64,000 bases of DNA from Gammaproteobacteria bacterium (GTDB taxonomy: Bacteria > Pseudomonadota > Gammaproteobacteria > Steroidobacterales > Woeseiaceae): the NCBI GenBank assembly GCA_024639825.1, contig JAHEGH010000009.1, forward strand, positions 1-64,000, written 5' to 3'. The notes below the pieces were generated by a model. The model did no database searches. It was not told where the DNA came from and saw nothing but the letters and a program-made list of their open reading frames with translations. The translations under genes and the position numbers were made by a program. Position 1 is the first letter of the stretch; each line of letters begins with the position of its first letter. Of this stretch, positions 1 through 64,000 are shown piece by piece.

Positions 1-267
1 GAAAGCGATTCCCACGACCCAATAAAATGCCGTTGGCTTCCAATATGTGAAATAGGGGTCGTGAAAGTAGAGGGTTAGTCCGCCAAAGAGAATCGCAAAG
101 ACCGTCGACCACATGTACATCTTGTCGATCGAGCCGTTGCGAACGGATTTGATGGCGAGTCCAATGGGCATCGAAATCATGAGGACGACGACGGCCGCGT
201 AAATGTCCTTGAGGAGCAGGGTCCCCAGGAACAGCGCGAGCGGGAGGAATTCAAATAGCATGTTCAT
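1..267 (-). CDS. yciB: YciB/IspZ family inner-membrane septation protein (partial)
   Basis: The first 89 codons of a minus-strand gene are present; the rest lies beyond position 1. The translation is strongly hydrophobic, with membrane segments at about residues 3-17 and 20-35 and another near the window edge, and it carries the family's KPTxFYWV-type motif near its visible end. YciB proteins are multi-spanning inner-membrane proteins linked to envelope synthesis and septation. Start at ATG 267; a second in-frame ATG at 261 is possible. It is divergent from yciO, as is common in this neighbourhood. Family assignment rests on the motif and hydrophobic pattern. Confidence 0.8.
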   Translation of the reverse strand, partial: MNMLFEFLPLALFLGTLLLKDIYAAVVVLMISMPIGLAIKSVRNGSIDKMYMWSTVFAILFGGLTLYFHDPYFTYWKPTAFYWVVGIAF

Positions 268-334
268 ATAGGTCGCGCATCATAGCCCAATAATCGGGCT
301 ATGCGCGAGCGTGCGGCTCGCCTACAATCCGCGC

Positions 335-955
335 GTGGCCAAGCTGATAGAAGTTCATCCGACCGATCCGCAACCGCACCGGGTCGGGAAAATCGTCGAG
401 AGAATTCGCGACGGTGCTCTGATCGCGTACCCGACGGATTCGAGCTACGCCTTCGGTTGCCGTATTGGCGACAAGAAAGCCATCGACCGAATTCACCGAA
501 TTCGCAGAACTGACAAGAAGCATAACTTCACCCTGGTGTGCGCCGACCTGTCCGAGATCAGCGTCTACGCCCGCGTCGACAACTGGGCCTATCGCCTGAT
601 CAAATCACTTACGCCTGGTCCCTATACGTTTATCCTCCCCGCCACTCGGCAACTGCCAAAAATGCTGCAGCATCCCAAGCGTCGTACGATAGGCATCCGG
701 GTTCCTGACCACGCCCTGGTGAGGGCGATGCTGGCGGAACTGGGTGAGCCCATCATGAGTTCAACGCTCATGCTGCCGGGCGACGAGCTGCCTCTGACGG
801 ACCCCATGGAAATCGAGGAGCGCATTGGTCATGAGATCGAAGTGATTGTGGATTGCGGGTCGACGGGCCTCGAGCCGACCTCCATTCTGGACCTGTCTGG
901 CGGCACTGTGGAAGTGTTGCGCGCCGGACGTGGCGACATCAGTCAGTTCACCTGA
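335..955 (+). CDS. yciO: YciO, Sua5/YrdC-like threonylcarbamoyl-AMP synthase family
   Basis: The protein is 206 aa, the usual YciO length, and resembles YciO throughout: a YPTDSSYAFGC segment, KHNFTLVCADLSE, and TPGPYTFILPAT. The family shares the fold of the L-threonylcarbamoyladenylate synthases that make the t6A precursor, but the role of YciO itself is less certain than that of TsaC/Sua5. I place the start at GTG 335 because the residues from there (VAKLIEVHP) line up with the start of E. coli YciO; an upstream in-frame GTG at 311 would add eight residues. It is first in a run leading to scpA, scpB and rluB, an arrangement often seen in gammaproteobacteria. Confidence 0.85.
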   Translation: MAKLIEVHPTDPQPHRVGKIVERIRDGALIAYPTDSSYAFGCRIGDKKAIDRIHRIRRTDKKHNFTLVCADLSEISVYARVDNWAYRLIKSLTPGPYTFILPATRQLPKMLQHPKRRTIGIRVPDHALVRAMLAELGEPIMSSTLMLPGDELPLTDPMEIEERIGHEIEVIVDCGSTGLEPTSILDLSGGTVEVLRAGRGDISQFT

Positions 956-1001
956 TTCTCGACAGATGCGATAGAATGCCCTGATCGCAGCCGGAAGCCG
1001 T

Positions 1002-1907
1002 ATGAAGCCCGAACTTACAGTCCTGAATCCCGAAGACGCCCCAAAGCCCCCACAGGACGAAAAGCAGTCCCCCGCGCAGGCTGAAATGCCGTTCGCCGTC
1101 GTAGATGGCGAGCCGGTAACGACGTTGCCGCAGGACCTGTACATTCCGCCGTATGCATTGCAGGTGTTCCTTGAGGCATTTGAGGGTCCTCTCGATCTTC
1201 TGCTGTATCTGATTCGTCGCCAGAATATCGACATCCTCGACATCCCAATTGCGGAGATTACCAAGCAGTATGTGAAGTACATTGAGGTCATGGAGGAGCT
1301 CCAGCTCGAGCTCGCCGGCGAGTATCTTCTGATGGCAGCAATGTTGGCCGAGATCAAATCCCGCATGCTCTTGCCACGACCCGAATCGCACGAAGAGGAA
1401 GAAGAGGATCCGCGTGCAGAGCTTGTGCGTCGCCTGCAGGAGTACGAGCGATATAAGAAGGCGGCGGAGGATATCTCCGACTTGCCGAGACTGGAGCGTG
1501 ATGTCTTCGTGGCCAGCGCCGATGCGCCGGAACGCAAAGTCGTGACGAAAATGCCGGACGTCACACTGAAAGAGTTGCTGCTCGCATTCCACGACGTCCT
1601 GAAACGTGCTGAGATGTTCTCAAACCTGCAAATGACACGCGAGCCTCTCTCGGTGCGACAGCGCATGAGCGAGATCCTGACGCGCATCAAGGCCAGCAAA
1701 TTCACTGGCTTCAGCAGTCTTTTCGATCCTGAAGAAGGGCGCATGGGCGTTGCAGTGACGTTCATCGCGATTCTTGAGTTACTGCGCGAGTCGATGATCG
1801 AGGTCGTGCAATCGGACGCCTATGCGCCGCTTCATGTTCGCGCCGCTTCAACCGTACACCTGGTTTCCAATGAGGATGAGCCTGCTGCGGCCGATCCCCA
1901 GGAATAG
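1002..1907 (+). CDS. scpA: Segregation and condensation protein A (ScpA kleisin)
   Basis: This 301-aa protein has the ScpA signature EAFEGPLDLLLYLIRRQNID at about residues 58-77, after a poorly conserved Pro/Glu-rich N-terminus of about 45 residues. ScpA is the kleisin that bridges SMC heads and binds ScpB, helping to condense and segregate the chromosome. A strongly acidic stretch (about residues 129-137) follows the N-terminal SMC-binding region. scpB follows 18 bp downstream, matching the usual scpAB pair. No smc or mukBEF gene lies in the window, so the partner ATPase must be elsewhere. Confidence 0.95.
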   Translation: MKPELTVLNPEDAPKPPQDEKQSPAQAEMPFAVVDGEPVTTLPQDLYIPPYALQVFLEAFEGPLDLLLYLIRRQNIDILDIPIAEITKQYVKYIEVMEELQLELAGEYLLMAAMLAEIKSRMLLPRPESHEEEEEDPRAELVRRLQEYERYKKAAEDISDLPRLERDVFVASADAPERKVVTKMPDVTLKELLLAFHDVLKRAEMFSNLQMTREPLSVRQRMSEILTRIKASKFTGFSSLFDPEEGRMGVAVTFIAILELLRESMIEVVQSDAYAPLHVRAASTVHLVSNEDEPAAADPQE

Positions 1908-1925
1908 ATTCGAGAAAGAGTATTA

Positions 1926-2735
1926 ATGGAAGCAACAGAAATTAAGTATTTCATCGAGGCGGCCTTGCTGGCTGCCGGACGTCCGCTGAATATTGATCAG
2001 CTGAAGGGGCTGTTCGATGGGCGTACGGCACCGGAGAAGTCCGAGATTCGCGAGGCTATTACGGCGCTCAACGAGGAGTACGCAGAGCGCGGTATCGTGA
2101 TTTCCGAGGTTGCGTCGGGTTTTCGCATGCAGGTTAAGTCCACGATGGCCGACCGGCTGCAAAAACTCTGGGAAGATCGTCCGCCGCGGTACTCGCGAGC
2201 GCTTTTCGAGACGCTGGCTCTCATCGCCTACCGCCAGCCGATTACGCGTGGCGATATCGAAGAGATTCGCGGTGTAACAGTGAGCTCGAACATTATTCGC
2301 CAGCTTCTTGAGCGCGACTGGGTGCGGGTGGTAGGCCATCGTGATGTCCCGGGTCGTCCCGCGATGTTCGGCACCACCAAGGGCTTTCTTGATTACTTCA
2401 GTCTGAAAAAGCTCGACGACCTTCCTCCACTTGCCGACCTGTCCGATTGGGAAAGCCTGCGTGTTCAGCTCAACCTTCCGGAGGTTGAGGATCAGACCGC
2501 AACGGGCGTGGACGAGACTGCGGAAGCAGCTATCTCTGATTTGCCGGTTCTCTATCCTGAAGATGCGGAGGAGGACGATGGCGAGGAGTATCCTGATGAG
2601 GAAGCCGTCGCCGAGGCGCTGGCCAAAGCAGAAGCAGTACAGGAGCTTCCTGAGCTGCAGCCCATCGTTGAAGAGCCCGAAGAAGAGCCGGACGACGAAC
2701 TGGTTGTGAACGAGTGGCCGGACCCGGTTGCCTGA
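1926..2735 (+). CDS. scpB: Segregation and condensation protein B (ScpB)
   Basis: This 269-aa protein carries the paired winged-helix body of ScpB, with the [20 protein letters not shown] motif and the [15 protein letters not shown] segment. ScpB dimers bind ScpA in the SMC complex. The last 85 or so residues are an acidic, low-complexity tail rich in Asp and Glu, a common lineage-specific extension. The 3' end overlaps the start of rluB by 8 bp, suggesting translational coupling of the two. Confidence 0.95.
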
Positions 2736-3513
2736 GCGAATTCAAAAAGTCCTCGCGGCCGCGGGTCACGGCTCCCGCCGCAAAGTCGAGACCTGGATCA
2801 GGGAAGGGCGCCTTACTGTCGATGGCCGTCCGGCCGAGCTGGGCGAACAGATCGAGGGCACGGAGCGCATAACTCTCGATGGTCGTCCGCTGGCAATGCG
2901 ACGTATCGCGCAACCGCATCGTCACATCGCGTACAACAAACCGAGCGATGAAGTTACATCACGGGAAGATCCGGATGGCCGCAAACTTGTTTTCGACTCT
3001 CTGCCAAAACTCAAAGGGTCCAGGTGGGTCGCGGTAGGGCGTCTCGACCTCACGACGACAGGGCTCCTGATCTTCACGACGGATGGGGCGTTGGCCAACG
3101 CGCTGATGCACCCCTCAGCCGAAATTACGCGCAAGTACGCCGTGCGGGTCCATGGCGATCCAAGCCAGGCGGAACTCGACGAACTCAAAAAGGGCGTGAC
3201 GCTTGAAGACGGTCCCGCGCATTTCGATACGATCGAGTACGGCGGCGGAGAGGGGACGAATCGCTGGTTCAATGTCTCGTTGCGGGAGGGGCGTAATCGC
3301 GAGGTACGGCGCCTCTGGGAGGCTGTGGGGTATGAAGTCAGTCGCCTGATCCGCGTGGCGTATGGACCGTTGCAGCTGCCGCGCAATCTGCGCCGCGGCA
3401 AGTATGCAGCGCTCACGCCGGCGCAAGTAAGGTCGTTGTATATAGCCGGCGGTCTGAAGCCGCCTGACAGTCCGACTCCGCAGCACAAGCAACGAAAGAG
3501 AAAACGTTACTGA
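2728..3513 (+). CDS. rluB: 23S rRNA pseudouridine synthase, RluB type (RsuA family)
   Basis: The 261-aa protein has an N-terminal S4 RNA-binding domain (about residues 2-50) and the RsuA-family catalytic motif [11 protein letters not shown] at about 104-114, with catalytic Asp107. RluB makes pseudouridine 2605 in 23S rRNA. The start is TTG 2728: an in-frame TGA at 2707 leaves no ATG or GTG upstream of the S4 domain. The C-terminus is a short basic tail (KQRKRKRY). It overlaps the convergent yciK gene by 7 bp. RluB versus RluE/RluF is judged from the scpAB neighbourhood and length. Confidence 0.9.
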
Positions 3514-4259
3514 GCGTCGAAACTCTCGCCGGTTACGCCCTTGCTGTCAGGGCCCAGCAGGTAGATATAAGGCGCGAGAATATCCTCCGGACGCTTCAGT
3601 AAATCGCGATCTTCGGCAGGGTACGCAGCCAGGCGCATGTTGGTGCGCGTTGCCCCCGGGTTGATGCAGTTCGACCGCAGCTTGCTGTGCCGGTGTTCGT
3701 CCGCCAGCACCTGGGACAGCCCTTCCGTAGCAAACTTGGATGCGGCGTATGCGCCCCAGAACGCCTTCCCGGTTCGGCCCACACCACTACTGGTGTAGAT
3801 GACAGATGGATCGTCAGACTTATTCAGCAGCGGGAGAAATACCTGCGTCATGGCAAACACGGATGTGACATTCACATGCATGACTTTTTGCCACAGTACC
3901 GCGTCGTACTGCTCAATAGAGTAGCGCTCGCCAAGGATGCTGGCATTCAGCACAAGTCCGTCCAGTCGCCCGAATTCTGATTCGATACTCTGTGCCAGCG
4001 TGGTGTAGGACTCAGCATTAGCCGACTCCAGATCCATCACAGCAATTGATGGCCGTGGAGCGCCGTCGATCTCTTCGATCGCATCATAGAGCTTTTCGAG
4101 CTTCTGTACGCTGCGGCCGTGAAGAATGACCTGAGCGCCAAGCCCGGCCGCATGCAGCGCGAGCGCTTTGCCAATGCCGTCGCTGGAGCCGGTGATCAGG
4201 ATGATGCGGTCGCGCAGGATATCGTCAGGGTAGGTGTATGAGCGGGGATCGATGCTCAA
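3507..4259 (-). CDS. yciK: YciK-type short-chain dehydrogenase/reductase
   Basis: This 250-aa classical SDR has the cofactor motif TGSSDGIG near residues 24-31, the NAS motif after the fourth strand, and the catalytic YxxxK as YAASK. It opens with the [24 protein letters not shown] start seen in YciK. The physiological substrate of YciK is not known. It is the last gene of the mtaD-ubiG-mupP-rmuC-yciK operon and its ATG overlaps the rmuC stop by 4 bp (ATGA). Confidence 0.85.
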
Positions 4260-5539
4260 GTGTCGTTTCCTTCAATCATGGTCCGTGGAACAGGTTCCAA
4301 CGACTCCAGTTTTTCAATGTCCTTCTTGCCGTGAACACCAAGCTCCGTAAACTTGCGCGCGCCCGGCAATACGTTTCGTTCGAGTGAACCGACGGCTCGG
4401 TTGTAATGTTCAACGCTGCTTGCGAGTTGGCGACCGACGCGATTCATGTGTGTCACAAAAGTGCCCAGGCGACCGTAAAGGTCTTCAGCCAGCACGCGGA
4501 TTTCCTTGGCGTTATCTGCCAGTGCAAGTTGGCGCCAGCCGTAAGCAACGGCCTTCAGCAGCGCAACAAAGCTGGTCGGGGTCGCCAGGATAATCTGCTG
4601 CGAGAGGGCATATTCGATAAGGTCGGGTTCTTCGGCGAGTGCGGCGCTCAGGAACTGGTCGCCCGGTATAAACAGGATGACGAACTCCGGGCTCTCATCG
4701 AACTGCTTCCAGTAAGCCTTTGAAGACAGCATCCTGATGTGCGCGCGCACGTTCTTGGCGTGGCGCTCAAGTCCGAGCTTGCGCTGCGCATCGTCTTGAG
4801 CTTCAGCTGCCGAAAGGTAGGCGTCCAGAGGTGTCTTGACGTCGACCACCAACTGACGATGATCCGGCATATTCACAATCATGTCAGGCCGGATGATCTT
4901 GTCGCCACCGACGGTGTGCACCTGCTCAACGAAGTCACAATGCTCCACCATGCCCGCGAGTTCGACCAATCGCCGCAGCGTGATCTCACCCCACTGGCCG
5001 CGCACCTCTGGCCGGCGCAGCGCCTTCACCAGATTCTGGGTTTCCTGAGTCAGCGACTTCTGGCTGATTTGCATGGATTCAAGCTGGTTTCTGATGCCGC
5101 CGTATGCCTCGTTGCGCGCTTTCTCGAGATCCGAAATCTGTTTGTGTGAGGCGTGCAGCGCATCCTGGATTGGCTTGACCAGTTCCTCGACTGCTTTCTC
5201 GCGTTTTTCGAAGTCGCTTTCGACTTTCGCCTGACGCGTCTCAAGGTTTTGTTCGGCAAGCTTCAGGAATGTGTCGCTGTTAGCGCGCAGCGAGCGATTC
5301 GCAATATCGGCAAATGCCTGCGTGAGTTTTGCGTTGGCCAGCTCGAACGCGGCTTCGCGTTCAGCCTGGATCGCTTCCTGGTTCTTCAGGCTGGCTTCAG
5401 CGTCGGCGAGTTCGCGAAGTAGCTTGGCGCGACGGTTACGAGCGACCAGCCACATGACCAACAGGCCAAGCAACACGCCGATGCCGAGTGCCGGCAGTCC
5501 GACGGTGACGTAGACGGAATCAAGCGAGACGGAAATCAT
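4256..5539 (-). CDS. rmuC: RmuC family DNA recombination protein
   Basis: The 427-aa protein has one N-terminal membrane anchor (about residues 13-33), a long coiled coil (about 35-165), and the RmuC nuclease-like domain beginning near RRPEVRGQWGEITLRRLVE, with the DVKTPLDAYL motif. RmuC proteins limit inversions at short inverted repeats and are predicted nucleases of the restriction-endonuclease-like fold. The gene overlaps mupP by one base (TGATG) and yciK by four, so it is translated as part of this operon. Its insertion between mupP and yciK departs from the Pseudomonas order. Confidence 0.92.
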   Translation of the reverse strand: MISVSLDSVYVTVGLPALGIGVLLGLLVMWLVARNRRAKLLRELADAEASLKNQEAIQAEREAAFELANAKLTQAFADIANRSLRANSDTFLKLAEQNLETRQAKVESDFEKREKAVEELVKPIQDALHASHKQISDLEKARNEAYGGIRNQLESMQISQKSLTQETQNLVKALRRPEVRGQWGEITLRRLVELAGMVEHCDFVEQVHTVGGDKIIRPDMIVNMPDHRQLVVDVKTPLDAYLSAAEAQDDAQRKLGLERHAKNVRAHIRMLSSKAYWKQFDESPEFVILFIPGDQFLSAALAEEPDLIEYALSQQIILATPTSFVALLKAVAYGWRQLALADNAKEIRVLAEDLYGRLGTFVTHMNRVGRQLASSVEHYNRAVGSLERNVLPGARKFTELGVHGKKDIEKLESLEPVPRTMIEGNDT

Positions 5540-6237
5540 CAGGACTTAAGGTTAACCGCTTTGAGTACGGTTTGGGCAAGTTCTTCGGTGTTCGCAACAA
5601 TGATATCGGCGCCCCATTCACGTGGGTCGTCGTCCTCTGTGATATAGCCGTACCCGGCGGCAATCGTGGCCATTCCGGCGCGCAGTCCTGCCTCGATGTC
5701 CCTGGCAGCATCGCCGACATAGATGGCGCGATAGGCATCGACACCGGCCATGTCGCAAGCGAGCAGCAGTGGCCCGGGATCGGGCTTTCTAACCGGCAAG
5801 GAGTCGCCGCTCACGATGCACGCAGTGCGTGCGGCGAGCCCCAGCGCTTCAAGCAGCGGGCCGGTCAAATGCTCTGGCTTGTTGGTCACCACGCCCCACG
5901 GGCATCCGGCGTCATCGAGATGATCGAGCAGGGTATCGAGGCCCGCGAACACCAGTGAGTCTTCGCAGACCATCTCGGCGTAGCGTTCCAGGTACTCCAT
6001 ATGCATGTCATCACCATAGGAAAATTCATGCTCGGGAAAGCCGAGGCTCAACAAGCCGATCGCGCCATTTGAAACCTGGGAGCGTCCCCGATGATATTCG
6101 ACCGGCGGCATCCCGTAGGAGACCTGCATCGCCTGAAGTACGGCGACCATGTCCGGGGCGGTGTCTACCAGCGTTCCGTCAAGGTCAAACAGCACGGCGT
6201 TGAAGTAGCCGTCCCGCATCTGCGTGAGGTCACTCAC
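5539..6237 (-). CDS. mupP: N-acetylmuramic acid 6-phosphate phosphatase-type HAD hydrolase (MupP/Gph family)
   Basis: This is a 232-aa HAD phosphatase with motif I DLDGTLVDTAPD at about 18-29, VVTNKP as motif II, and YVGDAARDIEAG as motif IV. Phosphoglycolate phosphatase (Gph) and MupP are hard to tell apart by motifs alone. The YGYI..DDPREWGAD tail and the position between ubiG and yciK match Pseudomonas MupP, which dephosphorylates MurNAc-6-P in peptidoglycan recycling. The last residues overlap ubiG by 8 bp. Gph remains the alternative. Confidence 0.8.
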   Translation of the reverse strand: MSDLTQMRDGYFNAVLFDLDGTLVDTAPDMVAVLQAMQVSYGMPPVEYHRGRSQVSNGAIGLLSLGFPEHEFSYGDDMHMEYLERYAEMVCEDSLVFAGLDTLLDHLDDAGCPWGVVTNKPEHLTGPLLEALGLAARTACIVSGDSLPVRKPDPGPLLLACDMAGVDAYRAIYVGDAARDIEAGLRAGMATIAAGYGYITEDDDPREWGADIIVANTEELAQTVLKAVNLKS

Positions 6238-6949
6238 TCGCCGGTCGCTGGTAGTACATCAGGTAATTGACATCCAGATTGGATCCGAGCGAATACTTCT
6301 TCGTCAGTGGGTTGTAGTGCATGCCGATACTGGCTTGCAGCTCCAGCCCTGCGGCACGTGCCCATTGCTCCAGTTCCGACGGACGAATGAACTTGTCGTA
6401 CTCGTGGGTGCCTTTTGGCAAGAGATTCAGGATGTACTCGCCGCCGACGATCGCGAACAGGAACGATTTCGGATTGCGATTGATCGTCGAAAAGAAGACA
6501 TGACCGCCGGGCTTCACGAGTTCCGCACATGAGCGAATGACCTGTGACGGATCCGGTACGTGCTCGAGCATCTCGAGACAGGTGATAACGTCGTACTCTC
6601 CAGGCTGTTCCGCAGCCAGAGATTCGGCTGTTGACCGTCGATAGTCGACCTCAGCACCGGATTCGTGCTGGTGCAGGCGGGCGACGGCAAGAGGTGCCTC
6701 GGCCATATCAATGCCGGTAACCGTGGCATTACACGCTGACATGGACTCAGCGAGGATTCCGCCGCCGCAGCCGATATCGAGAGCTTTGCTGCCGGCGAGC
6801 TTGACGTACTGGCGTATCCAGTCGAGTCGCAGTGGGTTGATCTCGTGCAACGCACCAAATTCACCCTCAGTGTCCCACCAGCGCGATGCCAGCGAATTGA
6901 ATTTCGCGAGCTCTGCAAGATCGACATTATCCGTTGTGGTCGTATTCAT
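6230..6949 (-). CDS. ubiG: Ubiquinone biosynthesis O-methyltransferase UbiG
   Basis: The 239-aa protein matches UbiG in length and motifs: FNSLASRWWDTEGEFGALHEIN at the N-terminus (shown here in part), SAM-binding motif ALDIGCGGG near residues 55-64, and FFSTINRNPKS. UbiG carries out both O-methylations of ubiquinone synthesis. It lies 8 bp downstream of mtaD and overlaps mupP, so the three are probably co-transcribed from a promoter ahead of mtaD. Confidence 0.96.
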   Translation of the reverse strand: MNTTTTDNVDLAELAKFNSLASRWWDTEGEFGALHEINPLRLDWIRQYVKLAGSKALDIGCGGGILAESMSACNATVTGIDMAEAPLAVARLHQHESGAEVDYRRSTAESLAAEQPGEYDVITCLEMLEHVPDPSQVIRSCAELVKPGGHVFFSTINRNPKSFLFAIVGGEYILNLLPKGTHEYDKFIRPSELEQWARAAGLELQASIGMHYNPLTKKYSLGSNLDVNYLMYYQRPASE

Positions 6950-6957
6950 TGGGGTTC

Positions 6958-8289
6958 CTATTGTACTTCGCCCGTGTCCGACATGCGGTCACGCCATTCA
7001 TTGGCGCGTGCCAGCAGTCCATCCGTATCAATGTGGACGAATTGACCATTTTCCAGATGGCGGCGGCCGGCGATCCAGACATCGGCTACCTGGTCGCAGC
7101 GCGACGCATACACGAGCTGTGACACAACATCGTAAATCGGTTGGCTGTGGAGTGTGCGGAGATTCACGCAGGTGAGATCGGCCCATTTTCCGGTCTCTAT
7201 CGATCCGATTGTGCTTTCCAGACCGAGTGCCATGGCTCCGCCCAGGGTCGCCATGTACAGCGCCTCGTCGGCCGTGACGGCGGACGCGTCGTTCGCTGTG
7301 GCTTTGGCGAGCAGGGCCGCCGTCCGCATTTCCGAAAACATATCGAGCATGTTGTTGCTTGCTGCTCCGTCGGTGCCAATCGCCACATTCAGGCCGGCGC
7401 TCCGGTACTTGGCGATTGGTGCGATGCCACTGGCGAGTTTGAGATTCGAATTCGGGCAATGGGCGACACTGACGCCGGCCTCTGCGAAGCGGGCGATTTC
7501 CTCATCGTCCATGTGAACCGCGTGCACGGCGAGGAGCGAGCGATTAACGAGCCCCGCATCAACAAGCCGCTCGTAAGGTCGCTTGCCCGTGTCTCGCAAT
7601 GAGATTTCGACCTCGGCCGCTGTTTCATGCAGGTGGATCTGGACGCGCACGTCGAGTTGATCGGCCAGCACCCGCAATGCGGCGAAGGATTCATCGGACA
7701 GGGCGAATGTGGAATGCGGAGCGAAGGCGGTCGTGACCAATGGATGATCGGCATAGGGGTCATGAACCAGATCGGCAGCCTTTTGCAGATACTCCGCAGC
7801 GTTATCGGCCCAGCCAGTCCGGAAATCGACGACCGGTGTGGCAACCACGGCCCGCATGGACAGGTCTACGGCCGCCTCAGCGACGATCTCCGGGTAGAAA
7901 TACTGGTCACTGAAGCAGGTAATACCGCCACGAATCATCTCAGCGATAGCGAGCTCTGTGCCGTCGCGAACCATTTCCGCGCTGACCCAACGCCGTTCGG
8001 CCGGCCAGATCCCCTCATGCAGCCATGCCTCCAGCGGCACGTCGTCTGCGAGCCCGCGAAACAGCGTCATCGCGGCATGGGTATGCGCATTGATCAGACC
8101 GGGGATCAGCACGTGATCGGGCCGTTCTATGAGTACGCTGGGCTGAAACCTGGTCCTGGCTTGCTCGGTCGGCAGTACGGCCGCAATTCGCCCGTCTGCG
8201 ACGGCCACAGCATGGCCCTCGAGGACCTCTCCGGCGGGCTCAACAGGGACGCACCAGCGGGGTACGATCAGGGTGTCACAGTGCTGCAT
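6958..8289 (-). CDS. mtaD: 5-methylthioadenosine/S-adenosylhomocysteine deaminase (TRZ/ATZ amidohydrolase)
   Basis: This 443-aa amidohydrolase has the metal-binding HTHAAM motif (about residues 67-72), a HLHETAAEVE segment, HAVHMDDEEI, and GTDGAASNN near the C-terminal third. These match the MtaD-like deaminases of gammaproteobacteria that act on methylthioadenosine or S-adenosylhomocysteine. The gene heads the operon with ubiG; removal of SAH, the by-product of UbiG and other methyltransferases, is a sensible functional link but is inferred. Substrate specificity cannot be fixed from sequence. Confidence 0.85.
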   Translation of the reverse strand: MQHCDTLIVPRWCVPVEPAGEVLEGHAVAVADGRIAAVLPTEQARTRFQPSVLIERPDHVLIPGLINAHTHAAMTLFRGLADDVPLEAWLHEGIWPAERRWVSAEMVRDGTELAIAEMIRGGITCFSDQYFYPEIVAEAAVDLSMRAVVATPVVDFRTGWADNAAEYLQKAADLVHDPYADHPLVTTAFAPHSTFALSDESFAALRVLADQLDVRVQIHLHETAAEVEISLRDTGKRPYERLVDAGLVNRSLLAVHAVHMDDEEIARFAEAGVSVAHCPNSNLKLASGIAPIAKYRSAGLNVAIGTDGAASNNMLDMFSEMRTAALLAKATANDASAVTADEALYMATLGGAMALGLESTIGSIETGKWADLTCVNLRTLHSQPIYDVVSQLVYASRCDQVADVWIAGRRHLENGQFVHIDTDGLLARANEWRDRMSDTGEVQ

Positions 8290-8383
8290 AGTCGCCGCAG
8301 TATACGCATCGTACAGGGTAGCGCCAGCCTTGCGTTTCAGGCGTTTTTGGCCACATCAAATACTGCTGTTTCGAGTCCGTTTG

Positions 8384-8392
8384 TGGTATTAT
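8384..8392 (+). promoter_or_regulatory. Candidate extended -10 promoter of gyrA
   Basis: TGG followed by TATTAT forms an extended -10 (TGn-TATAAT-like) about 107 bp before the gyrA ATG, in the divergent mtaD/gyrA intergenic region. No good -35 is seen at 17 bp, as expected for extended -10 promoters. Confidence 0.45.
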
Positions 8393-8498
8393 TTCCTTCC
8401 AGTTAAATCGCTCGAAACCCGAACAAATTTGACCATTGGATTCCGCCTTATTCGGGGCGGGGCCGGTCTCGGATTTTGAGCATAAAAAGCAGGAAACT

Positions 8499-11039
8499 AT
8501 GTCTGAAGTAGCCCAGGAATTGCTGTCGGTAAGCCTCGAAGAGGAGATGCAGCAGTCCTATCTCGACTATGCGATGAGCGTTATCGTCGGCCGCGCCTTG
8601 CCCGACGTTCGGGACGGCCTCAAACCCGTCCATCGCCGTGTTCTCCATGCCATGCGCGTGCTGGGCAACGACTTCAACAAGCCCTACAAGAAGTCGGCCC
8701 GCGTGGTCGGTGACGTCATCGGTAAATACCATCCGCACGGTGACTCGGCGGTCTACGACACGATCGTTCGTATGGCACAGCCGTTCTCGATGCGCTACAT
8801 GCTGGTGGACGGGCAGGGTAACTTCGGCTCGGTTGACGGCGACTCGCCGGCAGCCATGCGCTACACCGAGGTCCGCATGGCCAAGGTGGCTCACGAGCTG
8901 CTGGCCGATATCGACAAGGAAACGGTCGATTTCGTAGAGAACTACGACGGCTCCGAGAGCGAGCCATCGGTGATGCCGACGCGAATCCCAAACCTGCTGG
9001 TCAACGGATCGGCGGGCATCGCTGTGGGCATGGCGACGAATATTCCGCCACATAACCTCAATGAGGTGATCAGCGCCTGCCTCGCACTGATCGAAAACCC
9101 CGAGATTGACGTGCCGGAGCTCATGGAGCACATGCCAGGCCCGGACTTCCCGACCGCCGGCATCATTAACGGGGCCCAGGGTATCTACTCTGCGTACCGT
9201 ACTGGCCGTGGTCGTGTCCATATCCGAGCCCGTACCGAAGTCGAGATCATCAACAAGCGCGGCAAAGAAGCGATTATCGTCACGGAGCTGCCGTTCCAGG
9301 TTAACAAAGCGCGGCTGATCGAGAAGATCGCCGATCTCGTGCGCGATAAGCGCATTGAAGGCATCAGCGAGCTGCGTGATGAGTCCGACAAGGACGGCAT
9401 GCGCATTGTGATTGAGCTGAAGCAGGGCGAGGTCAGCGACGTCGTGCTGAACAACCTCTACAAGCAGACACCGATGCAGAGCGTCTTCGGCATCAATATG
9501 GTGGCACTGCATGAGGGGCAGCCAAAGCTGCTGAATCTCAAGCAGGTTCTCGAGGCATTCCTTGCCCATCGCCGCGAAGTGGTTACACGGCGGACCATAT
9601 TCGACCTGCGTAAGGCACGGGACCGTGCCCACGTACTGGAAGGGCAGACCGTCGCGCTGGCAAACATTGATGACGTCATCGCGCTCATCAAGGCGTCTGC
9701 TTCGCCCGCCGAGGCAAAGGCCGGCCTTATCGAGCGTGCATGGCAGCCGGGTGAGGTGACGGGCATGCTGGAGCGTGCCGGTGATACCGATACGCGTCCG
9801 GACGGACTGGACGCCGGCAGCGGCCTCATTGATGGCAAATATCGCCTCTCTGCAGTCCAGGCTCAGGCTATTCTCGATCTGCGACTGCATCGATTGACAG
9901 GTCTCGAGCAAGAGAAAATAATTAAAGAATACAAAGAGATATTGGGAAGTATTAAAGAGCTTTCTGATATTTTGGCGAACCCGGATCTGCTGCTTGATGT
10001 GATCCGTAACGAACTGGCCGACGTTCGGGACGCCTTTGGCGACGAGCGCCGCACTGAGATCGTCCAGGATCACTCCGACCTCAGCGTTGAGGACCTGATT
10101 CCACAGGAAGAGGTTGTTGTGACGCTGTCCCATGGCGGCTACGCCAAGGCCCAGCCTATTGACGTTTACCAGGCGCAGAAGCGCGGCGGTCGCGGGCGGT
10201 CTGCGACCAAGGTCAAGGATGAGGATTTCATCGACAACCTGTTCGTCGCGAATACGCATGACACGATCTTGTGCTTCTCGAGCCGCGGCAAGATGTACTG
10301 GTTGAAGGTCTACCAGGTACCGCAGGCCAGTCGCGGATCCCGCGGCAAGCCCATCGTGAATCTCCTGCCGCTTGAAGCCGACGAGCGGATCAATGCGGTT
10401 GTGCCGATCAAGGAATATGAGGAGGGCCATTTCGTCTTCATGTCGACATCGGCCGGAACCGTCAAGAAGACGCCGTTGAGCCAGTTCTCCCGCCCGCGCG
10501 CGAGCGGCATCATCGCTATCGACCTGCGTGGCGACGACAAGCTGGTCAACGTCGCGATTACCGATGGCAACGCCGAGATTCTGCTCGTCGCGAGCCATGG
10601 TAAGGCGATTCGCTTCACTGAGTCCGACGTTCGTCCGATGGGACGCGGCGCGGCCGGCGTACGCGGCATCAAGCTGCCCGATGGCCACGAAGTAATTGGC
10701 CTGAGCATTATCTCGGACGGGTTAATCCTGACTGCCACGGAAAATGGCTATGGTAAACGGACGCCAGTAGACGATTTCCCGGTTCAGGGTCGCGGCGGCC
10801 AGGGCGTCATTGCGATTCAGACGACCGATCGAAACGGCAGGACGGTGGGCGCAATCCCGGTCGGCGAGGATGACGAGATCATGCTGATCAGTTCGAATGG
10901 CACTCTGGTGCGGACGGGTGTAAGCGATATTTCGGTCATGGGACGCAATACCCAGGGCGTCCGTCTGATTCGTGTCGAAAGCGACCAGCGGCTTGTTGGG
11001 TTAGCACGTATTGAATCGATTGAGGACGATGAAGAATAA
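8499..11039 (+). CDS. gyrA: DNA gyrase subunit A
   Basis: The 846-aa protein has the full GyrA layout: breakage-reunion domain with catalytic Tyr122 in RYTEVRM, coiled coil, and six-blade C-terminal domain with the GyrA box (RGGRGRS). Numbering matches E. coli. The quinolone-resistance region reads [10 protein letters not shown] with Ser83 and Asp87, the sensitive-type residues. The start is ATG 8499, where the sequence [20 protein letters not shown] begins. It is divergent from mtaD, and serC follows after 97 bp, the same neighbour as in Pseudomonas. Confidence 0.99.
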
Positions 11040-11136
11040 TTACGATCGTAAGTAATGCAATCTCCCTGCTAAATCGTAACAATACGCGCGCCAGACTCAT
11101 CACCGCCTAAGCCTCTGACTCAGGAAACCCAACGCA

Positions 11137-12216
11137 ATGTCACGCGTCTACAATTTCAGCGCCGGCCCGGCCGCGCTGCCGCTCGAAGTACTCGAAACAA
11201 TTCGCAACGATCTTCCGGACTGGCTTGGTTCGGGTATGTCGGTCATGGAAGTCAGCCACCGCAGCGCAGACTTCGTGGAACTCGCTGCACGCGCAGAAGC
11301 CACACTCCGTGAGCTGCTGCAGGTGCCCGACGACTACAGTGTCCTGTTCCCGCAGGGCGGCGCCACCATGCAGATGGCCATGGCGCCAATGAACCTGACG
11401 AGCCCTGGCGATACGGCGGACTACATTGTCACGGGCAGCTGGGGCAAGAAAGCGGCGGGCGAAGCGACGAAATTCTGCAACGTCAATGTGGCGGCTGATG
11501 CGTCGGACAAGAAGTTCACCTATATACCGGATGAATCGTCGTGGCGGCGCTCAGATAACGCTGCTTATCTGCATTACACGCCGAATGAGACAATCGCTGG
11601 CGTCGAGTTTCACTTCGTGCCCGGCGGCGACGTGCCGCTGGTCGCAGACATGTCCAGTAATATCCTGTCTCGGCCAATAGACGTGCGCCGGTTTGGCGTC
11701 ATTTATGCCGGCGCTCAAAAGAATATCGGACCGGCGGGTATCACTCTCGTCATCGTCCGCAACGAGCTTCTCGACCGAGCTCGTGCGGATAACCCGCACC
11801 TGATGACCTGGAAGTCCTACGCAGATTCCGATTCCATGACCAATACGCCACCGACCTTTGCGTGGTATGTCGCGGATCTCGTCTTCCAGTGGCTGAAACG
11901 GCAGGGCGGCGTAGAGGCCATGGCTGAGATCAATGGGCGCAAGTCGAGCAAGCTCTATGCAGCCATCGATGCCTCCGATTTCTACAGCAACCCGGTGGCG
12001 AAGGACTGCCGCTCGCGGATGAACGTGCCGTTCATCCTGGCCGACGCTGCGCTGGACAAGAAGTTTCTGGAAGAGTCGGCAGCAGCCGGCCTGACGAATC
12101 TCAAGGGTCATCGCTCTGTTGGTGGTATGCGCGCTTCAATTTATAACGCGGTTAGTGAGGAAGCGGTCGATGCGCTCATCGCGTTCATGGCTGATTTTGA
12201 AAAGGCTAACGGTTAA
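11137..12216 (+). CDS. serC: Phosphoserine aminotransferase
   Basis: This 359-aa class V aminotransferase begins YNFSAGPAALP and has the PLP lysine at about Lys195 in YAGAQKNIGPAG. SerC converts 3-phosphohydroxypyruvate to phosphoserine, and also serves the pyridoxal phosphate pathway. serA starts 2 bp after its stop codon, so the two serine enzymes form an operon. Confidence 0.98.
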   Translation: MSRVYNFSAGPAALPLEVLETIRNDLPDWLGSGMSVMEVSHRSADFVELAARAEATLRELLQVPDDYSVLFPQGGATMQMAMAPMNLTSPGDTADYIVTGSWGKKAAGEATKFCNVNVAADASDKKFTYIPDESSWRRSDNAAYLHYTPNETIAGVEFHFVPGGDVPLVADMSSNILSRPIDVRRFGVIYAGAQKNIGPAGITLVIVRNELLDRARADNPHLMTWKSYADSDSMTNTPPTFAWYVADLVFQWLKRQGGVEAMAEINGRKSSKLYAAIDASDFYSNPVAKDCRSRMNVPFILADAALDKKFLEESAAAGLTNLKGHRSVGGMRASIYNAVSEEAVDALIAFMADFEKANG

Positions 12217-12218
12217 TC

Positions 12219-13397
12219 ATGTACAAGATTTTGACGCTCAATAACATTGCTGTAGAAGGTCTGCGGCGTCTGCCTCGCGAGCGCTACGAGGCGGCTTCTG
12301 AAGTCGCACACCCTGACGCCATACTGCTGCGTTCGCACAACATGCACGATATGGATATTCCGGATACGGTGGCCGCTATTGGTCGCGCAGGTGCCGGTAC
12401 CAACAATATCCCTTGTGACAAGATGGCTGCCCGCGGGGTACCCGTCTTTAATGCGCCAGGGGCCAACGCCAACGCCGTCAAGGAGCTCGTGATCGGCGGC
12501 ATGCTGATGGGTGCTCGTAACCTTGCCAGCGCCAGCGAGTACGTTAAGACGCTGGAAGAAACGGGCGACGACCTCAAAAAAGCGGTTGAAGCCGGTAAGA
12601 AACAGTTTGTTGGGTTTGAGCTTCCAGGCAAAACGCTCGGTGTCATCGGCCTCGGCGCGATTGGTGTGGAAGTCGCAAACGCGGCGCTTGATCTTGGGAT
12701 GAAAGTCGTCGGTTACGATCCGGCCATTACTGTTCGCAACGCCTGGCAACTCTCATCGGGCGTGGAACAGGAAGAAACGCTGGACCAGCTGTTCCAGCAC
12801 GCGGATTTTGTTACCTGCCATGTGCCACTGATCGACGCGACTCGCAATATGATCAACGCAGACCGTATTGCACTGATGAACGACGGCGGCGTACTGATTA
12901 ATTTTGCGCGCGGCGGAATTGTCGACGATGCTGCAGCGATCGCTGCCCTCGATAGCGGCAAGCTGCACGCGTTCGTTACGGACTTCCCGACACCTGAGCT
13001 TATAGCGCATCCGAAGGTTACCGCGTTGCCACATCTTGGGGCTTCGACAGGCGAGGCCGAGGCCAACTGCGCAATCATGGTGGCGGAGAACGTAAAGGAC
13101 TACCTCGAGAACGGCAATATCCGTCACTCCGTGAACTTCCCGCAGGCGCGGTTGCCGCGTCTGGACGCCTGGCGCATTACGGTGTCGAACGCAAACGTGC
13201 CGAATATGGTCGGCCAGATCTCGACGTGTATTGCCAACGCCGGTCTCAATATTGAAGATCTACTGAATAAATCGGCCGGCGCAGTTGCCTACACGATCGT
13301 TGACGTTAACGCCGAGCCGTCCGACGCGTTGCTGGACGAGCTGCGCGCGATTGACGGCGTCCTGACGTTGCGAAATCTCGGCAAGCCTGTAACCTGA
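12219..13397 (+). CDS. serA: D-3-phosphoglycerate dehydrogenase with C-terminal ACT domain
   Basis: The 392-aa protein has the nucleotide-binding motif GLGAIGVEVA at about 144-153, the catalytic-domain segment INFARGGIVDD, and a C-terminal ACT domain (about 315-392) that in this family senses serine. Its short N-terminus (MYKILTLNNIAVEGL) is of the shorter bacterial type rather than E. coli SerA. It catalyses the first step of serine synthesis and is coupled to serC. In Pseudomonas the corresponding place next to serC is taken directly by pheA. Confidence 0.95.
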   Translation: MYKILTLNNIAVEGLRRLPRERYEAASEVAHPDAILLRSHNMHDMDIPDTVAAIGRAGAGTNNIPCDKMAARGVPVFNAPGANANAVKELVIGGMLMGARNLASASEYVKTLEETGDDLKKAVEAGKKQFVGFELPGKTLGVIGLGAIGVEVANAALDLGMKVVGYDPAITVRNAWQLSSGVEQEETLDQLFQHADFVTCHVPLIDATRNMINADRIALMNDGGVLINFARGGIVDDAAAIAALDSGKLHAFVTDFPTPELIAHPKVTALPHLGASTGEAEANCAIMVAENVKDYLENGNIRHSVNFPQARLPRLDAWRITVSNANVPNMVGQISTCIANAGLNIEDLLNKSAGAVAYTIVDVNAEPSDALLDELRAIDGVLTLRNLGKPVT

Positions 13398-13428
13398 GGA
13401 TTCCTTTGGGATTTTGACCGGGAATAGC

Positions 13429-14541
13429 ATGGCAGGTGGCGACGAAAAAACAGGCGATCTGGATCTCGGGGAGATTCGTGAGCGCATCAACGCGATTGAT
13501 GAGCGCATTCAGGGCCTGATCAACGACCGGGCGAAAATTGCTCAGCAGGTTGGCATCGCCAAAGGCGAGCTGCGGTCTGCGGTTGATTACTACCGGCCGG
13601 AGCGCGAGGCAGAGGTCTTGCGCAAGGTCCTGGATCGCAACGATGGCCCAATGCGTGACGAGGAAATGCTGCGGCTCTTTCGCGAGATCATGTCAGCCTG
13701 CCTCGCTCAGCAGGAACCGCTCAAGGTTGGTTTTCTCGGGCCCGAAGGCACCTTCACGCAGACCGCGGTATTCAAGCATTTCGGCCATAGCGTGCGTGCC
13801 TTGCCATTCCATACGATTGACGAGGTGTTTCAGGAAGTGGAATGCGGCGCGGCCGATTTTGGTGTGGTGCCCATCGAAAATTCGACCGAAGGCTCGGTCA
13901 ATAACACGCTTGATATGTTCCTGACCTCACCGCTGAAAATTTCCGGTGAAATTGAGCTCAAGATTGAACAGCACCTGATGGGCAGCCAGAAGGGGCTCGA
14001 GAACATCGAACGCATCTGTGCACATGAGCAGTCATTGGCTCAATGTCGCGGCTGGATTCGGGAGAATCTGCCGCACGTAGAGCTGATTGGCATGTCGAGC
14101 AATGCCGCTGGCGCCCGGCGGGCGAGAGACGAGGACGGCACTGCGGCCATCGGGCCGGAAGTTGCGGCGGACGTGTACGAACTCCAGATCCTGGTCAATA
14201 ACATCGAAGACCGCCCCGATAACGCCACCCGCTTCCTGGTTATAGGCCGCAATCTGCTGGCTGCGAGCGGTGAGGACAAGACCACGTTACTGGTATCCAC
14301 CAGCGATACGGCTGGCGGCGCCGGTGTGCTTCATAGCTTGCTGCAACCGCTGGCGAAGCACGGTGTGAGCATGACGCGCATTGAGTCACGACCGTCGCGG
14401 CGCCGTAAATGGGATTACGTGTTTTTCATCGATATCGAAGGTCACGCTGAGCAAGCCCCTGTCTCCGATGCGCTGGCGGATCTGAAAAGCAGTGCCTCGC
14501 TGTTCAAGGTACTCGGAGCCTACCCCAAGGCCATAGGCTGA
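13429..14541 (+). CDS. pheA: Bifunctional chorismate mutase/prephenate dehydratase (P-protein)
   Basis: The protein has an AroQ chorismate mutase domain (about residues 10-95), a prephenate dehydratase domain starting at GFLGPEGTFTQTAV, and a C-terminal ACT domain with the ESRPSRR motif that binds phenylalanine. About 370 aa, normal for P-proteins. ATG 13429 is chosen; an in-frame TTG at 13414 would add five residues, and neither has a strong Shine-Dalgarno. The hisC and tyrA genes found next to pheA in Pseudomonas are absent here. Confidence 0.95.
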   Translation: MAGGDEKTGDLDLGEIRERINAIDERIQGLINDRAKIAQQVGIAKGELRSAVDYYRPEREAEVLRKVLDRNDGPMRDEEMLRLFREIMSACLAQQEPLKVGFLGPEGTFTQTAVFKHFGHSVRALPFHTIDEVFQEVECGAADFGVVPIENSTEGSVNNTLDMFLTSPLKISGEIELKIEQHLMGSQKGLENIERICAHEQSLAQCRGWIRENLPHVELIGMSSNAAGARRARDEDGTAAIGPEVAADVYELQILVNNIEDRPDNATRFLVIGRNLLAASGEDKTTLLVSTSDTAGGAGVLHSLLQPLAKHGVSMTRIESRPSRRRKWDYVFFIDIEGHAEQAPVSDALADLKSSASLFKVLGAYPKAIG

Positions 14542-14558
14542 CAGGCAACCAGTCGTCC

Positions 14559-15863
14559 ATGCACTTTAAAGTAACACCCTCAACGCTGCGGGATGCCCGG
14601 GTAACGGTGCCGGGGGATAAATCCGTTTCGCATCGGGCCCTGATGCTGGGAAGTATCGCGGAGGGGCGAACAGAGGTCAGCGGCTTTCTGGATGGCGACG
14701 ACTGCCTGGCTACGGCAGCAGCCATGCGCGCGCTGGGCGTCAGGATTGATCAGCCAAGCCCGGTCGAGCTCGTTATAGAAGGTGTGGGGCTCCATGGCCT
14801 GCGCGGATCTGCGGCCGATATTGATCTCGGTAACTCCGGAACGGCGATGCGTTTGATGGCGGGCCTGTTAAGCGGCCAGTCATTCGGCAGCGTGTTAACA
14901 GGAGATGCCTCGCTTACGGGCCGCCCGATGGGCCGGATCATTAAGCCGCTCACGCAAATGGGCGCTGCGATTGAGAGCGACTGCGACGGCACGCCGCCGT
15001 TGCAGATCTCAGGCGGACTGCAGCTTCACGGGATTCATTACGACCTGCCGATGGCGAGCGCGCAGGTGAAATCGGCCGTGCTTCTTGCGGGGCTCTACGC
15101 CGAGGGCACGACCAGCGTGACAGAGCCGGCAGTGACCCGTGATCATACGGAGCGCATGCTGGGCGCCATGGGTGTGAAGGTTGAGAAGGCTGGTAACCGG
15201 ATAGCGCTTGAGGGTGGCCAGTCGTTGCGGGGAACGCAGGTGCAGGTTCCCGCTGACCTGTCTTCCGCAACCTTCATAATCCTCGGTACATTGTTGTCGC
15301 AAAATGCGGATATTCTTATAGAAAATGTAGGAGTTAATCCGACGAGAACGGGAGTTATCGACATCCTGCGGGCGATGGGTGCGGACATTTCGCTGGAGCA
15401 TCCGCGGCTGCTTGGCAAGGAGCCGGTCGCGGATATTCGGGTGCGGGCGTCTCAGCTGCAGGGTGGGCCCGTCGACCCGGCGCTGGTATCACTTGCCATC
15501 GATGAGTTTCCGGCCCTGTTCGTGGCCGCAGCGTCAGCCAGTGGCAAGACGACATTCTCTGGCATCGGTGAGCTGCGGGTCAAAGAGAGCGATCGCATTG
15601 CGGCTATGGCCGACGGCATGCGCCGCCTTGGTATCCAGGTCGATGAGTCAGCAGACGGCGCGGTCGTGCATGGCGGACGTTTTTCCGGGGGCGAGGTTGA
15701 GAGCTTCCACGACCATCGCGTTGCGATGTCGTTGGCTATGGCAGCCACAATCGCTGATGATGAGGTCATGATTCGCGATGTAGACAACGTTGACACGTCA
15801 TTCCCTGGATTTTGCGAGCGGGTGGCCACCATTGGCGGCGAGATCGAGATCCTGAATGACTAG
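14559..15863 (+). CDS. aroA: 3-phosphoshikimate 1-carboxyvinyltransferase (EPSP synthase)
   Basis: The 434-aa protein begins with the substrate-binding PGDKSVSHRAL motif, followed by LGNSGTAMRL and the KESDRIAAMADGMRRLG segment, all diagnostic of EPSP synthase. It is a stand-alone AroA, unlike the TyrA-AroA fusion at this position in Pseudomonas. Its end overlaps cmk by 8 bp, the usual aroA-cmk-rpsA arrangement. Confidence 0.97.
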   Translation: MHFKVTPSTLRDARVTVPGDKSVSHRALMLGSIAEGRTEVSGFLDGDDCLATAAAMRALGVRIDQPSPVELVIEGVGLHGLRGSAADIDLGNSGTAMRLMAGLLSGQSFGSVLTGDASLTGRPMGRIIKPLTQMGAAIESDCDGTPPLQISGGLQLHGIHYDLPMASAQVKSAVLLAGLYAEGTTSVTEPAVTRDHTERMLGAMGVKVEKAGNRIALEGGQSLRGTQVQVPADLSSATFIILGTLLSQNADILIENVGVNPTRTGVIDILRAMGADISLEHPRLLGKEPVADIRVRASQLQGGPVDPALVSLAIDEFPALFVAAASASGKTTFSGIGELRVKESDRIAAMADGMRRLGIQVDESADGAVVHGGRFSGGEVESFHDHRVAMSLAMAATIADDEVMIRDVDNVDTSFPGFCERVATIGGEIEILND

Positions 15864-16536
15864 TCGTCGGAATGTCCCGGTCATCGCCATCGATGGGCCA
15901 AGCGGCTCAGGGAAAGGGACGATCGCCCGCAAAGTGGCCGAAGCGCTCGGATACCATTTGCTCGACAGCGGGGCGCTATACCGTCTTGTTGCTCTGTCCG
16001 CCCAGACATCCGGCATTTCCCTCCAGGATGCCCAGAAACTTGCGGAATTGGCCCATGATCTCGATGTCCGATTTGACAGTAATGAAGACGGCGAAGAGCG
16101 AATCTGGCTGGGCGATGAAGACGTGACGACGCTGATCCGGACGGAGGAGACGGGAGCCGGCGCCTCGACTGTGGCGCAGATTTCGGCCGTCCGACAGGCG
16201 CTTTTCGAGCGCCAGCGGGCGTTCCAGCAGGCCCCCGGGCTGGTGGCCGATGGGCGTGATATGGGCACGCAGGTGTTCCCGGAGGCATCCCTGAAAATCT
16301 TCCTCACGGCGAGTGCGGAGGAGAGGGCCCGAAGGCGCCATAAGCAGTTGAAAGACAAGGGCTTGGATGTTAGCCTTGCCGCCCTTTCACGGGACATAGA
16401 GGACCGTGACCGGCGGGATTCCGAGCGATCGGTGGCTCCGCTGCGGCCAGCGAAGGATGCCAGAATTCTGGATTCCTCGGGCCAGTCCATCGAGGCGGTG
16501 ACACAAACTGTACTCGACTGGGTCGCCAACCTCTAA
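15856..16536 (+). CDS. cmk: Cytidylate kinase
   Basis: This 226-aa kinase has the P-loop GPSGSGKGT at about residues 14-22, the LLDSGALYR motif and the VADGRDMGTQVFP segment of CMP/dCMP kinases. It recycles CMP to CDP. It overlaps aroA and precedes rpsA by 125 bp. Confidence 0.98.
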   Translation: MTSRRNVPVIAIDGPSGSGKGTIARKVAEALGYHLLDSGALYRLVALSAQTSGISLQDAQKLAELAHDLDVRFDSNEDGEERIWLGDEDVTTLIRTEETGAGASTVAQISAVRQALFERQRAFQQAPGLVADGRDMGTQVFPEASLKIFLTASAEERARRRHKQLKDKGLDVSLAALSRDIEDRDRRDSERSVAPLRPAKDARILDSSGQSIEAVTQTVLDWVANL

Positions 16537-16661
16537 ATACCTTAGAAAGTTTCATGGACAGGAACGGACAGGATGTTCGCTCCTTTTTTGTAATGACCGT
16601 CAGTCACAGGACGTGATACGACGTAAATGGGCGGGAGTGAGTACTCCCTTGGTTAACTAAC

Positions 16662-18344
16662 ATGTCTGAAAGTTTTGCTGAATTATTTGAAGAAAGTTTT
16701 GCCAGTCAACAAATAAAGCCGGGTTCTATCATCACCGGTACCGTTGTCGCGGTAAATGACGATGTTGTACTCGTCAGTGCAGGTCTCAAATCCGAGGCCG
16801 TTATCCCCATAGAACAGTTTAAGAACGACAAGCACGAAGGCGGCATCTCCGTTGGGGATGAAGTTGAAGTCGCGCTCGACGCCGTGGAAGACGGCTTCGG
16901 TGAGACCAAGCTGTCACGTGAGAAAGCGATTCGTGCACGTACCTGGATCGATCTTGAGAAAGCGTTCGAGGCAGGTGAAGTGGTCGAAGGCGTGATCAAT
17001 GGTCGCGTCAAAGGTGGTTTCACGGTCGAGATCGACAATGTCCGCGCATTTCTGCCGGGCTCGCTTGTTGATGTTCGTCCGGTTCGTGACCCAGGCTACC
17101 TCGAGGGCAAGAGCCTTGAATTCAAGGTCATCAAGCTCGACCAGCAGCGCAACAACGTCGTCGTATCGCGCCGTGCGGTTGTCGAAACAGAATACTCTGC
17201 CGAACGCGAGAAACTCCTTGAAGAGTTGCAGGAAGGCAACATGGCCAAGGGTATCGTCAAGAACCTCACCGACTACGGCGCATTCGTCGACCTTGGTGGC
17301 ATTGACGGTCTCCTGCATATCACCGATATGGCCTGGAAGCGTGTCAAGCATCCTTCCGAAGTTGTCGAAGTCGGTCAGGAAATCGACGTCAAGATCCTCA
17401 AGTTCGATCGTGAGCGCCAGCGCGTGTCGCTGGGTATGAAGCAACTCGGTGACGATCCTTGGCAGGATCTCGCTCGTCGTTACCCGCCACAGACGCGTAT
17501 CTTTGGCAAGGTCACGAATATTGCGGACTACGGTTGCTTCGTTGAGATCGAGGACGGCGTTGAAGGCCTCGTCCACGTGTCTGAAATGGACTGGACCAAC
17601 AAGAACGTTAACCCGTCTCGTGTTGTAGCGGTTGGTGAAGAAGTTGAAGTTATGGTCATCGAGATCGACGAAGAACGTCGTCGTATTTCGCTGGGCATCA
17701 AGCAATGCCAGTCGAACCCGTGGGCAGAGTTCTCTACAACCTTCAATCGTAACGACAAGGTTACCGGCCAGATCAAGTCGATCACGGACTTCGGTATCTT
17801 CATCGGTCTCGACGGTGGTATCGACGGTCTCGTTCATCTCTCGGACATTTCCTGGGATCTGCCCGGTGAAGAAGCGGTGCGGAACTACAAGAAAGGCCAG
17901 GAAATCGAGGCAGCGGTTCTCGCTATCGATTCCGAGCGCGAACGTATCTCGCTTGGCATCAAGCAGATGGAGAAGGATCCGTTCTCGAACTGGCTCGCAG
18001 CCAACCCCAAGAACTCTATCGTCACAGGTACGGTCACGGAAGTGGACGCGCGTGGTGCAACGGTTGACTTGGGCGACGGAATCTTTGGTTCGCTGCGCGC
18101 TTCTGAACTGGCCCGTGGCCGGGTTGAGGATGCGCGCACGATGATCAAGGTGGGTGAAGAGGTTGAAGCCAAGTTCACAAACGTTGATCGCAAGAACCGT
18201 TCGATTCAGCTGTCGATTAAGGCGAAGGAAGTTCACGAGGAGCAGGAGGCCGTCAGCAGCTACAAGTCTGACGTCGCCGCAGCGCCTGTGGGCACCACCC
18301 TTGGCGACCTTCTGAAGGAAAAAATGTCCGGCGGAAGCAAATAA
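16662..18344 (+). CDS. rpsA: 30S ribosomal protein S1
   Basis: The 560-aa protein contains six S1 OB-fold repeats, the standard number for gammaproteobacterial S1; repeated [21 protein letters not shown] and [11 protein letters not shown] motifs mark repeats 3 to 5. S1 brings mRNA to the ribosome. The 125-bp leader from cmk probably includes the autoregulated translation-initiation region known in E. coli, though I did not identify specific elements. A strong hairpin follows the stop codon. Confidence 0.99.
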
Positions 18345-18356
18345 TAAGTAAAAAAG

Positions 18357-18384
18357 GTAGCCCAGACCCGCTGGTCTGGGCTAC
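18357..18384 (+). terminator. Inverted repeat downstream of rpsA
   Basis: An 11-bp perfect stem (GTAGCCCAGAC at 18357-18367 with GTCTGGGCTAC at 18374-18384) with a six-base loop lies 13 bp after rpsA. The plus-strand 3' flank (TATTGCCTTTA) has only a weak U-run, whereas the minus strand reads into a run of T, so it may stop antisense transcription better than sense, or act as a partial terminator before ihfB. Confidence 0.6.
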
Positions 18385-18439
18385 TATTGCCTTTAATATC
18401 CGTGGGTTACGCTAATTCGGCGGTACGGAATAAGGTAAA

Positions 18440-18742
18440 ATGACAAAATCAGAACTGATAGAAGCCATTTCTCGTAAGCAGAAACACCTGCCGGCCAAGG
18501 ATGTTGAACTGGCCGTCAAGCACCTGCTTGACCTCATGAGCGACTCGCTAGCCAAAGGTCAGCGCATCGAGATTCGTGGCTTTGGGAGTTTCTCCCTGCA
18601 TTTCCGTCCACCCCGTATCGGACGTAATCCCAAGACCGGTGAAGCGGTTGCTCTGTCCGGCAAGTACGTACCGCATTTCAAGCCGGGCAAGGATCTGCGC
18701 GATCGCGTGGACGAAAGCCGACATTTCCCGATCAAGAGTTGA
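18440..18742 (+). CDS. ihfB: Integration host factor beta subunit
   Basis: The 100-aa HU/IHF family protein begins [11 protein letters not shown] and contains the DNA-bending arm motif with GRNPKTGE and the proline that intercalates into DNA. Its position directly after rpsA is the classic place of ihfB. It pairs with IhfA, encoded at 33996-34295 in the same window. Confidence 0.97.
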
Positions 18743-18810
18743 TCATTGATCCGCCGCGGCATCAGGCCGCATCATAGCTATTGGGTTTACCGGATCTGCG
18801 GAGCAAACGC

Positions 18811-19107
18811 ATGTTGAAACGTATCGGGCTGGCGATACTGATCGTTCTCATCGTCATCGTCATGGCGACATTCACCGCAAATAACACGGGCATGATCGAT
18901 ATTGATCTGGCGTTCACTGAGGTGCATACGTCGATTCCCCTCGCATTCACGTTCACTTTTGCGCTGGGATGGCTGTTCGGCATCCTGTGCCTCGGATTCT
19001 TTGCTTTAAAGCTGATTAACGAGCGCCGCATTCTGCGCCGTTCACTGCGCGCCACCGAAAGCGAGGTGAGCAGCCTCCGTAATCTGCCACTAAGCGATGC
19101 CGACTGA
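18811..19107 (+). CDS. lapA: LapA domain-containing membrane protein
   Basis: This 98-aa protein has two membrane segments (about residues 6-24 and 42-66) and a short cytoplasmic tail with basic and acidic residues, the layout of LapA/YciS. Its stop region overlaps lapB by 11 bp. LapA and LapB act at the inner membrane in control of lipopolysaccharide synthesis through LpxC turnover. ATG 18811 is preferred to an in-frame TTG at 18781. Confidence 0.88.
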   Translation: MLKRIGLAILIVLIVIVMATFTANNTGMIDIDLAFTEVHTSIPLAFTFTFALGWLFGILCLGFFALKLINERRILRRSLRATESEVSSLRNLPLSDAD

Positions 19108-20293
19108 AAAAGCGCTAATACTTGCAGGTCTTTTCCTCTTGCTGGCCGCGGCCGGCTGGGTTATCGGGCGATTTGGTGAACGCGATGAAGAAGACGCACC
19201 ACCGCCGCTGAACATCGACTATCTCAAAGGCCTCAATTTTCTGTTGAACGAGCAGACCGATCAGGCACTGGAACATTTCTTGCGCATGGTTCGGGTTGAT
19301 GCCAGGACGATTGAGACTCACTTTGCACTTGGCAGCCTGTTTCGCCGTCGTGGTGAAGTCGACCGGGCAATTCGTATCCATCAGAACATCATTGCCCGCC
19401 CGGATCTCGCATCCGAGCAGCGCGACCAGGCCCTGTATTCACTGGCGAAAGACTACCTGGCGGCGGGCTTGCTTGATCGGGCTGAAAAACTGTTCTCGCG
19501 GCTCTCGCAGGGCTCCCGCTACCAGGTGCAGGCGATCGAAGCGCTGTGCCGTATCTATGAGCAGGAGCGCGACTGGGAGAAGGCGATCGAGGCGGGCAAA
19601 CGCCTTGAAGTTCTGGGCGGACGCTCGCTTGCCTTGCAGATTGCCCATTATTATTGCGAGTTGGCGGAAGCCGCAGCCTCGGCGGGTGACTATGCGTCTG
19701 CGCGGCAGTATGTGAAGAACGCGCAGGCCGGCAGGCCGCGAACCATGCGCGGTGCACTCACGCGTGCGCATATCGCGCGAGATACCAATGACAGCAAGAC
19801 AGCGCTCAAGCTGTATCACCGTATTATCGACGAGAACACATACCTGATTGCCGAGGCGCTACCGGAGATTGTGGCAATCTATACGCGCGAAAACGAAGTC
19901 GATGAACTCGAACGAGCGCTGAAAAGCATGCTGGCCAAGAACCCGGAGATGGCTTCACTGGTCGCCTACACAGCAATCGTCAACGACATTGGCGGTATAC
20001 CGGTTATTGATGAATGCGTGGAGCAATACATGCTCAACGAGCCCACGCTGGGCGAGTTTGTGGAATTGCAGCAGTTGTCCGATGGGAAGGGCGCAGCCGA
20101 CTCGAGGTTCGCGAGGGTTCGGGGCGCCTTGTCAAAACTGGCGGCGGCTACCCCGCGATACCAGTGCCAGGAATGCGGTTTTTCGAGTCAGCGGCTGCTG
20201 TGGCAATGCCCGAGTTGCCGGGACTGGGAAACGCAGCGACCCGCGTCGCGCGTTCAGTTCGACACCGTGCTGCAGCACAGCATTACCAAATAA
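19097..20293 (+). CDS. lapB: Lipopolysaccharide assembly protein LapB (YciM), TPR and rubredoxin-type
   Basis: The 398-aa protein has an N-terminal membrane anchor (about residues 5-24), a series of TPR repeats (about 45-330), and a C-terminal rubredoxin-like metal site made of two CxxC pairs (CQEC and CPSC). This is the LapB layout: the cytoplasmic TPRs and metal site act with FtsH to set LpxC levels. It is translationally coupled to lapA. Confidence 0.95.
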   Translation: MPTEKALILAGLFLLLAAAGWVIGRFGERDEEDAPPPLNIDYLKGLNFLLNEQTDQALEHFLRMVRVDARTIETHFALGSLFRRRGEVDRAIRIHQNIIARPDLASEQRDQALYSLAKDYLAAGLLDRAEKLFSRLSQGSRYQVQAIEALCRIYEQERDWEKAIEAGKRLEVLGGRSLALQIAHYYCELAEAAASAGDYASARQYVKNAQAGRPRTMRGALTRAHIARDTNDSKTALKLYHRIIDENTYLIAEALPEIVAIYTRENEVDELERALKSMLAKNPEMASLVAYTAIVNDIGGIPVIDECVEQYMLNEPTLGEFVELQQLSDGKGAADSRFARVRGALSKLAAATPRYQCQECGFSSQRLLWQCPSCRDWETQRPASRVQFDTVLQHSITK

Positions 20294-20371
20294 ACTGCCC
20301 GGTTTCGCTGCCGGACGTGGCGTGACGGCGCCGATAAGCTCCCTGGTCTCATACCAAAGAAGGAGCTGATA

Positions 20372-20644
20372 ATGAGAATCCTAAGCACCGCCGCGATAGC
20401 AGTCCTGCTGATGGCGCCACTGACCGTATTGGCCGGACAGGTCGATATCAATAACGCCGATGCCGAGACGATTTCGGCCGAACTGAAGGGCGTGGGCCTT
20501 TCCAAGGCCAGGGCGATTGTCGAGTATCGCAAGAAGCACGGCCCGTTCCAAAGTGCCGACGACCTGTCACTGGTGAAGGGCATCGGTGAACGAACGGTCG
20601 AACTGAATCGATCCGATATCAAGGTCTCCGGACAGAAAAAGTAG
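20372..20644 (+). CDS. Exported ComEA-like helix-hairpin-helix protein
   Basis: This 90-aa protein has a signal peptide (about residues 1-20, ending LAG-Q) followed by a single ComEA-type helix-hairpin-helix domain: VDINNADAETISAELKGVG and IVEYRKKHGPF, then VKGIGERTVE. Such small periplasmic proteins bind DNA and resemble the DNA receptor used in natural transformation; a role in uptake here is only inferred. A good AGGAG ribosome site precedes the ATG. Confidence 0.85.
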   Translation: MRILSTAAIAVLLMAPLTVLAGQVDINNADAETISAELKGVGLSKARAIVEYRKKHGPFQSADDLSLVKGIGERTVELNRSDIKVSGQKK

Positions 20645-20664
20645 GATCGTTTCGGCGTTAGTTG

Positions 20665-20692
20665 GCCAGGTCCGCAAGGCGGCGGGCCTGGC
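20665..20692 (+). repeat. Inverted repeat between the comEA-like gene and galU
   Basis: Arms GCCAGGTCCGC (20665-20675) and GCGGGCCTGGC (20682-20692) can form an 11-bp stem with one G-U pair and a six-base loop. No U-run follows, so it is a possible weak terminator or mRNA-end structure rather than a clear intrinsic terminator. Confidence 0.45.
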
Positions 20693-20777
20693 TCTCGCCG
20701 ACTCTCGTGACGAGCGTCATGACTCGGCAAGCGGGATTTCGCTATGATGCGGGTCTTCTTCGTTGTTGGAGCAACTG

Positions 20778-21647
20778 GTGGCCCAGAAAGTCAAAACAGC
20801 TGTATTCCCTGTTGCGGGTCGTGGAACCCGATTCCTGCCCGCCACCAAGGCAAGTCCGAAGGAAATGTTGCCGATCGTCGATAAGCCGCTCATCCAGTAC
20901 GCGGTAGAAGAGGCGATCGCAGCGGGCGCAACGAAGCTGGTGTTTGTCACGGGCGCATCAAAGCGCGCAATTGAAGACCATTTTGATACCGACCCCGAGC
21001 TTGAAGAGGCCCTGACCCAATCGGGCAAGCACGAGTTGCTGGCATCCATACAGGGCATCGTACCCAAGGGTGTCTCATGCATTTATATCCGTCAGGGTGA
21101 ACCCCTTGGACTTGGGCACGCCGTTCTCTGCGCGCGCCCGGCAGTGGGTAATGAGCCTTTCTTTGTACACCTCGCGGACGATTTGATCGCCGGAGATCCC
21201 GGCTGCCTGGCCCAGATGGCTGACGAGTATGAACAACACGGAGGCAGTGTTATCGCGGTGCAGACAGTGCCGCGCGAAGATACTTCGAGCTACGGCATCG
21301 TGGCCGTCGACGAATCCGATCGCAATCGGATAACGCAGATTGTCGAAAAGCCTGCACCGGAAAATGCGCCATCAAACTCGGCCGTAGTCGGTCGCTACCT
21401 GCTGGGGCCGGAAATATTCGACAAGCTTGAGACAACCGGGCGCGGGGCTGGCGGCGAAATCCAGCTCACAGATGGCATCGCGGATCTGCTTAAGGACTCG
21501 GCTGTCTACGCGTATTCGTTTACCGGGGTCCGCTACGACTGTGGCAGCAAGCTGGGTTACCTGCAGGCGACGGTTGCCTTTGGTCTGGAACATCCGGACA
21601 CGGGCGAACGCTTTCGCGAACACCTCAAGGGCCTACTGACTGACTAG
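20778..21647 (+). CDS. galU: UTP-glucose-1-phosphate uridylyltransferase
   Basis: The 289-aa nucleotidyltransferase has the [19 protein letters not shown] signature near its start (the fingerprint of GalU), [12 protein letters not shown] and the GRYLL segment. It makes UDP-glucose for envelope polysaccharides. The start is taken as GTG 20778, which has a GGAG ribosome site six bases upstream; TTG 20763 in frame would add five residues but lacks such a site. It converges with the next gene and overlaps it by 4 bp. Confidence 0.96.
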
Positions 21648-23446
21648 TTACAGGTAATGGTCTCGCTGTTGCGCGAGCACAACGGCGACCAACCAGCTTT
21701 GTCCCAATAGTCGATAAATCCCTTCTTCCTGAGGACTTCAACAAAACGTGGGTCTTGTCGGAGCGGGCGCATGTCGGGCTCCCAAAGGAAAAAAGAATTG
21801 TTGCCCAGCAGGCGTACGCGTTGGAGGATTTCGAATGCCTCGTCGAGACGACCGAAATGCGCGAGATCACGGGCGACGAACAGTGGGTTGTCCTGCCGCA
21901 CGTCCTTCATCCGTTCGATCACCTCGTCGCGTAAAGATGCATCCGTCTGGGCTGCGATATACAGATCAAAATCAGCGATATCCTCTTCTTGAAAGAGATC
22001 GTTGGCCAGCACTTTCGCAGTCGCGAAGTCACCACGGGTTATGCTGAGTTCCAGCATGTCGTAAGCGGCGGTCGGGTGACCAAGGTCTATCGCGGATTTT
22101 GTGTACTCCTCGGCTTTCCCATAATCGCCGAGGACCGTGTGAACGGCTCCGGCGACCGACATGGTTCCTGGATGAAACGGGTCGAGCTGCAAGGCGATGT
22201 TGATAGTGTCCAGTGCGGCCTTGGTTCGACCTGTCGCGAGGAGGAACTCGGTGTACCAGAGATAACCGGTGGAGACCTTTGGTTCGAGTTCGATGGCCCG
22301 AATGTAGTGTTGCGCGACTTGCGAAAGGTCCGTGGCGCCAGATATACGCTCAATGTCCCCTACAACAGCATGTGCCTCAGCTATCCCGGGATCCAGCTGC
22401 AATGCGCGCGTCGCGTAATCCAGTGCCAGCTGGTAATGATATTTGAAATCGACAATGGCATAGGTAGGTAAGGTTAAGTGCGCAGCTGCGAGGCTCGACC
22501 AGGCACGGGCAAACCCGGGATCCGCCTCGGTAGCTTTTGTGAACAGCTCGATAGCGGTCCGAATATTGTGCTCGCCTCGCCGTTGCCAGAGATACCTTCC
22601 TTTCAGGTAATCCTCGTAGGCGGCGAGGTTGTCCGTCGGGCTACTGACCGTTTCCACGATGTCTTCAGCGCCAAGTGCCACCTTCAGGGCATCCACAATA
22701 TGTGCGGAAATCTCGTCCTGGATGACAAAGATGTCTTCGAACTTCCTGTCGTAAGTTTCCGACCAGAGGTGACTGTCGGTTCTGACGTCAATGAGCTGCG
22801 CTGTAATTCGTATGGTGTCGCCGGCCTTGCGCACACTTCCTTCAAGTACGTGTTCAACCTTGAGCGCATCGGCGATTTCAGGAATAGGCGTGTCCTTACC
22901 TTTAAAAGAAAACGATGAGGTTCGCGAGGCAACTCGCAGGCCTTCGACCTTAACGAGAACATTAAGAAGTTCTTCAGATATTCCGTCGGAAAAAAATTCG
23001 TTGTCAGGATCGTCGGACATGTTGACGAACGGTAGTACGGCAATCGACTGGCTGCCGGAAGTGGCCAGAACCTCGCCGGTCGTATCGACGGGATCAGGGC
23101 TATTGCCCCCCAAATGCATCCCCACGGCGATGATCAGGGCGATGACCAATGCGCCGATAATTACGGTATTGAGCTTTTGTCCGGTCTCGTTGGTAATTGA
23201 CTGAGATCGGTCGACATCTTTTTCACGCTTTATGCCGTCAGGTGTCAACTCAAAAGCCCAGGCAAAAATGGTGGCGAACGGCAGCCCGAGAGCAAGAAAT
23301 AGCAGGAGGGTCTTCATGACCCAGTCCGGCGATCCGAAGCTGTCGAGTGCCAGTTCCGCTACCTGGGCGACGAGCCAGGCGACGACCGCGTAGGCGATCG
23401 CAACGCGAAATACGTTGCGGCGTCGCAGTTCAGTAAAGAACGACAT
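21644..23446 (-). CDS. Membrane-anchored TolB-like/TPR protein, function unknown
   Basis: This 600-aa protein begins [19 protein letters not shown], typical of a family abundant in some marine Gammaproteobacteria. It has membrane segments at about residues 13-36, 43-66 and 93-112. A TolB/FlgO-like domain follows at about 130-255 ([18 protein letters not shown] through HLWSETYDR), then TPR repeats to the end. The same module occurs in pH-sensing-type regulators and adenylate cyclases, where an N-terminal DNA-binding or cyclase domain is replaced here by membrane helices. It is monocistronic and its target is unknown. Confidence 0.7.
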
Positions 23447-23583
23447 CGGCAACCAGGCGATCCACGTGACGACGATTTTTCTTCATATAAGCACCCGCGG
23501 CCGGTGACATGGTCAATTTTGTTTCTCTTGTCCGGCCAAGCGGCTATTCTAACCTGATATTCCACATTAGCGGCGAAGAAAAT

Positions 23584-24987
23584 ATGAGAATAATCAGCGG
23601 CTTGTTCTTTTTCTGTAGCATGGCGACGGCAGCTGCACAGCAGTCCTATCTGATCGATTGGGATACAGCGGGTGAGGAAGCCGTCCAGCACCTGGTCGAG
23701 CTTGTGCAGATCAACACGACGAATCCGCCAGGTAACGAGAGCCTGGTGGTTGAGTACCTGCAGGCGGAGCTCACGGCAGAAGGGATTCAGTCCGAAGTCT
23801 TCGCGCTGGAGGAATCGCGAGGCAACCTGGTGGCCAGGATTTCAGGGAATGGCTCGAAGCGCCCGCTCCTCATTATGGGTCATACCGATGTTGTTGGCGT
23901 GCAACCTGAGAAATGGTATGCGGATCCGTTCAGCGGCAATCGTGAGGATGGCTTCATCTACGGGCGTGGCACCCTCGATGATAAGGACAATCTTGCCGCA
24001 GGACTGATGATCGTCAAGCTCCTCAAGCGCTACGGCGTTGAGCTGGATCGCGACATCATCTTGCTCGCGGAGGCGGGCGAGGAGGGTACCCCGGAGGTTG
24101 GTATCAACTTCATGGTCGAGCAGCACTACGACAAGATTGCGGCCGAATATGCGTTGGCTGAAGGTGGTCAGTCGGTCATTCGAGACAAGAAGGTCAGCAC
24201 GGTGGGTATCGAGACGACCGAGAAGATGCCGCGTCGCGTAACGCTGGTCGCACGTGGTACGCCGGGACACGGTTCGAAGCCGATCCTCGACAACGCCGTA
24301 ACCATTCTCGCAAACGCAATTGCGAAGGCTGGAGCGTGGGAGACAGAAGTTCGTCTCAACGACACCACGCGTACCTATTTTCGGCGCATGGCAGAGATAT
24401 CGGCGCCGGAGGACGCCTGGCGTTATCTCAACGTTGAAAACGAGGACGAGAAGGAGGCTATTCAGCGGCACTTCCTTGAGACCTTTCCCTACCATTACTC
24501 GATTTCGCGGACATCTGTCGTGCCAACCGTTATCGATGCCGGTTTTCGTCGCAACGTGATCCCGTCGGAGGCAAAGGCAATTATTGATATCCGAATGTTG
24601 CCCGATGAGAACGTTAAGGAATTTTACGCGAAGCTTGCACAGGTAATCGACGATCCGCGGGTCGAGATCATCCCGGAACCTATCTACAGACCCGCCGCGC
24701 CACCGTCCGATATCGACAACGAGATGTTCCAGGTGCTTGAGGATGTTGCGTTGCGTATGTACCCCGACGCCACCGTGCTCCCAATCATGCAAACCGGCGC
24801 GACGGATATGGCGCAGGTCCGTGCGAAAGGCGTGCAGGCTTATGGCATCGGGCCGGCGCGCTCGATTGAGGAGATCAATAGCGGCTTCGGCGCACACGGA
24901 GATAATGAACGCATAGAAGAGGAAGCCTTCATTAGCCTGGTGCAATACATGTGGAATGTCGTTATCGAGATCTCGGCGAGCAAATGA
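23584..24987 (+). CDS. Exported M20 family metallopeptidase
   Basis: This 467-aa protein has a signal peptide (about residues 1-19, ending TAAA-QQ). M20 zinc-binding motifs follow: GHTDVVGV with the first His, YGRGTLDDKDN with the bridging Asp, and LAEAGEEG with the catalytic Glu pair. The insertion between catalytic-domain halves is the expected dimerisation domain. M20 enzymes remove C- or N-terminal residues from peptides or deacylate amino acids; the substrate here is unknown, and location is periplasmic or outer. The start ATG 23584 is the one that exposes the signal peptide. It overlaps the next gene by ATGA. Confidence 0.9.
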   Translation: MRIISGLFFFCSMATAAAQQSYLIDWDTAGEEAVQHLVELVQINTTNPPGNESLVVEYLQAELTAEGIQSEVFALEESRGNLVARISGNGSKRPLLIMGHTDVVGVQPEKWYADPFSGNREDGFIYGRGTLDDKDNLAAGLMIVKLLKRYGVELDRDIILLAEAGEEGTPEVGINFMVEQHYDKIAAEYALAEGGQSVIRDKKVSTVGIETTEKMPRRVTLVARGTPGHGSKPILDNAVTILANAIAKAGAWETEVRLNDTTRTYFRRMAEISAPEDAWRYLNVENEDEKEAIQRHFLETFPYHYSISRTSVVPTVIDAGFRRNVIPSEAKAIIDIRMLPDENVKEFYAKLAQVIDDPRVEIIPEPIYRPAAPPSDIDNEMFQVLEDVALRMYPDATVLPIMQTGATDMAQVRAKGVQAYGIGPARSIEEINSGFGAHGDNERIEEEAFISLVQYMWNVVIEISASK

Positions 24988-25598
24988 CCGGTCGGCTGTC
25001 CCTGTTACTGCTGGTCACTGCAAACCTGCTGCCGCTTGCCGGTGTGCTGTTGTGGGACTGGGACGTGTTCTTCCTGCTACTCCTGTTCTGGTGCGAGAAC
25101 GTCATTATCGGGCTGTTTGGCATCGCGAGGCTCGTGGTCGCGGCGAACAACGACACGCTAAAAGAGAGCCTGTTCCTGCCGTTGTTCTTCCTGGTGCATT
25201 ACGGCGGCTTCATGTTCGGGCATTTCATGGTGTTGTTTGGCATGTACTCAGGCAATGTCGAAGCGCTTGGTAACTTCGCGCAGCCTGAGGATTACTATCG
25301 GCTGGTGCTGGATAACCTGAGCTGGGTTGCCATAGCGGCACTATTTGTCTCGCACGGTTGGTCATTCATCGAGAATTTTATGGGCCGGAATGAATACGAG
25401 AGACTGTCGCCAATGCAGGCTATGGGCCTGCCCTACAGGCGCATGGTCATCACTCACGTGGCGCTGATACTCGGCGGCTTTTTCCTGATCGAGAATGGTC
25501 AGCCATTGGCCGGCCTGATTATCCTGATCCTGATGAAGGTTGCTCTGGACATCACATTTCATCAAAAGGAGCACCGCAAACTGGGTGCTGCTGGTTGA
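24984..25598 (+). CDS. DUF6498-like multi-spanning membrane protein
   Basis: The 204-aa protein is hydrophobic, with about five or six predicted membrane segments and the family-typical DWDVFFLLLLFWCENVIIG and FFLVHYGGFMFGH motifs, which carry conserved polar residues inside the membrane. I recall this pattern from proteins labelled DUF6498 but cannot confirm it here; no function is known. Its ATG overlaps the stop of the M20 peptidase gene, so it is translationally coupled to it. A bidirectional terminator follows. Confidence 0.6.
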   Translation: MTGRLSLLLLVTANLLPLAGVLLWDWDVFFLLLLFWCENVIIGLFGIARLVVAANNDTLKESLFLPLFFLVHYGGFMFGHFMVLFGMYSGNVEALGNFAQPEDYYRLVLDNLSWVAIAALFVSHGWSFIENFMGRNEYERLSPMQAMGLPYRRMVITHVALILGGFFLIENGQPLAGLIILILMKVALDITFHQKEHRKLGAAG

Positions 25599-25615
25599 CG
25601 CTCAATGCGGAAAAG

Positions 25616-25643
25616 AAAAAGCCCGCTAAGAAGCGGGCTTTTT
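25616..25643. terminator. Bidirectional intrinsic terminator between the membrane protein gene and tRNA-Asn
   Basis: A hairpin with arms AAAAAGCCCGCT (25616-25627) and AGCGGGCTTTTT (25632-25643) and an AAGA loop has A- and T-runs at its base, so it can end transcription from both sides: the plus-strand gene at 24984-25598 and the minus-strand tRNA-Asn. Confidence 0.88.
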
Positions 25644-25649
25644 GCAATT

Positions 25650-25725
25650 TGGCTCCCCGACCCGGACTCGAACCAGGGACCAATTGATTAACAGTCAATC
25701 GCTCTACCAACTGAGCTATCGGGGA
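25650..25725 (-). tRNA. tRNA-Asn (GTT)
   Basis: The minus strand folds as a tRNA of 76 nt. The acceptor stem TCCCCGA/TCGGGGA and discriminator G are followed by an encoded CCA. The anticodon loop CTGTTAA holds GTT, and the T arm is GGTTCGAGTCC. The D arm AGCTCAGTTGGTAGAGC is standard. Confidence 0.97.
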
Positions 25726-25755
25726 ATAGTCCGTCACCCTAAGGCGCGGGCCGCG

Positions 25756-25784
25756 ATTTTCGTCTAGCCCCGGTCCCTTGTCAA
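25756..25784 (-). promoter_or_regulatory. Promoter of tRNA-Asn
   Basis: On the minus strand TTGACA (25784-25779) is separated by 17 bp from GAAAAT (25761-25756). A GC-rich discriminator follows, typical of stable-RNA promoters under stringent control. The -35 overlaps the stop region of the upstream aminotransferase gene. Confidence 0.7.
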
Positions 25785-26965
25785 GCCATCACGGCCCGTT
25801 TTATGCGCCTCACCGACTCTTCCAGCATTTCCATCGAACAGGCGAAGGAGAAGCGCACATAACCCGGAGCACCGAAGGCTGTGCCGGGTACGCAGGCCAG
25901 GTCCGCTTCATTGAGCAGAAACTCCACCAGTTCGACGTCATCCTTCATGCCCCGGGCTTCCAATACGCCCTCGACCCTTGGAAACGCATAGAACGCGCCC
26001 TCGCTGGGGCGACACTCGAAGCCATCGATTCCGTTGAGTGCCTCGACAAAGTAGTCGTGACGTTTGTGGTAGGCAGACGCCATCTCACGCACGCACGTCT
26101 GGTCGCCGTTAAGGGCTGCCACCGCTGCTGCCTGAGAAATACTGCAGGCATTGGTCGTGCTCTGGCTCTGGATGGTCTTCATCGCATTGACCAGTTCCCG
26201 TGGGCCGGCTGCATAACCAATTCGCCAGCCTGTCATGGCGTAGGCCTTCGACACGCCGTTGGCAGTGACCGTCCGCCCCATCAGCGAAGGGCAGGCCGTC
26301 GCGAAACTGACAAACGGATCCGGCGCCCAGTGGATATGCTCGTAGATGTCGTCGGACAGCACGACGATGTCGGGATGCTGTTCGATGATGGCGCCCAGTG
26401 CGGCCATCTCTGCCAATTGGTAACACGCACCGGTCGGGTTGGACGGATTGTTCAGTATGAGCAAGCGAGTCCGCTCCGTAATGGCCGCTTCAAGCTGTTG
26501 GGGCGTGATCTTGAAGTGCTGTTCGATACCTGTCTCAATGATCACAGGCTCGGCGTCTGCCAGGCGCACCATATCGGGATAGGAGACCCAGTAAGGGGCA
26601 GGTATGATCGCCTCATCGCCCGGATCGAGGAGCGCCAGGCACAGATTGAACAATGCCTGCTTGGCCCCGCAGGTCACGACGATTTGCGACAGCTCGTAGT
26701 CCAGTTGATTCTCGCGAGCCAGCTTCCCCTGAATAGCGGTCTTCAGCGCGGCGGTGCCGTCAATCGGTGTGTAACGGGTCTGGCCGCCCTTGATTGCCGC
26801 TATGGCGGCTTCACAGATGTGCGCCGGCGTATCAAAATCCGGCTCACCGGTGCCCAGGCTGATCACGTCACGTCCGGCGGCTTGCAGCTCCGTCGCCCGC
26901 GCCAGGACGGCACCGGTTGGGGAGGGCTTCACTGAAGCCATACGTTTGGAAACTGGTAAGATCAC
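25781..26965 (-). CDS. aspC: Aspartate aminotransferase-type class I/II aminotransferase
   Basis: This 394-aa fold-type I PLP enzyme has [23 protein letters not shown] and the PLP lysine at about Lys240 in [18 protein letters not shown], matching the Igamma aspartate/prephenate aminotransferase group. It may transaminate aspartate, and in some lineages prephenate. The start is taken as GTG 26965, which has a GAGG site seven bases upstream; ATG 26941 would cut off the conserved SKR segment. It is divergent from uvrB. Confidence 0.9.
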
Positions 26966-26992
26966 TCGATTGCCTCTCAGATACGCAGCGCT

Positions 26993-29050
26993 ATGGTACG
27001 TGAAACAACAGACCTCCCCAATACCTCATCGGAACATCGTGACCGATTTGATCTGGCCTCTGATTTCTCACCTGCGGGCGACCAGCCAGCGGCAATCTCG
27101 GGACTCGCCGACGGACTGGATGACGGGCTCGCACGGCAGACGTTACTGGGTGTAACGGGCTCCGGCAAGACGTACACAATCGCGAGCGTCATCGAACGCA
27201 CGCAACGTCCGGCGATGATCCTGGCACCGAACAAGACGCTGGCCGCCCAGCTCTATGGGGAAATGCGGGAGTTTTTCCCGAACAACGCGGTGGAGTATTT
27301 CGTTTCCTATTACGACTACTACCAGCCAGAAGCGTATGTGCCGGCCTCGGATACGTTTATCGAGAAAGATGCGTCGATTAACCAGCACATCGAGCAAATG
27401 CGGCTGTCGGCCACCAAGGCGCTAATCGAGCGCCCGGATGCGATCATCGTGGCAACGGTCTCGGCCATTTACGGGCTCGGCGATCCCGAGGCGTATTTCA
27501 GCATGGTGCTGCATGTGACCCGTGGCGATCGTATCGACCAGCGCACGATTCTCCGCCGGCTCGCGGAGATGCAGTACACACGCAACGAACTGGACCTCTC
27601 GCAGGGGACCTACCGCGTAAGGGGAGATGTCATTGACGTATTCCCCGCGGAGTCGGAGCGGGACGCGGTCCGCATCGAGCTGTTCGATGACGAAGTTGAA
27701 TCGATAGCCTGTTTCGACCCGCTCACCGGCGAGGTTCTCCGCCGCGTACCGCGCTTTACGGTCTTTCCGAAGACTCACTATGTGACGCCACGGGAGAAGC
27801 TCCTTGCGGCCTGCGAGCACATCAAGGTTGAGTTGAAGGATCGGCTTGAGTACCTGAGAAAAAACGAAAAACTACTGGAAGCTCAAAGGCTTGAGCAGAG
27901 AACCTTATTTGATTTAGAGATGATTCGCGAGCTCGGATACTGCTCGGGTATCGAAAACTATTCGCGCTACCTGTCAGGCAGAGGCCCCGGGGAACCCCCG
28001 CCGTGCCTGTTCGATTACGTACCCGATAATGCCCTGCTCATTATCGATGAGAGCCACGTGACAGTGCCGCAGCTGGGCGCCATGTATAAGGGTGATCGCT
28101 CCCGCAAGGAGACACTGGTCGAGTTTGGCTTCCGACTGCCGTCCGCGCTGGATAACCGGCCGCTGCGCTTCGACGAGTTTGAGCGGCTGTCACCGCAGAC
28201 GATCTATGTCTCAGCGACACCCGGTGACTACGAGAAAGAACACTCGGACAATGTCGTGGAACAGCTTGTCAGGCCCACCGGTCTGATCGACCCGACCATC
28301 GAAGTGCGTCCGGCCACAACGCAGGTCGACGATGTGCTGTCTGAAATCAACAGGCGCACCGCAGCAGGCGAGCGGGTCCTGATTACGACGCTCACCAAGC
28401 GCATGGCTGAGGACCTGACCGATTACCTGCGCGAACACGGCGTCGCTGTCCGCTATCTGCACTCTGACATCGGCACCGTCGAGCGCACCGAGATAATCAG
28501 GGACCTGAGGCTCGGGGCATTCGATGTTCTTGTGGGCATCAACCTGCTGCGCGAGGGGCTGGATATGCCCGAGGTGTCGCTCGTGGCGATCCTGGATGCT
28601 GACAAGGAGGGCTTCCTGCGCTCAGAACGCTCGCTGATTCAGACGATCGGACGTGCCGCTCGCCATCTCCATGGGACCGCCATTCTCTATGCTGATCGAG
28701 TGACCGGCTCGATGCGCCGGGCCCTGGATGAAACCGATCGCCGTCGGGCGACGCAGGTGCTCTACAACCAGGAACACGGCATCACGCCAAAGACCATCAT
28801 CAAGCAGGTGGCGGATGTTATGGAGGCTGCCTACCCGGTGCCTGGCAGAACGGGTCGCAAGGCGGGCGATGAGAAGGGCATCTACGAGGTGATGAGCCCC
28901 GAACAGCTCCTGAAACGAGCCGCCAAGCTCGAAAAGAGGATGCTCAGGCATGCACGGGACCTGGAGTTCGAGGAGGCCGCCAAGCTGCGGGACGAGATCC
29001 AGTCGATGCGGGCGCAGGGCCTTGGAATTGGCGAGTCAAAAGTGGGCTGA
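26993..29050 (+). CDS. uvrB: UvrABC excinuclease subunit B
   Basis: The 685-aa protein has Walker A GVTGSGKT at about 53-60, the damage-probing beta-hairpin [12 protein letters not shown], helicase motifs including the DESHVT box and the QTIGRAARH motif, and a C-terminal UVR domain (about 640-675). It loads onto damage with UvrA and recruits UvrC. I looked for an SOS box in the short space before its start and saw none. Confidence 0.99.
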
Positions 29051-29056
29051 AAAGCC

Positions 29057-29085
29057 TTGCAGTAGGCCAAGCCCTTCAGTATCTT
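29057..29085 (+). promoter_or_regulatory. Promoter of tRNA-Val
   Basis: TTGCAG (29057-29062), 17-bp spacer, TATCTT (29080-29085); the tRNA begins 20 bp after the -10. Confidence 0.5.
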
Positions 29086-29105
29086 ACGCGTCCCTTCGAG
29101 AGTAC

Positions 29106-29180
29106 GGGCGATTAGCTCAGGGGTAGAGCGCCACGTTGACATCGTGGAGGTCGCAGGTTCGAAACCCGCATCGCCCACCA
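29106..29180 (+). tRNA. tRNA-Val (GAC)
   Basis: A 75-nt cloverleaf with acceptor stem GGGCGAT/ATCGCCC, D arm with AGCTCAGGGGTAGAGC, anticodon arm CCACG-TTGACAT-CGTGG (anticodon GAC), T arm GGTTCGAAACC and encoded CCA. Confidence 0.97.
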
Positions 29181-29238
29181 ATCTCCAGGATAACGAATAA
29201 AGCACCTGATTTTTTTAAGAAAATTAGGGTTCCGGAGG

Positions 29239-29267
29239 TTGTTTCCTGCGCGCAGGCTTATTAGAAT
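29239..29267 (+). promoter_or_regulatory. Candidate promoter of the infC operon
   Basis: TTGTTT (29239-29244), 17-bp spacer, TAGAAT (29262-29267), about 77 bp before infC. This supports an infC operon starting here rather than transcription from a thrS gene, which is not present upstream. Confidence 0.5.
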
Positions 29268-29344
29268 CGCGTTCCCACTGTGGCTGCGCGTGTTTGGCGT
29301 GGGTCAGGGCGGGCTAAGATTTTGAATTTTCGGAGGATTTGGGT

Positions 29345-29863
29345 ATCGCAGTTACAAAGCGCGTAAGGCGCAATGATGAAATTGAGGCCACCGAAGTGCG
29401 GGTTATTGGCTCGGATGGTGAGCAGGCAGGGGTCATGGGTCTCTCAGCAGCGATCAATTTGGCCAAAGATGAGGGATTGGACCTCGTCGAAGTGTCGCCG
29501 ATGGCGGAGCCGCCTGTATGCCGAATTATGGATTTTGGTAAGTACCTGTTCGAACAGAACAAGAAAAACCAGACTGCGAAACGCAAGCAAAAGCAAGTTC
29601 ATGTGAAGGAAATCAAGTTTCGGCCAGGAACGGACGAAGGTGATTACCAGATCAAGCTCAGGAAGCTCATTGAGTTTCTCGAGGACGGTGATAAAACGAA
29701 AATCACCTTAAGATTCCGCGGTCGGGAGATGGCGCACAAGGAATTGGGCGCGCAGCTTCTGGCCAGGGTCAGAGATGACCTGGAAGAGTACGGTTCGGTG
29801 GAGCAGATGCCACAGATGGAAGGACGGCAAATGGTCCAGGTTATTGCGCCGAAGAAACATTAG
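29345..29863 (+). CDS. infC: Translation initiation factor IF-3
   Basis: The protein has both IF-3 domains: N-terminal with VRLIGSDGEQ-like sequence and [19 protein letters not shown]-terminal with [20 protein letters not shown]-3 monitors the start codon. No ATG or GTG begins it. The Shine-Dalgarno GGAGG lies at 29332-29336. An in-frame TTG at 29339 is only two bases from it, whereas an ATC at 29345 is eight bases away, the ideal distance. I therefore place the start at ATC. infC genes often use AUU, AUC or AUA, which lets IF-3 repress its own synthesis. rpmI and rplT follow. Confidence 0.93.
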
Positions 29864-29989
29864 GCGTCAACCTCCGCACCGCATAAAAAGAGAGTAACGG
29901 ATCGTAGGACGGCTTTTGGGCCCGAATCGACCATTAATCCGCCTGCCGCGGCCATTTCGGCACGTTGTAAGGCCAAAAAGGAAGACACA

Positions 29990-30187
29990 ATGTCTAAGAT
30001 GAAGACCAACCGGGGCGCGGCCAAGCGCTTCAGTAAAACGGGTAAGGGCGGCTACAAGCGTTCCCAGGCCCACCTCAATCACATTCTTACCAAGAAGAAG
30101 TCCAAGCGTAAGCGTCAGCTCGGCAATACTCTGCAGGTCGCAGATGCCGATGTGAAGGCCGTCAAACGCATGCTTCCGTACAGCTAA
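29990..30187 (+). CDS. rpmI: 50S ribosomal protein L35
   Basis: The 65-aa basic protein begins [17 protein letters not shown] and has the [14 protein letters not shown] motif of L35. It follows infC after 126 bp, a leader which in E. coli holds the L20-binding translational operator; I did not identify that operator here. rplT follows 14 bp downstream. Confidence 0.97.
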
Positions 30188-30201
30188 GAGGAGATTGAGA
30201 A

Positions 30202-30573
30202 ATGGCACGAGTAAAACGTGGCGTAACCGCCAAAGCCCGCCATAAGAAAGTCCTCGGTAAAGCGAAGGGCTATTACGGCGCGCGTTCCAAACTATTCAAG
30301 ACGGCCAAGCAGGCCGTTATCAAGGCCGGCCAGTACGCATACCGCGATCGCCGTCAGCGCAAGCGTCAGTTCCGCGCGCTGTGGATTACGCGTATCAACG
30401 CTGCCGCACGTCTGCACGGTCTGTCATACAGCCGCCTGATCAACGGCCTGAACAAGGCTGAGATCGAGGTCGACCGCAAGGTCCTGGCTGATATCGCTGT
30501 CCACGATCCGGAAGGATTTGGCGCGATCGCTGCAGCCGCCAAGGCAGGTCTCGAACAGCAAGTCGCCAGCTAA
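30202..30573 (+). CDS. rplT: 50S ribosomal protein L20
   Basis: The protein is 123 aa with the L20 sequence [18 protein letters not shown] and [17 protein letters not shown]; it is a few residues longer than the usual 117-119 at the C-terminus. L20 helps assemble the 50S subunit and in relatives represses the rpmI-rplT mRNA. Confidence 0.98.
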
Positions 30574-31605
<1,032 letters not shown>

Positions 31606-31610
31606 GCGCT

Positions 31611-33989
31611 ATGAAGATTGCAGAATCCTGGTTACGCGAGTGGGTCGATCCTGACCTCAAAACCGACGAACTCGGACACCAGCTGACCATGCTTGGTCAC
31701 GAAGTCGATGGTATCGAGTTGGAAGGCGTCGGCATTGCCGACGTGGTTATCGCTGAAGTCGTCGAATGTGGCAAACACCCCGACGCGGACAAGCTCAGCG
31801 TCTGCAAGGTGTCCGATGGTGGCGCTGAGCTCATCGACATCGTCTGTGGTGCGCCGAACGTCAGGCAAGGTATGAAGACGCCATTGGCGAAGCCGGGCGT
31901 GAAACTCCCTAACGGCATGAAACTCCGCAAAGCCAAGATTCGAGGTGTTGTTTCGAATGGCATGCTGTGTTCTGCCATCGAACTGGGTCTGGGCGACGAA
32001 TCCGACGGCATCATGGATCTGCCGGCAGCTGCCGAAGTCGGCACGCCGCTCGTCGATTTTCTCAACCTGCCGGATGCCGTTATCGATCTGGATCTGACCC
32101 CAAATCGCGGTGACTGCTTCAGCGTTCTGGGTATTGCTCGGGATGTGTCCGCATTGACAGGCGCAGCGCTTCAGAGTGCAGCCGTGCCGGCTGTTGAAGC
32201 AACGATCAAGGATACCCAGGCCGTCGAACTGATCGAACCCGCAGGCTGCCCACGATTTGCGGGACGGGTTATTCGCGGTATCGACCCTACGGCGAAATCG
32301 CCGGTATGGATGGTCGAGCGCCTGCGTCGCGCCGGCCTTCGCGGAATCTCACCCGTCGTCGATATCACGAATTACGTCATGCTGGAGCTCGGTCAGCCAC
32401 TGCACGCCTACGACGCGGCGCTTTTGCAGGGCCCCATCCGGCCGCGCCTTGCCAGGACTGGCGAAAAAGTCACGCTGCTTGACGAAAAAGAGATCGAACT
32501 TCGTGGCGACACGCTGATAATCACCGATGACAACGGGCCAATCGGCATCGCCGGCATCATGGGGGGGCTGAGTACAGCCGTATCCGATCGGACGACAGAT
32601 GTCTTTTTTGAAGCAGCGTTCTGGCCACCGGATTTTATGGCGGGCAGGGCACGCAACTATGGAATGCACACAGACGCATCGCTTCGTTTCGAGCGCGGCG
32701 TCGATCCTGAAGGACAGGGCCGTGCGATCGAGCGTGCGACGCAACTGTTACTCGACATCTCCGGCGGCGATGCAGGACCACTAAGCGTCGAATCATCTCC
32801 GGAACATTTGCCGAAACGTGAGGCGATTGTCCTTCGAAAGAGTCGTCTGGCACACCTGCTCGGTCTTGAGATCGATGATGCTGAAGTGACTCGGATTCTC
32901 GAGAGTTTGCAGCTTGATGTGCGTATCGCCAACGAGGGCTGGACAGTCATTGCGCCGAGCCATCGATTCGATATTGAGTACGAGGTCGACCTGATTGAAG
33001 AGGTTGCCCGGATCCATGGCTACGATTCCATCCCGGAAACGACTTTGTCAGCCCAGTCGGCCCTGGAGACCGTGACGGAGTCGAGGATCGAGATTGAACG
33101 CGCCGCAGCGACGCTGATCGGACGGGATTACCAGGAAGTTGTCACCTACAGTTTCATCGATCCTGAAGCGAACAAGAAATTTACTGGCACCGATTCGGAG
33201 CTTGTCTTGAGTAATCCGATTTCATCGGAACTCTCCGTGATGCGGGCATCGCTGTGGCCGGGACTGGTGGCCGCGGCATCCGCGAACCTGGCGCGCCAGC
33301 AAGATCGGGTGCGCCTTTTCGAGGCGAGCCGGTCGTATCACGGTTCGCTGGCGGCGCCTGAAGAAGTTGCGCGTCTTGCGGGTCTGGCGACCGGCCCTGT
33401 TGCCGCGGAGCAATGGGGGAAAAAGTCAGAGTCCATTGATTTCTTTGATATTAAATGCGATGTCGAAGCACTGCTATCGCTAGTTGGCGATATTTCCAAT
33501 TTCCGTTTTGTTGCAACCGAACATCCGGCTTTGCAGCCGGGACAGGCAGCGGAAATTCTAAGAGGTGATGAGGTAATCGGCGTTGTTGGTAAATTGCATC
33601 CGCGTCTCGCAAAAGAGTACGACCTGAAAAAAGCGGCTTACGTTTTTGAGCTCGATGCGGCAAAAGCGCTTGCATCAGCGGCTCCGTCGGCAAAGCCCGT
33701 GTCGAGGTTCCCGGCAATTCGCCGTGATATTGCGGTCATCATCGACGACAAAGTCTCGTCAGCCGAACTCGTTGATGCTGTCGCTGAGGCCTCCCCAGAG
33801 CTCATTCGAGATGTCAGGATATTTGACATTTACAAGGGCGAGAGAATAGAAGCTGGGCGAAAAAGCGTCGCAATAGGCTTGATTTTGCAGGAAACATCGC
33901 GCACCCTTACTGACGACGATGCGGACACCGCAATGGCCGCTGCGATTGCTAAACTAGAAGATAAATTCGCTGCTGAACTAAGAGACTGA
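31611..33989 (+). CDS. pheT: Phenylalanine-tRNA ligase beta subunit
   Basis: The 792-aa protein has the N-terminal tRNA-binding (EMAP-like) domain at about 40-150, the B3/B4 editing domain (about 215-380), B5, the catalytic-like core, and a C-terminal anticodon-binding FDX-ACB domain with SRFPAIRRDIAVIID. It is followed after 6 bp by ihfA, the classic arrangement. Confidence 0.98.
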   Translation: MKIAESWLREWVDPDLKTDELGHQLTMLGHEVDGIELEGVGIADVVIAEVVECGKHPDADKLSVCKVSDGGAELIDIVCGAPNVRQGMKTPLAKPGVKLPNGMKLRKAKIRGVVSNGMLCSAIELGLGDESDGIMDLPAAAEVGTPLVDFLNLPDAVIDLDLTPNRGDCFSVLGIARDVSALTGAALQSAAVPAVEATIKDTQAVELIEPAGCPRFAGRVIRGIDPTAKSPVWMVERLRRAGLRGISPVVDITNYVMLELGQPLHAYDAALLQGPIRPRLARTGEKVTLLDEKEIELRGDTLIITDDNGPIGIAGIMGGLSTAVSDRTTDVFFEAAFWPPDFMAGRARNYGMHTDASLRFERGVDPEGQGRAIERATQLLLDISGGDAGPLSVESSPEHLPKREAIVLRKSRLAHLLGLEIDDAEVTRILESLQLDVRIANEGWTVIAPSHRFDIEYEVDLIEEVARIHGYDSIPETTLSAQSALETVTESRIEIERAAATLIGRDYQEVVTYSFIDPEANKKFTGTDSELVLSNPISSELSVMRASLWPGLVAAASANLARQQDRVRLFEASRSYHGSLAAPEEVARLAGLATGPVAAEQWGKKSESIDFFDIKCDVEALLSLVGDISNFRFVATEHPALQPGQAAEILRGDEVIGVVGKLHPRLAKEYDLKKAAYVFELDAAKALASAAPSAKPVSRFPAIRRDIAVIIDDKVSSAELVDAVAEASPELIRDVRIFDIYKGERIEAGRKSVAIGLILQETSRTLTDDDADTAMAAAIAKLEDKFAAELRD

Positions 33990-33995
33990 TTCCCG

Positions 33996-34295
33996 ATGGC
34001 ACTGACCAAAGCAGACATGGCCGAGTCGTTGTTCAATGAACTGGGACTCAACAAAAGAGAAGCTCGCGAATTGGTCGATATGTATTTTGAGGAGCTGCGT
34101 GCATCACTCGCAGTTGGGGAGCAAGTCAAACTTTCCGGATTCGGGAATTTTGATCTTCGGGATAAAAAAGAACGTCCAGGCAGAAACCCTAAAACGGGTG
34201 AAGAAATTCCGATCAGTGCACGCCGCGTTGTGACGTTTCGTCCAGGACAAAAACTAAAGGCCCGAGTGGAAGCATATGCTGGAACCGGGGAATAA
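33996..34295 (+). CDS. ihfA: Integration host factor alpha subunit
   Basis: The 99-aa HU/IHF family protein begins [18 protein letters not shown] and has the [10 protein letters not shown] and [14 protein letters not shown] segments typical of IhfA. It pairs with IhfB. Its end overlaps the following MerR-family gene by 20 bp. Confidence 0.98.
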
Positions 34296-34632
34296 CGACG
34301 AACTACCTCCAATTCCTGGGAAGCGTTACTTTACGATTGGTGAGGTAAGCGACCTTTGTGCGGTGAAGCCGCACGTACTCAGGTATTGGGAGCAGGAGTT
34401 CCCACAACTGAAGCCTGTAAAGCGTCGGGGCAACCGCCGCTATTATCAGCGCCAGGATGTTCTGATCATTCGCCAGATCAGGAGTCTGCTGTACGACGAG
34501 GGTTTTACCATCGGTGGAGCACGGCAGCGCCTGACCGGTGATGACGCCAAGTCCGATGTGACGCAAAGTCAGCAGATTATCAAACAGATACGCATGGAAC
34601 TTGAACAAGTTCTTAAAATTCTGCGCCGCTAA
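34276..34632 (+). CDS. MerR family transcriptional regulator downstream of ihfA
   Basis: This 118-aa protein has an N-terminal winged HTH ([27 protein letters not shown]) and a short C-terminal coiled coil without the cysteines of metal sensors. The ihfA-merR-tRNA-Pro order is widespread in gammaproteobacteria, but the target and effector of this MerR protein are not known. Its long overlap with ihfA implies coupled translation. Confidence 0.88.
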
Positions 34633-34641
34633 AACTGCCCC

Positions 34642-34670
34642 TTTCCAAATAGCGTGATGGCACGTATCAT
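34642..34670 (+). promoter_or_regulatory. Candidate promoter of tRNA-Pro
   Basis: A TATCAT hexamer at 34665-34670 lies 12 bp before the tRNA, with a weak -35 (TTTCCA, 34642-34647) at 17-bp spacing. The tRNA could also be co-transcribed from ihfA. Confidence 0.35.
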
Positions 34671-34682
34671 TCCGGCCACGGT

Positions 34683-34759
34683 CGGGGCGTAGCGCAGCCT
34701 GGTAGCGCACCACAATGGGGTTGTGGGGGTCGGAAGTTCGAATCTTCTCGCCCCGACCA
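34683..34759 (+). tRNA. tRNA-Pro (GGG)
   Basis: A 77-nt cloverleaf with acceptor CGGGGCG/CGCCCCG, D arm GCGCAGCCTGGTAGCGC, anticodon arm CCACA-ATGGGGT-TGTGG (anticodon GGG), T arm AAGTTCGAATCTT and encoded CCA. Confidence 0.96.
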
Positions 34760-34771
34760 ATTTCTTCGAAG

Positions 34772-35059
34772 CTAATCGTGAGCGATCGGCTTTTCTGTAA
34801 ACAGGAAGTCCTTCAGCTCTTTATCGAACGTCGGGTCCTGGCGCCGGATCCATTCGAGCACCATCGCTGCGTGCTCTTTTTCTTCGTCACGGTTGTGCGC
34901 CAGGATGGCGCGTAGTTCGTCATTCCTGCAGGCGTCGACGCGCTGGTTATACCAGTCGACAGCTTCCAGTTCTTCCATCAGTGACGTAATTGCACGATGC
35001 ATGTCGCGGGTCTCATCGCTGAGTTCTTCCAGCGGCTCGTGGTAGCCCTCATTTGCCAT
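34772..35059 (-). CDS. EncFtn-like (encapsulated ferritin family) protein without targeting peptide
   Basis: This 95-aa two-helix ferritin-like protein closely resembles encapsulated ferritin EncFtn. In EncFtn numbering, the ferroxidase residues correspond to Glu30, Glu60 and His63 here (MEELEAVDWY and RDEEKEHAA), and the entry-site glutamates to Glu29 and Glu32. EncFtn forms decameric rings that oxidise iron inside an encapsulin shell. This protein stops after FTEKPIAHD and has no C-terminal shell-targeting tail, and no encapsulin gene lies next to it, so it is likely a free iron-oxidising protein or acts on a distant shell. It precedes nothing in operon except the TspO-like gene one base upstream. 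Confidence 0.85.
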   Translation of the reverse strand: MANEGYHEPLEELSDETRDMHRAITSLMEELEAVDWYNQRVDACRNDELRAILAHNRDEEKEHAAMVLEWIRRQDPTFDKELKDFLFTEKPIAHD

Positions 35060-35060
35060 C

Positions 35061-35834
35061 TCAGTTCCTTTTCTTCGCGGTGTCGGTAAGGCGGATTAAG
35101 AATTCGATCGCGACCAGTAAAGCCATCAACAGTGACAGTGTGAGTGCTGCTGCGGCAACCGAGGGAGTCGCGGATTGCATGACGGAAATACCGTAAGCCC
35201 CCCAGATTAAGACGGCCCCAAACACGGGATCCCGGTACTTCACCACCATGCGGGCACCAATTGCGCCCGCAACCGCAAGCTTGAGGAGCGTCCATTGAAC
35301 CGCTGTTAGCCAAACGTAGTCCCAGTTGTTGCTGGTCTGAAGGACGCTGGCGTTTGCGATTGTCGCAAGAGTAATCCATCCGGTGTAAAGGCTGAACGGG
35401 AGGTAAAGCACCAGGTGTTCAGTGAACGGCGCGGTGTCGATATTGGCGATAAGCGTCCGATAAATGAGGATCAACGTTGCCAGAATGACGAACATGAACA
35501 GCAGCGAGAGGGCCAGCAGGTCGTAGTGCCACAACACGATCCATCCAGCGTTCATCACACAGTTGATCTGAAACCAGGTCGACAGGCGGGCCACCTTGTC
35601 ATTCGAACGTTGTGCGGGCAATGCCTGCCAGATAACGAATGCCAGCAGTCCGAGGTAGATGACACCCCAGATAGCAAAGGTAAATCCCGCTGGTGTAAAC
35701 AGTGACGGATACTTGGCAGAAATTTGCGGCATTGTCTGCCCGTTTATTGGCAGGGCGTTCGAGAGAAAATTGAGCAGGATAACAATGGCAAAGGCGACCA
35801 GATTGCCGCCCCAGTCACGGAAGGTTCTTTGCAT
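35061..35834 (-). CDS. TspO/MBR-like tryptophan-rich membrane protein
   Basis: This 257-aa hydrophobic protein has about seven predicted membrane segments and the LFTPAGFTFAIWGVIYLGLL motif of proteins annotated as tryptophan-rich sensory or TspO/MBR-related. True TspO proteins are shorter (about 160 aa, five helices), so this is a longer relative. TspO proteins bind porphyrins and cholesterol-like ligands; a function here is not established. It lies directly upstream of the EncFtn-like gene, one base apart, and probably is transcribed with it, a possible iron/heme theme that remains inference. Confidence 0.55.
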   Translation of the reverse strand: MQRTFRDWGGNLVAFAIVILLNFLSNALPINGQTMPQISAKYPSLFTPAGFTFAIWGVIYLGLLAFVIWQALPAQRSNDKVARLSTWFQINCVMNAGWIVLWHYDLLALSLLFMFVILATLILIYRTLIANIDTAPFTEHLVLYLPFSLYTGWITLATIANASVLQTSNNWDYVWLTAVQWTLLKLAVAGAIGARMVVKYRDPVFGAVLIWGAYGISVMQSATPSVAAAALTLSLLMALLVAIEFLIRLTDTAKKRN

Positions 35835-35848
35835 TGGTGTGGCTCCGA

Positions 35849-37087
35849 TCAGGCGGGTGTGGCTACAGGAAGTTTCCTGTCCTGTATGCCCAGCAGAATT
35901 GGTTGCGCGGATTCCCGATAGATGTTTACTTTTGCGTTAAAGGCCACGCGCGATAGCCCGTGCTTATCCTTGATCGTCAGGCGACGAATATTGAATTGCC
36001 CGCCACCCATATTCTCTCCTGTCAGATAGCACTTGATGGCAGTTACCCGTTCGCCTGAGAGGTCCATGCCGCTCAGCTGTGACAGATTGCCCTGGGCACG
36101 TTCCAGGAAGGTGACGGCATCAACGTTTGGGTCTACCTGCAAGGTGCCTGTGTCCGTATGGGACTCGATGCTGGTCATGAAGTCGCCAACGAGGATCTGA
36201 CCGGGGAGGGCCGCATCGATCATTCGTGCAAGTTCGATGGTCACGTCGCCAACGATGAAGTCGTGTGTCGTCGGGTTCAGGCCCTCCGCCTGATGAAACT
36301 CATAGCAGCTGCCAACATGGAAGCAGGCACGGAGCCTTGGAACGGCCTTGGTGGAGGACTTGCTGCGCGCGATAGCGTTGTCCGCGAGCACGATATGCAT
36401 GAAATGGTAAAGGTTTACGCTGGCCTCGAGACCCACGTCGCGGTTCCAGATGTAAAACCCGTCGCCACTCGAGGAGCGAGCAAAGTCGATATTGACGTCT
36501 TGCTCCAGCATTTTCGCATGCGCCGAATTGAGCGAGTAAGCGAGGCTGTTTAGTTGTGTCATCTGCTCGAACGGGGTCAGCAAACTGAAGCCGACGATAT
36601 CGAACAACGTAACGGCTCGGCTCGCGACGTAGTTGATGCCGAACTTGCGAATCATGCCTTCAATGATCCGGGTTTCAATCTTGTTGCCGACCAGCGGTTC
36701 ACGCAGGCGAATATTGATGGGTTCGATTGCCAACAGCCGAGCGACCTTCTGCATTTGGGAGATGCTCAGTTGCCGCTCGCCGGAAATCAGTTCAGTGATA
36801 AACCTTGGTGATACGAGAGGTGGCAGATTATTGGCTCGCGGTGCTGTGTACTCGGCGATCGCATAATGCGGGACGACGAGAATCAGTACGCCCTGGTCGA
36901 GCGGCGTCCAGCTCAATATGCTGTTCTGGCCCAGCGACCAGTGGCTGCGCAGCGCAGTCTCAAGGTGTGACAGATTACTGCGCTGTCGGAGGCCCATTGA
37001 TTGAGCCAGTCCGGCCAATTGATCCAGGTAGGGCGAATAATCGGTTATTCGCCGAATCCCGGAGTTCGACAGATCGTCTAATTCCAT
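35849..37087 (-). CDS. Divergent class III nucleotide cyclase-like protein
   Basis: The C-terminal half of this 412-aa protein resembles a class III adenylate/guanylate cyclase domain. LFDIVGFSLLTP (161-172) carries the first metal-binding Asp163, SSGDGFYIW (206-214) the second, Asp209, and VGDVTIELARM (279-289) corresponds to the Asn/Arg motif. The arginine (Arg288) is kept but the asparagine position is Ile. No substrate-specifying Lys/Asp pair is obvious, so activity is uncertain. The N-terminal 150 residues are not recognised. The downstream TspO-like and EncFtn-like genes lie on the same strand with short gaps. Divergent from the threonine dehydratase-like gene. Confidence 0.55.
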   Translation of the reverse strand: MELDDLSNSGIRRITDYSPYLDQLAGLAQSMGLRQRSNLSHLETALRSHWSLGQNSILSWTPLDQGVLILVVPHYAIAEYTAPRANNLPPLVSPRFITELISGERQLSISQMQKVARLLAIEPINIRLREPLVGNKIETRIIEGMIRKFGINYVASRAVTLFDIVGFSLLTPFEQMTQLNSLAYSLNSAHAKMLEQDVNIDFARSSSGDGFYIWNRDVGLEASVNLYHFMHIVLADNAIARSKSSTKAVPRLRACFHVGSCYEFHQAEGLNPTTHDFIVGDVTIELARMIDAALPGQILVGDFMTSIESHTDTGTLQVDPNVDAVTFLERAQGNLSQLSGMDLSGERVTAIKCYLTGENMGGGQFNIRRLTIKDKHGLSRVAFNAKVNIYRESAQPILLGIQDRKLPVATPA

Positions 37088-37209
37088 TTGTTTTTCCGCT
37101 GCGACTTTCGTACGCGTGGATTCTCTGCCACAGTTCGCTCACACCAACCTAATGAACTCTTATAGGCAGCGCAAGTGTTAGAAATACGTTGTGCTAGTTT
37201 ACATAACAA

Positions 37210-38196
37210 ATGACAGTCAAAGGCCCTGACATCAAGGAAATTCGTGCGTTGCGCGAACGGCTGCAGGAGGAGACGGTACTCACTCCGGTGCTTCGTTGCG
37301 CAGCTATTGAGGCATTGATTGGGGGTGGTACCCAGGTACACGCGAAACTGGAGTTCCTGCAGCATACCGGAACGTTCAAAGCGCGTGGTGCGCTGGCGAC
37401 CCTGCGCAGTCTTTCCGAAGACCAGCTGCAAGCCGGGGTTACTGCCGTGAGTGCGGGAAATCACGCGATCGCGACGGCGTTCGCCGCGAAGACCGTCGGC
37501 ACGACGGCAAAAGTCGTCATGATTGGCTCGGCTAATCCTTCGAGAATCGCGAGCTGTCGTGCCTATGGTGGTGAGGTGGTACTCGTCGACGATGCGCACA
37601 AGGCTTTCGAGGAAGCGGAGCGAATCCAGAATGAGGAGGGACGGTTCTTCGTGCATCCATTCGAAGGTCCATCGATAGCGTTGGGTACCGGAACGGTTGG
37701 CCTCGAAATCTGCGAGCAGGTTGCGGAGTTTGACGCGTTAGTCGTGCCAATCGGCGGTGGCGGACTCATCGGTGGTATAGCCAATGCCGTGAAGCAGCTC
37801 CGTCCGGACTGCGAGATTTTTGGTGTGGAACCGGAAGGTGCCGCCTCCATGTACCGCAGTCGTGCGGCCGGCGAGCCTCGGGCTATTGAGAGAGTCGACA
37901 CCATCGCGGACAGCCTCGGCGCACCGTTTGCCATGCCCTATTCGTTCGGTCTTGCAGAGCAGAACGTGGATCGCCTGGTACTGGTGGATGATGACCACCT
38001 GCGTCGCGTCATGGGTTTCCTGTTTGGCGCGATGAAGCTGGCCGTGGAACCCGCGTGTGCAGCAAGTACTGCAGCCCTCCTGGGGCCACTCCGTGATGAG
38101 CTGCGTGGCAAGCGGGTTGTACTGGTCATGTGCGGCAGCAATATCGACTGGGATACGTTCGAACGGCAGGCGATATTTGATGATGACTTTGCTTGA
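37210..38196 (+). CDS. Threonine/serine dehydratase-like PLP enzyme
   Basis: This 328-aa fold-type II PLP enzyme carries the PLP lysine at Lys57 in HTGTFKARGA, the AGNHAIA segment, and the phosphate-binding GGGGLIGG loop. It lacks a C-terminal ACT regulatory domain, so it belongs to the short catabolic or serine racemase-like branch rather than IlvA. It may deaminate threonine to 2-oxobutyrate or serine to pyruvate. No clear Shine-Dalgarno precedes the ATG. It overlaps the next gene by 17 bp. Confidence 0.8.
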   Translation: MTVKGPDIKEIRALRERLQEETVLTPVLRCAAIEALIGGGTQVHAKLEFLQHTGTFKARGALATLRSLSEDQLQAGVTAVSAGNHAIATAFAAKTVGTTAKVVMIGSANPSRIASCRAYGGEVVLVDDAHKAFEEAERIQNEEGRFFVHPFEGPSIALGTGTVGLEICEQVAEFDALVVPIGGGGLIGGIANAVKQLRPDCEIFGVEPEGAASMYRSRAAGEPRAIERVDTIADSLGAPFAMPYSFGLAEQNVDRLVLVDDDHLRRVMGFLFGAMKLAVEPACAASTAALLGPLRDELRGKRVVLVMCGSNIDWDTFERQAIFDDDFA

Positions 38197-39574
38197 GAAA
38201 CTGAAGGACATCGTAGGGCCCGGCGGTTGGTCAACCGACCCCGTGGATCTTGAGCCGCATCTTACTGAGTGGCGTGGAATCTACACCGGCCGTACATTGG
38301 TGAGACTAATGCCGCGCTCCACCGCAGAAGTGGCGGCCATCGTGACGGCGTGCGCGGAGCAAAGCGTTGCGATCGTTCCGCAAGGTGGTAACACCAGTAT
38401 GTGTGGTGGTGCTGTTCCAGATGATTCGGGCACGCAGGTCATACTGTCACTTGGTCGAATGAACCGGGTGCGAAATGTCGACGCATTGAATTTCTCAATG
38501 GAGGTCGATGCGGGCTGCATCCTGGCGAATGCTCAGGAGGCCGCAAAACAGGCCGGACGCTACCTGCCGTTAAGCATCGGCGCGGAGGGTAGCTGTCAGA
38601 TCGGCGGCAATATTTCGACTAATGCCGGTGGCATGAATGTTGGGCGGTACGGGACAGCTCGCGCGCTGGTTCTGGGCCTTGAGGTGGTCCTGGCCGATGG
38701 TACGGTGCTTAACAGTCTGCGTTCATTGCGCAAGGACACCGCCGGCTACGATCTCAAACAACTCTTTATCGGCAGCGAAGGCACGCTTGGCATTATCACG
38801 GCGGCGTCCCTGCGCTTGTTCCCGGATCCGGGAAAGCTGTCGACAGCGTTGCTTGCTATCGACAGTGCCGGCAAGGCGGTGGACCTCCTGGGGAACCTCA
38901 AGGTGGCACTTGATGACCGTATAGAGTCGTTCGAACTTGTCTCGCAGCGCGTTTTTGGTCTCGTGACCCGATACATTGAAGATGCCAGCCTGCCGTTTGA
39001 TGTCGAGTATCCGTGGTATATCCTTATCGAGACGGCGACAGGTGACGATGAGCAGGTGCTGGAGAATGCCCTGGCTGCGGCCGCCGAAGGTGGCTTGCTG
39101 GTCGATGCGGTAATCGCCAAGAACGAGAGAGAGTCCGCGGAACTGTGGCGCCTTCGCCATTCAATTTCCGAAGCGGAGCGTCAGGATGGCAAGGCGCTAA
39201 AGCATGATATATCTGTACCGCTGTCGAGGATGCAGGAGTTCCTTGCACGCGGTGACGACCTGCTGCAAGAGTGGCGAGCTGATGCGAAGCTGGTGGCGTT
39301 TGGCCATGTGGGTGACGGAAACCTGCATTACAATGTGGTCTTGCCACGTGATTTGCCGGATCAGGAGTGGGTGGCGGAGGGCGAACGCGTCAGTCGTGGC
39401 ATCTACGACCTCGTTCAGGAACTGGGTGGTAGTTTTAGCGCCGAGCATGGTGTCGGACAGTCCAAACGGGCATGGCTGAGCGAGTACCGCGGAGGCCCCG
39501 AGCTGGAATTGATGCAACTACTCAAAAAAACGCTGGATCCCTCGAATATCCTCAATCCCGGCAAGGTAATTTGA
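38180..39574 (+). CDS. FAD-linked D-2-hydroxyacid dehydrogenase
   Basis: The 464-aa protein has a PCMH-type FAD domain with VPQGGNTSMCGGAVPD, GAEGSCQIGGNISTNAGG and LFIGSEGTLGIIT, followed by the substrate-binding FAD-linked oxidase C-terminal domain ending in SAEHGVGQSK and LDPSNILNPGKV. This is the D-lactate/glycolate/D-2-hydroxyglutarate dehydrogenase family; the preferred acid is not determined. ATG 38180 is chosen over the adjacent ATG 38183. It overlaps the dehydratase gene by 17 bp, so the two are translated together, suggesting the 2-oxo product of one and the hydroxyacid of the other share a pathway. Confidence 0.85.
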   Translation: MMTLLEKLKDIVGPGGWSTDPVDLEPHLTEWRGIYTGRTLVRLMPRSTAEVAAIVTACAEQSVAIVPQGGNTSMCGGAVPDDSGTQVILSLGRMNRVRNVDALNFSMEVDAGCILANAQEAAKQAGRYLPLSIGAEGSCQIGGNISTNAGGMNVGRYGTARALVLGLEVVLADGTVLNSLRSLRKDTAGYDLKQLFIGSEGTLGIITAASLRLFPDPGKLSTALLAIDSAGKAVDLLGNLKVALDDRIESFELVSQRVFGLVTRYIEDASLPFDVEYPWYILIETATGDDEQVLENALAAAAEGGLLVDAVIAKNERESAELWRLRHSISEAERQDGKALKHDISVPLSRMQEFLARGDDLLQEWRADAKLVAFGHVGDGNLHYNVVLPRDLPDQEWVAEGERVSRGIYDLVQELGGSFSAEHGVGQSKRAWLSEYRGGPELELMQLLKKTLDPSNILNPGKVI

Positions 39575-39627
39575 CGACCAGTTCCGGTTTCGAGTCCCAT
39601 AATGCCGGTAAAATTGCCCGATAAATC

Positions 39628-42030
39628 ATGAGCCCTGAATCCGAAAAAATACGCGACCAGTTCGCCGACCAGCTATCGAGCTTCGATGACAGGCTTGAGG
39701 CGACGTCGACCGATGTCGATATGCTCGCCGATATCCAGGCAGGAATCGGTTCGTTGCTGGCGTCCGGTGCTGGCAGCGAGGCGGCTATTCGCGGCGTTCT
39801 TCAGGAACGCTATGAAGCCGGTGAATTGCGCAAGGAGACCTTCCAGCTGGTCAAGTCGATGCTTGATCGCTACGTGACGGAGAAGGTACCGACAAGCCCG
39901 GTGCCAGAAGCAATGTCCGCGCCTGGGCGCAAAGAGCCACACTTTTCGGATGTGCCGGCAGCGCCGGCCGCAAGCATGGACGCCGCGGAACCCGAAGGTG
40001 ACGATGATTTCGGCAGGACAACCGTTATTCCGAATGACGCGCTTCCTTTCAGCGATACGACAACGCGTGTGCAGGTTGGCTCAGTGCTGCGCGACCGCTT
40101 CCTGCTACAGCAAGAAGTGTCTGGCGGCAGTATGGGTACGGTCTACAAAGCGTTGGATCGCCGACTCGCTGAAGCCGGATCAGAGCAGACCAGCGTCGCG
40201 ATCAAGGTCCTGTCCCCCGCGCTCGCAGAAGACGGGCACGCTTTGCGGGCGCTGCAACAGGAAGCCGCAAAAACGCGGTGTCTCTTGCACCCGAATATCG
40301 TGCGTTTTATCGACCTCGATCGTGATGACGACCTCTATTTCCTGATTCTGGAGTGGCTTGAAGGTCGCACCCTTGCTGAGATCCTGGATTCAGCTGACGC
40401 CCGCAGCATTGATACTAAATCTGCATTTAAGATCGTTCGCCAGATTGGCGATGCGCTCGACTATGCGCACCGCTGCGGCATCATTCATGCTGATATCAAA
40501 CCCGGCAACATCATGGTGATGCCGAACGGAGATGCGAAGCTGTTTGATTTTGGCGTCGCGCGCGTCAGGCAGCAACAGGCGGCAAATGATTTTGATCCTG
40601 GGGTGATGGGTGCCCTGACGCCGGCTTACTCAAGTATGCAGGTACTCGGCGGTGAAGAGCCCGTCGCCTCTGACGATGTGTTTTCACTGGCTTGCCTGCT
40701 GTATCGGCTGGTCGCTGGCTACCGCGTATTTGGTCCACGTAATGCCGCGGAAGCGTCGCAGGCAGGAATGACGCCGCAGAAACCACAGGGCATCAATGAT
40801 GCACAGTGGAAAGTCCTGAAGAAGGCATTGTCGTATTCCCGGGTTACCCGCTTCGAATCCGTCAAGGCGTTCATTGATGCCCTGGACAATTGCGCGGAAG
40901 ACACGGCGACAACCGTGAATTTCGAGGCGCCGGAGAGGTTTGGGGTCGATGACGACGGTGGTTCGCCCGGAAAGTGGTTAGCTATCATGGTTGTGCTGCT
41001 GGGCCTTGCCGGCATCGGCGCGCAGCAGATGGGCTACCTCGATCCCTGGCTTGCACAGCTGCAGGGCTCCGATGCGATAGTCGATGTAGCCGGGCCGGAT
41101 CCTGAGGAAGAATTAATTATTGAAGAGGTCGCTGCCGAACCTGAACTGGAGATTGCACCGACCACAACCGATACGCCTGCTGCCGAAGCGGCAATCGTGC
41201 CAGCGGAAGAGTCTATGGCTGAGGTCGAAGCAGAGCCGCTGCCGGTCGAGCCGGAGCTGGATCTCGTAGACTTCTCGCAGCTCCCGCCACCAACAGTGAT
41301 TGTCAGATTCTCAATAGACGGTCCCGCGGGTGAACCCACACAGGTCGAATTGACTGAAGATGGCGATCCCGTGCTGGTCGACTTTATCCGGACAGGTGAT
41401 GTGAGCACGGCGTTGACGCTCCGCCTCGAAGAAGTCGGCTTCAGCGGTAATCGGTCGCCGTGGAGTTCGGGTCAGTATGCGTATTCCAACGGTGGTCTCG
41501 TTGTGTTCCCCAGAGGGCAGGAACGTGCGCGAGTGACGCTGACAACAGCGTCAGATCCACGCCGCGAGCCCGACCAGCAATCGACGCTCAGGTTGCGATT
41601 CGCGGATACCCCGGACTCGGAGCTGGCCGTCGTCAACGTGGTGCTCAGGGATGACGACCAAAGGGCCTACGAAAATCGGCTGCCGGACAATACGATTGCG
41701 TTCGCAAGCAGCCAGGTGTCAGTCAGCGAGGCTGATCCGGCGGTGCAGATCGACGTTATTCGTTTCAACCCGGACAATACGTCGGTAGAAGTCAGTTATT
41801 CCGTGGAAGACATCAGCGCGACTGAAGGCGAGGACTATTTCGCGCCGGGAACCTACTCGATCTCATTCGGGCCCGGGCAGCGCTCAGCCAGGCTGCTGAT
41901 ACCGCTGGTGCAGGACTCGGTCGCCGAAGGTGACGAAGCTTTCGTGGTTAAGCTGGCGGTAGATCTGGAGTCCAGGCCGCCGAATATCTCCCCAAATATC
42001 GCTGTGATGATCCGCGACGACGAGCTTTAG
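39628..42030 (+). CDS. Membrane Ser/Thr protein kinase with C-terminal Calx-beta domains
   Basis: This 800-aa protein has a coiled N-terminal region (1-90). A Hanks-type kinase domain follows (about 152-420) with Gly-rich loop SGGSMG, Lys193, catalytic HADIKPGN (Asp289) and DFG at 307-309. A single membrane helix (about 450-468) leads into an acidic linker and then two Calx-beta-like domains (about 560-670 and 690-795, the latter with EGEDYFAP and EGDEAFVVKL). The kinase would face the cytoplasm and the Calx-beta domains the periplasm, a sensor-kinase layout resembling PASTA kinases but with calcium-binding-type sensors. It is followed by the structured aspartokinase leader. Confidence 0.85.
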   Translation: MSPESEKIRDQFADQLSSFDDRLEATSTDVDMLADIQAGIGSLLASGAGSEAAIRGVLQERYEAGELRKETFQLVKSMLDRYVTEKVPTSPVPEAMSAPGRKEPHFSDVPAAPAASMDAAEPEGDDDFGRTTVIPNDALPFSDTTTRVQVGSVLRDRFLLQQEVSGGSMGTVYKALDRRLAEAGSEQTSVAIKVLSPALAEDGHALRALQQEAAKTRCLLHPNIVRFIDLDRDDDLYFLILEWLEGRTLAEILDSADARSIDTKSAFKIVRQIGDALDYAHRCGIIHADIKPGNIMVMPNGDAKLFDFGVARVRQQQAANDFDPGVMGALTPAYSSMQVLGGEEPVASDDVFSLACLLYRLVAGYRVFGPRNAAEASQAGMTPQKPQGINDAQWKVLKKALSYSRVTRFESVKAFIDALDNCAEDTATTVNFEAPERFGVDDDGGSPGKWLAIMVVLLGLAGIGAQQMGYLDPWLAQLQGSDAIVDVAGPDPEEELIIEEVAAEPELEIAPTTTDTPAAEAAIVPAEESMAEVEAEPLPVEPELDLVDFSQLPPPTVIVRFSIDGPAGEPTQVELTEDGDPVLVDFIRTGDVSTALTLRLEEVGFSGNRSPWSSGQYAYSNGGLVVFPRGQERARVTLTTASDPRREPDQQSTLRLRFADTPDSELAVVNVVLRDDDQRAYENRLPDNTIAFASSQVSVSEADPAVQIDVIRFNPDNTSVEVSYSVEDISATEGEDYFAPGTYSISFGPGQRSARLLIPLVQDSVAEGDEAFVVKLAVDLESRPPNISPNIAVMIRDDEL

Positions 42031-42054
42031 CCCCTCCCCGGTAGCGCGCCTGAC

Positions 42055-42083
42055 TTGACCTGAGCCGCAAGGTTCGTTCTACT
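42055..42083 (+). promoter_or_regulatory. Candidate promoter of the aspartokinase/LysA gene
   Basis: TTGACC (42055-42060), 17-bp spacer, TCTACT (42078-42083). It would start transcription near 42090, giving a leader of about 200 nt that contains the structures listed next. Confidence 0.4.
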
Positions 42084-42103
42084 TCGTTAATGATTTCTTC
42101 CCA

Positions 42104-42186
42104 CACCCACGCGAAGTGCCAACTTATCGACTCGTTCGGTATGGAAAAACACTTAGAATACACGGCGCGCCAGAGGCGCGTGGGTG
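42104..42186 (+). promoter_or_regulatory. Structured leader with competing hairpins upstream of the aspartokinase/LysA gene
   Basis: CACCCACGCG (42104-42113) and CGCGTGGGTG (42177-42186) are perfect 10-bp complements. Inside, CGCGCC-AGA-GGCGCG (42166-42180) forms a rival hairpin that uses the same bases 42177-42180. Another near-complement pairs TGCCA (42117-42121) with TGGCA (42191-42195). No lysine-riboswitch core was recognised. A short in-frame ATG reading frame in the leader is not rich in Lys or Asp, so a leader-peptide attenuator is unlikely. Confidence 0.5.
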
Positions 42187-42233
42187 CGAATGGCAACTGT
42201 ACCGGCTAGTAATAAAGTTCGGACATTGTCAGC

Positions 42234-42268
42234 AAACCCGCCTGGAATTTCCTTGCGGGTTTTTTTTT
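42234..42268 (+). terminator. Intrinsic terminator just upstream of the aspartokinase/LysA gene
   Basis: AAACCCGC (42234-42241) pairs with GCGGGTTT (42255-42262), and a run of nine T ends at 42268, only 24 bp before the ATG. An outer inverted repeat GGACATTG (42221-42228) / CAATGTCC (42271-42278) brackets it. With so little room for a promoter after it, read-through control (attenuation) of the downstream gene is likely. Confidence 0.82.
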
Positions 42269-42292
42269 GCCAATGTCCGATAGAGGGCCGGA

Positions 42293-44935
42293 ATGAGCGG
42301 GAGCATTAGAGAAGCGGACTTCGAGAACAGTGTGGCACTCGGCGCTTCAGATGAGGTAGGCCAGTCGCCATGGGTCGTCCTGAAATTCGGCGGAACCAGC
42401 GTCTCCACGCTTGCAAACTGGGAGACGATCGCGGCGCTTGTGCGTGCGAGACTCGAGATGGGACTGCGGCCCGTTATCGTGCATTCGGCGCTCAAGGGAG
42501 TGTCCAATGTTCTGGAAGAGACCCTGCGCAGCGCCATCAGCGGTGACCCGGCCGACAGTCTTGCCCAAATCCGCAAACAGCACTGCGATCTGGCGACAGA
42601 CCTCGGCCTGGATGGCCAGGAAATCCTTGGTGAACGACTCCACGAGCTCGAGCAGCTGATCGCCGGGGTCAGGCTCGTGAAGGAAGTGAGTGTGCGGGTT
42701 CGCGTGCGCGTGATGGCACTCGGTGAACTCATGTCGACGCTTCTTGGTGCGGCCTACCTCGTAAAACAGGGGCTCCCGGTTCGCTGGATGGATGCGCGTG
42801 ACCTGCTGCAGAGCCGCTCGCGCCCTGGTCGAAACCCGGTGACGAGCTATCTGTCTGCGACCTGTGACTACAGCCCCGACGATAGTCTGGCCAGCAAGAT
42901 GGCCGACGAGAGTGACGTCATACTGACCCAGGGATTCATCGCGCGAAACACGTCCGGCGAAACTGTTCTGCTTGGACGTGGAGGCTCAGACACGTCGGCC
43001 GCGTATTTTGCGGGTAAGCTGCAGGCCAGGCGTCTGGAAATCTGGACCGACGTGCCGGGCATGTTCACGGCGGATCCGCGCGTTGTGCCATCAGCACGCC
43101 TGCTTGTCGGACTGCATTACGACGAGGCGCAGGAACTGGCGTCTGCCGGCAGCACCGTATTGCACCCGCGCTGCATTTCGCCAGCACGTGATAACGGCTT
43201 CCCCATATTTATTCGCAGCACGACGGATCCCTCGATCAAGGGCACGGTTATCTCTTCAGTGACCGATGAAGTGGAGCCACAGGTCAAAGGCATCTGCATT
43301 CGGAACGGCCTCACGCTCGTCTCGATGACGACAGTGGGTATGTGGCATGAGGTCGGCTTCCTTGCCAAAGCCTTTGGGGCATTTGCCGAGAATGGCGTCT
43401 CGGTTGATCTGATCTCGACGTCGGAAACGAACGTGACGGTCTCTGTCGACACGAGCGATGGCATGCTGCCGGATGACGTCGAAGAGGCCCTTGTCCACGA
43501 TTTGGAGAAGCTGTGCCGGGTCAGTGTGATTTCGAATTGCTCAGCCGTGAGCCTGGTCGGAAGGAAGATCCGCACGATCATGCCGCGCCTTGGGCCTGCG
43601 CTCGAAGTTTTCGAGGAAGAGCGCATTCACCTGATGTCGCAAGCCTCTAACGATTTGAACCTGAGCTTTGTCGTCGACAAGCAGCAGGGCCCCAGGCTGG
43701 TCAGCAAACTCCATGCATCCATTATTCGCAAGAAGGGTGCATCGCATGTTTTCGGTCCGAGTTGGGAGCGCCTGTTCGCCGGTGAGGAAGCTGAAGTACG
43801 TGCTGCCGATACCTGGTGGATGAAAAAGCGGAAGGAACTGTTGGCTTTGGGTGAGAAGGAAGCAAACGCTTACGTTTATAACCGGGACAGCGTCGTCGAG
43901 GCGGCGACCAATCTAACCCGTCTGAAGAACGTCGATCGTATCCTGTATGCCGTAAAAGCGAACTTCAACGAAGACCTGCTGAAAGCGGTCGATGCCTGCG
44001 GCGTCGATTTCGAGTGTGTGTCGCCTGGCGAGGTCGAGTGGGTTGAGAAAGTTATTCCGGATCTCAATCATGAACGCATCCTGTTTACGCCCAACTTCGC
44101 ACCTCGTGCCGAATATGCCTGGGCGCTGGACCGCGGCTTGCAGGTCACGCTGGACAACCTCTTTCCGCTGCAGGCGTGGCCAGAGTTGTTTAAGGGGAAG
44201 AAGCTGTTCGTGCGCATTGATCCGGGGCAGGGCCGTGGTCATCACGAGCATGTGAAAACAGCCGGCGTGCATTCCAAGTTCGGCGTGCCGCGCTTTGAGG
44301 TCGCCGATCTCAAGCATCTGGTGAAAGCGGCCGGAGCTGAGGTTATCGGCATTCACGCACACAGCGGTAGTGGCATTCTCGATCCAAACAACTGGCGCAC
44401 CGTGGCCGGCGAGCTCGTCCAGATCGCTGAGCAGTTCCCGGCGGTCGAGACAATCGACCTTGGGGGTGGTCTCGGTGTGCCGGAGAAACCGGGTGATAAG
44501 CCCATCGACCTGGCTACGGTTGATGCGACATTGGCGGAGATCAAGGAAGCGTATCCGCAGTATCGACTCTGGCTTGAGCCAGGGCGCTACCTGGTGGCGC
44601 GAGCCGGGGTTCTGCTGACCCGGGTTACGCAAACCAAGGGCAAGGGCGAGATGCGCTACATCGGCGTAGGAACGGGTATGAATTCCCTGATTCGCCCCGC
44701 CTTATATGGTGCCTATCACGAGATTGTGAACCTGACGCGCGCCGATCAGGTGCCGAGTGAGACGGTGACGATTGTCGGGCCGATCTGTGAGAGCGGCGAT
44801 CGATTGGGCAGTGACCGGCTGATGCCGCCTACCGAGGAAGGCGATATTATTCTGATTGCCAACGCCGGCGCCTACGGCTACGTCATGAGCTCGCGCTACA
44901 ACATGCGCGAGGTTGCACGGGAGATCGTCATATGA
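42293..44935 (+). CDS. Bifunctional aspartate kinase/diaminopimelate decarboxylase
   Basis: This 880-aa protein joins an aspartokinase (about 25-310, KFGGTS at 31-36 and the RGGSDTSA motif), tandem ACT domains (about 325-475), and a diaminopimelate decarboxylase (about 510-880) with the PLP lysine at about Lys555 in YAVKANF, and the HAHSGSG and GGGLGVP segments. The two halves catalyse the first committed and the last steps of lysine synthesis in one chain. Such fusions are known from Xanthomonas relatives. A GAGGG site precedes the ATG. It is followed closely by a GST gene (4-bp overlap). Confidence 0.95.
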   Translation: MSGSIREADFENSVALGASDEVGQSPWVVLKFGGTSVSTLANWETIAALVRARLEMGLRPVIVHSALKGVSNVLEETLRSAISGDPADSLAQIRKQHCDLATDLGLDGQEILGERLHELEQLIAGVRLVKEVSVRVRVRVMALGELMSTLLGAAYLVKQGLPVRWMDARDLLQSRSRPGRNPVTSYLSATCDYSPDDSLASKMADESDVILTQGFIARNTSGETVLLGRGGSDTSAAYFAGKLQARRLEIWTDVPGMFTADPRVVPSARLLVGLHYDEAQELASAGSTVLHPRCISPARDNGFPIFIRSTTDPSIKGTVISSVTDEVEPQVKGICIRNGLTLVSMTTVGMWHEVGFLAKAFGAFAENGVSVDLISTSETNVTVSVDTSDGMLPDDVEEALVHDLEKLCRVSVISNCSAVSLVGRKIRTIMPRLGPALEVFEEERIHLMSQASNDLNLSFVVDKQQGPRLVSKLHASIIRKKGASHVFGPSWERLFAGEEAEVRAADTWWMKKRKELLALGEKEANAYVYNRDSVVEAATNLTRLKNVDRILYAVKANFNEDLLKAVDACGVDFECVSPGEVEWVEKVIPDLNHERILFTPNFAPRAEYAWALDRGLQVTLDNLFPLQAWPELFKGKKLFVRIDPGQGRGHHEHVKTAGVHSKFGVPRFEVADLKHLVKAAGAEVIGIHAHSGSGILDPNNWRTVAGELVQIAEQFPAVETIDLGGGLGVPEKPGDKPIDLATVDATLAEIKEAYPQYRLWLEPGRYLVARAGVLLTRVTQTKGKGEMRYIGVGTGMNSLIRPALYGAYHEIVNLTRADQVPSETVTIVGPICESGDRLGSDRLMPPTEEGDIILIANAGAYGYVMSSRYNMREVAREIVI

Positions 44936-45525
44936 AGCTTTTCTGGGCCCCACAAACCCGCTCGCAACGCGCAATCTGGATGCTCGAGGAGGCCGGCATC
45001 GATTACGAGATGGAGCGTATTGCGTTGTCCAGTCCGGAGCGGGTAGACAGCTCAGAGTTCCTGGCGGCCAGCCCGATGGGCAAAGTCCCGGCTATAGTTG
45101 ATGGTGATGTAGCCATGGCGGAATCTGCTGCAATTTGTATTTATCTCGCGGATCGTTATGCGCCGGGCCGACTGGCACCGGCTCTGGATGCGAAGGAACG
45201 TGGCAAATACCTTTACTGGACGATATACACGCCTGCCGTTGTTGAGCCGTCAATGTCTGAGAAGTTTAACAACGTCGAAAGCAATCGCCATCGCAGCGGC
45301 TGGGGCGACTTCGACCTGATGATTGAGACGTGGGATAAAGCGCTGGAGGGCAGGGAGTGGATCGTCGCCGATCATTTCACAGCGGCAGACGTCATGCTCG
45401 GCTCGAGCGCCGTCTTTCTGCGCATGTTCAACATGTTGCCAGAGACAAAAAACCTCGACGCCTACGCAGACCGTTGCGTCGCCCGGCCGGCGTACCAGCG
45501 CTCCGTGGAAAAAGGCGCGGTGTAG
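44932..45525 (+). CDS. Glutathione S-transferase family protein
   Basis: The 197-aa protein has an N-terminal thioredoxin-fold domain with FWAPQTRSQRAIWMLEEAGI and the cis-proline segment MGKVPAI, followed by SAAICIYLADRYAP, and an all-helical C-terminal domain (ADVMLGS). These are GST features, but the substrate is unknown. Its ATG overlaps the preceding stop by 4 bp; it converges with the EF-hand gene. Confidence 0.85.
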   Translation: MKLFWAPQTRSQRAIWMLEEAGIDYEMERIALSSPERVDSSEFLAASPMGKVPAIVDGDVAMAESAAICIYLADRYAPGRLAPALDAKERGKYLYWTIYTPAVVEPSMSEKFNNVESNRHRSGWGDFDLMIETWDKALEGREWIVADHFTAADVMLGSSAVFLRMFNMLPETKNLDAYADRCVARPAYQRSVEKGAV

Positions 45526-45538
45526 GTAGAAGAAACGG

Positions 45539-45904
45539 CTAGTCGGCGGTTGTGGCTTTCTGCTTTTTCATCATCGGGCACTGAGAATGATGCTCTGCAA
45601 ATTCATCCGCAGACAGGTTGCCATCGCCATCAAGATCCAGGTCTTCAAATGCGGGGGCATTCATCGCATTCTTCATCTTGCCGCCTTCCGCGACTCGCGT
45701 GGCCATCCGTTCTGCACGGAATTGGTAGAACTCCTCGGAAGTCACCGCGTTATCGGCGTTTGCGTCAATGTCTGAGTAGGCCGGACATTCGTGTTTGTGA
45801 TGTTTGCCGTGCTCTTCGGCAACAGCGGGTGATGACAGGATCGCAACAGCGGCGCAGGTAGCCAGGAGGATCAGGAATGCCCGCAGCCAGTGGAATGAAT
45901 TCAT
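45539..45904 (-). CDS. Exported EF-hand protein
   Basis: The 121-aa protein has a signal peptide (about residues 1-28, ending AVA-EE), a His-rich segment (HGKHHKHE), and two EF-hand loops, DIDANADNAVTSEEF and DLDLDGDGNLSADEF; the second has all canonical calcium ligands, the first is slightly degenerate. Start ATG 45904 has a GAGGAG ribosome site seven bases upstream. It is likely a periplasmic calcium-binding protein; partner unknown. Confidence 0.85.
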   Translation of the reverse strand: MNSFHWLRAFLILLATCAAVAILSSPAVAEEHGKHHKHECPAYSDIDANADNAVTSEEFYQFRAERMATRVAEGGKMKNAMNAPAFEDLDLDGDGNLSADEFAEHHSQCPMMKKQKATTAD

Positions 45905-45985
45905 CAGGAGTCTCCTCAAATGCTTGGTCTGGCACGACTATCCTGCGGCAGGAGCCTTACGGCAATACGTAGTTTTCGATAGATC

Positions 45986-46282
45986 CTAGCTGGCGTGACG
46001 GGCTTTGAGGCGCGTTGCAATGTCCTCAAGGCTGAGGCCGCGATCGGCCAGCAGGACAATCAGGTGATAGACCAGGTCGGCGGCTTCATCGATGGTCTCC
46101 TGTTGCGACCCGGCTGCAGCCGCCAGAGCCAGTTCAACACCTTCCTCACCGACTTTCTGCGCGATTCGTTTGGTTCCCGCAGCAGCCAGCCGTGCTGTGT
46201 AACTCTCCTCTCCACCAGCGGCGAGGCGTTGCATGATGATAGCTTCGAGTTCGGCGATGAATGCGATGTCTGGCTTGTCCAC
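45986..46282 (-). CDS. hisE: Phosphoribosyl-ATP pyrophosphatase (HisE)
   Basis: This 98-aa protein is a stand-alone HisE with the MazG-like motif KVGEEGVELALAA and the EAADLVYHLIVLL helix. It hydrolyses phosphoribosyl-ATP, the second step of histidine synthesis. In many Gammaproteobacteria HisE is fused to HisI; here the HisI half is missing and the gap to hisF is 9 bp. It is the last gene of the operon. Confidence 0.95.
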   Translation of the reverse strand: MDKPDIAFIAELEAIIMQRLAAGGEESYTARLAAAGTKRIAQKVGEEGVELALAAAAGSQQETIDEAADLVYHLIVLLADRGLSLEDIATRLKARHAS

Positions 46283-46291
46283 TGTTTGTCC

Positions 46292-47059
46292 TTAAAGTCG
46301 GATTTCGACCTGGTTCTCGGCCAGGTAATGCTTGAGTTGCGGTATCGGGATCTCGGCGCTGTGAAACACACTGGCGGCCAGTGCGCCGTCGACGTGCGCC
46401 TCCTCGAATACGGAGAGAAAGTGCTCGCGCGCCCCGGCGCCGCCCGAGGCTATCAATGGAATATCGCAGACGGCGCGAACGGCAGCGAGTTGCGTACAGT
46501 CATAGCCTTGCCGTACGCCATCCTGGTTCATGCAGTTCAACACGATTTCGCCGGCACCACGCTCCTGGACTTCGCGCACCCAGTCCAGGGTCCTGCGCTG
46601 TGCAGCCTGCGTTTTCTCGGGGTCGCCAGTGTACTGGTAGACGAGCCAGTCGCCATCCTGAGTTTTGCTGTCAATCCCGATAACCACGCACTGAGTGCCA
46701 AAGCGTGTCGCGAGCTGGCCGATCAGGTCCGGGTTGGCCAGGGCAGGCGAATTGATCGATATCTTGTCGGCGCCCTTGTTCAGGACGTCTTCGGCGTCGG
46801 CAATGCTCTTGATACCGCCCGCTACGCAAAAAGGAATGTCGAGTAGTCTTGAGACGCGACTCACCCAGCTGCGATCGACTGTTCGGTCGTCGGGGCTCGC
46901 CGTAATGTCGTAAAAGACGAGCTCGTCGGCGCCTTCATCCCGATAGCGGGCCGCCAGATCCAGAATGTCGCCAACCACACGATGATTGCGAAACTGAACA
47001 CCCTTGACGACGACGCCGTCACGGACGTCAAGGCAGGGAATTATGCGTCGCGCCGGAAT
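46292..47059 (-). CDS. hisF: Imidazole glycerol phosphate synthase subunit HisF, AUU start
   Basis: The 255-aa (beta/alpha)8 protein has the HisF sequence throughout, including the N-terminal [10 protein letters not shown] with catalytic Asp11, Lys19, GIDSKT, and LNCMNQDG. No ATG, GTG or TTG exists before the first beta strand. The codon in the exact position of the E. coli start is ATT (47059-47057), preceded by a GGAGG site at seven bases. The first canonical start, GTG 46978, would delete 27 residues including Asp11. I therefore place the start at AUU. It overlaps hisA by 19 bp. HisF pairs with HisH to make IGP and AICAR. Confidence 0.92.
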
Positions 47060-47781
47060 GACGTCACCTCCGCTTCGGTTATCTCACCATCCAGTAGTGC
47101 ACGTCCGGTTATTGCAGCCGGCAGTCCGAGTTCGCGAAGCATCTCGAGGTCGTCGAGGTTGCGTACACCCCCCGACGCCTGCAGCTGCAGTGCGTGATAC
47201 CGCTGCAGGATCTCCGCATACAACGCGAAATTCGGGCCCGACATGGCGCCGTCACGCGCTACGTCGGTACACAACACGTGGATCGCGCCGGCATCACTGT
47301 AGGAATCGAGGCAGTCCCAGAGTGACAGGCCACTGTCTTCGGTCCAGCCGTGTGTGGTCAGGCGAGGCGTTCCGGCCTCATCGATTCTCACATCGAGCGC
47401 CAGAACCACGGAATCGCCACCGAACTCGGCAATCCATTCCTTAACGGACCCCGCCTCGTTGATAGCCACGCTTCCGACGACGCAGCGGGTCACCCCGTTG
47501 CGCAGCCAGCGCGCAACGTCCTGACGACGGCGAATCCCGCCACCCAGTTGAACCTGGAGGCCTGACTCACTCGCTATCTCGGCGACAATAGCAGCGTTTT
47601 TCTGGTCACCGGAGCGGGCGCCGTCAAGGTCTACGATGTGAAGGTCGTCTACATCCAGTGCGGAAAAGCGGCGTCCAATCGCGGCCGGGTCGCTGGAGTA
47701 CTCCGTGGTTTGCTCGAAGTCTCCCTTGAACAGCCGCACACACTTGCCATCCTTAAGGTCGATGGCCGGGATGATCCTCAT
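47041..47781 (-). CDS. hisA: ProFAR isomerase (HisA)
   Basis: The 246-aa protein begins [21 protein letters not shown] with catalytic Asp8, and matches the phosphosugar isomerase HisA in length and motifs. Start ATG 47781 overlaps the hisH stop by 4 bp and has a GGAG site eight bases upstream; an in-frame GTG at 47790 is less likely. Its 3' end contains the hisF start. Confidence 0.97.
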
Positions 47782-48377
47782 ACTGTCCACTCCAGAAAAT
47801 TGGAGAGAATTCGAGCGCCGGCTTGCGACGACCGTTCAGGATGAAACTGCGCGGCGACAAAATTCTCTTTACCCAGCATGGCCGAAAACGGCTCGGCGTG
47901 ACTCGCCGTCGCAATGGTGTGCTCCGACTCGGGAATGGCATAGCTGTGCACGAAGTAGAAGTGATCGCCAGATTCGATGCCGTCCAGGATCGGATGTGGA
48001 GCGGTGGGTCGGGTAGCGCACCATCCCATATTGGGGACGGGGAATGCATCGGCGACCGACAACTTCCGGGCCACGCCGGGAATGATACCCAGGCACTCGA
48101 CGTTGTCCTCTTCAGAACGCTCGCACAACAACTGCATACCGAGGCAAATACCGAGAACTGGCTGGCTGAGGTCTCGAATAACATCAACAAGATTCGACGT
48201 AGTGAGCCGCGACATCGCGTCGCGAGCGGCGCCCACGCCAGGTAACACCACACGGGCAGCCCCGCGGATTTTATCGGCGTCAGCTGTGAGTTCAGGAGTG
48301 ACATCGAGGCGTTCAAACGCACTGAGCAGGGACGTAATATTTGCGCCGCCGCTGTCGATAATAGCGACCTGCGTCAC
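47778..48377 (-). CDS. hisH: Imidazole glycerol phosphate synthase subunit HisH (glutaminase)
   Basis: The 199-aa class I glutamine amidotransferase has the nucleophile Cys in GICLGMQLLCE, and the His-Glu pair in QFHPERS. It supplies ammonia to HisF. The start is GTG 48377, whose first bases overlap the hisB stop (GTGA, 4 bp); longer upstream starts would lie inside hisB. Confidence 0.97.
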   Translation of the reverse strand: MTQVAIIDSGGANITSLLSAFERLDVTPELTADADKIRGAARVVLPGVGAARDAMSRLTTSNLVDVIRDLSQPVLGICLGMQLLCERSEEDNVECLGIIPGVARKLSVADAFPVPNMGWCATRPTAPHPILDGIESGDHFYFVHSYAIPESEHTIATASHAEPFSAMLGKENFVAAQFHPERSSQAGARILSNFLEWTV

Positions 48378-49447
48378 AGTGCACCTTTGGTTGACGGCAA
48401 CTCGGTGCCACTGCGTGTCATTGCCTGCCGAAGCGCTCGTCCTACTGCCTTGAAACATGCCTCGATCATGTGATGCGTGTTCTCGCCTTCTACCTTGATA
48501 TGCAGCGCGGCGCCGAGTGATTCGGCGAGTGAGCGGAAAAAGTGTTCCACCATCTCCGTTGAGAGCTCTCCCACGTTGTCGCGGGGAAAGTCGGCGGAAA
48601 ACTTGAATGCGGCGCGACCCGAGATATCGAGCGCAACCTGTGCCTCGCTTTCATCCATCGGCAAAAGAAACCCGTAACGACCGATGCCGTGCTTGTTGCC
48701 CAGCGCCTCCCGCAGGGCAGTGCCAATGCAAATAGCGGTGTCCTCCACAGTGTGGTGTTCGTCGACAACGAGATCACCCTCGCAGCTGACAGCCAGGCTG
48801 AAACCGCCGTGCTTGGCGATCTGCTCGAGCATGTGGTCGTAGAAACCGATGCCCGTGCTGATCACTGTATTATTCGCTGTGTCGAGATTAACCGTGGCTC
48901 GGATACGTGTCTCATTGGTGTTGCGTGCAACAGTGGATGTGCGATCCGAGTGACAGAGTCGCACGACAATTTGTGGCCAGGTTATGGCGTCATCGTGGTC
49001 GCAGTTGGTGAGAATTCCCTGCACGCCGATTCGGTCTGCCAGCTCCATGTCTGTCCCGCGGTCACCGATCACAGCCGAGGCAGACAGGTCGATCTTGTTG
49101 GCGGCCAGGTATCGGGTGAGGAGGCCCGTTCGGGGTTTTCGACATTCGCATTTATCCGCCGGCAAGTGGGGGCAGATGAATACCTCGTCGAACGCGATGC
49201 CCTGTGATTCGAACAGGCTCATCGTTAGTGCGTGTGGGGCGTCGAACTGCTCTTGCGGAAAGGCGTCGGTGCCAAGCCCGTCCTGATTGCTGATCATGAC
49301 GAAGCGATATCCGTGCTTTGCGAGTTCAAGGAGTGACGGGATAACGTTGTCGACAAGCCGCACCTTCTCTACGGCGTCAACCTGGAAATCATCCGGCTCG
49401 ACGATCAGTGTGCCGTCGCGGTCGATGAACAGAATCTTCTCAGCCAT
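48374..49447 (-). CDS. hisB: Bifunctional histidinol-phosphatase/imidazoleglycerol-phosphate dehydratase (HisB)
   Basis: This 357-aa fusion has an N-terminal HAD phosphatase (about 1-165) with FIDRDGTLI and the zinc-binding CPHLPADKCECRKPR segment, and a C-terminal IGPD domain (about 168-357) with the EQIAKHGGF and DEHHTVEDTAI metal motifs. It performs two steps of the pathway. The start ATG overlaps the hisC end by 8 bp. Confidence 0.97.
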   Translation of the reverse strand: MAEKILFIDRDGTLIVEPDDFQVDAVEKVRLVDNVIPSLLELAKHGYRFVMISNQDGLGTDAFPQEQFDAPHALTMSLFESQGIAFDEVFICPHLPADKCECRKPRTGLLTRYLAANKIDLSASAVIGDRGTDMELADRIGVQGILTNCDHDDAITWPQIVVRLCHSDRTSTVARNTNETRIRATVNLDTANNTVISTGIGFYDHMLEQIAKHGGFSLAVSCEGDLVVDEHHTVEDTAICIGTALREALGNKHGIGRYGFLLPMDESEAQVALDISGRAAFKFSADFPRDNVGELSTEMVEHFFRSLAESLGAALHIKVEGENTHHMIEACFKAVGRALRQAMTRSGTELPSTKGAL

Positions 49448-50510
49448 TGTTTGTGCCTTTCAGCGTGTCCAGCGCACGCAGCAATTGATCGTTCTCATCA
49501 GGGCTGCCAACCGATATACGCAGGCAATCGTCGAGAGCGCCACCGAAGTGCCGTAGCAACACGTTTTGTACCTCGCAGCGGCGCATCACGGTCGCGGCAT
49601 CAGTAAAGCGAACCAGCAGGAAATTGGCGTCGCTGGGCCAGATCTTAACAACGAAATCATAGTTGGCCAGGGCAACGACCAGGCGTTCGCGCTCAGCGAC
49701 GGTGTCCAGCACAGCCGCTTCGGCGAGCGCCAGCTGGTCATCCTGGAGAGCGTCCTCGACGCATTCGACGACCGGTGTGGCGAGCGCATAGGGCGCCTGC
49801 ACGGCGCTGAGGATGCGCACTATTTCAGGAGGGCCCGCCACAGCGCCGCAGCGCGCACCGGCGAAGCCGAGGGCCTTGGATAGCGTTCGTAGAACGAGCA
49901 GGTTCGTGTAACGACCCAGCAACTCAGTGACGGAAGGTTTATCGCCAAACTCGATATAGGCTTCGTCAACGACAATAGCGGAGGCGTCGCCACGTTCTGT
50001 CAGCAGACGTTCGAGTTCGTCGCGTGCGAGCACCGTACCTGTCGGGTTATTCGGGGAGCAGATAAATATCAGACGTGTCGAGTCTTTGCAGGCGGCGAGG
50101 ATTGCATCCACATCGATTGCGAAGTCGTGCTCGGCCAGAGTCTCGACCTCGATCAGGTCGGCTCCTTGTACCTCCGCATAATGACGGTACATGGAGAACG
50201 ACGGAGACGTCACGAGTACGCCGTCTTCGCCGGCCCTGCAAAAGGTGCGGATGACGAGGTCTATCGCTTCGCTGGAACCTCGCGTTACCAGCAGTTGGTC
50301 CGCACGGCAGCCGAAGCGGTTTGCCAGTGCTGTCTGCAGTTTCTGCGGACGAACCTCCGGGTAGCGATTAAGGGGGCGGCGAAAATTGCCGATCGTGCTG
50401 CGTCGCGGTGACTCGTTGGCATTCAGCCGAATCGTATTGTCAACCTGTTCAGCCGCATCATACGCGTGCATCGCCCGAAGCTCCGGTCGAACCAGTTTAG
50501 TGATACTCAT
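49440..50510 (-). CDS. hisC: Histidinol-phosphate aminotransferase (HisC)
   Basis: The 356-aa PLP aminotransferase has LNANESP at the N-terminus, SPNNPTG, and the PLP lysine in RTLSKALGFAGARCG. It follows hisD with a 4-bp ATGA overlap, giving coupled translation. Confidence 0.96.
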   Translation of the reverse strand: MSITKLVRPELRAMHAYDAAEQVDNTIRLNANESPRRSTIGNFRRPLNRYPEVRPQKLQTALANRFGCRADQLLVTRGSSEAIDLVIRTFCRAGEDGVLVTSPSFSMYRHYAEVQGADLIEVETLAEHDFAIDVDAILAACKDSTRLIFICSPNNPTGTVLARDELERLLTERGDASAIVVDEAYIEFGDKPSVTELLGRYTNLLVLRTLSKALGFAGARCGAVAGPPEIVRILSAVQAPYALATPVVECVEDALQDDQLALAEAAVLDTVAERERLVVALANYDFVVKIWPSDANFLLVRFTDAATVMRRCEVQNVLLRHFGGALDDCLRISVGSPDENDQLLRALDTLKGTNNG

Positions 50511-51811
50511 GAGCCGGCCCTAAGGCGGCGCGTCACGGCTGCGGCGTGGGCATCGAGTCCCTCAAGCCCGGCGAGGCTGACGACGGCATCGCCGAGATTC
50601 TCCAGTCCTTCGCGCGACAGCTCCTGCACGGTCATCTGCCGCATGAACTGATCGACGCCCAGACCGCTGTAGGTTCGTGCGAAGCCATAGGTTGGCAACA
50701 CATGGTTGGTACCGCTGCAGTAGTCACCAACAGACTCAGGCGTCCATTCTCCCAGGAAGATTGAGCCTGCATTGCGTAATTGCGGTAACAGGCTACGTGG
50801 TTCGGCAACCTGGAGGATCAGGTGCTCGGGCGCATAGTCGTTGCTTACGGCGATCGCTTCCGCTATGGAATCGACCACCAGGATTCGGGAACATCCCAAT
50901 GCCTCGGCCGCGATGTCTGCGCGCGACAGCATCTCGAGTTGCTCGTCGAGTTCCGTAACGACCTTCGCAGCGAGCTGAGCGGAGGTGGTCACCAGAATGA
51001 CTTGTGAATCGGTGCCATGCTCCGCCTGGGACAGCAGGTCCGAGGCAACAAACTCCGGGTTAGCATTTCCATCGGCCAGCACCAGCACTTCCGAAGGGCC
51101 GGCTGGCATGTCGATAGCAGCTCCTGATGGATCGCCACTGACCAGGGATTTTGCACTGGTCACCCATGCGTTGCCCGGGCCGAAGATCTTGCAGACCCGG
51201 GGTATGGACTCGGTCCCGTACGCCATGGCTGCGATGGCCTGAGCCCCGCCAACCTTGTAGATATCGCTTACCCCTGCGCGTGTTGCCGCAACAACAACAG
51301 CAGGGTCCGCTGTGCCATCCGAGCGTGGCGGTGTACACAGAACCCGAATCGGACAGGCCGCAATATCGGCCGGCACGGCCAGCATGATGGCGGCCGAGGG
51401 CAGGGGAGCCGTTCCGGCCGGAACGTACAGCCCCACGGCATCAATAGGGTGACTGTGCCGCTCACAAACCACACCGGGCATCGTTTCTATGCGTATCGAC
51501 GATGGCAACTGTGCACGATGAAAGCGGCGAACGTTGTCTATGGCGAGGTCAATGGCGGCCAGCTGTGGCGCCGACAACGTGTTCTGTGCGCGGTCTATTT
51601 CGTCCTGGCCGACTTTCAGCTCATTGAATGCGGCGCCATCGAACGTTTGGTTGAACTGACGCAGCGCGGCGTCCCCGCCCGCACGCACGGTGTCGATAAT
51701 CGCACGTGTATCGCGCCGAATCGCCGCATCCCCGGTCACAGCGGGACGCTGCAGGAGGGCGTCGCGTTCGGTAGCCGTAAGTTCCGACCAGCTATGGATA
51801 CGGATACTCAT
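50507..51811 (-). CDS. hisD: Histidinol dehydrogenase (HisD)
   Basis: The 434-aa protein begins MSIRIHSWSELTATER and contains the conserved GLYVPAGTAPLPS, AGPSEVLVLAD and LSQAEHGTDSQ motifs with zinc-binding residues. It oxidises histidinol to histidine in two steps. The ATG shares one base with the hisG stop (TGATG). Confidence 0.97.
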   Translation of the reverse strand: MSIRIHSWSELTATERDALLQRPAVTGDAAIRRDTRAIIDTVRAGGDAALRQFNQTFDGAAFNELKVGQDEIDRAQNTLSAPQLAAIDLAIDNVRRFHRAQLPSSIRIETMPGVVCERHSHPIDAVGLYVPAGTAPLPSAAIMLAVPADIAACPIRVLCTPPRSDGTADPAVVVAATRAGVSDIYKVGGAQAIAAMAYGTESIPRVCKIFGPGNAWVTSAKSLVSGDPSGAAIDMPAGPSEVLVLADGNANPEFVASDLLSQAEHGTDSQVILVTTSAQLAAKVVTELDEQLEMLSRADIAAEALGCSRILVVDSIAEAIAVSNDYAPEHLILQVAEPRSLLPQLRNAGSIFLGEWTPESVGDYCSGTNHVLPTYGFARTYSGLGVDQFMRQMTVQELSREGLENLGDAVVSLAGLEGLDAHAAAVTRRLRAGS

Positions 51812-52713
51812 CAGGCCAGCATCTTCTCGACCGGTAATACCAGCAACGAACTCGCCCCGGCCGCTTTCAGGTTTTCCAGCGTCTCCCAGAATACGTTTTC
51901 CCGGCAAACGGCATGAACGGCGACCTTGTCGTCGCTGCCATCCAGTGCGAGCACGGTAGGGGCCTCGGAACCGGGGAGAAGGTCACGAATTTCGGCAAGT
52001 GCCGACTTCGGGGCGTGCAGCATGATGTACTTGCTTTCACGAACCTGCAGTACTCCGTCAAGGCGTTGCAGAATCTTGTCGACGAGAGCCTGTTTCTCGT
52101 CCCCAAGCGGCTTCATCGTCTGGATGATGATGGCCTCGCTCTCCAGGAGTACCTCTTTCTCGACAAGGCCATTCGCCTTTAGCGTGCTGCCTGTCGATAC
52201 AAGGTCACATATGTATTCGGCACGCCCAAGCTTGGGTGCAATCTCGACCGCTCCGGAGAAGAATACAGCCTCCGCGTTGATGTCATTAGACTTAAGGTAT
52301 TCATTTAGAAGTCCAACGTAACTTGTTGCGATTCTTGTGTTTTCTAATGACTGAGGGCCTTCGAATGGCGTGTCCTCAGGTCCTGCCAGGGAAAGCCTGC
52401 AGTGCCCGAAATCGAGTTCAAACACGCGTTTGAACTGAGCGGACTGGCCGTCGGCCTCCCGGTTGAGGCGCTTTTCTTCAACGACGTTGAGTCCAACGAT
52501 GCCAAGGTCGCAGACGTCTTCGCTGACCAGCCCGGGAATATCATCGTCCCTCACCAGCAGAAGGTCGATTGGCATGTTTTCGCCATAGCAAATGAGCTGG
52601 TCCTTGCTCTTGGTGATTTTGAGGCCACAGCGTTCGAGCAAGTCGATTGAGTGATCGGTCAGGCGACCGGTTTTCTGCACCGCAATCTTGATGCGCTGCT
52701 CAGAGGGTTCCAT
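51811..52713 (-). CDS. hisG: ATP phosphoribosyltransferase (HisG), long form
   Basis: The 300-aa long-form HisG begins MEPSEQRIKIAVQKTGRL and has the DDDIPGLVSEDVCDLGIVG phosphoribosyl-binding region and a C-terminal histidine-binding domain (about 225-300) that gives feedback control without HisZ. It catalyses the first step of histidine synthesis. It starts 12 bp after the TrpR-family gene and is likely transcribed with it. Confidence 0.97.
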   Translation of the reverse strand: MEPSEQRIKIAVQKTGRLTDHSIDLLERCGLKITKSKDQLICYGENMPIDLLLVRDDDIPGLVSEDVCDLGIVGLNVVEEKRLNREADGQSAQFKRVFELDFGHCRLSLAGPEDTPFEGPQSLENTRIATSYVGLLNEYLKSNDINAEAVFFSGAVEIAPKLGRAEYICDLVSTGSTLKANGLVEKEVLLESEAIIIQTMKPLGDEKQALVDKILQRLDGVLQVRESKYIMLHAPKSALAEIRDLLPGSEAPTVLALDGSDDKVAVHAVCRENVFWETLENLKAAGASSLLVLPVEKMLA

Positions 52714-52724
52714 GGAGCTTGTCC

Positions 52725-53036
52725 TTAGTGTGAGGGGTGAATGCGATCGATGGCCGTACGGTAGCCGCCAGAGCCATCGGTCAGGCAGCGTGCTACGCGC
52801 CCGATGGTTGTAACGCTGACCCCCGTCAGGTCGTGAATTCTGCGATAGGGGAGCCCTTGTTCCAGGTATTCGACGACCTGCCAGCGATCGACGAGCGCCT
52901 GGAGTTCTGCGGGTGTGCAGAGGTCCTTGAAGAAATTGCGGCATTCATCGGCGCTCCTGAGGCTGATCACAGCGTCAAAAAGCGCGTCTTCGGCACGTGT
53001 CTGCTGGCGTTCGGATTCGTTGCGATTGGGTTTCAT
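52725..53036 (-). CDS. TrpR/YerC family repressor at the head of the his operon (HisR-like)
   Basis: This 103-aa protein has the TrpR-fold HTH: LFDAVISLRSADECRNFFKDL, then LQALVDRWQVVEYLEQGLPYRRIHDLTGVSVTTIGRVARCL. It belongs to the YerC/YecD branch of the Trp repressor family. Its place as first gene of the his operon, and a palindromic operator just upstream, suggest that it represses histidine genes with histidine or a pathway product as co-repressor. YerC-type regulators of histidine genes are known in other bacteria; the ligand here is inferred. Confidence 0.82.
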   Translation of the reverse strand: MKPNRNESERQQTRAEDALFDAVISLRSADECRNFFKDLCTPAELQALVDRWQVVEYLEQGLPYRRIHDLTGVSVTTIGRVARCLTDGSGGYRTAIDRIHPSH

Positions 53037-53045
53037 TGCCTTACC

Positions 53046-53069
53046 AATGTATTAACGCGTTAGTACATT
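53046..53069 (-). promoter_or_regulatory. Palindromic operator of the his operon
   Basis: A 24-bp palindrome with a single mismatched base pair is centred on ACGCGT; its core reads GTACTAACGCGTTAATAC on the minus strand. It resembles the TrpR operator pattern GTACTAnnnnnnTAGTAC. It ends ten bases before the regulator's ATG and covers the predicted transcription start, a good place for repression. Confidence 0.68.
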
Positions 53070-53093
53070 ATTACATTATTACGTCGAGTGCAA
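53065..53093 (-). promoter_or_regulatory. Promoter of the his operon
   Basis: On the minus strand, TTGCAC (53093-53088) is spaced 17 bp from TAATGT (53070-53065). The -10 lies partly in the palindromic operator. The adjacent repeat ATTATTACATTATTAC makes it AT-rich. Confidence 0.5.
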
Positions 53094-53144
53094 CTGGTTG
53101 ATCTTATTAGTTTCAGACGAATCCAAATAAAGTCTGGGAGTGGC

Positions 53145-53174
53145 TTGACTCGAATTCCCGATCCAACTTACACT
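53145..53174 (+). promoter_or_regulatory. Promoter of the SAM riboswitch-metB unit
   Basis: TTGACT (53145-53150), 18-bp spacer, TACACT (53169-53174). Transcription would begin close to 53181, immediately before the riboswitch P1 stem. Confidence 0.6.
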
Positions 53175-53182
53175 CCTTGAAA

Positions 53183-53293
53183 CTCATCGAGACCGGTCGA
53201 GGGATAGGCCCGACGACGCCGGGGCAACCAGCGGAACTAACCATTCCGAAAAGGTGCCAACTCCTGCGATGTCTACGGACATCGAAAGATGAG
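53183..53293 (+). ncRNA. SAM-I riboswitch aptamer
   Basis: The P1 stem is CTCATC (53183-53188) with GATGAG (53288-53293). Inside lie the conserved core GAGGGATAGGCCC, the GCCGGGGCAACC strand and AAGGTGCCAACTCCTGC, which form the SAM pocket of the SAM-I class. It sits in the 5' UTR of metB. Binding of SAM should lower metB expression. Confidence 0.92.
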
Positions 53294-53397
53294 GGTTACT
53301 GCAACACCGGTGACGGTGCAGGGCAGTAGAATCCCTCCCTTGCGGGCTTCGCAGGGTTCCGATGAGCAAAGACGGAACTATTTAGCGGAGACCGACA
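53294..53397 (+). promoter_or_regulatory. Expression platform between the SAM aptamer and metB
   Basis: Two hairpins follow the aptamer: TACTGC/GCAGTA around CACCG-GTGA-CGGTG (a GNRA-type loop), and CCCTTGCG/CGCAGGG. No U-run follows, so no intrinsic terminator is evident and control of translation (RBS GGAG near 53388) is more likely than termination. Confidence 0.5.
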
Positions 53398-54597
53398 ATG
53401 ACTTCCTCAGTAAGCAAAGCCACCAGCGCTGTTCGTGCGTCTATTGAATCTGATACGCAACATGGCGCGGTCGTACCGCCTTTGCACCTTTCCTCAAACT
53501 ACGCGTTCGCAGGGCTCGGTGAACCGCGGCAGTATGATTACACGCGCTCGGGTAACCCCACGCGGGACGCGCTCGCCGATGCACTTGCGGAACTGGAAGG
53601 TGGAGCGGGGGCGGTCGTCACCGCCTCGGGCATGGGAGCCCTGACGGTACTCACACAGTTCCTGTCGCCGGGTGACACGATTATTGCGCCGCACGATTGT
53701 TATGGTGGTACCTACCGACTCTTCGACCAGCAGTCGCAGAAAGGGCTGTTCAACGTCGAGTTCGTTAACCAGACCGAACTCGAGACGCTGCGCACCGTGT
53801 GTGCGGAGCTCCGGCCCAGGATTATCCTGACTGAGTCTCCGTCGAATCCGGTACTGCGTATTTCTGACCTGGCGGCGATCCGGAAAATAGCCACTGACTG
53901 TGGCGCTTTGTTTGCCGTGGACAACACGTTCCTGTCGCCCGCTTTGCAGAACCCGATCGACTTTGGTGCAGATCTTGTCATTCATTCAACCACCAAATAC
54001 ATCAATGGCCACAGCGACGTTGTCGGCGGCGCACTGGTTGCCGCGACTGACGAGCTCGCAGAGCAATGCGCGTACTGGGCCAATGTCATCGGCATCACCG
54101 GCGCGCCGTTTGATAGCTTCATGACCCTGCGTGGGATTCGCACGCTGTATCCGCGCATTCGGCAGCACCAGGAGAGCGCCGCACAGATCGCGGACGTGCT
54201 GTGTGAGCAGCTGAATGTCTCCAGGGTTTATTACCCGGGACTCGAAAGCCATCCGGGTCACGATATTGCGAAGCGTCAGCAACGCGGGTTCGGAGGAATG
54301 ATCAGCTTTGAAATTGATGGTGGTGAAGCGGCGGTACGTGCGTTCGTCGAGAACCTGGCGTACTTCTCGCTGGCCGAGTCACTTGGCGGTGTGGAGAGTC
54401 TCGTTTGCCATCCTGCCTCCATGACGCATGCGCCGGTTTCGGAGGAGCGCAAAGCGGCTGCTGGCGTGACCCCGACCTTGATTCGTCTTTCGGTGGGACT
54501 GGAAGCGGCGGAGGATCTCATTGAGGATATTCTGGGTGCGCTCGACGCTGCGCGTGCAGCGTCGACACTGACGCCTGTGGCGGCAGCCGCCTGCTAA
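53398..54597 (+). CDS. metB: Cystathionine gamma-synthase
   Basis: This 399-aa Cys/Met-metabolism PLP enzyme matches MetB: HGAVVPPLHLSSNYAF, YDYTRSGNPTRD, DNTFLSPALQNP, and the PLP lysine in HSTTKYINGHSDVVGG. It joins O-succinyl- (or O-acetyl-) homoserine to cysteine in methionine synthesis. The SAM riboswitch in its leader is consistent with that role. MetZ or MetC-like activity cannot be fully excluded. It converges with leuB. Confidence 0.92.
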   Translation: MTSSVSKATSAVRASIESDTQHGAVVPPLHLSSNYAFAGLGEPRQYDYTRSGNPTRDALADALAELEGGAGAVVTASGMGALTVLTQFLSPGDTIIAPHDCYGGTYRLFDQQSQKGLFNVEFVNQTELETLRTVCAELRPRIILTESPSNPVLRISDLAAIRKIATDCGALFAVDNTFLSPALQNPIDFGADLVIHSTTKYINGHSDVVGGALVAATDELAEQCAYWANVIGITGAPFDSFMTLRGIRTLYPRIRQHQESAAQIADVLCEQLNVSRVYYPGLESHPGHDIAKRQQRGFGGMISFEIDGGEAAVRAFVENLAYFSLAESLGGVESLVCHPASMTHAPVSEERKAAAGVTPTLIRLSVGLEAAEDLIEDILGALDAARAASTLTPVAAAAC

Positions 54598-54626
54598 GCG
54601 TTCCGGACGAGTTGCTGGCCGTGAGG

Positions 54627-55688
54627 TTAGCTAAGGCAGCTGAGAATCCTGGCGGTCATAGCCCCGGTTGTCAGGCGGGTATCGCCCTCAGCAACAATAT
54701 CTGCGGTTCTTGCACCTGCGGTAATTGCAGCTGCGATTGCCTGTTCTACAGCCGCTGCTTCGGTCTCAAGGCCGAGGCTGTGGCGCAGCATCATGGCGGC
54801 GCTCGCAATGGCGGCACAGGGATTGGCAATGCCCATGCCGGCGATATCCGGGGCGGAACCATGAATGGGTTCGTACAACCCCACCGAGCCATCACCCAGC
54901 GATGCCGATGGCAACATGCCGAGCGATCCCGCGAGCATGGAGGCTTCATCCGTGAGGATGTCGCCAAACATGTTTTCTGTGACGATGACGTCGAAGTCAG
55001 ATGGGCGACTGAGAAGATGCATGGCAGCCGCATCGACCAGTAGCGTCTCAAGCTCGATGTCCGGGAACTCATCCGCCATTACGCGATTTGTTACGTCTCG
55101 CCACAGGCGCGATGTTTCAAGCACGTTTGCCTTGTCAACTGAGCACAGCCTGCCGCGTCGTTCAGTGGCGAGGCGGGCGGCAACCCGCACGATGCGCTCG
55201 ACTTCTCCCACCGTGTACTCACACAGGTCACTGGCCGACGTAGCGGTTCTTGTTTTCTTGCCGAAGTAGATGCCGCCCGTCAGTTCACGGATGACGAGCA
55301 TGTCGACACCGTCGAGGATTTCGGCACGCAGCGGTGACGCGCCGGCCAGCTCCGGGTAAATTCGGACGGGACGGATGTTCGCGTAGACACCCAGTACCGA
55401 GCGCAGCTTGAGCAGTCCCTGTTCAGGCCGGACCGTGGCATTTGGGTCCGACCACCTGGGACCTCCAACTGCGCCGAGTAGCACCGCATCAGCTGCTTCA
55501 CAGGCCTCTACAGTAGCCGCTGGTAACGGTTCGCCGGTGGCATCGATGGCAGCACCGCCGATCAACGCCTCCTTGTAAACCAGCGAGTGACCGTATTGCT
55601 GTGCTATCGCGTCGAGGACTTCCCTGGCGCTGGTCGTAACGTCCGGCCCGATGCCATCACCGGGTAATAAGGTAATTACGGCTTCCAT
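54627..55688 (-). CDS. leuB: 3-isopropylmalate dehydrogenase
   Basis: The 353-aa protein starts [14 protein letters not shown] and has [22 protein letters not shown], the [10 protein letters not shown] loop, and the metal site around [17 protein letters not shown]. It is the last gene of the ilvC-leuACDB operon and starts 13 bp inside the end of leuD. Confidence 0.97.
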
Positions 55689-56260
55689 GAACGTGTCTCT
55701 TCAAAGTTTTCAATAGTGTCCAGTTGCTGGCTAAGAAACCCCAGCTGATCGATACCCTCGAGGAGGCAGTGGCGCGAGAAGCCGTCTATGCCGAACTCCA
55801 CGGTCCGATCGCCCGCTAAGGAAATGCTGGTGCTCTCCAGGTCGATGGTGACATCGACGCCCGGGTTTTCCAGCAGCCAGCCGTGCGTCTGCTCGTCAAC
55901 GCTGATGGCCAGCAAGCCGTTTTTCAGCGAATTGCTGCGAAAGATATCGGCAATCTCCGTCGATATCACCGCTTCAAAGCCATAGTCGAGCAGGGCCCAG
56001 GGCGCATGTTCACGCGACGAGCCACAACCGAAATTGTTGCCGGCAACGAGAATGCCGCAACCTTTGGCGTCTGGCTTGTTAAGGATGAAATCGCTCTTCT
56101 CGCTGCCGTCCTTGTTGTAGCGCAGGTCATAGAACACGTTCTTGCCGAGCCCTTCCTTTGACGTTGTCGTCAGAAAGCGCGCGGCGATAATCTGGTCGGT
56201 ATCGATGTCCCTGGTGGGCAAGACCACCGTTTTTGACTGAATGCTTCTGACGGGCTTCAT
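55676..56260 (-). CDS. leuD: 3-isopropylmalate dehydratase small subunit
   Basis: The 194-aa protein has the swivel domain motifs of Leu[29 protein letters not shown] and [13 protein letters not shown]. It forms the isomerase with LeuC. The ATG 56260 overlaps the leuC stop by 4 bp. Confidence 0.97.
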
Positions 56261-57657
56261 GAGTAGTTCCTTGGATCTGCTATTCGCCCTGCGATAGCTG
56301 AGGCAGCTGCGGTGGCGGGGCTCGCCAGCACAGTGCGTGCCCCAACACCCTGGCGCCCTTCGAAATTGCGATTGCTGGTGCTGACACTTAGCTGACCGGG
56401 TTGCGCGATATCTCCATTCATGCCGATGCACATCGAGCATCCGGCTTCACGCCACTCGGCACCGGCAGCCTCAATAATCTTATCCAGTCCTCGCGCCTCA
56501 GCGTCAGCCTTTACCTGCTCGGAACCTGGTACCACCAGCATGCGCACACCAGCGGCAACCTTGCGGCCCTCCAACACCCGCGCTGCCTCTTCGATGTCCG
56601 ACAGACGGCCATTGGTGCAGCTGCCCACGAAGACAACGTCGACGGTAGCTTCGGTCATTGGCTTGCCCGACTCGACCTGCATGTAGTCCAGGGCCTTGCG
56701 GAAACTGGCATCGTCGCTATTGGGTACCGGCTCGTTAATGCCAACGACCATGCCGGGATTGGTGCCAAACGTGACCATGGGTGTGAGCTCGCTGGCATTA
56801 AGGGAGACCGATTTATCAAAGCGTGCGCCATCGTCCGTGCGCAGCGATCGCCAGCGCGCGACGGCGGTATCCCAGTCGCTGCCTTGCGGCGAGCGCGGGC
56901 GTCCCTGCAGATAGTCGATCGTCGTGTCGTCCGGGGCAATCATGCCCGCGCGGGCGCCGCCTTCGATCGACATGTTGCAAATCGTCATCCGCTCCTCCAT
57001 CGAGAGCGCAGTAACAGCGTCGCCGTGGTACTCGATGACATGGCCGGTTCCCCCATCAACGCCGATCTTGCCGATGACTGCGAGGATGACATCTTTTGCC
57101 GTCACGCCAGCCGGCAATGTTCCGTCGACGTTCACTGCCAGTGTTTTGGGCTTGCGCTGCAACAGGCACTGCGTCGCGAGTACATGGCCGACCTCGGTTG
57201 TACCAATGCCAAAGGCGAGGGCGCCAAACGCTCCATGTGTGCTCGAGTGGCTGTCACCGCAGACAATCGTCTTGCCCGGCTGGGTTGCGCCGAGTTCCGG
57301 CCCGATGACATGCACGATGCCGCGTTTGCCGCTGCCATAGCCGAGCAGATCGAGCCCGAACTCCTCGCAGTTCTGCTCCATTTGCCGAACCTGGTTGGCC
57401 GCACCTTCCCCGGCCACCAGAAGGTCCTTGAAGGTTGTGACTGGCGTCGTCGGGGTGGAGTGGTCGAGAGTCGCCAGTGTCAGGTCTGGGCGTCGAACCC
57501 GCAGACCGTTAGCACGCAGAACAGAGAATGCCTGTGGCGTGGTGACTTCATGGATGATGTGCAGATCGATATAGAGGACGGCAGGTATGTCCGCCGTTTC
57601 CTGGACAACGACATGATCTGCCCAAACCTTTTCAAATAAGGTCGTCGGATTGCTCAA
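56257..57657 (-). CDS. leuC: 3-isopropylmalate dehydratase large subunit
   Basis: The 466-aa aconitase-family protein has [36 protein letters not shown] and the cysteines of the 4Fe-4S cluster. The start is TTG 57657: the residues [17 protein letters not shown] match the family N-terminus, and no ATG or GTG is available near by. Length equals E. coli LeuC. It lies 28 bp after leuA. Confidence 0.97.
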
Positions 57658-57685
57658 TGGTCTGTTTCCGTTATTGTCCTGCAGA

Positions 57686-59251
57686 CTAGATAGTGGCGCG
57701 GGTCGAATCCCCTGCGGGCGAACCCGCCGCATCGCGATCTTTGCGACGCAGGATGCGGTTAATGACTTCCAGACAGGCCCGGCATCCGGCTTCGACGATG
57801 TCGACGCTGGCGCCCCGACCGCGGTAACTGTGACCGTCATGTTCTACGCTAACCGTCACTTCGCCCTGAGCATCTTCGCCGATCGACGCGCTGTGCAGTT
57901 CGAAACTCTTTAATACAAGCTCCACGCCGGTCGCGTGCTCGAGCGCCTGGAACGCGGCCGCTATCGGTCCGTCGCCGTGAGCCGAATCACTAACCTCGCC
58001 ACCGTCTTCGAACATCAGGTTCACCGCTGCAGTGGCCGGTTGGTCCGTGTGAGTCTGCACTTCGAGCGACTGCAACGTCCATGGCCCGGATGAGGTGCCG
58101 CCGGCATTCATGACAATCGACTCCAGGTCGCCGTCATAGACGTCTTTCTTCTTGTCAGCCAGCTTCTTGAATTCCTGGAAGGCACGATTGGTCTCGAACT
58201 CGTCGAGTTCAAAGCCAAGCTCGACCAGACGGTCGCGGAAAGCATGCCGGCCGCTGTGCTTACCGAGTACGAGACTCGACTTAGCCAGCCCGACATCTTC
58301 CGGCCGCATGATTTCGTACGTGGACGCGTGCTGCAGCATGCCATGCTGATGAATGCCTGCCTCATGCGCGAATGCATTTTCACCGACTATCGCCTTGTTA
58401 CGTGGCGGATGCATGCCGGTGATATTCGATACAAGGCGCGAGGTCGGGTACAGGCGAGTCGTGTCTATCCCTGTTTCAACGTTAAAGAATTCGGCACGCG
58501 TCTTGATGGCCATGACGGCCTCTTCAAGCGAACAGTTGCCCGCGCGCTCACCGATGCCATTAATAGTGCATTCAATCTGGCGGGCGCCGGCACTAACCGC
58601 CGCGAGGCTGTTGGCGACAGCCATGCCCAGATCATTGTGGCAATGCACACTCAACGTGATCTCGTCGATTCGGGCGACGTGTTCTTTCAGGTAGCGGAAC
58701 AGTCGATCAAACTCGGCGGGAACGGTATAGCCGACGGTGTCCGGGATGTTCACGGTTGTGGCACCGGCCTCTATCGCAGCCGACACCACTTCGGCGAGGT
58801 AAGAGAGCTCCGTGCGAGATGCATCTTCGGGCGAGAACTCCACGTCGTCGACCAGTTCACGGGCCAGTTGGATTGCGCCGACGGCGCTCTTGATGATCTC
58901 TTCCTTGGCCATCTTGAGCTTGTGCTCGCGATGAATGGCGCTGGTTGCAACAAACACGTGGATGCGGTGCCTGTCAGCGTGCCTGACCGCTTCATAGACT
59001 TTCTGGATATCAGCGGCATTACAGCGGGCCAGTCCGCAGATCACCGGGCCAAAATTTCGTTCGGCGATCGTCTTGACCGACTCGAAATCACCCGGAGACG
59101 CGGCTGGAAAGCCGGCTTCGATAATATCGACATTAAGTTCCGATAGCGCCTTCGCAACACGCAGCTTCTCGGTGAGCGTCATGCTGCAGCCGGGTGCCTG
59201 TTCCCCATCACGCAGGGTCGTGTCGAAAATCTTAATGTGCGTATCGGACAT
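57686..59251 (-). CDS. leuA: 2-isopropylmalate synthase
   Basis: The 521-aa protein begins [18 protein letters not shown], with catalytic [25 protein letters not shown], and a C-terminal LeuA allosteric domain (about 395-505) that senses leucine. It catalyses the first committed step of leucine synthesis. It lies 29 bp downstream of ilvC. Confidence 0.98.
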
Positions 59252-59280
59252 GGTCTGCTCCTCTGATGAATTCCGATGTC

Positions 59281-60267
59281 TTACTCTGACAGCCAGTCCA
59301 TGCGACCGCGCAGATCCTTACCGACTTTCTCGATGGGGTGTTCCAGGTCCGCCTGCATCATGCGCTTGAATTCCGGCATGCCGTTCTCATTCTCGGCAAT
59401 CCAGTTGCGGGCGAAGGTGCCGTCCTGAATATCGCCAAGCACGGCTTTCATGGCGGCGCGAGATGATGCATCAACCACGCGCGGACCCGAAATCATATCG
59501 CCCCAGGCGGCCGTGTCGCTGATGAACTTGTGCATCTTGGCAAGACCACCCTCGTGAAGCAGGTCGACGATTAGTTTCAGCTCGTGCATTACCTCGTAGT
59601 AGGCGACTTCAGGCTGGTAGCCCGCTTCGCAAAGGGTCTCGAAACCGGCAACGATAAGTTCTGTGGCACCACCGCAGAGTACGGCCTGCTCGCCAAAGAG
59701 ATCGGTCTCTGTTTCCTCGGCAAACGTAGTCTCGATGACGCCGGCACGTGCGCCGCCGATACCGGCGGAGTAGGCCAGGGCCTTCTGCAGGGCAGTCCCG
59801 GTTGCATCCTGGTGAACCGCGACCAGGCACGGAACGCCATGGCCCTCTTCATATTGACGACGTACCAGTCCCCCAGGACCTTTCGGTGCGATGAGTGCGA
59901 CGTCCAGGTCCGCGCGCGGCTCAACCTGTCCATAGTGAACGGCGAAGCCGTGCGCGAACAGGAGCAGGGCGCCTTCGTCAATATCGTCGACAACAGCCTG
60001 GTAGAGGGCCTTTTGGACCATATCCGGGGTCAGGAACATGACGATTGCAGCGCCCTTGACGGCTTCGTTGGGTTCCTGGACGGTCAGGCCATCAGCCTCT
60101 GCGTTGGCCCAGCTTGCGCCGCTTTTTCGCAGACCGACAACGACATTGAATCCCGAGTCCTTCAGGTTGAGCGCGTGGGCCCGCCCCTGGCTGCCATAGC
60201 CAAGGACTGTAACCTGCTGGTCCGCCAGAACGGAGATATCTACATCTGCTTCCGAATACATTTGCAT
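59281..60267 (-). CDS. ilvC: Ketol-acid reductoisomerase, class I
   Basis: The 328-aa protein has the cofactor motif [17 protein letters not shown] at about residues 24-40, [16 protein letters not shown], and the class I (short) C-terminal domain with the metal ligands. It acts in valine, isoleucine and leucine synthesis. Start ATG 60267 with an AGGA site; ATG 60261 is an in-frame alternative. It heads the operon, after an attenuator. Confidence 0.97.
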
Positions 60268-60300
60268 GGTGTTTCCTGTGCACTAAATCAGTAGTTTGAT

Positions 60301-60334
60301 AAAAAAAAACCCCACTATCCTTTGGGATGCGGGG
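60301..60334 (-). terminator. Attenuator terminator ahead of ilvC
   Basis: On the minus strand a hairpin (CCCC with GGGG, then ATCC with GGAT around a CAAA loop, 60334-60310) is followed by a run of nine T. It lies 29 bp after the leader-peptide stop codon and 34 bp before ilvC, as expected for an attenuator. Confidence 0.88.
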
Positions 60335-60362
60335 CTTACGATGTCCGTTTTATGGATACGCG

Positions 60363-60428
60363 CTACCCGCTCTGCCTCCCGAGGAGAAGCAGTTCAAGCG
60401 AAATAAGCACGAGCACGTTGTTGTCCAT
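60363..60428 (-). CDS. Branched-chain leader peptide (ilvL/leuL-like)
   Basis: This minus-strand ORF encodes 21 residues: after MDNN come V5, L6, V7, L8, I9, then L11 and four consecutive leucines at 13-16, ending GRQSG before TAG. Nine of 21 residues are Leu, Val or Ile (L6, L8, L11, L13-16, V5/V7, I9), unlike random sequence. It lies directly downstream of a strong promoter and just upstream of the terminator. This is the classic attenuation layout of ilv/leu leaders. Ribosome stalling at scarce Leu, Val or Ile codons would prevent the terminator. Confidence 0.85.
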   Translation of the reverse strand: MDNNVLVLISLELLLLGRQSG

Positions 60429-60436
60429 AGCGGCGA

Positions 60437-60465
60437 ATAATGTTGTAAGGCCTTATTGATGTCAA
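60437..60465 (-). promoter_or_regulatory. Promoter of the ilvC-leuACDB operon
   Basis: On the minus strand a perfect -35 TTGACA (60465-60460), 17-bp spacer, and CATTAT (60442-60437). The leader-peptide ATG lies 8 bp further on. Confidence 0.75.
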
Positions 60466-60953
60466 CAGCTTCTTAGACGGTTACGGCTGATACTAAATAA
60501 CTTGTCTTAGGAAAAATTTCTAAGTTACTAATTCACATCAAATTAATACATCGGCACATCGAGACAGGCTGGGAACCTATACAACAAGGTAAGAAGTCCT
60601 GCTCTTGCTGCAATCAAATTGTCGCTAGCCCGGCAGCGAAACTTCAAATTGGATCTTCCCGAATAGCCACCTGAATCAAATACATAAAGGTCGCACGTTA
60701 TGTTCTTCATGGGACTGGCGCTCAGTGAAGCATGTGTTATTCTTGCCCCGTGATGCAGGGGACCTTGATTAGAAAAAGGTATTAATGGCGGGGAAGCTCG
60801 GGGCAACTCGGGATAGCCAAAAATTAGAGAGAGACAAAGTAGGGGTTCCAAAAAAATTCAACGCCACGCGGCGTAAGTGGAGAGGGCCGCGTGCGCAATT
60901 GGAGGCACGTTCCGTGTCGCCGTTTTCATTTGTGCATGTATTCAGCGGATACG
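60466..60953. other. AT-rich intergenic region without a supported gene
   Basis: No reading frame here looks protein-coding; candidate frames of 60-100 codons have no ribosome site or recognisable motif. The part near 60480-60560 is unusually AT-rich for this genome. It holds an inverted repeat (CTTAG at 60506-60510 and CTAAG at 60520-60524 around an A/T-rich centre). An untranslated RNA cannot be excluded. Confidence 0.5.
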
Positions 60954-60982
60954 TTGCATCCCTCTCCAATAACTTTTAATAA
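60954..60982 (+). promoter_or_regulatory. Promoter of the DUF3450-TtpC-ExbB-ExbD operon
   Basis: TTGCAT (60954-60959), 17-bp spacer, TAATAA (60977-60982), followed by an AAGGAG ribosome site at 60996-61001 and ATG 61007. Confidence 0.6.
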
Positions 60983-61006
60983 AACAACGACCTTTAAGGA
61001 GCGTTC

Positions 61007-61786
61007 ATGAAACGGTGCATAAGCAGCAGTCGGCGTCTTGCCGCCGCATTTATTGCGGTTTCGGCTTTGACGATTTCCGGCGGCGTTTTCGCCCAGACCG
61101 TCGATCAGATCTTGCAGGCTGATCAACGTCGGTTGAACCTGGCTCAACAATCGCAGGAACGAATCAACAAAACTGTTGAAGGTACTCGTTCCCTCGAAGA
61201 CCAGTACCGGGCTATAAACAAGGAAATCGACGGACTCAAGGTCTACAACCGCCTGATGAGGGCTCAGGTTGAAGGTCAGACGGCAACTCTGGAAGACATC
61301 GCTTTGTCGATGGACAGGGTTGACGTAATTAACCGCCAGATTTTCCCCTTGATGGAACGCATGATCGACGGCCTGGACCAGTCCGTGCAGCTCGATGTTC
61401 CGTTCCTCATGGCTGAGCGCACAAAGCGCATCGCGGATCTCAAGGCCATTATGGAACGTTCCGATGTCACCGTTGCCGAGAAATTCCGCAAGGTGATGGA
61501 GGCCTACCAGATCGAGAACGACTACGGCACGTCGTCGGAATATTACGAAGAGTCGCTGACAATCGATGGCTCGACGCGTTCCTACAACATGCTGCGTATC
61601 GGTCGTATCGGTCTGTATTACCAGTCCGACGACACCAAGATCACAGGGCGTTGGAACAACGAGACGCGTGCCTGGGAAGACTTCAATTCGGCACGTAACG
61701 AAGTCCGTAAGGGCCTGCGTATGGCTCGTCAGCTGATCGCGCCTGAACTGATTGTTATTCCTGTTCCTTCAGCGGAGGCTACATAA
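61007..61786 (+). CDS. DUF3450 family periplasmic protein
   Basis: The 259-aa protein has a signal peptide (about residues 1-30, ending VFA-Q), a long coiled coil (about 35-115), and the IFPLMERMIDGLDQSVQLDVPFL segment and YQIENDYGTSSEYYEE motif of DUF3450. Such genes regularly precede TtpC-type ExbB paralogues, and their products probably act in the periplasm in TonB-linked energy transduction. The exact function is not known. The next gene starts 1 bp after the TAA. Confidence 0.88.
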   Translation: MKRCISSSRRLAAAFIAVSALTISGGVFAQTVDQILQADQRRLNLAQQSQERINKTVEGTRSLEDQYRAINKEIDGLKVYNRLMRAQVEGQTATLEDIALSMDRVDVINRQIFPLMERMIDGLDQSVQLDVPFLMAERTKRIADLKAIMERSDVTVAEKFRKVMEAYQIENDYGTSSEYYEESLTIDGSTRSYNMLRIGRIGLYYQSDDTKITGRWNNETRAWEDFNSARNEVRKGLRMARQLIAPELIVIPVPSAEAT

Positions 61787-63154
61787 ATGAAACGCATTAC
61801 ACTCATTATTGCTGCCGGACTGCTGAGTTTCGGAATTGCCACAGCTAACGCACAGCAGGAAGATGCGGCTGCCGCGTCCATGTCGGAATTACTGCGCCTG
61901 ATCGAGCAAGGACAGGCGCGCGACTCCGCTGAGGCCCGCAAGCGTGAAGCGGCATTCGCACAGGCCCGCAACCAGCAACAGTCACTGCTTAACCAGGCCC
62001 GTGCAGAGCGCACTCGCCAGGAAAATATCTCTACGCAACTCGAAAACGAGTTCGAAGCTAACCAGCAGCAGATCATCACGGCACGCCAGGCGCTCGACGA
62101 GCGCATGGGTGCGCTGAAAGAACTGCTGGGTGTTTTGCAGACGGTTGCAGGTGATGCGCAGGGTCGTTTCGCGGCTTCGCTGACGAACATTGAGTACCCT
62201 GATCGCGGCAAGTTCCTCGTGGAGCTCGGCAGCAAACTGGCCGGTGCCAGCAATATCCCGGAGATTTCCGAGATCGAGCAACTCTGGCTCATGCTCCAGC
62301 AGGAGGTCGTAGAGTCCGGCAAGGTGACGCGCTTTAACCATATGGTCACACGTGCGGACGGCACCGAGGAACAGATGCAAATCGTCCGCGTTGGTGCATT
62401 TAACCTCGCGTCGGATGTCGGCTACCTCGAGTTCAATGACGATGGCACGGTTTCCGAGCTGCTTCGTCAGCCGGATGGCAAGTACCTCGGCACGACGGGC
62501 GACATGATGGACGCTTCCGGTGAGGCGGTGCTATTCGGTGTTGACGTCACCCGCGGCGGTATTCTTGCACTGCTGGTTGAGTCTCCAACGATCCAGGATC
62601 GTATCGAGCAGGGCGGTATCGTGGGTTATTGCATCATCGCTCTTGGCCTCATTGGTCTGCTCATCGCGGTTATGCGCTGGCTGGCACTGTCTTCGGCTGA
62701 TCGCAAGGTTAAGGCTCAGCTCAAACGTGAGACGGCCAGCACGGACAATCCGCTTGGACGCGTATTGGCGGCTTACGAGAGCAACCGTGGCGCTGACACA
62801 GAGACCATCGAACTCAAACTCTCGGAAGCGGCTCTCAAGGAGATGCCGAATCTGACCAAGGGTCTGCTGTTCATCAAGGTGGTTTCGGCCGTTGCGCCTC
62901 TGATGGGTCTTCTTGGTACGGTTACGGGCATGATCAAGACCTTCCAGGTCATCACCCTGTACGGCGCTGGCGATCCGAAGATGATGGCCGGCGGTATCTC
63001 GCAGGCACTCATGACTACAGTACTGGGTCTTGTGGTTGCCATTCCGATGGTACTTCTGCACACGGTTGTCAGCGGCAAGAGCCGCAAGATCGTCAACATC
63101 CTTCAGTCGCAGAGTGCTGGTCTGGTTGCACAGCATTCAGAGAAGGCTCGTTAA
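61787..63154 (+). CDS. TtpC-like MotA/TolQ/ExbB proton-channel protein
   Basis: This 455-aa protein has a signal peptide (about 1-23, ending ANA-QQ), a periplasmic coiled coil (about 28-115), and a C-terminal ExbB/TolQ domain with membrane segments near 276-298, 365-388 and 403-428, including the MGLLGTVTGMI motif. TtpC is the extra ExbB-like part of TonB2-type systems in Vibrio, needed for some TonB-dependent uptake. Naming is by layout and neighbours. Confidence 0.88.
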   Translation: MKRITLIIAAGLLSFGIATANAQQEDAAAASMSELLRLIEQGQARDSAEARKREAAFAQARNQQQSLLNQARAERTRQENISTQLENEFEANQQQIITARQALDERMGALKELLGVLQTVAGDAQGRFAASLTNIEYPDRGKFLVELGSKLAGASNIPEISEIEQLWLMLQQEVVESGKVTRFNHMVTRADGTEEQMQIVRVGAFNLASDVGYLEFNDDGTVSELLRQPDGKYLGTTGDMMDASGEAVLFGVDVTRGGILALLVESPTIQDRIEQGGIVGYCIIALGLIGLLIAVMRWLALSSADRKVKAQLKRETASTDNPLGRVLAAYESNRGADTETIELKLSEAALKEMPNLTKGLLFIKVVSAVAPLMGLLGTVTGMIKTFQVITLYGAGDPKMMAGGISQALMTTVLGLVVAIPMVLLHTVVSGKSRKIVNILQSQSAGLVAQHSEKAR

Positions 63155-63169
63155 CAAAGAGGAGTCGCC

Positions 63170-63697
63170 ATGCTTTGGCTTGCTGATGCAATAGAAGCCA
63201 TTCGTGACTTTATGAACCTCGGTGGCCCGGTTCTCCGGGCCATCGCGGTGACTATCTTCCTCATGTGGGTGCTTATCGTTGAGCGGATTATTTACTTCCG
63301 CTCGTCAATGAAGAAGATGTCACGTGAAATTCACGACCAATGGGAGTCGCGCCCTGAGCGCCAGTCCTGGAACGCCAAGCAAATTCGCGAACTGATGATT
63401 TCGCAATTTAATGAAGCGTCCACCAAAGGTATCAATATTATCCAGACCCTGGTTGCATTGTGTCCGCTGCTTGGCCTGCTAGGCACGGTGACGGGCATGA
63501 TCAGTGTGTTCCAGGTAATGGCCGTGTCCGGTTCGGGCAATGTGCGGGCTATGGCAGCCGGCGTATCCCAGGCCACGGTTCCAACAATGGCGGGTATGGT
63601 CGGGGCGCTCTCGGGCGTTCTGCTTATTACGTTGCTGAGCCGTCGTGCAGCCCACGAGGTCGAGTTCCTCGAGGACTCACTCACGATGGATCACTAG
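63170..63697 (+). CDS. ExbB-like proton-channel protein (TonB2 type)
   Basis: The 175-aa protein has three membrane segments (about 20-40, 92-112, 135-158) and the CPLLGLLGTVTGMI motif of the ExbB/TolQ/MotA family. It is short like ExbB2. It lies 15 bp after the TtpC-like gene and 12 bp before the ExbD-like gene. Confidence 0.92.
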   Translation: MLWLADAIEAIRDFMNLGGPVLRAIAVTIFLMWVLIVERIIYFRSSMKKMSREIHDQWESRPERQSWNAKQIRELMISQFNEASTKGINIIQTLVALCPLLGLLGTVTGMISVFQVMAVSGSGNVRAMAAGVSQATVPTMAGMVGALSGVLLITLLSRRAAHEVEFLEDSLTMDH

Positions 63698-63709
63698 GGG
63701 ACTATCGCC

Positions 63710-64000
63710 ATGAGAAAACATCTTGATGATATCCATGTCGACGAGGACGAGAATGAGATCAACCTGACGCCGATGCTTGACGTCGTGTTCATCATGCTCA
63801 TTTTCTTCATCGTCACTGCCTCGTTTATCAAAGAAGTGGGGATTGACGTGAACCGACCGGACGCTCCGATGACACAGAGCGAACCGGAGGACGCCAACAT
63901 CCTTGTGATGATCAACGCCAACGACGAAATCTGGATCGACCGTCGCCTGATCGACCCTCGTGCAGTGCGCGCCAATATCGAGCGCCTGCATGCTGAGAAC
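63710..64000 (+). CDS. ExbD-like biopolymer transport protein (partial)
   Basis: The first 97 codons are present; the window ends inside the gene. The N-terminal INLTPMLDVVFIMLIFFIVT contains the single membrane segment (about 22-40) with the proton-carrying Asp24. ExbD forms the motor with ExbB and drives TonB. A TonB gene and TPR protein would be expected next, outside the window. Confidence 0.93.
   Translation, partial: MRKHLDDIHVDEDENEINLTPMLDVVFIMLIFFIVTASFIKEVGIDVNRPDAPMTQSEPEDANILVMINANDEIWIDRRLIDPRAVRANIERLHAEN

Follow-up and report, generated by a model that had tools for sequence, protein, structure and literature searches.

The leader ahead of ask-lysA in the window, a 64,000-nucleotide stretch of Woeseiaceae DNA, is one conserved unit in which a promoter, a leaderless ORF, the helices P1-P3, hairpin E and a terminator precede ask-lysA, and this unity holds well beyond chance. 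Our preferred and, we think, probable reading of the compared sequences is that the unit is a ribosome-linked transcription attenuator of ask-lysA whose released RNA or peptide probably also acts in trans. Lysine genes are under the control of riboswitches and repressors. Among the attenuators of amino-acid genes, one with a leader peptide that keeps a Lys-Arg codon pair would close a gap. Woeseiaceae abound in sediments, and the family-wide RNA would provide a natural progression from an attenuator in cis to an RNA that stands alone, including losses and a split copy. Neither the element nor a lysine version of the leader-peptide attenuator was found in titles and abstracts of open-licence papers. 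The parts of the leader in the window and the genes behind it are as follows.

42055-42083, plus strand: sigma70-type promoter (TTGACC, 17-nt spacer, TCTACT), with conserved boxes that open the conserved block of the alignment
42090-42209, plus strand: leaderless leader ORF of 39 codons plus TAG (42207-42209), peptide MISSHTHAKCQLIDSFGMEKHLEYTARQRRVGANGNCTG
42104-42113, plus strand: P1 5′ strand, CACCCACGCG; 6 of 10 pairs with double changes
42116-42121, plus strand: P2 5′ strand, partner 42163-42168; 96.9% of cells paired, nearly invariant
42125-42141, plus strand: P3 hairpin; double changes in 5 of 5 pairs
42142-42162, plus strand: A-rich single strand, conserved in the family alignment; Lys, His and Ile codons in many relatives
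42163-42176, plus strand: invariant core, made up of the P2 3′ strand and the 8-nt internal loop GCCAGAGG; invariant or nearly so in the alignments
42166-42180: rival hairpin CGCGCC-AGA-GGCGCG, read from the sequence
42177-42186, plus strand: P1 3′ strand, CGCGTGGGTG, forming a perfect 10-bp stem with 42104-42113
42192-42230, plus strand: hairpin E, with the ORF stop codon in its loop; 3 of 5 basal pairs with double changes
42221-42228 with 42271-42278: outer 8-bp inverted repeat, read from the sequence
42234-42268, plus strand: intrinsic terminator with arms AAACCCGC (42234-42241) and GCGGGTTT (42255-42262) and a T-run at 42260-42268
42293-44935, plus strand: ask-lysA, bifunctional aspartate kinase/diaminopimelate decarboxylase (NF006515, 1217 bits against a cut-off of 802)
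44932-45525, plus strand: GST-like gene (named by eye), overlapping the end of ask-lysA

In the window, the leader ATG follows the -10 box after 6 nt, P1, P2 and P3 all lie inside the ORF, and hairpin E surrounds the ORF stop codon. Folding of the leader beats that of shuffled sequences (z -3.04, 0/200). Both the promoter and the terminator were overlooked by a consensus scan, the former because its -10 box is without an A at position 2 and the latter because its 13-nt loop exceeds what the scan allows. An earlier note, made from the letters of the window, also overlooked the promoter and the ORF. Its coordinates for the perfect 10-bp stem (P1) were right, and the stem is kept with covariation in relatives; the terminator, which it placed 24 bp before the start codon, was located correctly too and is also kept in relatives. 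The rival hairpin that it described as sharing bases with the long stem is present in the window, and its invariant bases are common to P1 and P2. The outer 8-bp repeat that it drew around the terminator is present here too, but it is not a general feature, as among 83 leaders only those of the window and L003 have it. Between the end of the T-run and the ask-lysA ATG (42293) lie 24 nt, too few to hold a promoter.

No Rfam family accounts for the leader. Rfam searched at the gathering score gave no match there, and at E-values up to 10 only chance-level matches appeared. In agreement with the earlier note, which had seen no lysine-riboswitch core, the lysine riboswitch model (RF00168) has no match at the leader and none over its cut-off in 107 Woeseiaceae genomes, in a search with stricter filters at which weak matches are lost. 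The 6S RNA (RF00013), another candidate, has no match at the leader and is present elsewhere in 8 of 8 genomes.

At the DNA level the leader was matched in 83 of 107 Woeseiaceae genomes, in most of which the match ends at the terminator, and a covariance model scored at least 100 bits in 84 of the 107. In a sample of the order (396 genomes, including Woeseiaceae), the best match to this model outside the family reached 31.6 bits, again under stricter filters that lose weak matches. Homologous leaders, which the earlier note had proposed to compare for covariation, conserve the pairings. Alignment A1 comprises 54 of the 83 leaders; 97.0% of its cells are paired, and compensatory double changes occur in 16 of 35 pairs, with 108 double-changed cells compared to 29 ± 5.4 in shuffled alignments (0/500) and 20-34 in slid versions. 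Other parts hardly change at all. The five inner pairs of P2 are unbroken in 83/83 leaders, P2 and the loop GCCAGAGG hardly vary, and the core is invariant or nearly so also in lineages without the ORF. The terminator retains its five inner pairs unbroken in 83/83 leaders, as well as GGG and at least 6 T (83/83). Among the 54 aligned leaders its stem has no pair with double changes while neighbouring stems do have them, and this difference suggests that the terminator stem is bound by a further partner. An alternative hairpin, P2′ (A1 columns 15-19/51-55), is paired in 79% of cells and covaries in part of the family; it forms AAGUG/CACUU and AUGUG/CACAU and would compete with P2.

Within Woeseiaceae, the ORF start column reads ATG in 56, GTG in 6 and TTG in 3 of the 83 leaders, and the stop column holds a stop in 64 of them (TAG 40, TAA 19, TGA 5). 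Between its start and the core the frame stays open in 73/83 leaders, compared to 3 and 47 for the other two frames. For genus g1, tree simulations predict a mean of 13.9 in-frame stops and none is observed, a count reached by 0/400 simulations; each of the other two frames agrees with its own simulation. This openness test covered the 51 ungapped leaders of the 66 in g1 and left out the gapped ones, among them L044, L058, L060 and L019, which have 1-nt indels in the frame. Approximately 8 g1 leaders deviate from the standard ORF, and in seven g11 leaders, L068 (g6) and L074 (g9) the ORF is closed, yet the RNA core stays. The sequence of the peptide is not conserved: synonymous changes number 57 compared to 72 expected, without excess, and third positions change least, so purifying selection at the protein level is not seen on the 39-aa peptide. 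Frame 2 does have an excess of synonymous changes (109 compared to 81) and was set aside because 46 of the 68 ungapped sequences are interrupted by stops in this frame. Two peptides compared with Pfam matched 0 families. No Lys codon is fixed in the Woeseiaceae leaders, window included, and Lys codons, including those in the A-rich strand, are not enriched over simulation in g1. Translation itself seems to matter more than the peptide product. The earlier note had reported no Lys- or Asp-rich leader peptide, which stands in so far as the window ORF is not Lys-rich; it is mistaken in substance, as a leaderless ORF of 39 codons does run from 42090 and the sister-family ORFs at the corresponding place have a conserved Lys(-Arg) codon.

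Leaders of the same layout, with promoter, ORF and terminator between ilvD and ask-lysA, were found in part of the genomes of two sister families of the order (f15 and f6) and in one genome of a third (f4). Their ORF is short and leaderless, their terminator is of the CCCGC/GCGGG type, and ilvD lies upstream where the locus reaches that far. Those of f15 and f6 were found by means of the L180 leader and its Ask-LysA, and the f4 leader through the covariance model; of 18 places fetched for weak matches to that model, L218, L219 and L220 precede ask-lysA and led to the sister set. Our sample outside Woeseiaceae comprised 70 upstream regions of ask-lysA (32 from f15, 16 from f6, 4 from f2, 2 from f11 and 16 from f10), with two uninformative regions, G252 and G234, counted among the 32 of f15 in spite of a misplaced gene start. 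The CCCGC/GCGGG terminator with leader layout was present in 12 f15 and 8 f6 regions and was found in none of the f2, f11 and f10 regions sampled. There was no such leader in 50 of the 70 regions, and in 23 of these 50 ilvD ends at most 105 nt from the gene alignment. Two f10 loci, L309 and L311, have terminator-like hairpins of their own (AAACGGGG/CCCCGTTT and GAACGGGG/CCCCGTTT) without the CCCGC motif, situated ~115 nt before the ask-lysA alignment.

The peptide and pairing counts are based on 21 usable ORFs, 20 from the sister families (two of them from loci outside the 70) and one from the Woeseiaceae genome G006; G170, G236, G207 and G191 had no usable ORF and were left out. Several of the f6 ORFs were picked by eye as an ATG adjoining promoter-like boxes, given that the automatic scan caught only G204 and G171, and the G219 terminator, overlooked by the scan, was also identified by eye. 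Every one of the 21 peptides contains at least one Lys. The dipeptide KR occurs in 19 of 21, where residue shuffling leads to an expectation of 5.76 (0/20000 as high), and it is encoded with both AAA and AAG and with four Arg codons. Lys codons are concentrated in the reading frame, with 56 in frame compared to 12 and 7 in the other frames (594 codons, 21 ORFs). In addition, 7 of the 9 f6 and f4 peptides share the motif K(R/C)xxSG, the SG of which is encoded by AGC GGG pairing with the terminator arm. The leaders of the sister families are apparently trp-type, ribosome-linked attenuators for lysine, and the Lys codon kept in these related bacteria suggests that lysine shortage releases the RNA brake.

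A switch of this type needs an alternative partner for the terminator arm. In the window, GTGGGT (42180-42185) can alternatively pair with the terminator's ACCCGC (42236-42241), and the equivalent six pairs (at most 6 bp) are in register in 73/83 Woeseiaceae leaders, with no covariation beyond shuffles within the family. In the sister families the partner of the terminator arm is the late part of the ORF. The paired runs reach 7-10 bp and each family has its own, such as GTTGCGGG:CCCGCAAC in f15 and CAGCGGGTT:AACCCGCTG in f6; here the pairing equivalent to that of the window covaries between families. The mean run is longer for native combinations (6.7 and 7.7 bp) than across families (5.5 and 4.9 bp). 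For 13 of the 21 leaders the run is reached by at most 14/300 shuffles; in the other 8 it is no longer than 6 bp, and shuffles do as well. Loss of the terminator costs 12.5 kcal/mol on average, and therefore any switch must act during transcription.

In the attenuator that we propose, transcription would start at or next to the leader-ORF ATG, as the promoter spacing suggests. With a ribosome at the stop codon, or with none loaded, the terminator would form and an RNA of ~180 nt would be released. A ribosome stalled inside the ORF would leave the late-ORF strand free (GTGGGT here; TTGCGGG or CAGCGGG elsewhere), and this strand could pair with the 5′ arm CCCGC of the terminator and permit read-through into ask-lysA. 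The stall signal in the sister families would most likely be the conserved Lys(-Arg) codon, which is to say lysine shortage. In Woeseiaceae, including the window, the ORF and the switch layout appear to have been kept in most leaders without a fixed Lys codon, and an invariant structured core (P2, GCCAGAGG and the A-rich strand) would have been added. The short released RNA or its peptide may well work in trans too, in the manner of rnTrpL of Sinorhizobium meliloti.

A different sensor is conceivable. If the leader were a metabolite riboswitch, P1-P2-P3 together with the GCCAGAGG loop and the A-rich strand would bind a ligand (lysine, DAP or another) and set the terminator, and the ORF would be incidental. 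The variable helices around invariant unpaired bases do form an aptamer-like pattern, the core is kept in lineages without the ORF, and in 51/83 folds computed with the 3′ arm of the terminator kept from pairing, the P1 3′ strand takes up the 5′ arm instead. We nevertheless regard this as unlikely: selection has held the frame open in g1, the sister families have the switch without the Woeseiaceae core, neither Rfam as a whole nor the lysine riboswitch gives a match, and the core persists where ask-lysA is gone, even at three loci without a co-directional gene in the 900 nt read.

The genomic surroundings bear on the reach of the proposed attenuator. Directly upstream of the leader is ilvD in 80/83 loci and a kinase-like gene in the window (39628-42030, in ilvD's place), L003 and L004. 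Ask-lysA or a single lysA follows in 76/83 loci, and in 74 of these 76 the first possible ATG or GTG is 4-75 nt past the T-run (median 24), leaving little room for another promoter. The earlier note had seen the layout of an attenuator or riboswitch. A reading in cis is upheld by these 76 loci, by the short gaps and by the sister-family antiterminator; a purely cis reading is incomplete, as the unit is also kept without ask-lysA.

Seven loci have no ask-lysA behind the leader. The first gene behind the RNA is GST-like in L011, L036 and L045; in L016 another co-directional gene is next, resembling by eye the peptidase-type gene of L011; and in L032, L048 and L068 no co-directional gene occurs within the 900 nt read, where hisE- or leuB-like genes (by eye) face the RNA. 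On the ilvD tree, which includes 78 of the 83 loci and has a bootstrap that is not fully settled, these seven leaders correspond to six changes, of which at least 5 are forced by well supported branches; the sisters L011 and L016, both without ask-lysA, probably share one loss. Six of the seven genomes (78-93% complete) contain no Ask-LysA beyond distant matches, and four of these (G056, G064, G077 and G080) have a separate LysA above the family cut-off elsewhere. In the seventh, G006, ask-lysA is present on a different contig.

The RNAs of these seven loci differ from the conserved state in 0-4 of 76 conserved columns, compared to 0-12, mostly 0-2, in the others. Inner P2 and the terminator stem are unbroken in 7/7. 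P1 is broken in 2/7 as against 21/76 of the leaders with ask-lysA, and the antiterminator in 2/7 as against 5/76 (Fisher p 0.10). Between L011 and L016, 93 of 238 four-fold sites of ilvD differ, while the RNA differs in 17 of 221 columns and in 1 of the 76 conserved ones. To judge from these comparisons, retention and constraint in lineages without ask-lysA shows selection, and therefore a function that would not need ask-lysA behind it. The gene that now follows the RNA in L011 and L016 could still be under its control. The persistence of the unit after the loss of ask-lysA makes an additional trans role of the released RNA, or of its peptide, probable.

The same loci could be taken to mean that the RNA merely adjoins ask-lysA. 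It would then be a free-standing sRNA or dual-function small mRNA situated before ask-lysA, the terminator would be its own end, and ask-lysA would depend on constitutive read-through. Such an RNA would explain why seven genomes retain the unit with no ask-lysA following, four of them with a separate LysA, and why constraint remains strong after the loss; its A-rich single strand and U-tail, the presence of Hfq in 4/4 genomes checked, and the core kept at ilvD in G006, where ask-lysA is elsewhere behind a core-less leader, all fit. On the other hand, (ask-)lysA adjoins the RNA with short gaps in 76/83 loci, attenuator-like leaders occur at the same place in other families, and RNA and ask-lysA were lost together in G058, and we judge this reading to be quite improbable. 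A conserved terminator of the upstream gene with structure arising by chance would stop transcription arriving from upstream, but the covariation, the leader's own promoter and the invariant core leave this explanation hardly any credence.

The attenuator reading, with an additional role in trans, also has to accommodate the genomes that lack the RNA. We looked for ilvD in 12 genomes, 11 with neither the RNA nor a clear Ask-LysA plus G087, where the contig is cut. As 8 of the 12 had no ilvD match at the threshold, many of the absences may be assembly gaps. In G058 ilvD is present and both the RNA and ask-lysA are gone. In G001 and three g10 genomes ilvD is followed directly by (ask-)lysA, and the covariance model detected no RNA at those loci nor at two further g10 loci. 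In G100 (L087), an internal deletion has taken out the core and the 5′ arm of the terminator, so that the leader ORF and ask-lysA form one continuous reading frame; this fusion may be an assembly error.

G006 is the genome with two leaders. The one before ask-lysA (L085, contig C97) has a promoter, the leaderless ORF MDMSGSRIATGEKKFGKRKMHRIRAGAHGRRI, a 7-bp P1 and a terminator, without the P2 core, whereas the core is present in the one at ilvD (L068, contig C65), where the ORF is interrupted and ask-lysA is missing. Compared with L068, the ask-lysA leader gives a local score of 18.0, where the shuffled maximum of 300 is 18.5, and its other five comparisons also stay inside the range of shuffled scores. 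To judge from their layout, the two leaders are likely to share an origin, and the arrangement looks like two functions on two copies. It is possible, and we put this forward only tentatively, that a lysine attenuator has been turning into a free regulatory RNA. An old Lys-Arg attenuator of ask-lysA in the order would have gained an aptamer-like core in Woeseiaceae, lost its dependence on Lys, and taken on a trans role that kept the RNA after the loss of ask-lysA, with the roles placed on separate copies in G006.

Several known systems resemble the leader in part. In classical trp, his, thr, leu and ilv attenuators, the ORF extends over the first stem and a late strand pairs with either the first strand or the terminator arm. 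The ORF over the first stem is found here as well, together with a late strand that could take either of two partners; a long run of control codons, typical of the classical attenuators, would be replaced by one to a few Lys plus Arg, and the ATG would adjoin the transcript start. Lysine riboswitches control lysine genes in cis, often by termination. The likeness of RF00168 to our leader is in the control of lysine genes in cis, which our leader would exert, and the difference is the lack of any over-cut-off match in the 107 Woeseiaceae genomes.

For the trp attenuator rnTrpL/peTrpL of S. meliloti, the released RNA and the peptide are described as acting in trans (PMC7298713). Like our leader, rnTrpL is an RNA extending from the leader-ORF AUG to the attenuator terminator before a biosynthetic gene (PMC7298713), with the start and the trans action being predictions in our case. 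It differs in being a trp leader with a 14-aa peptide in alpha-proteobacteria (PMC7298713), whereas here the gene is ask-lysA, the ORF has 39 codons in the window, the RNA core is invariant, and Lys-Arg is found in the sister families. UpsM is a 5′ leader sRNA of the dcw cluster in Rhodobacteraceae (PMC5089854); it is similarly a family-restricted leader with an internal terminator, giving an sRNA thought to act in trans, and differs in its genes and in that the abstract mentions no leader ORF (PMC5089854). The speF element (RF00518) of alpha-proteobacteria is likewise a structured leader before a COG0019 (LysA-fold) gene, but that gene is taken for ornithine decarboxylase (PMC1273637), and RF00518 has no match at our leader.

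The same window also contains a SAM riboswitch (RF00162) at 53181-53295 on the plus strand (81.9 bits), and the gene behind it, from ~53400, is by eye of the sulfhydrylase/cystathionine synthase type.
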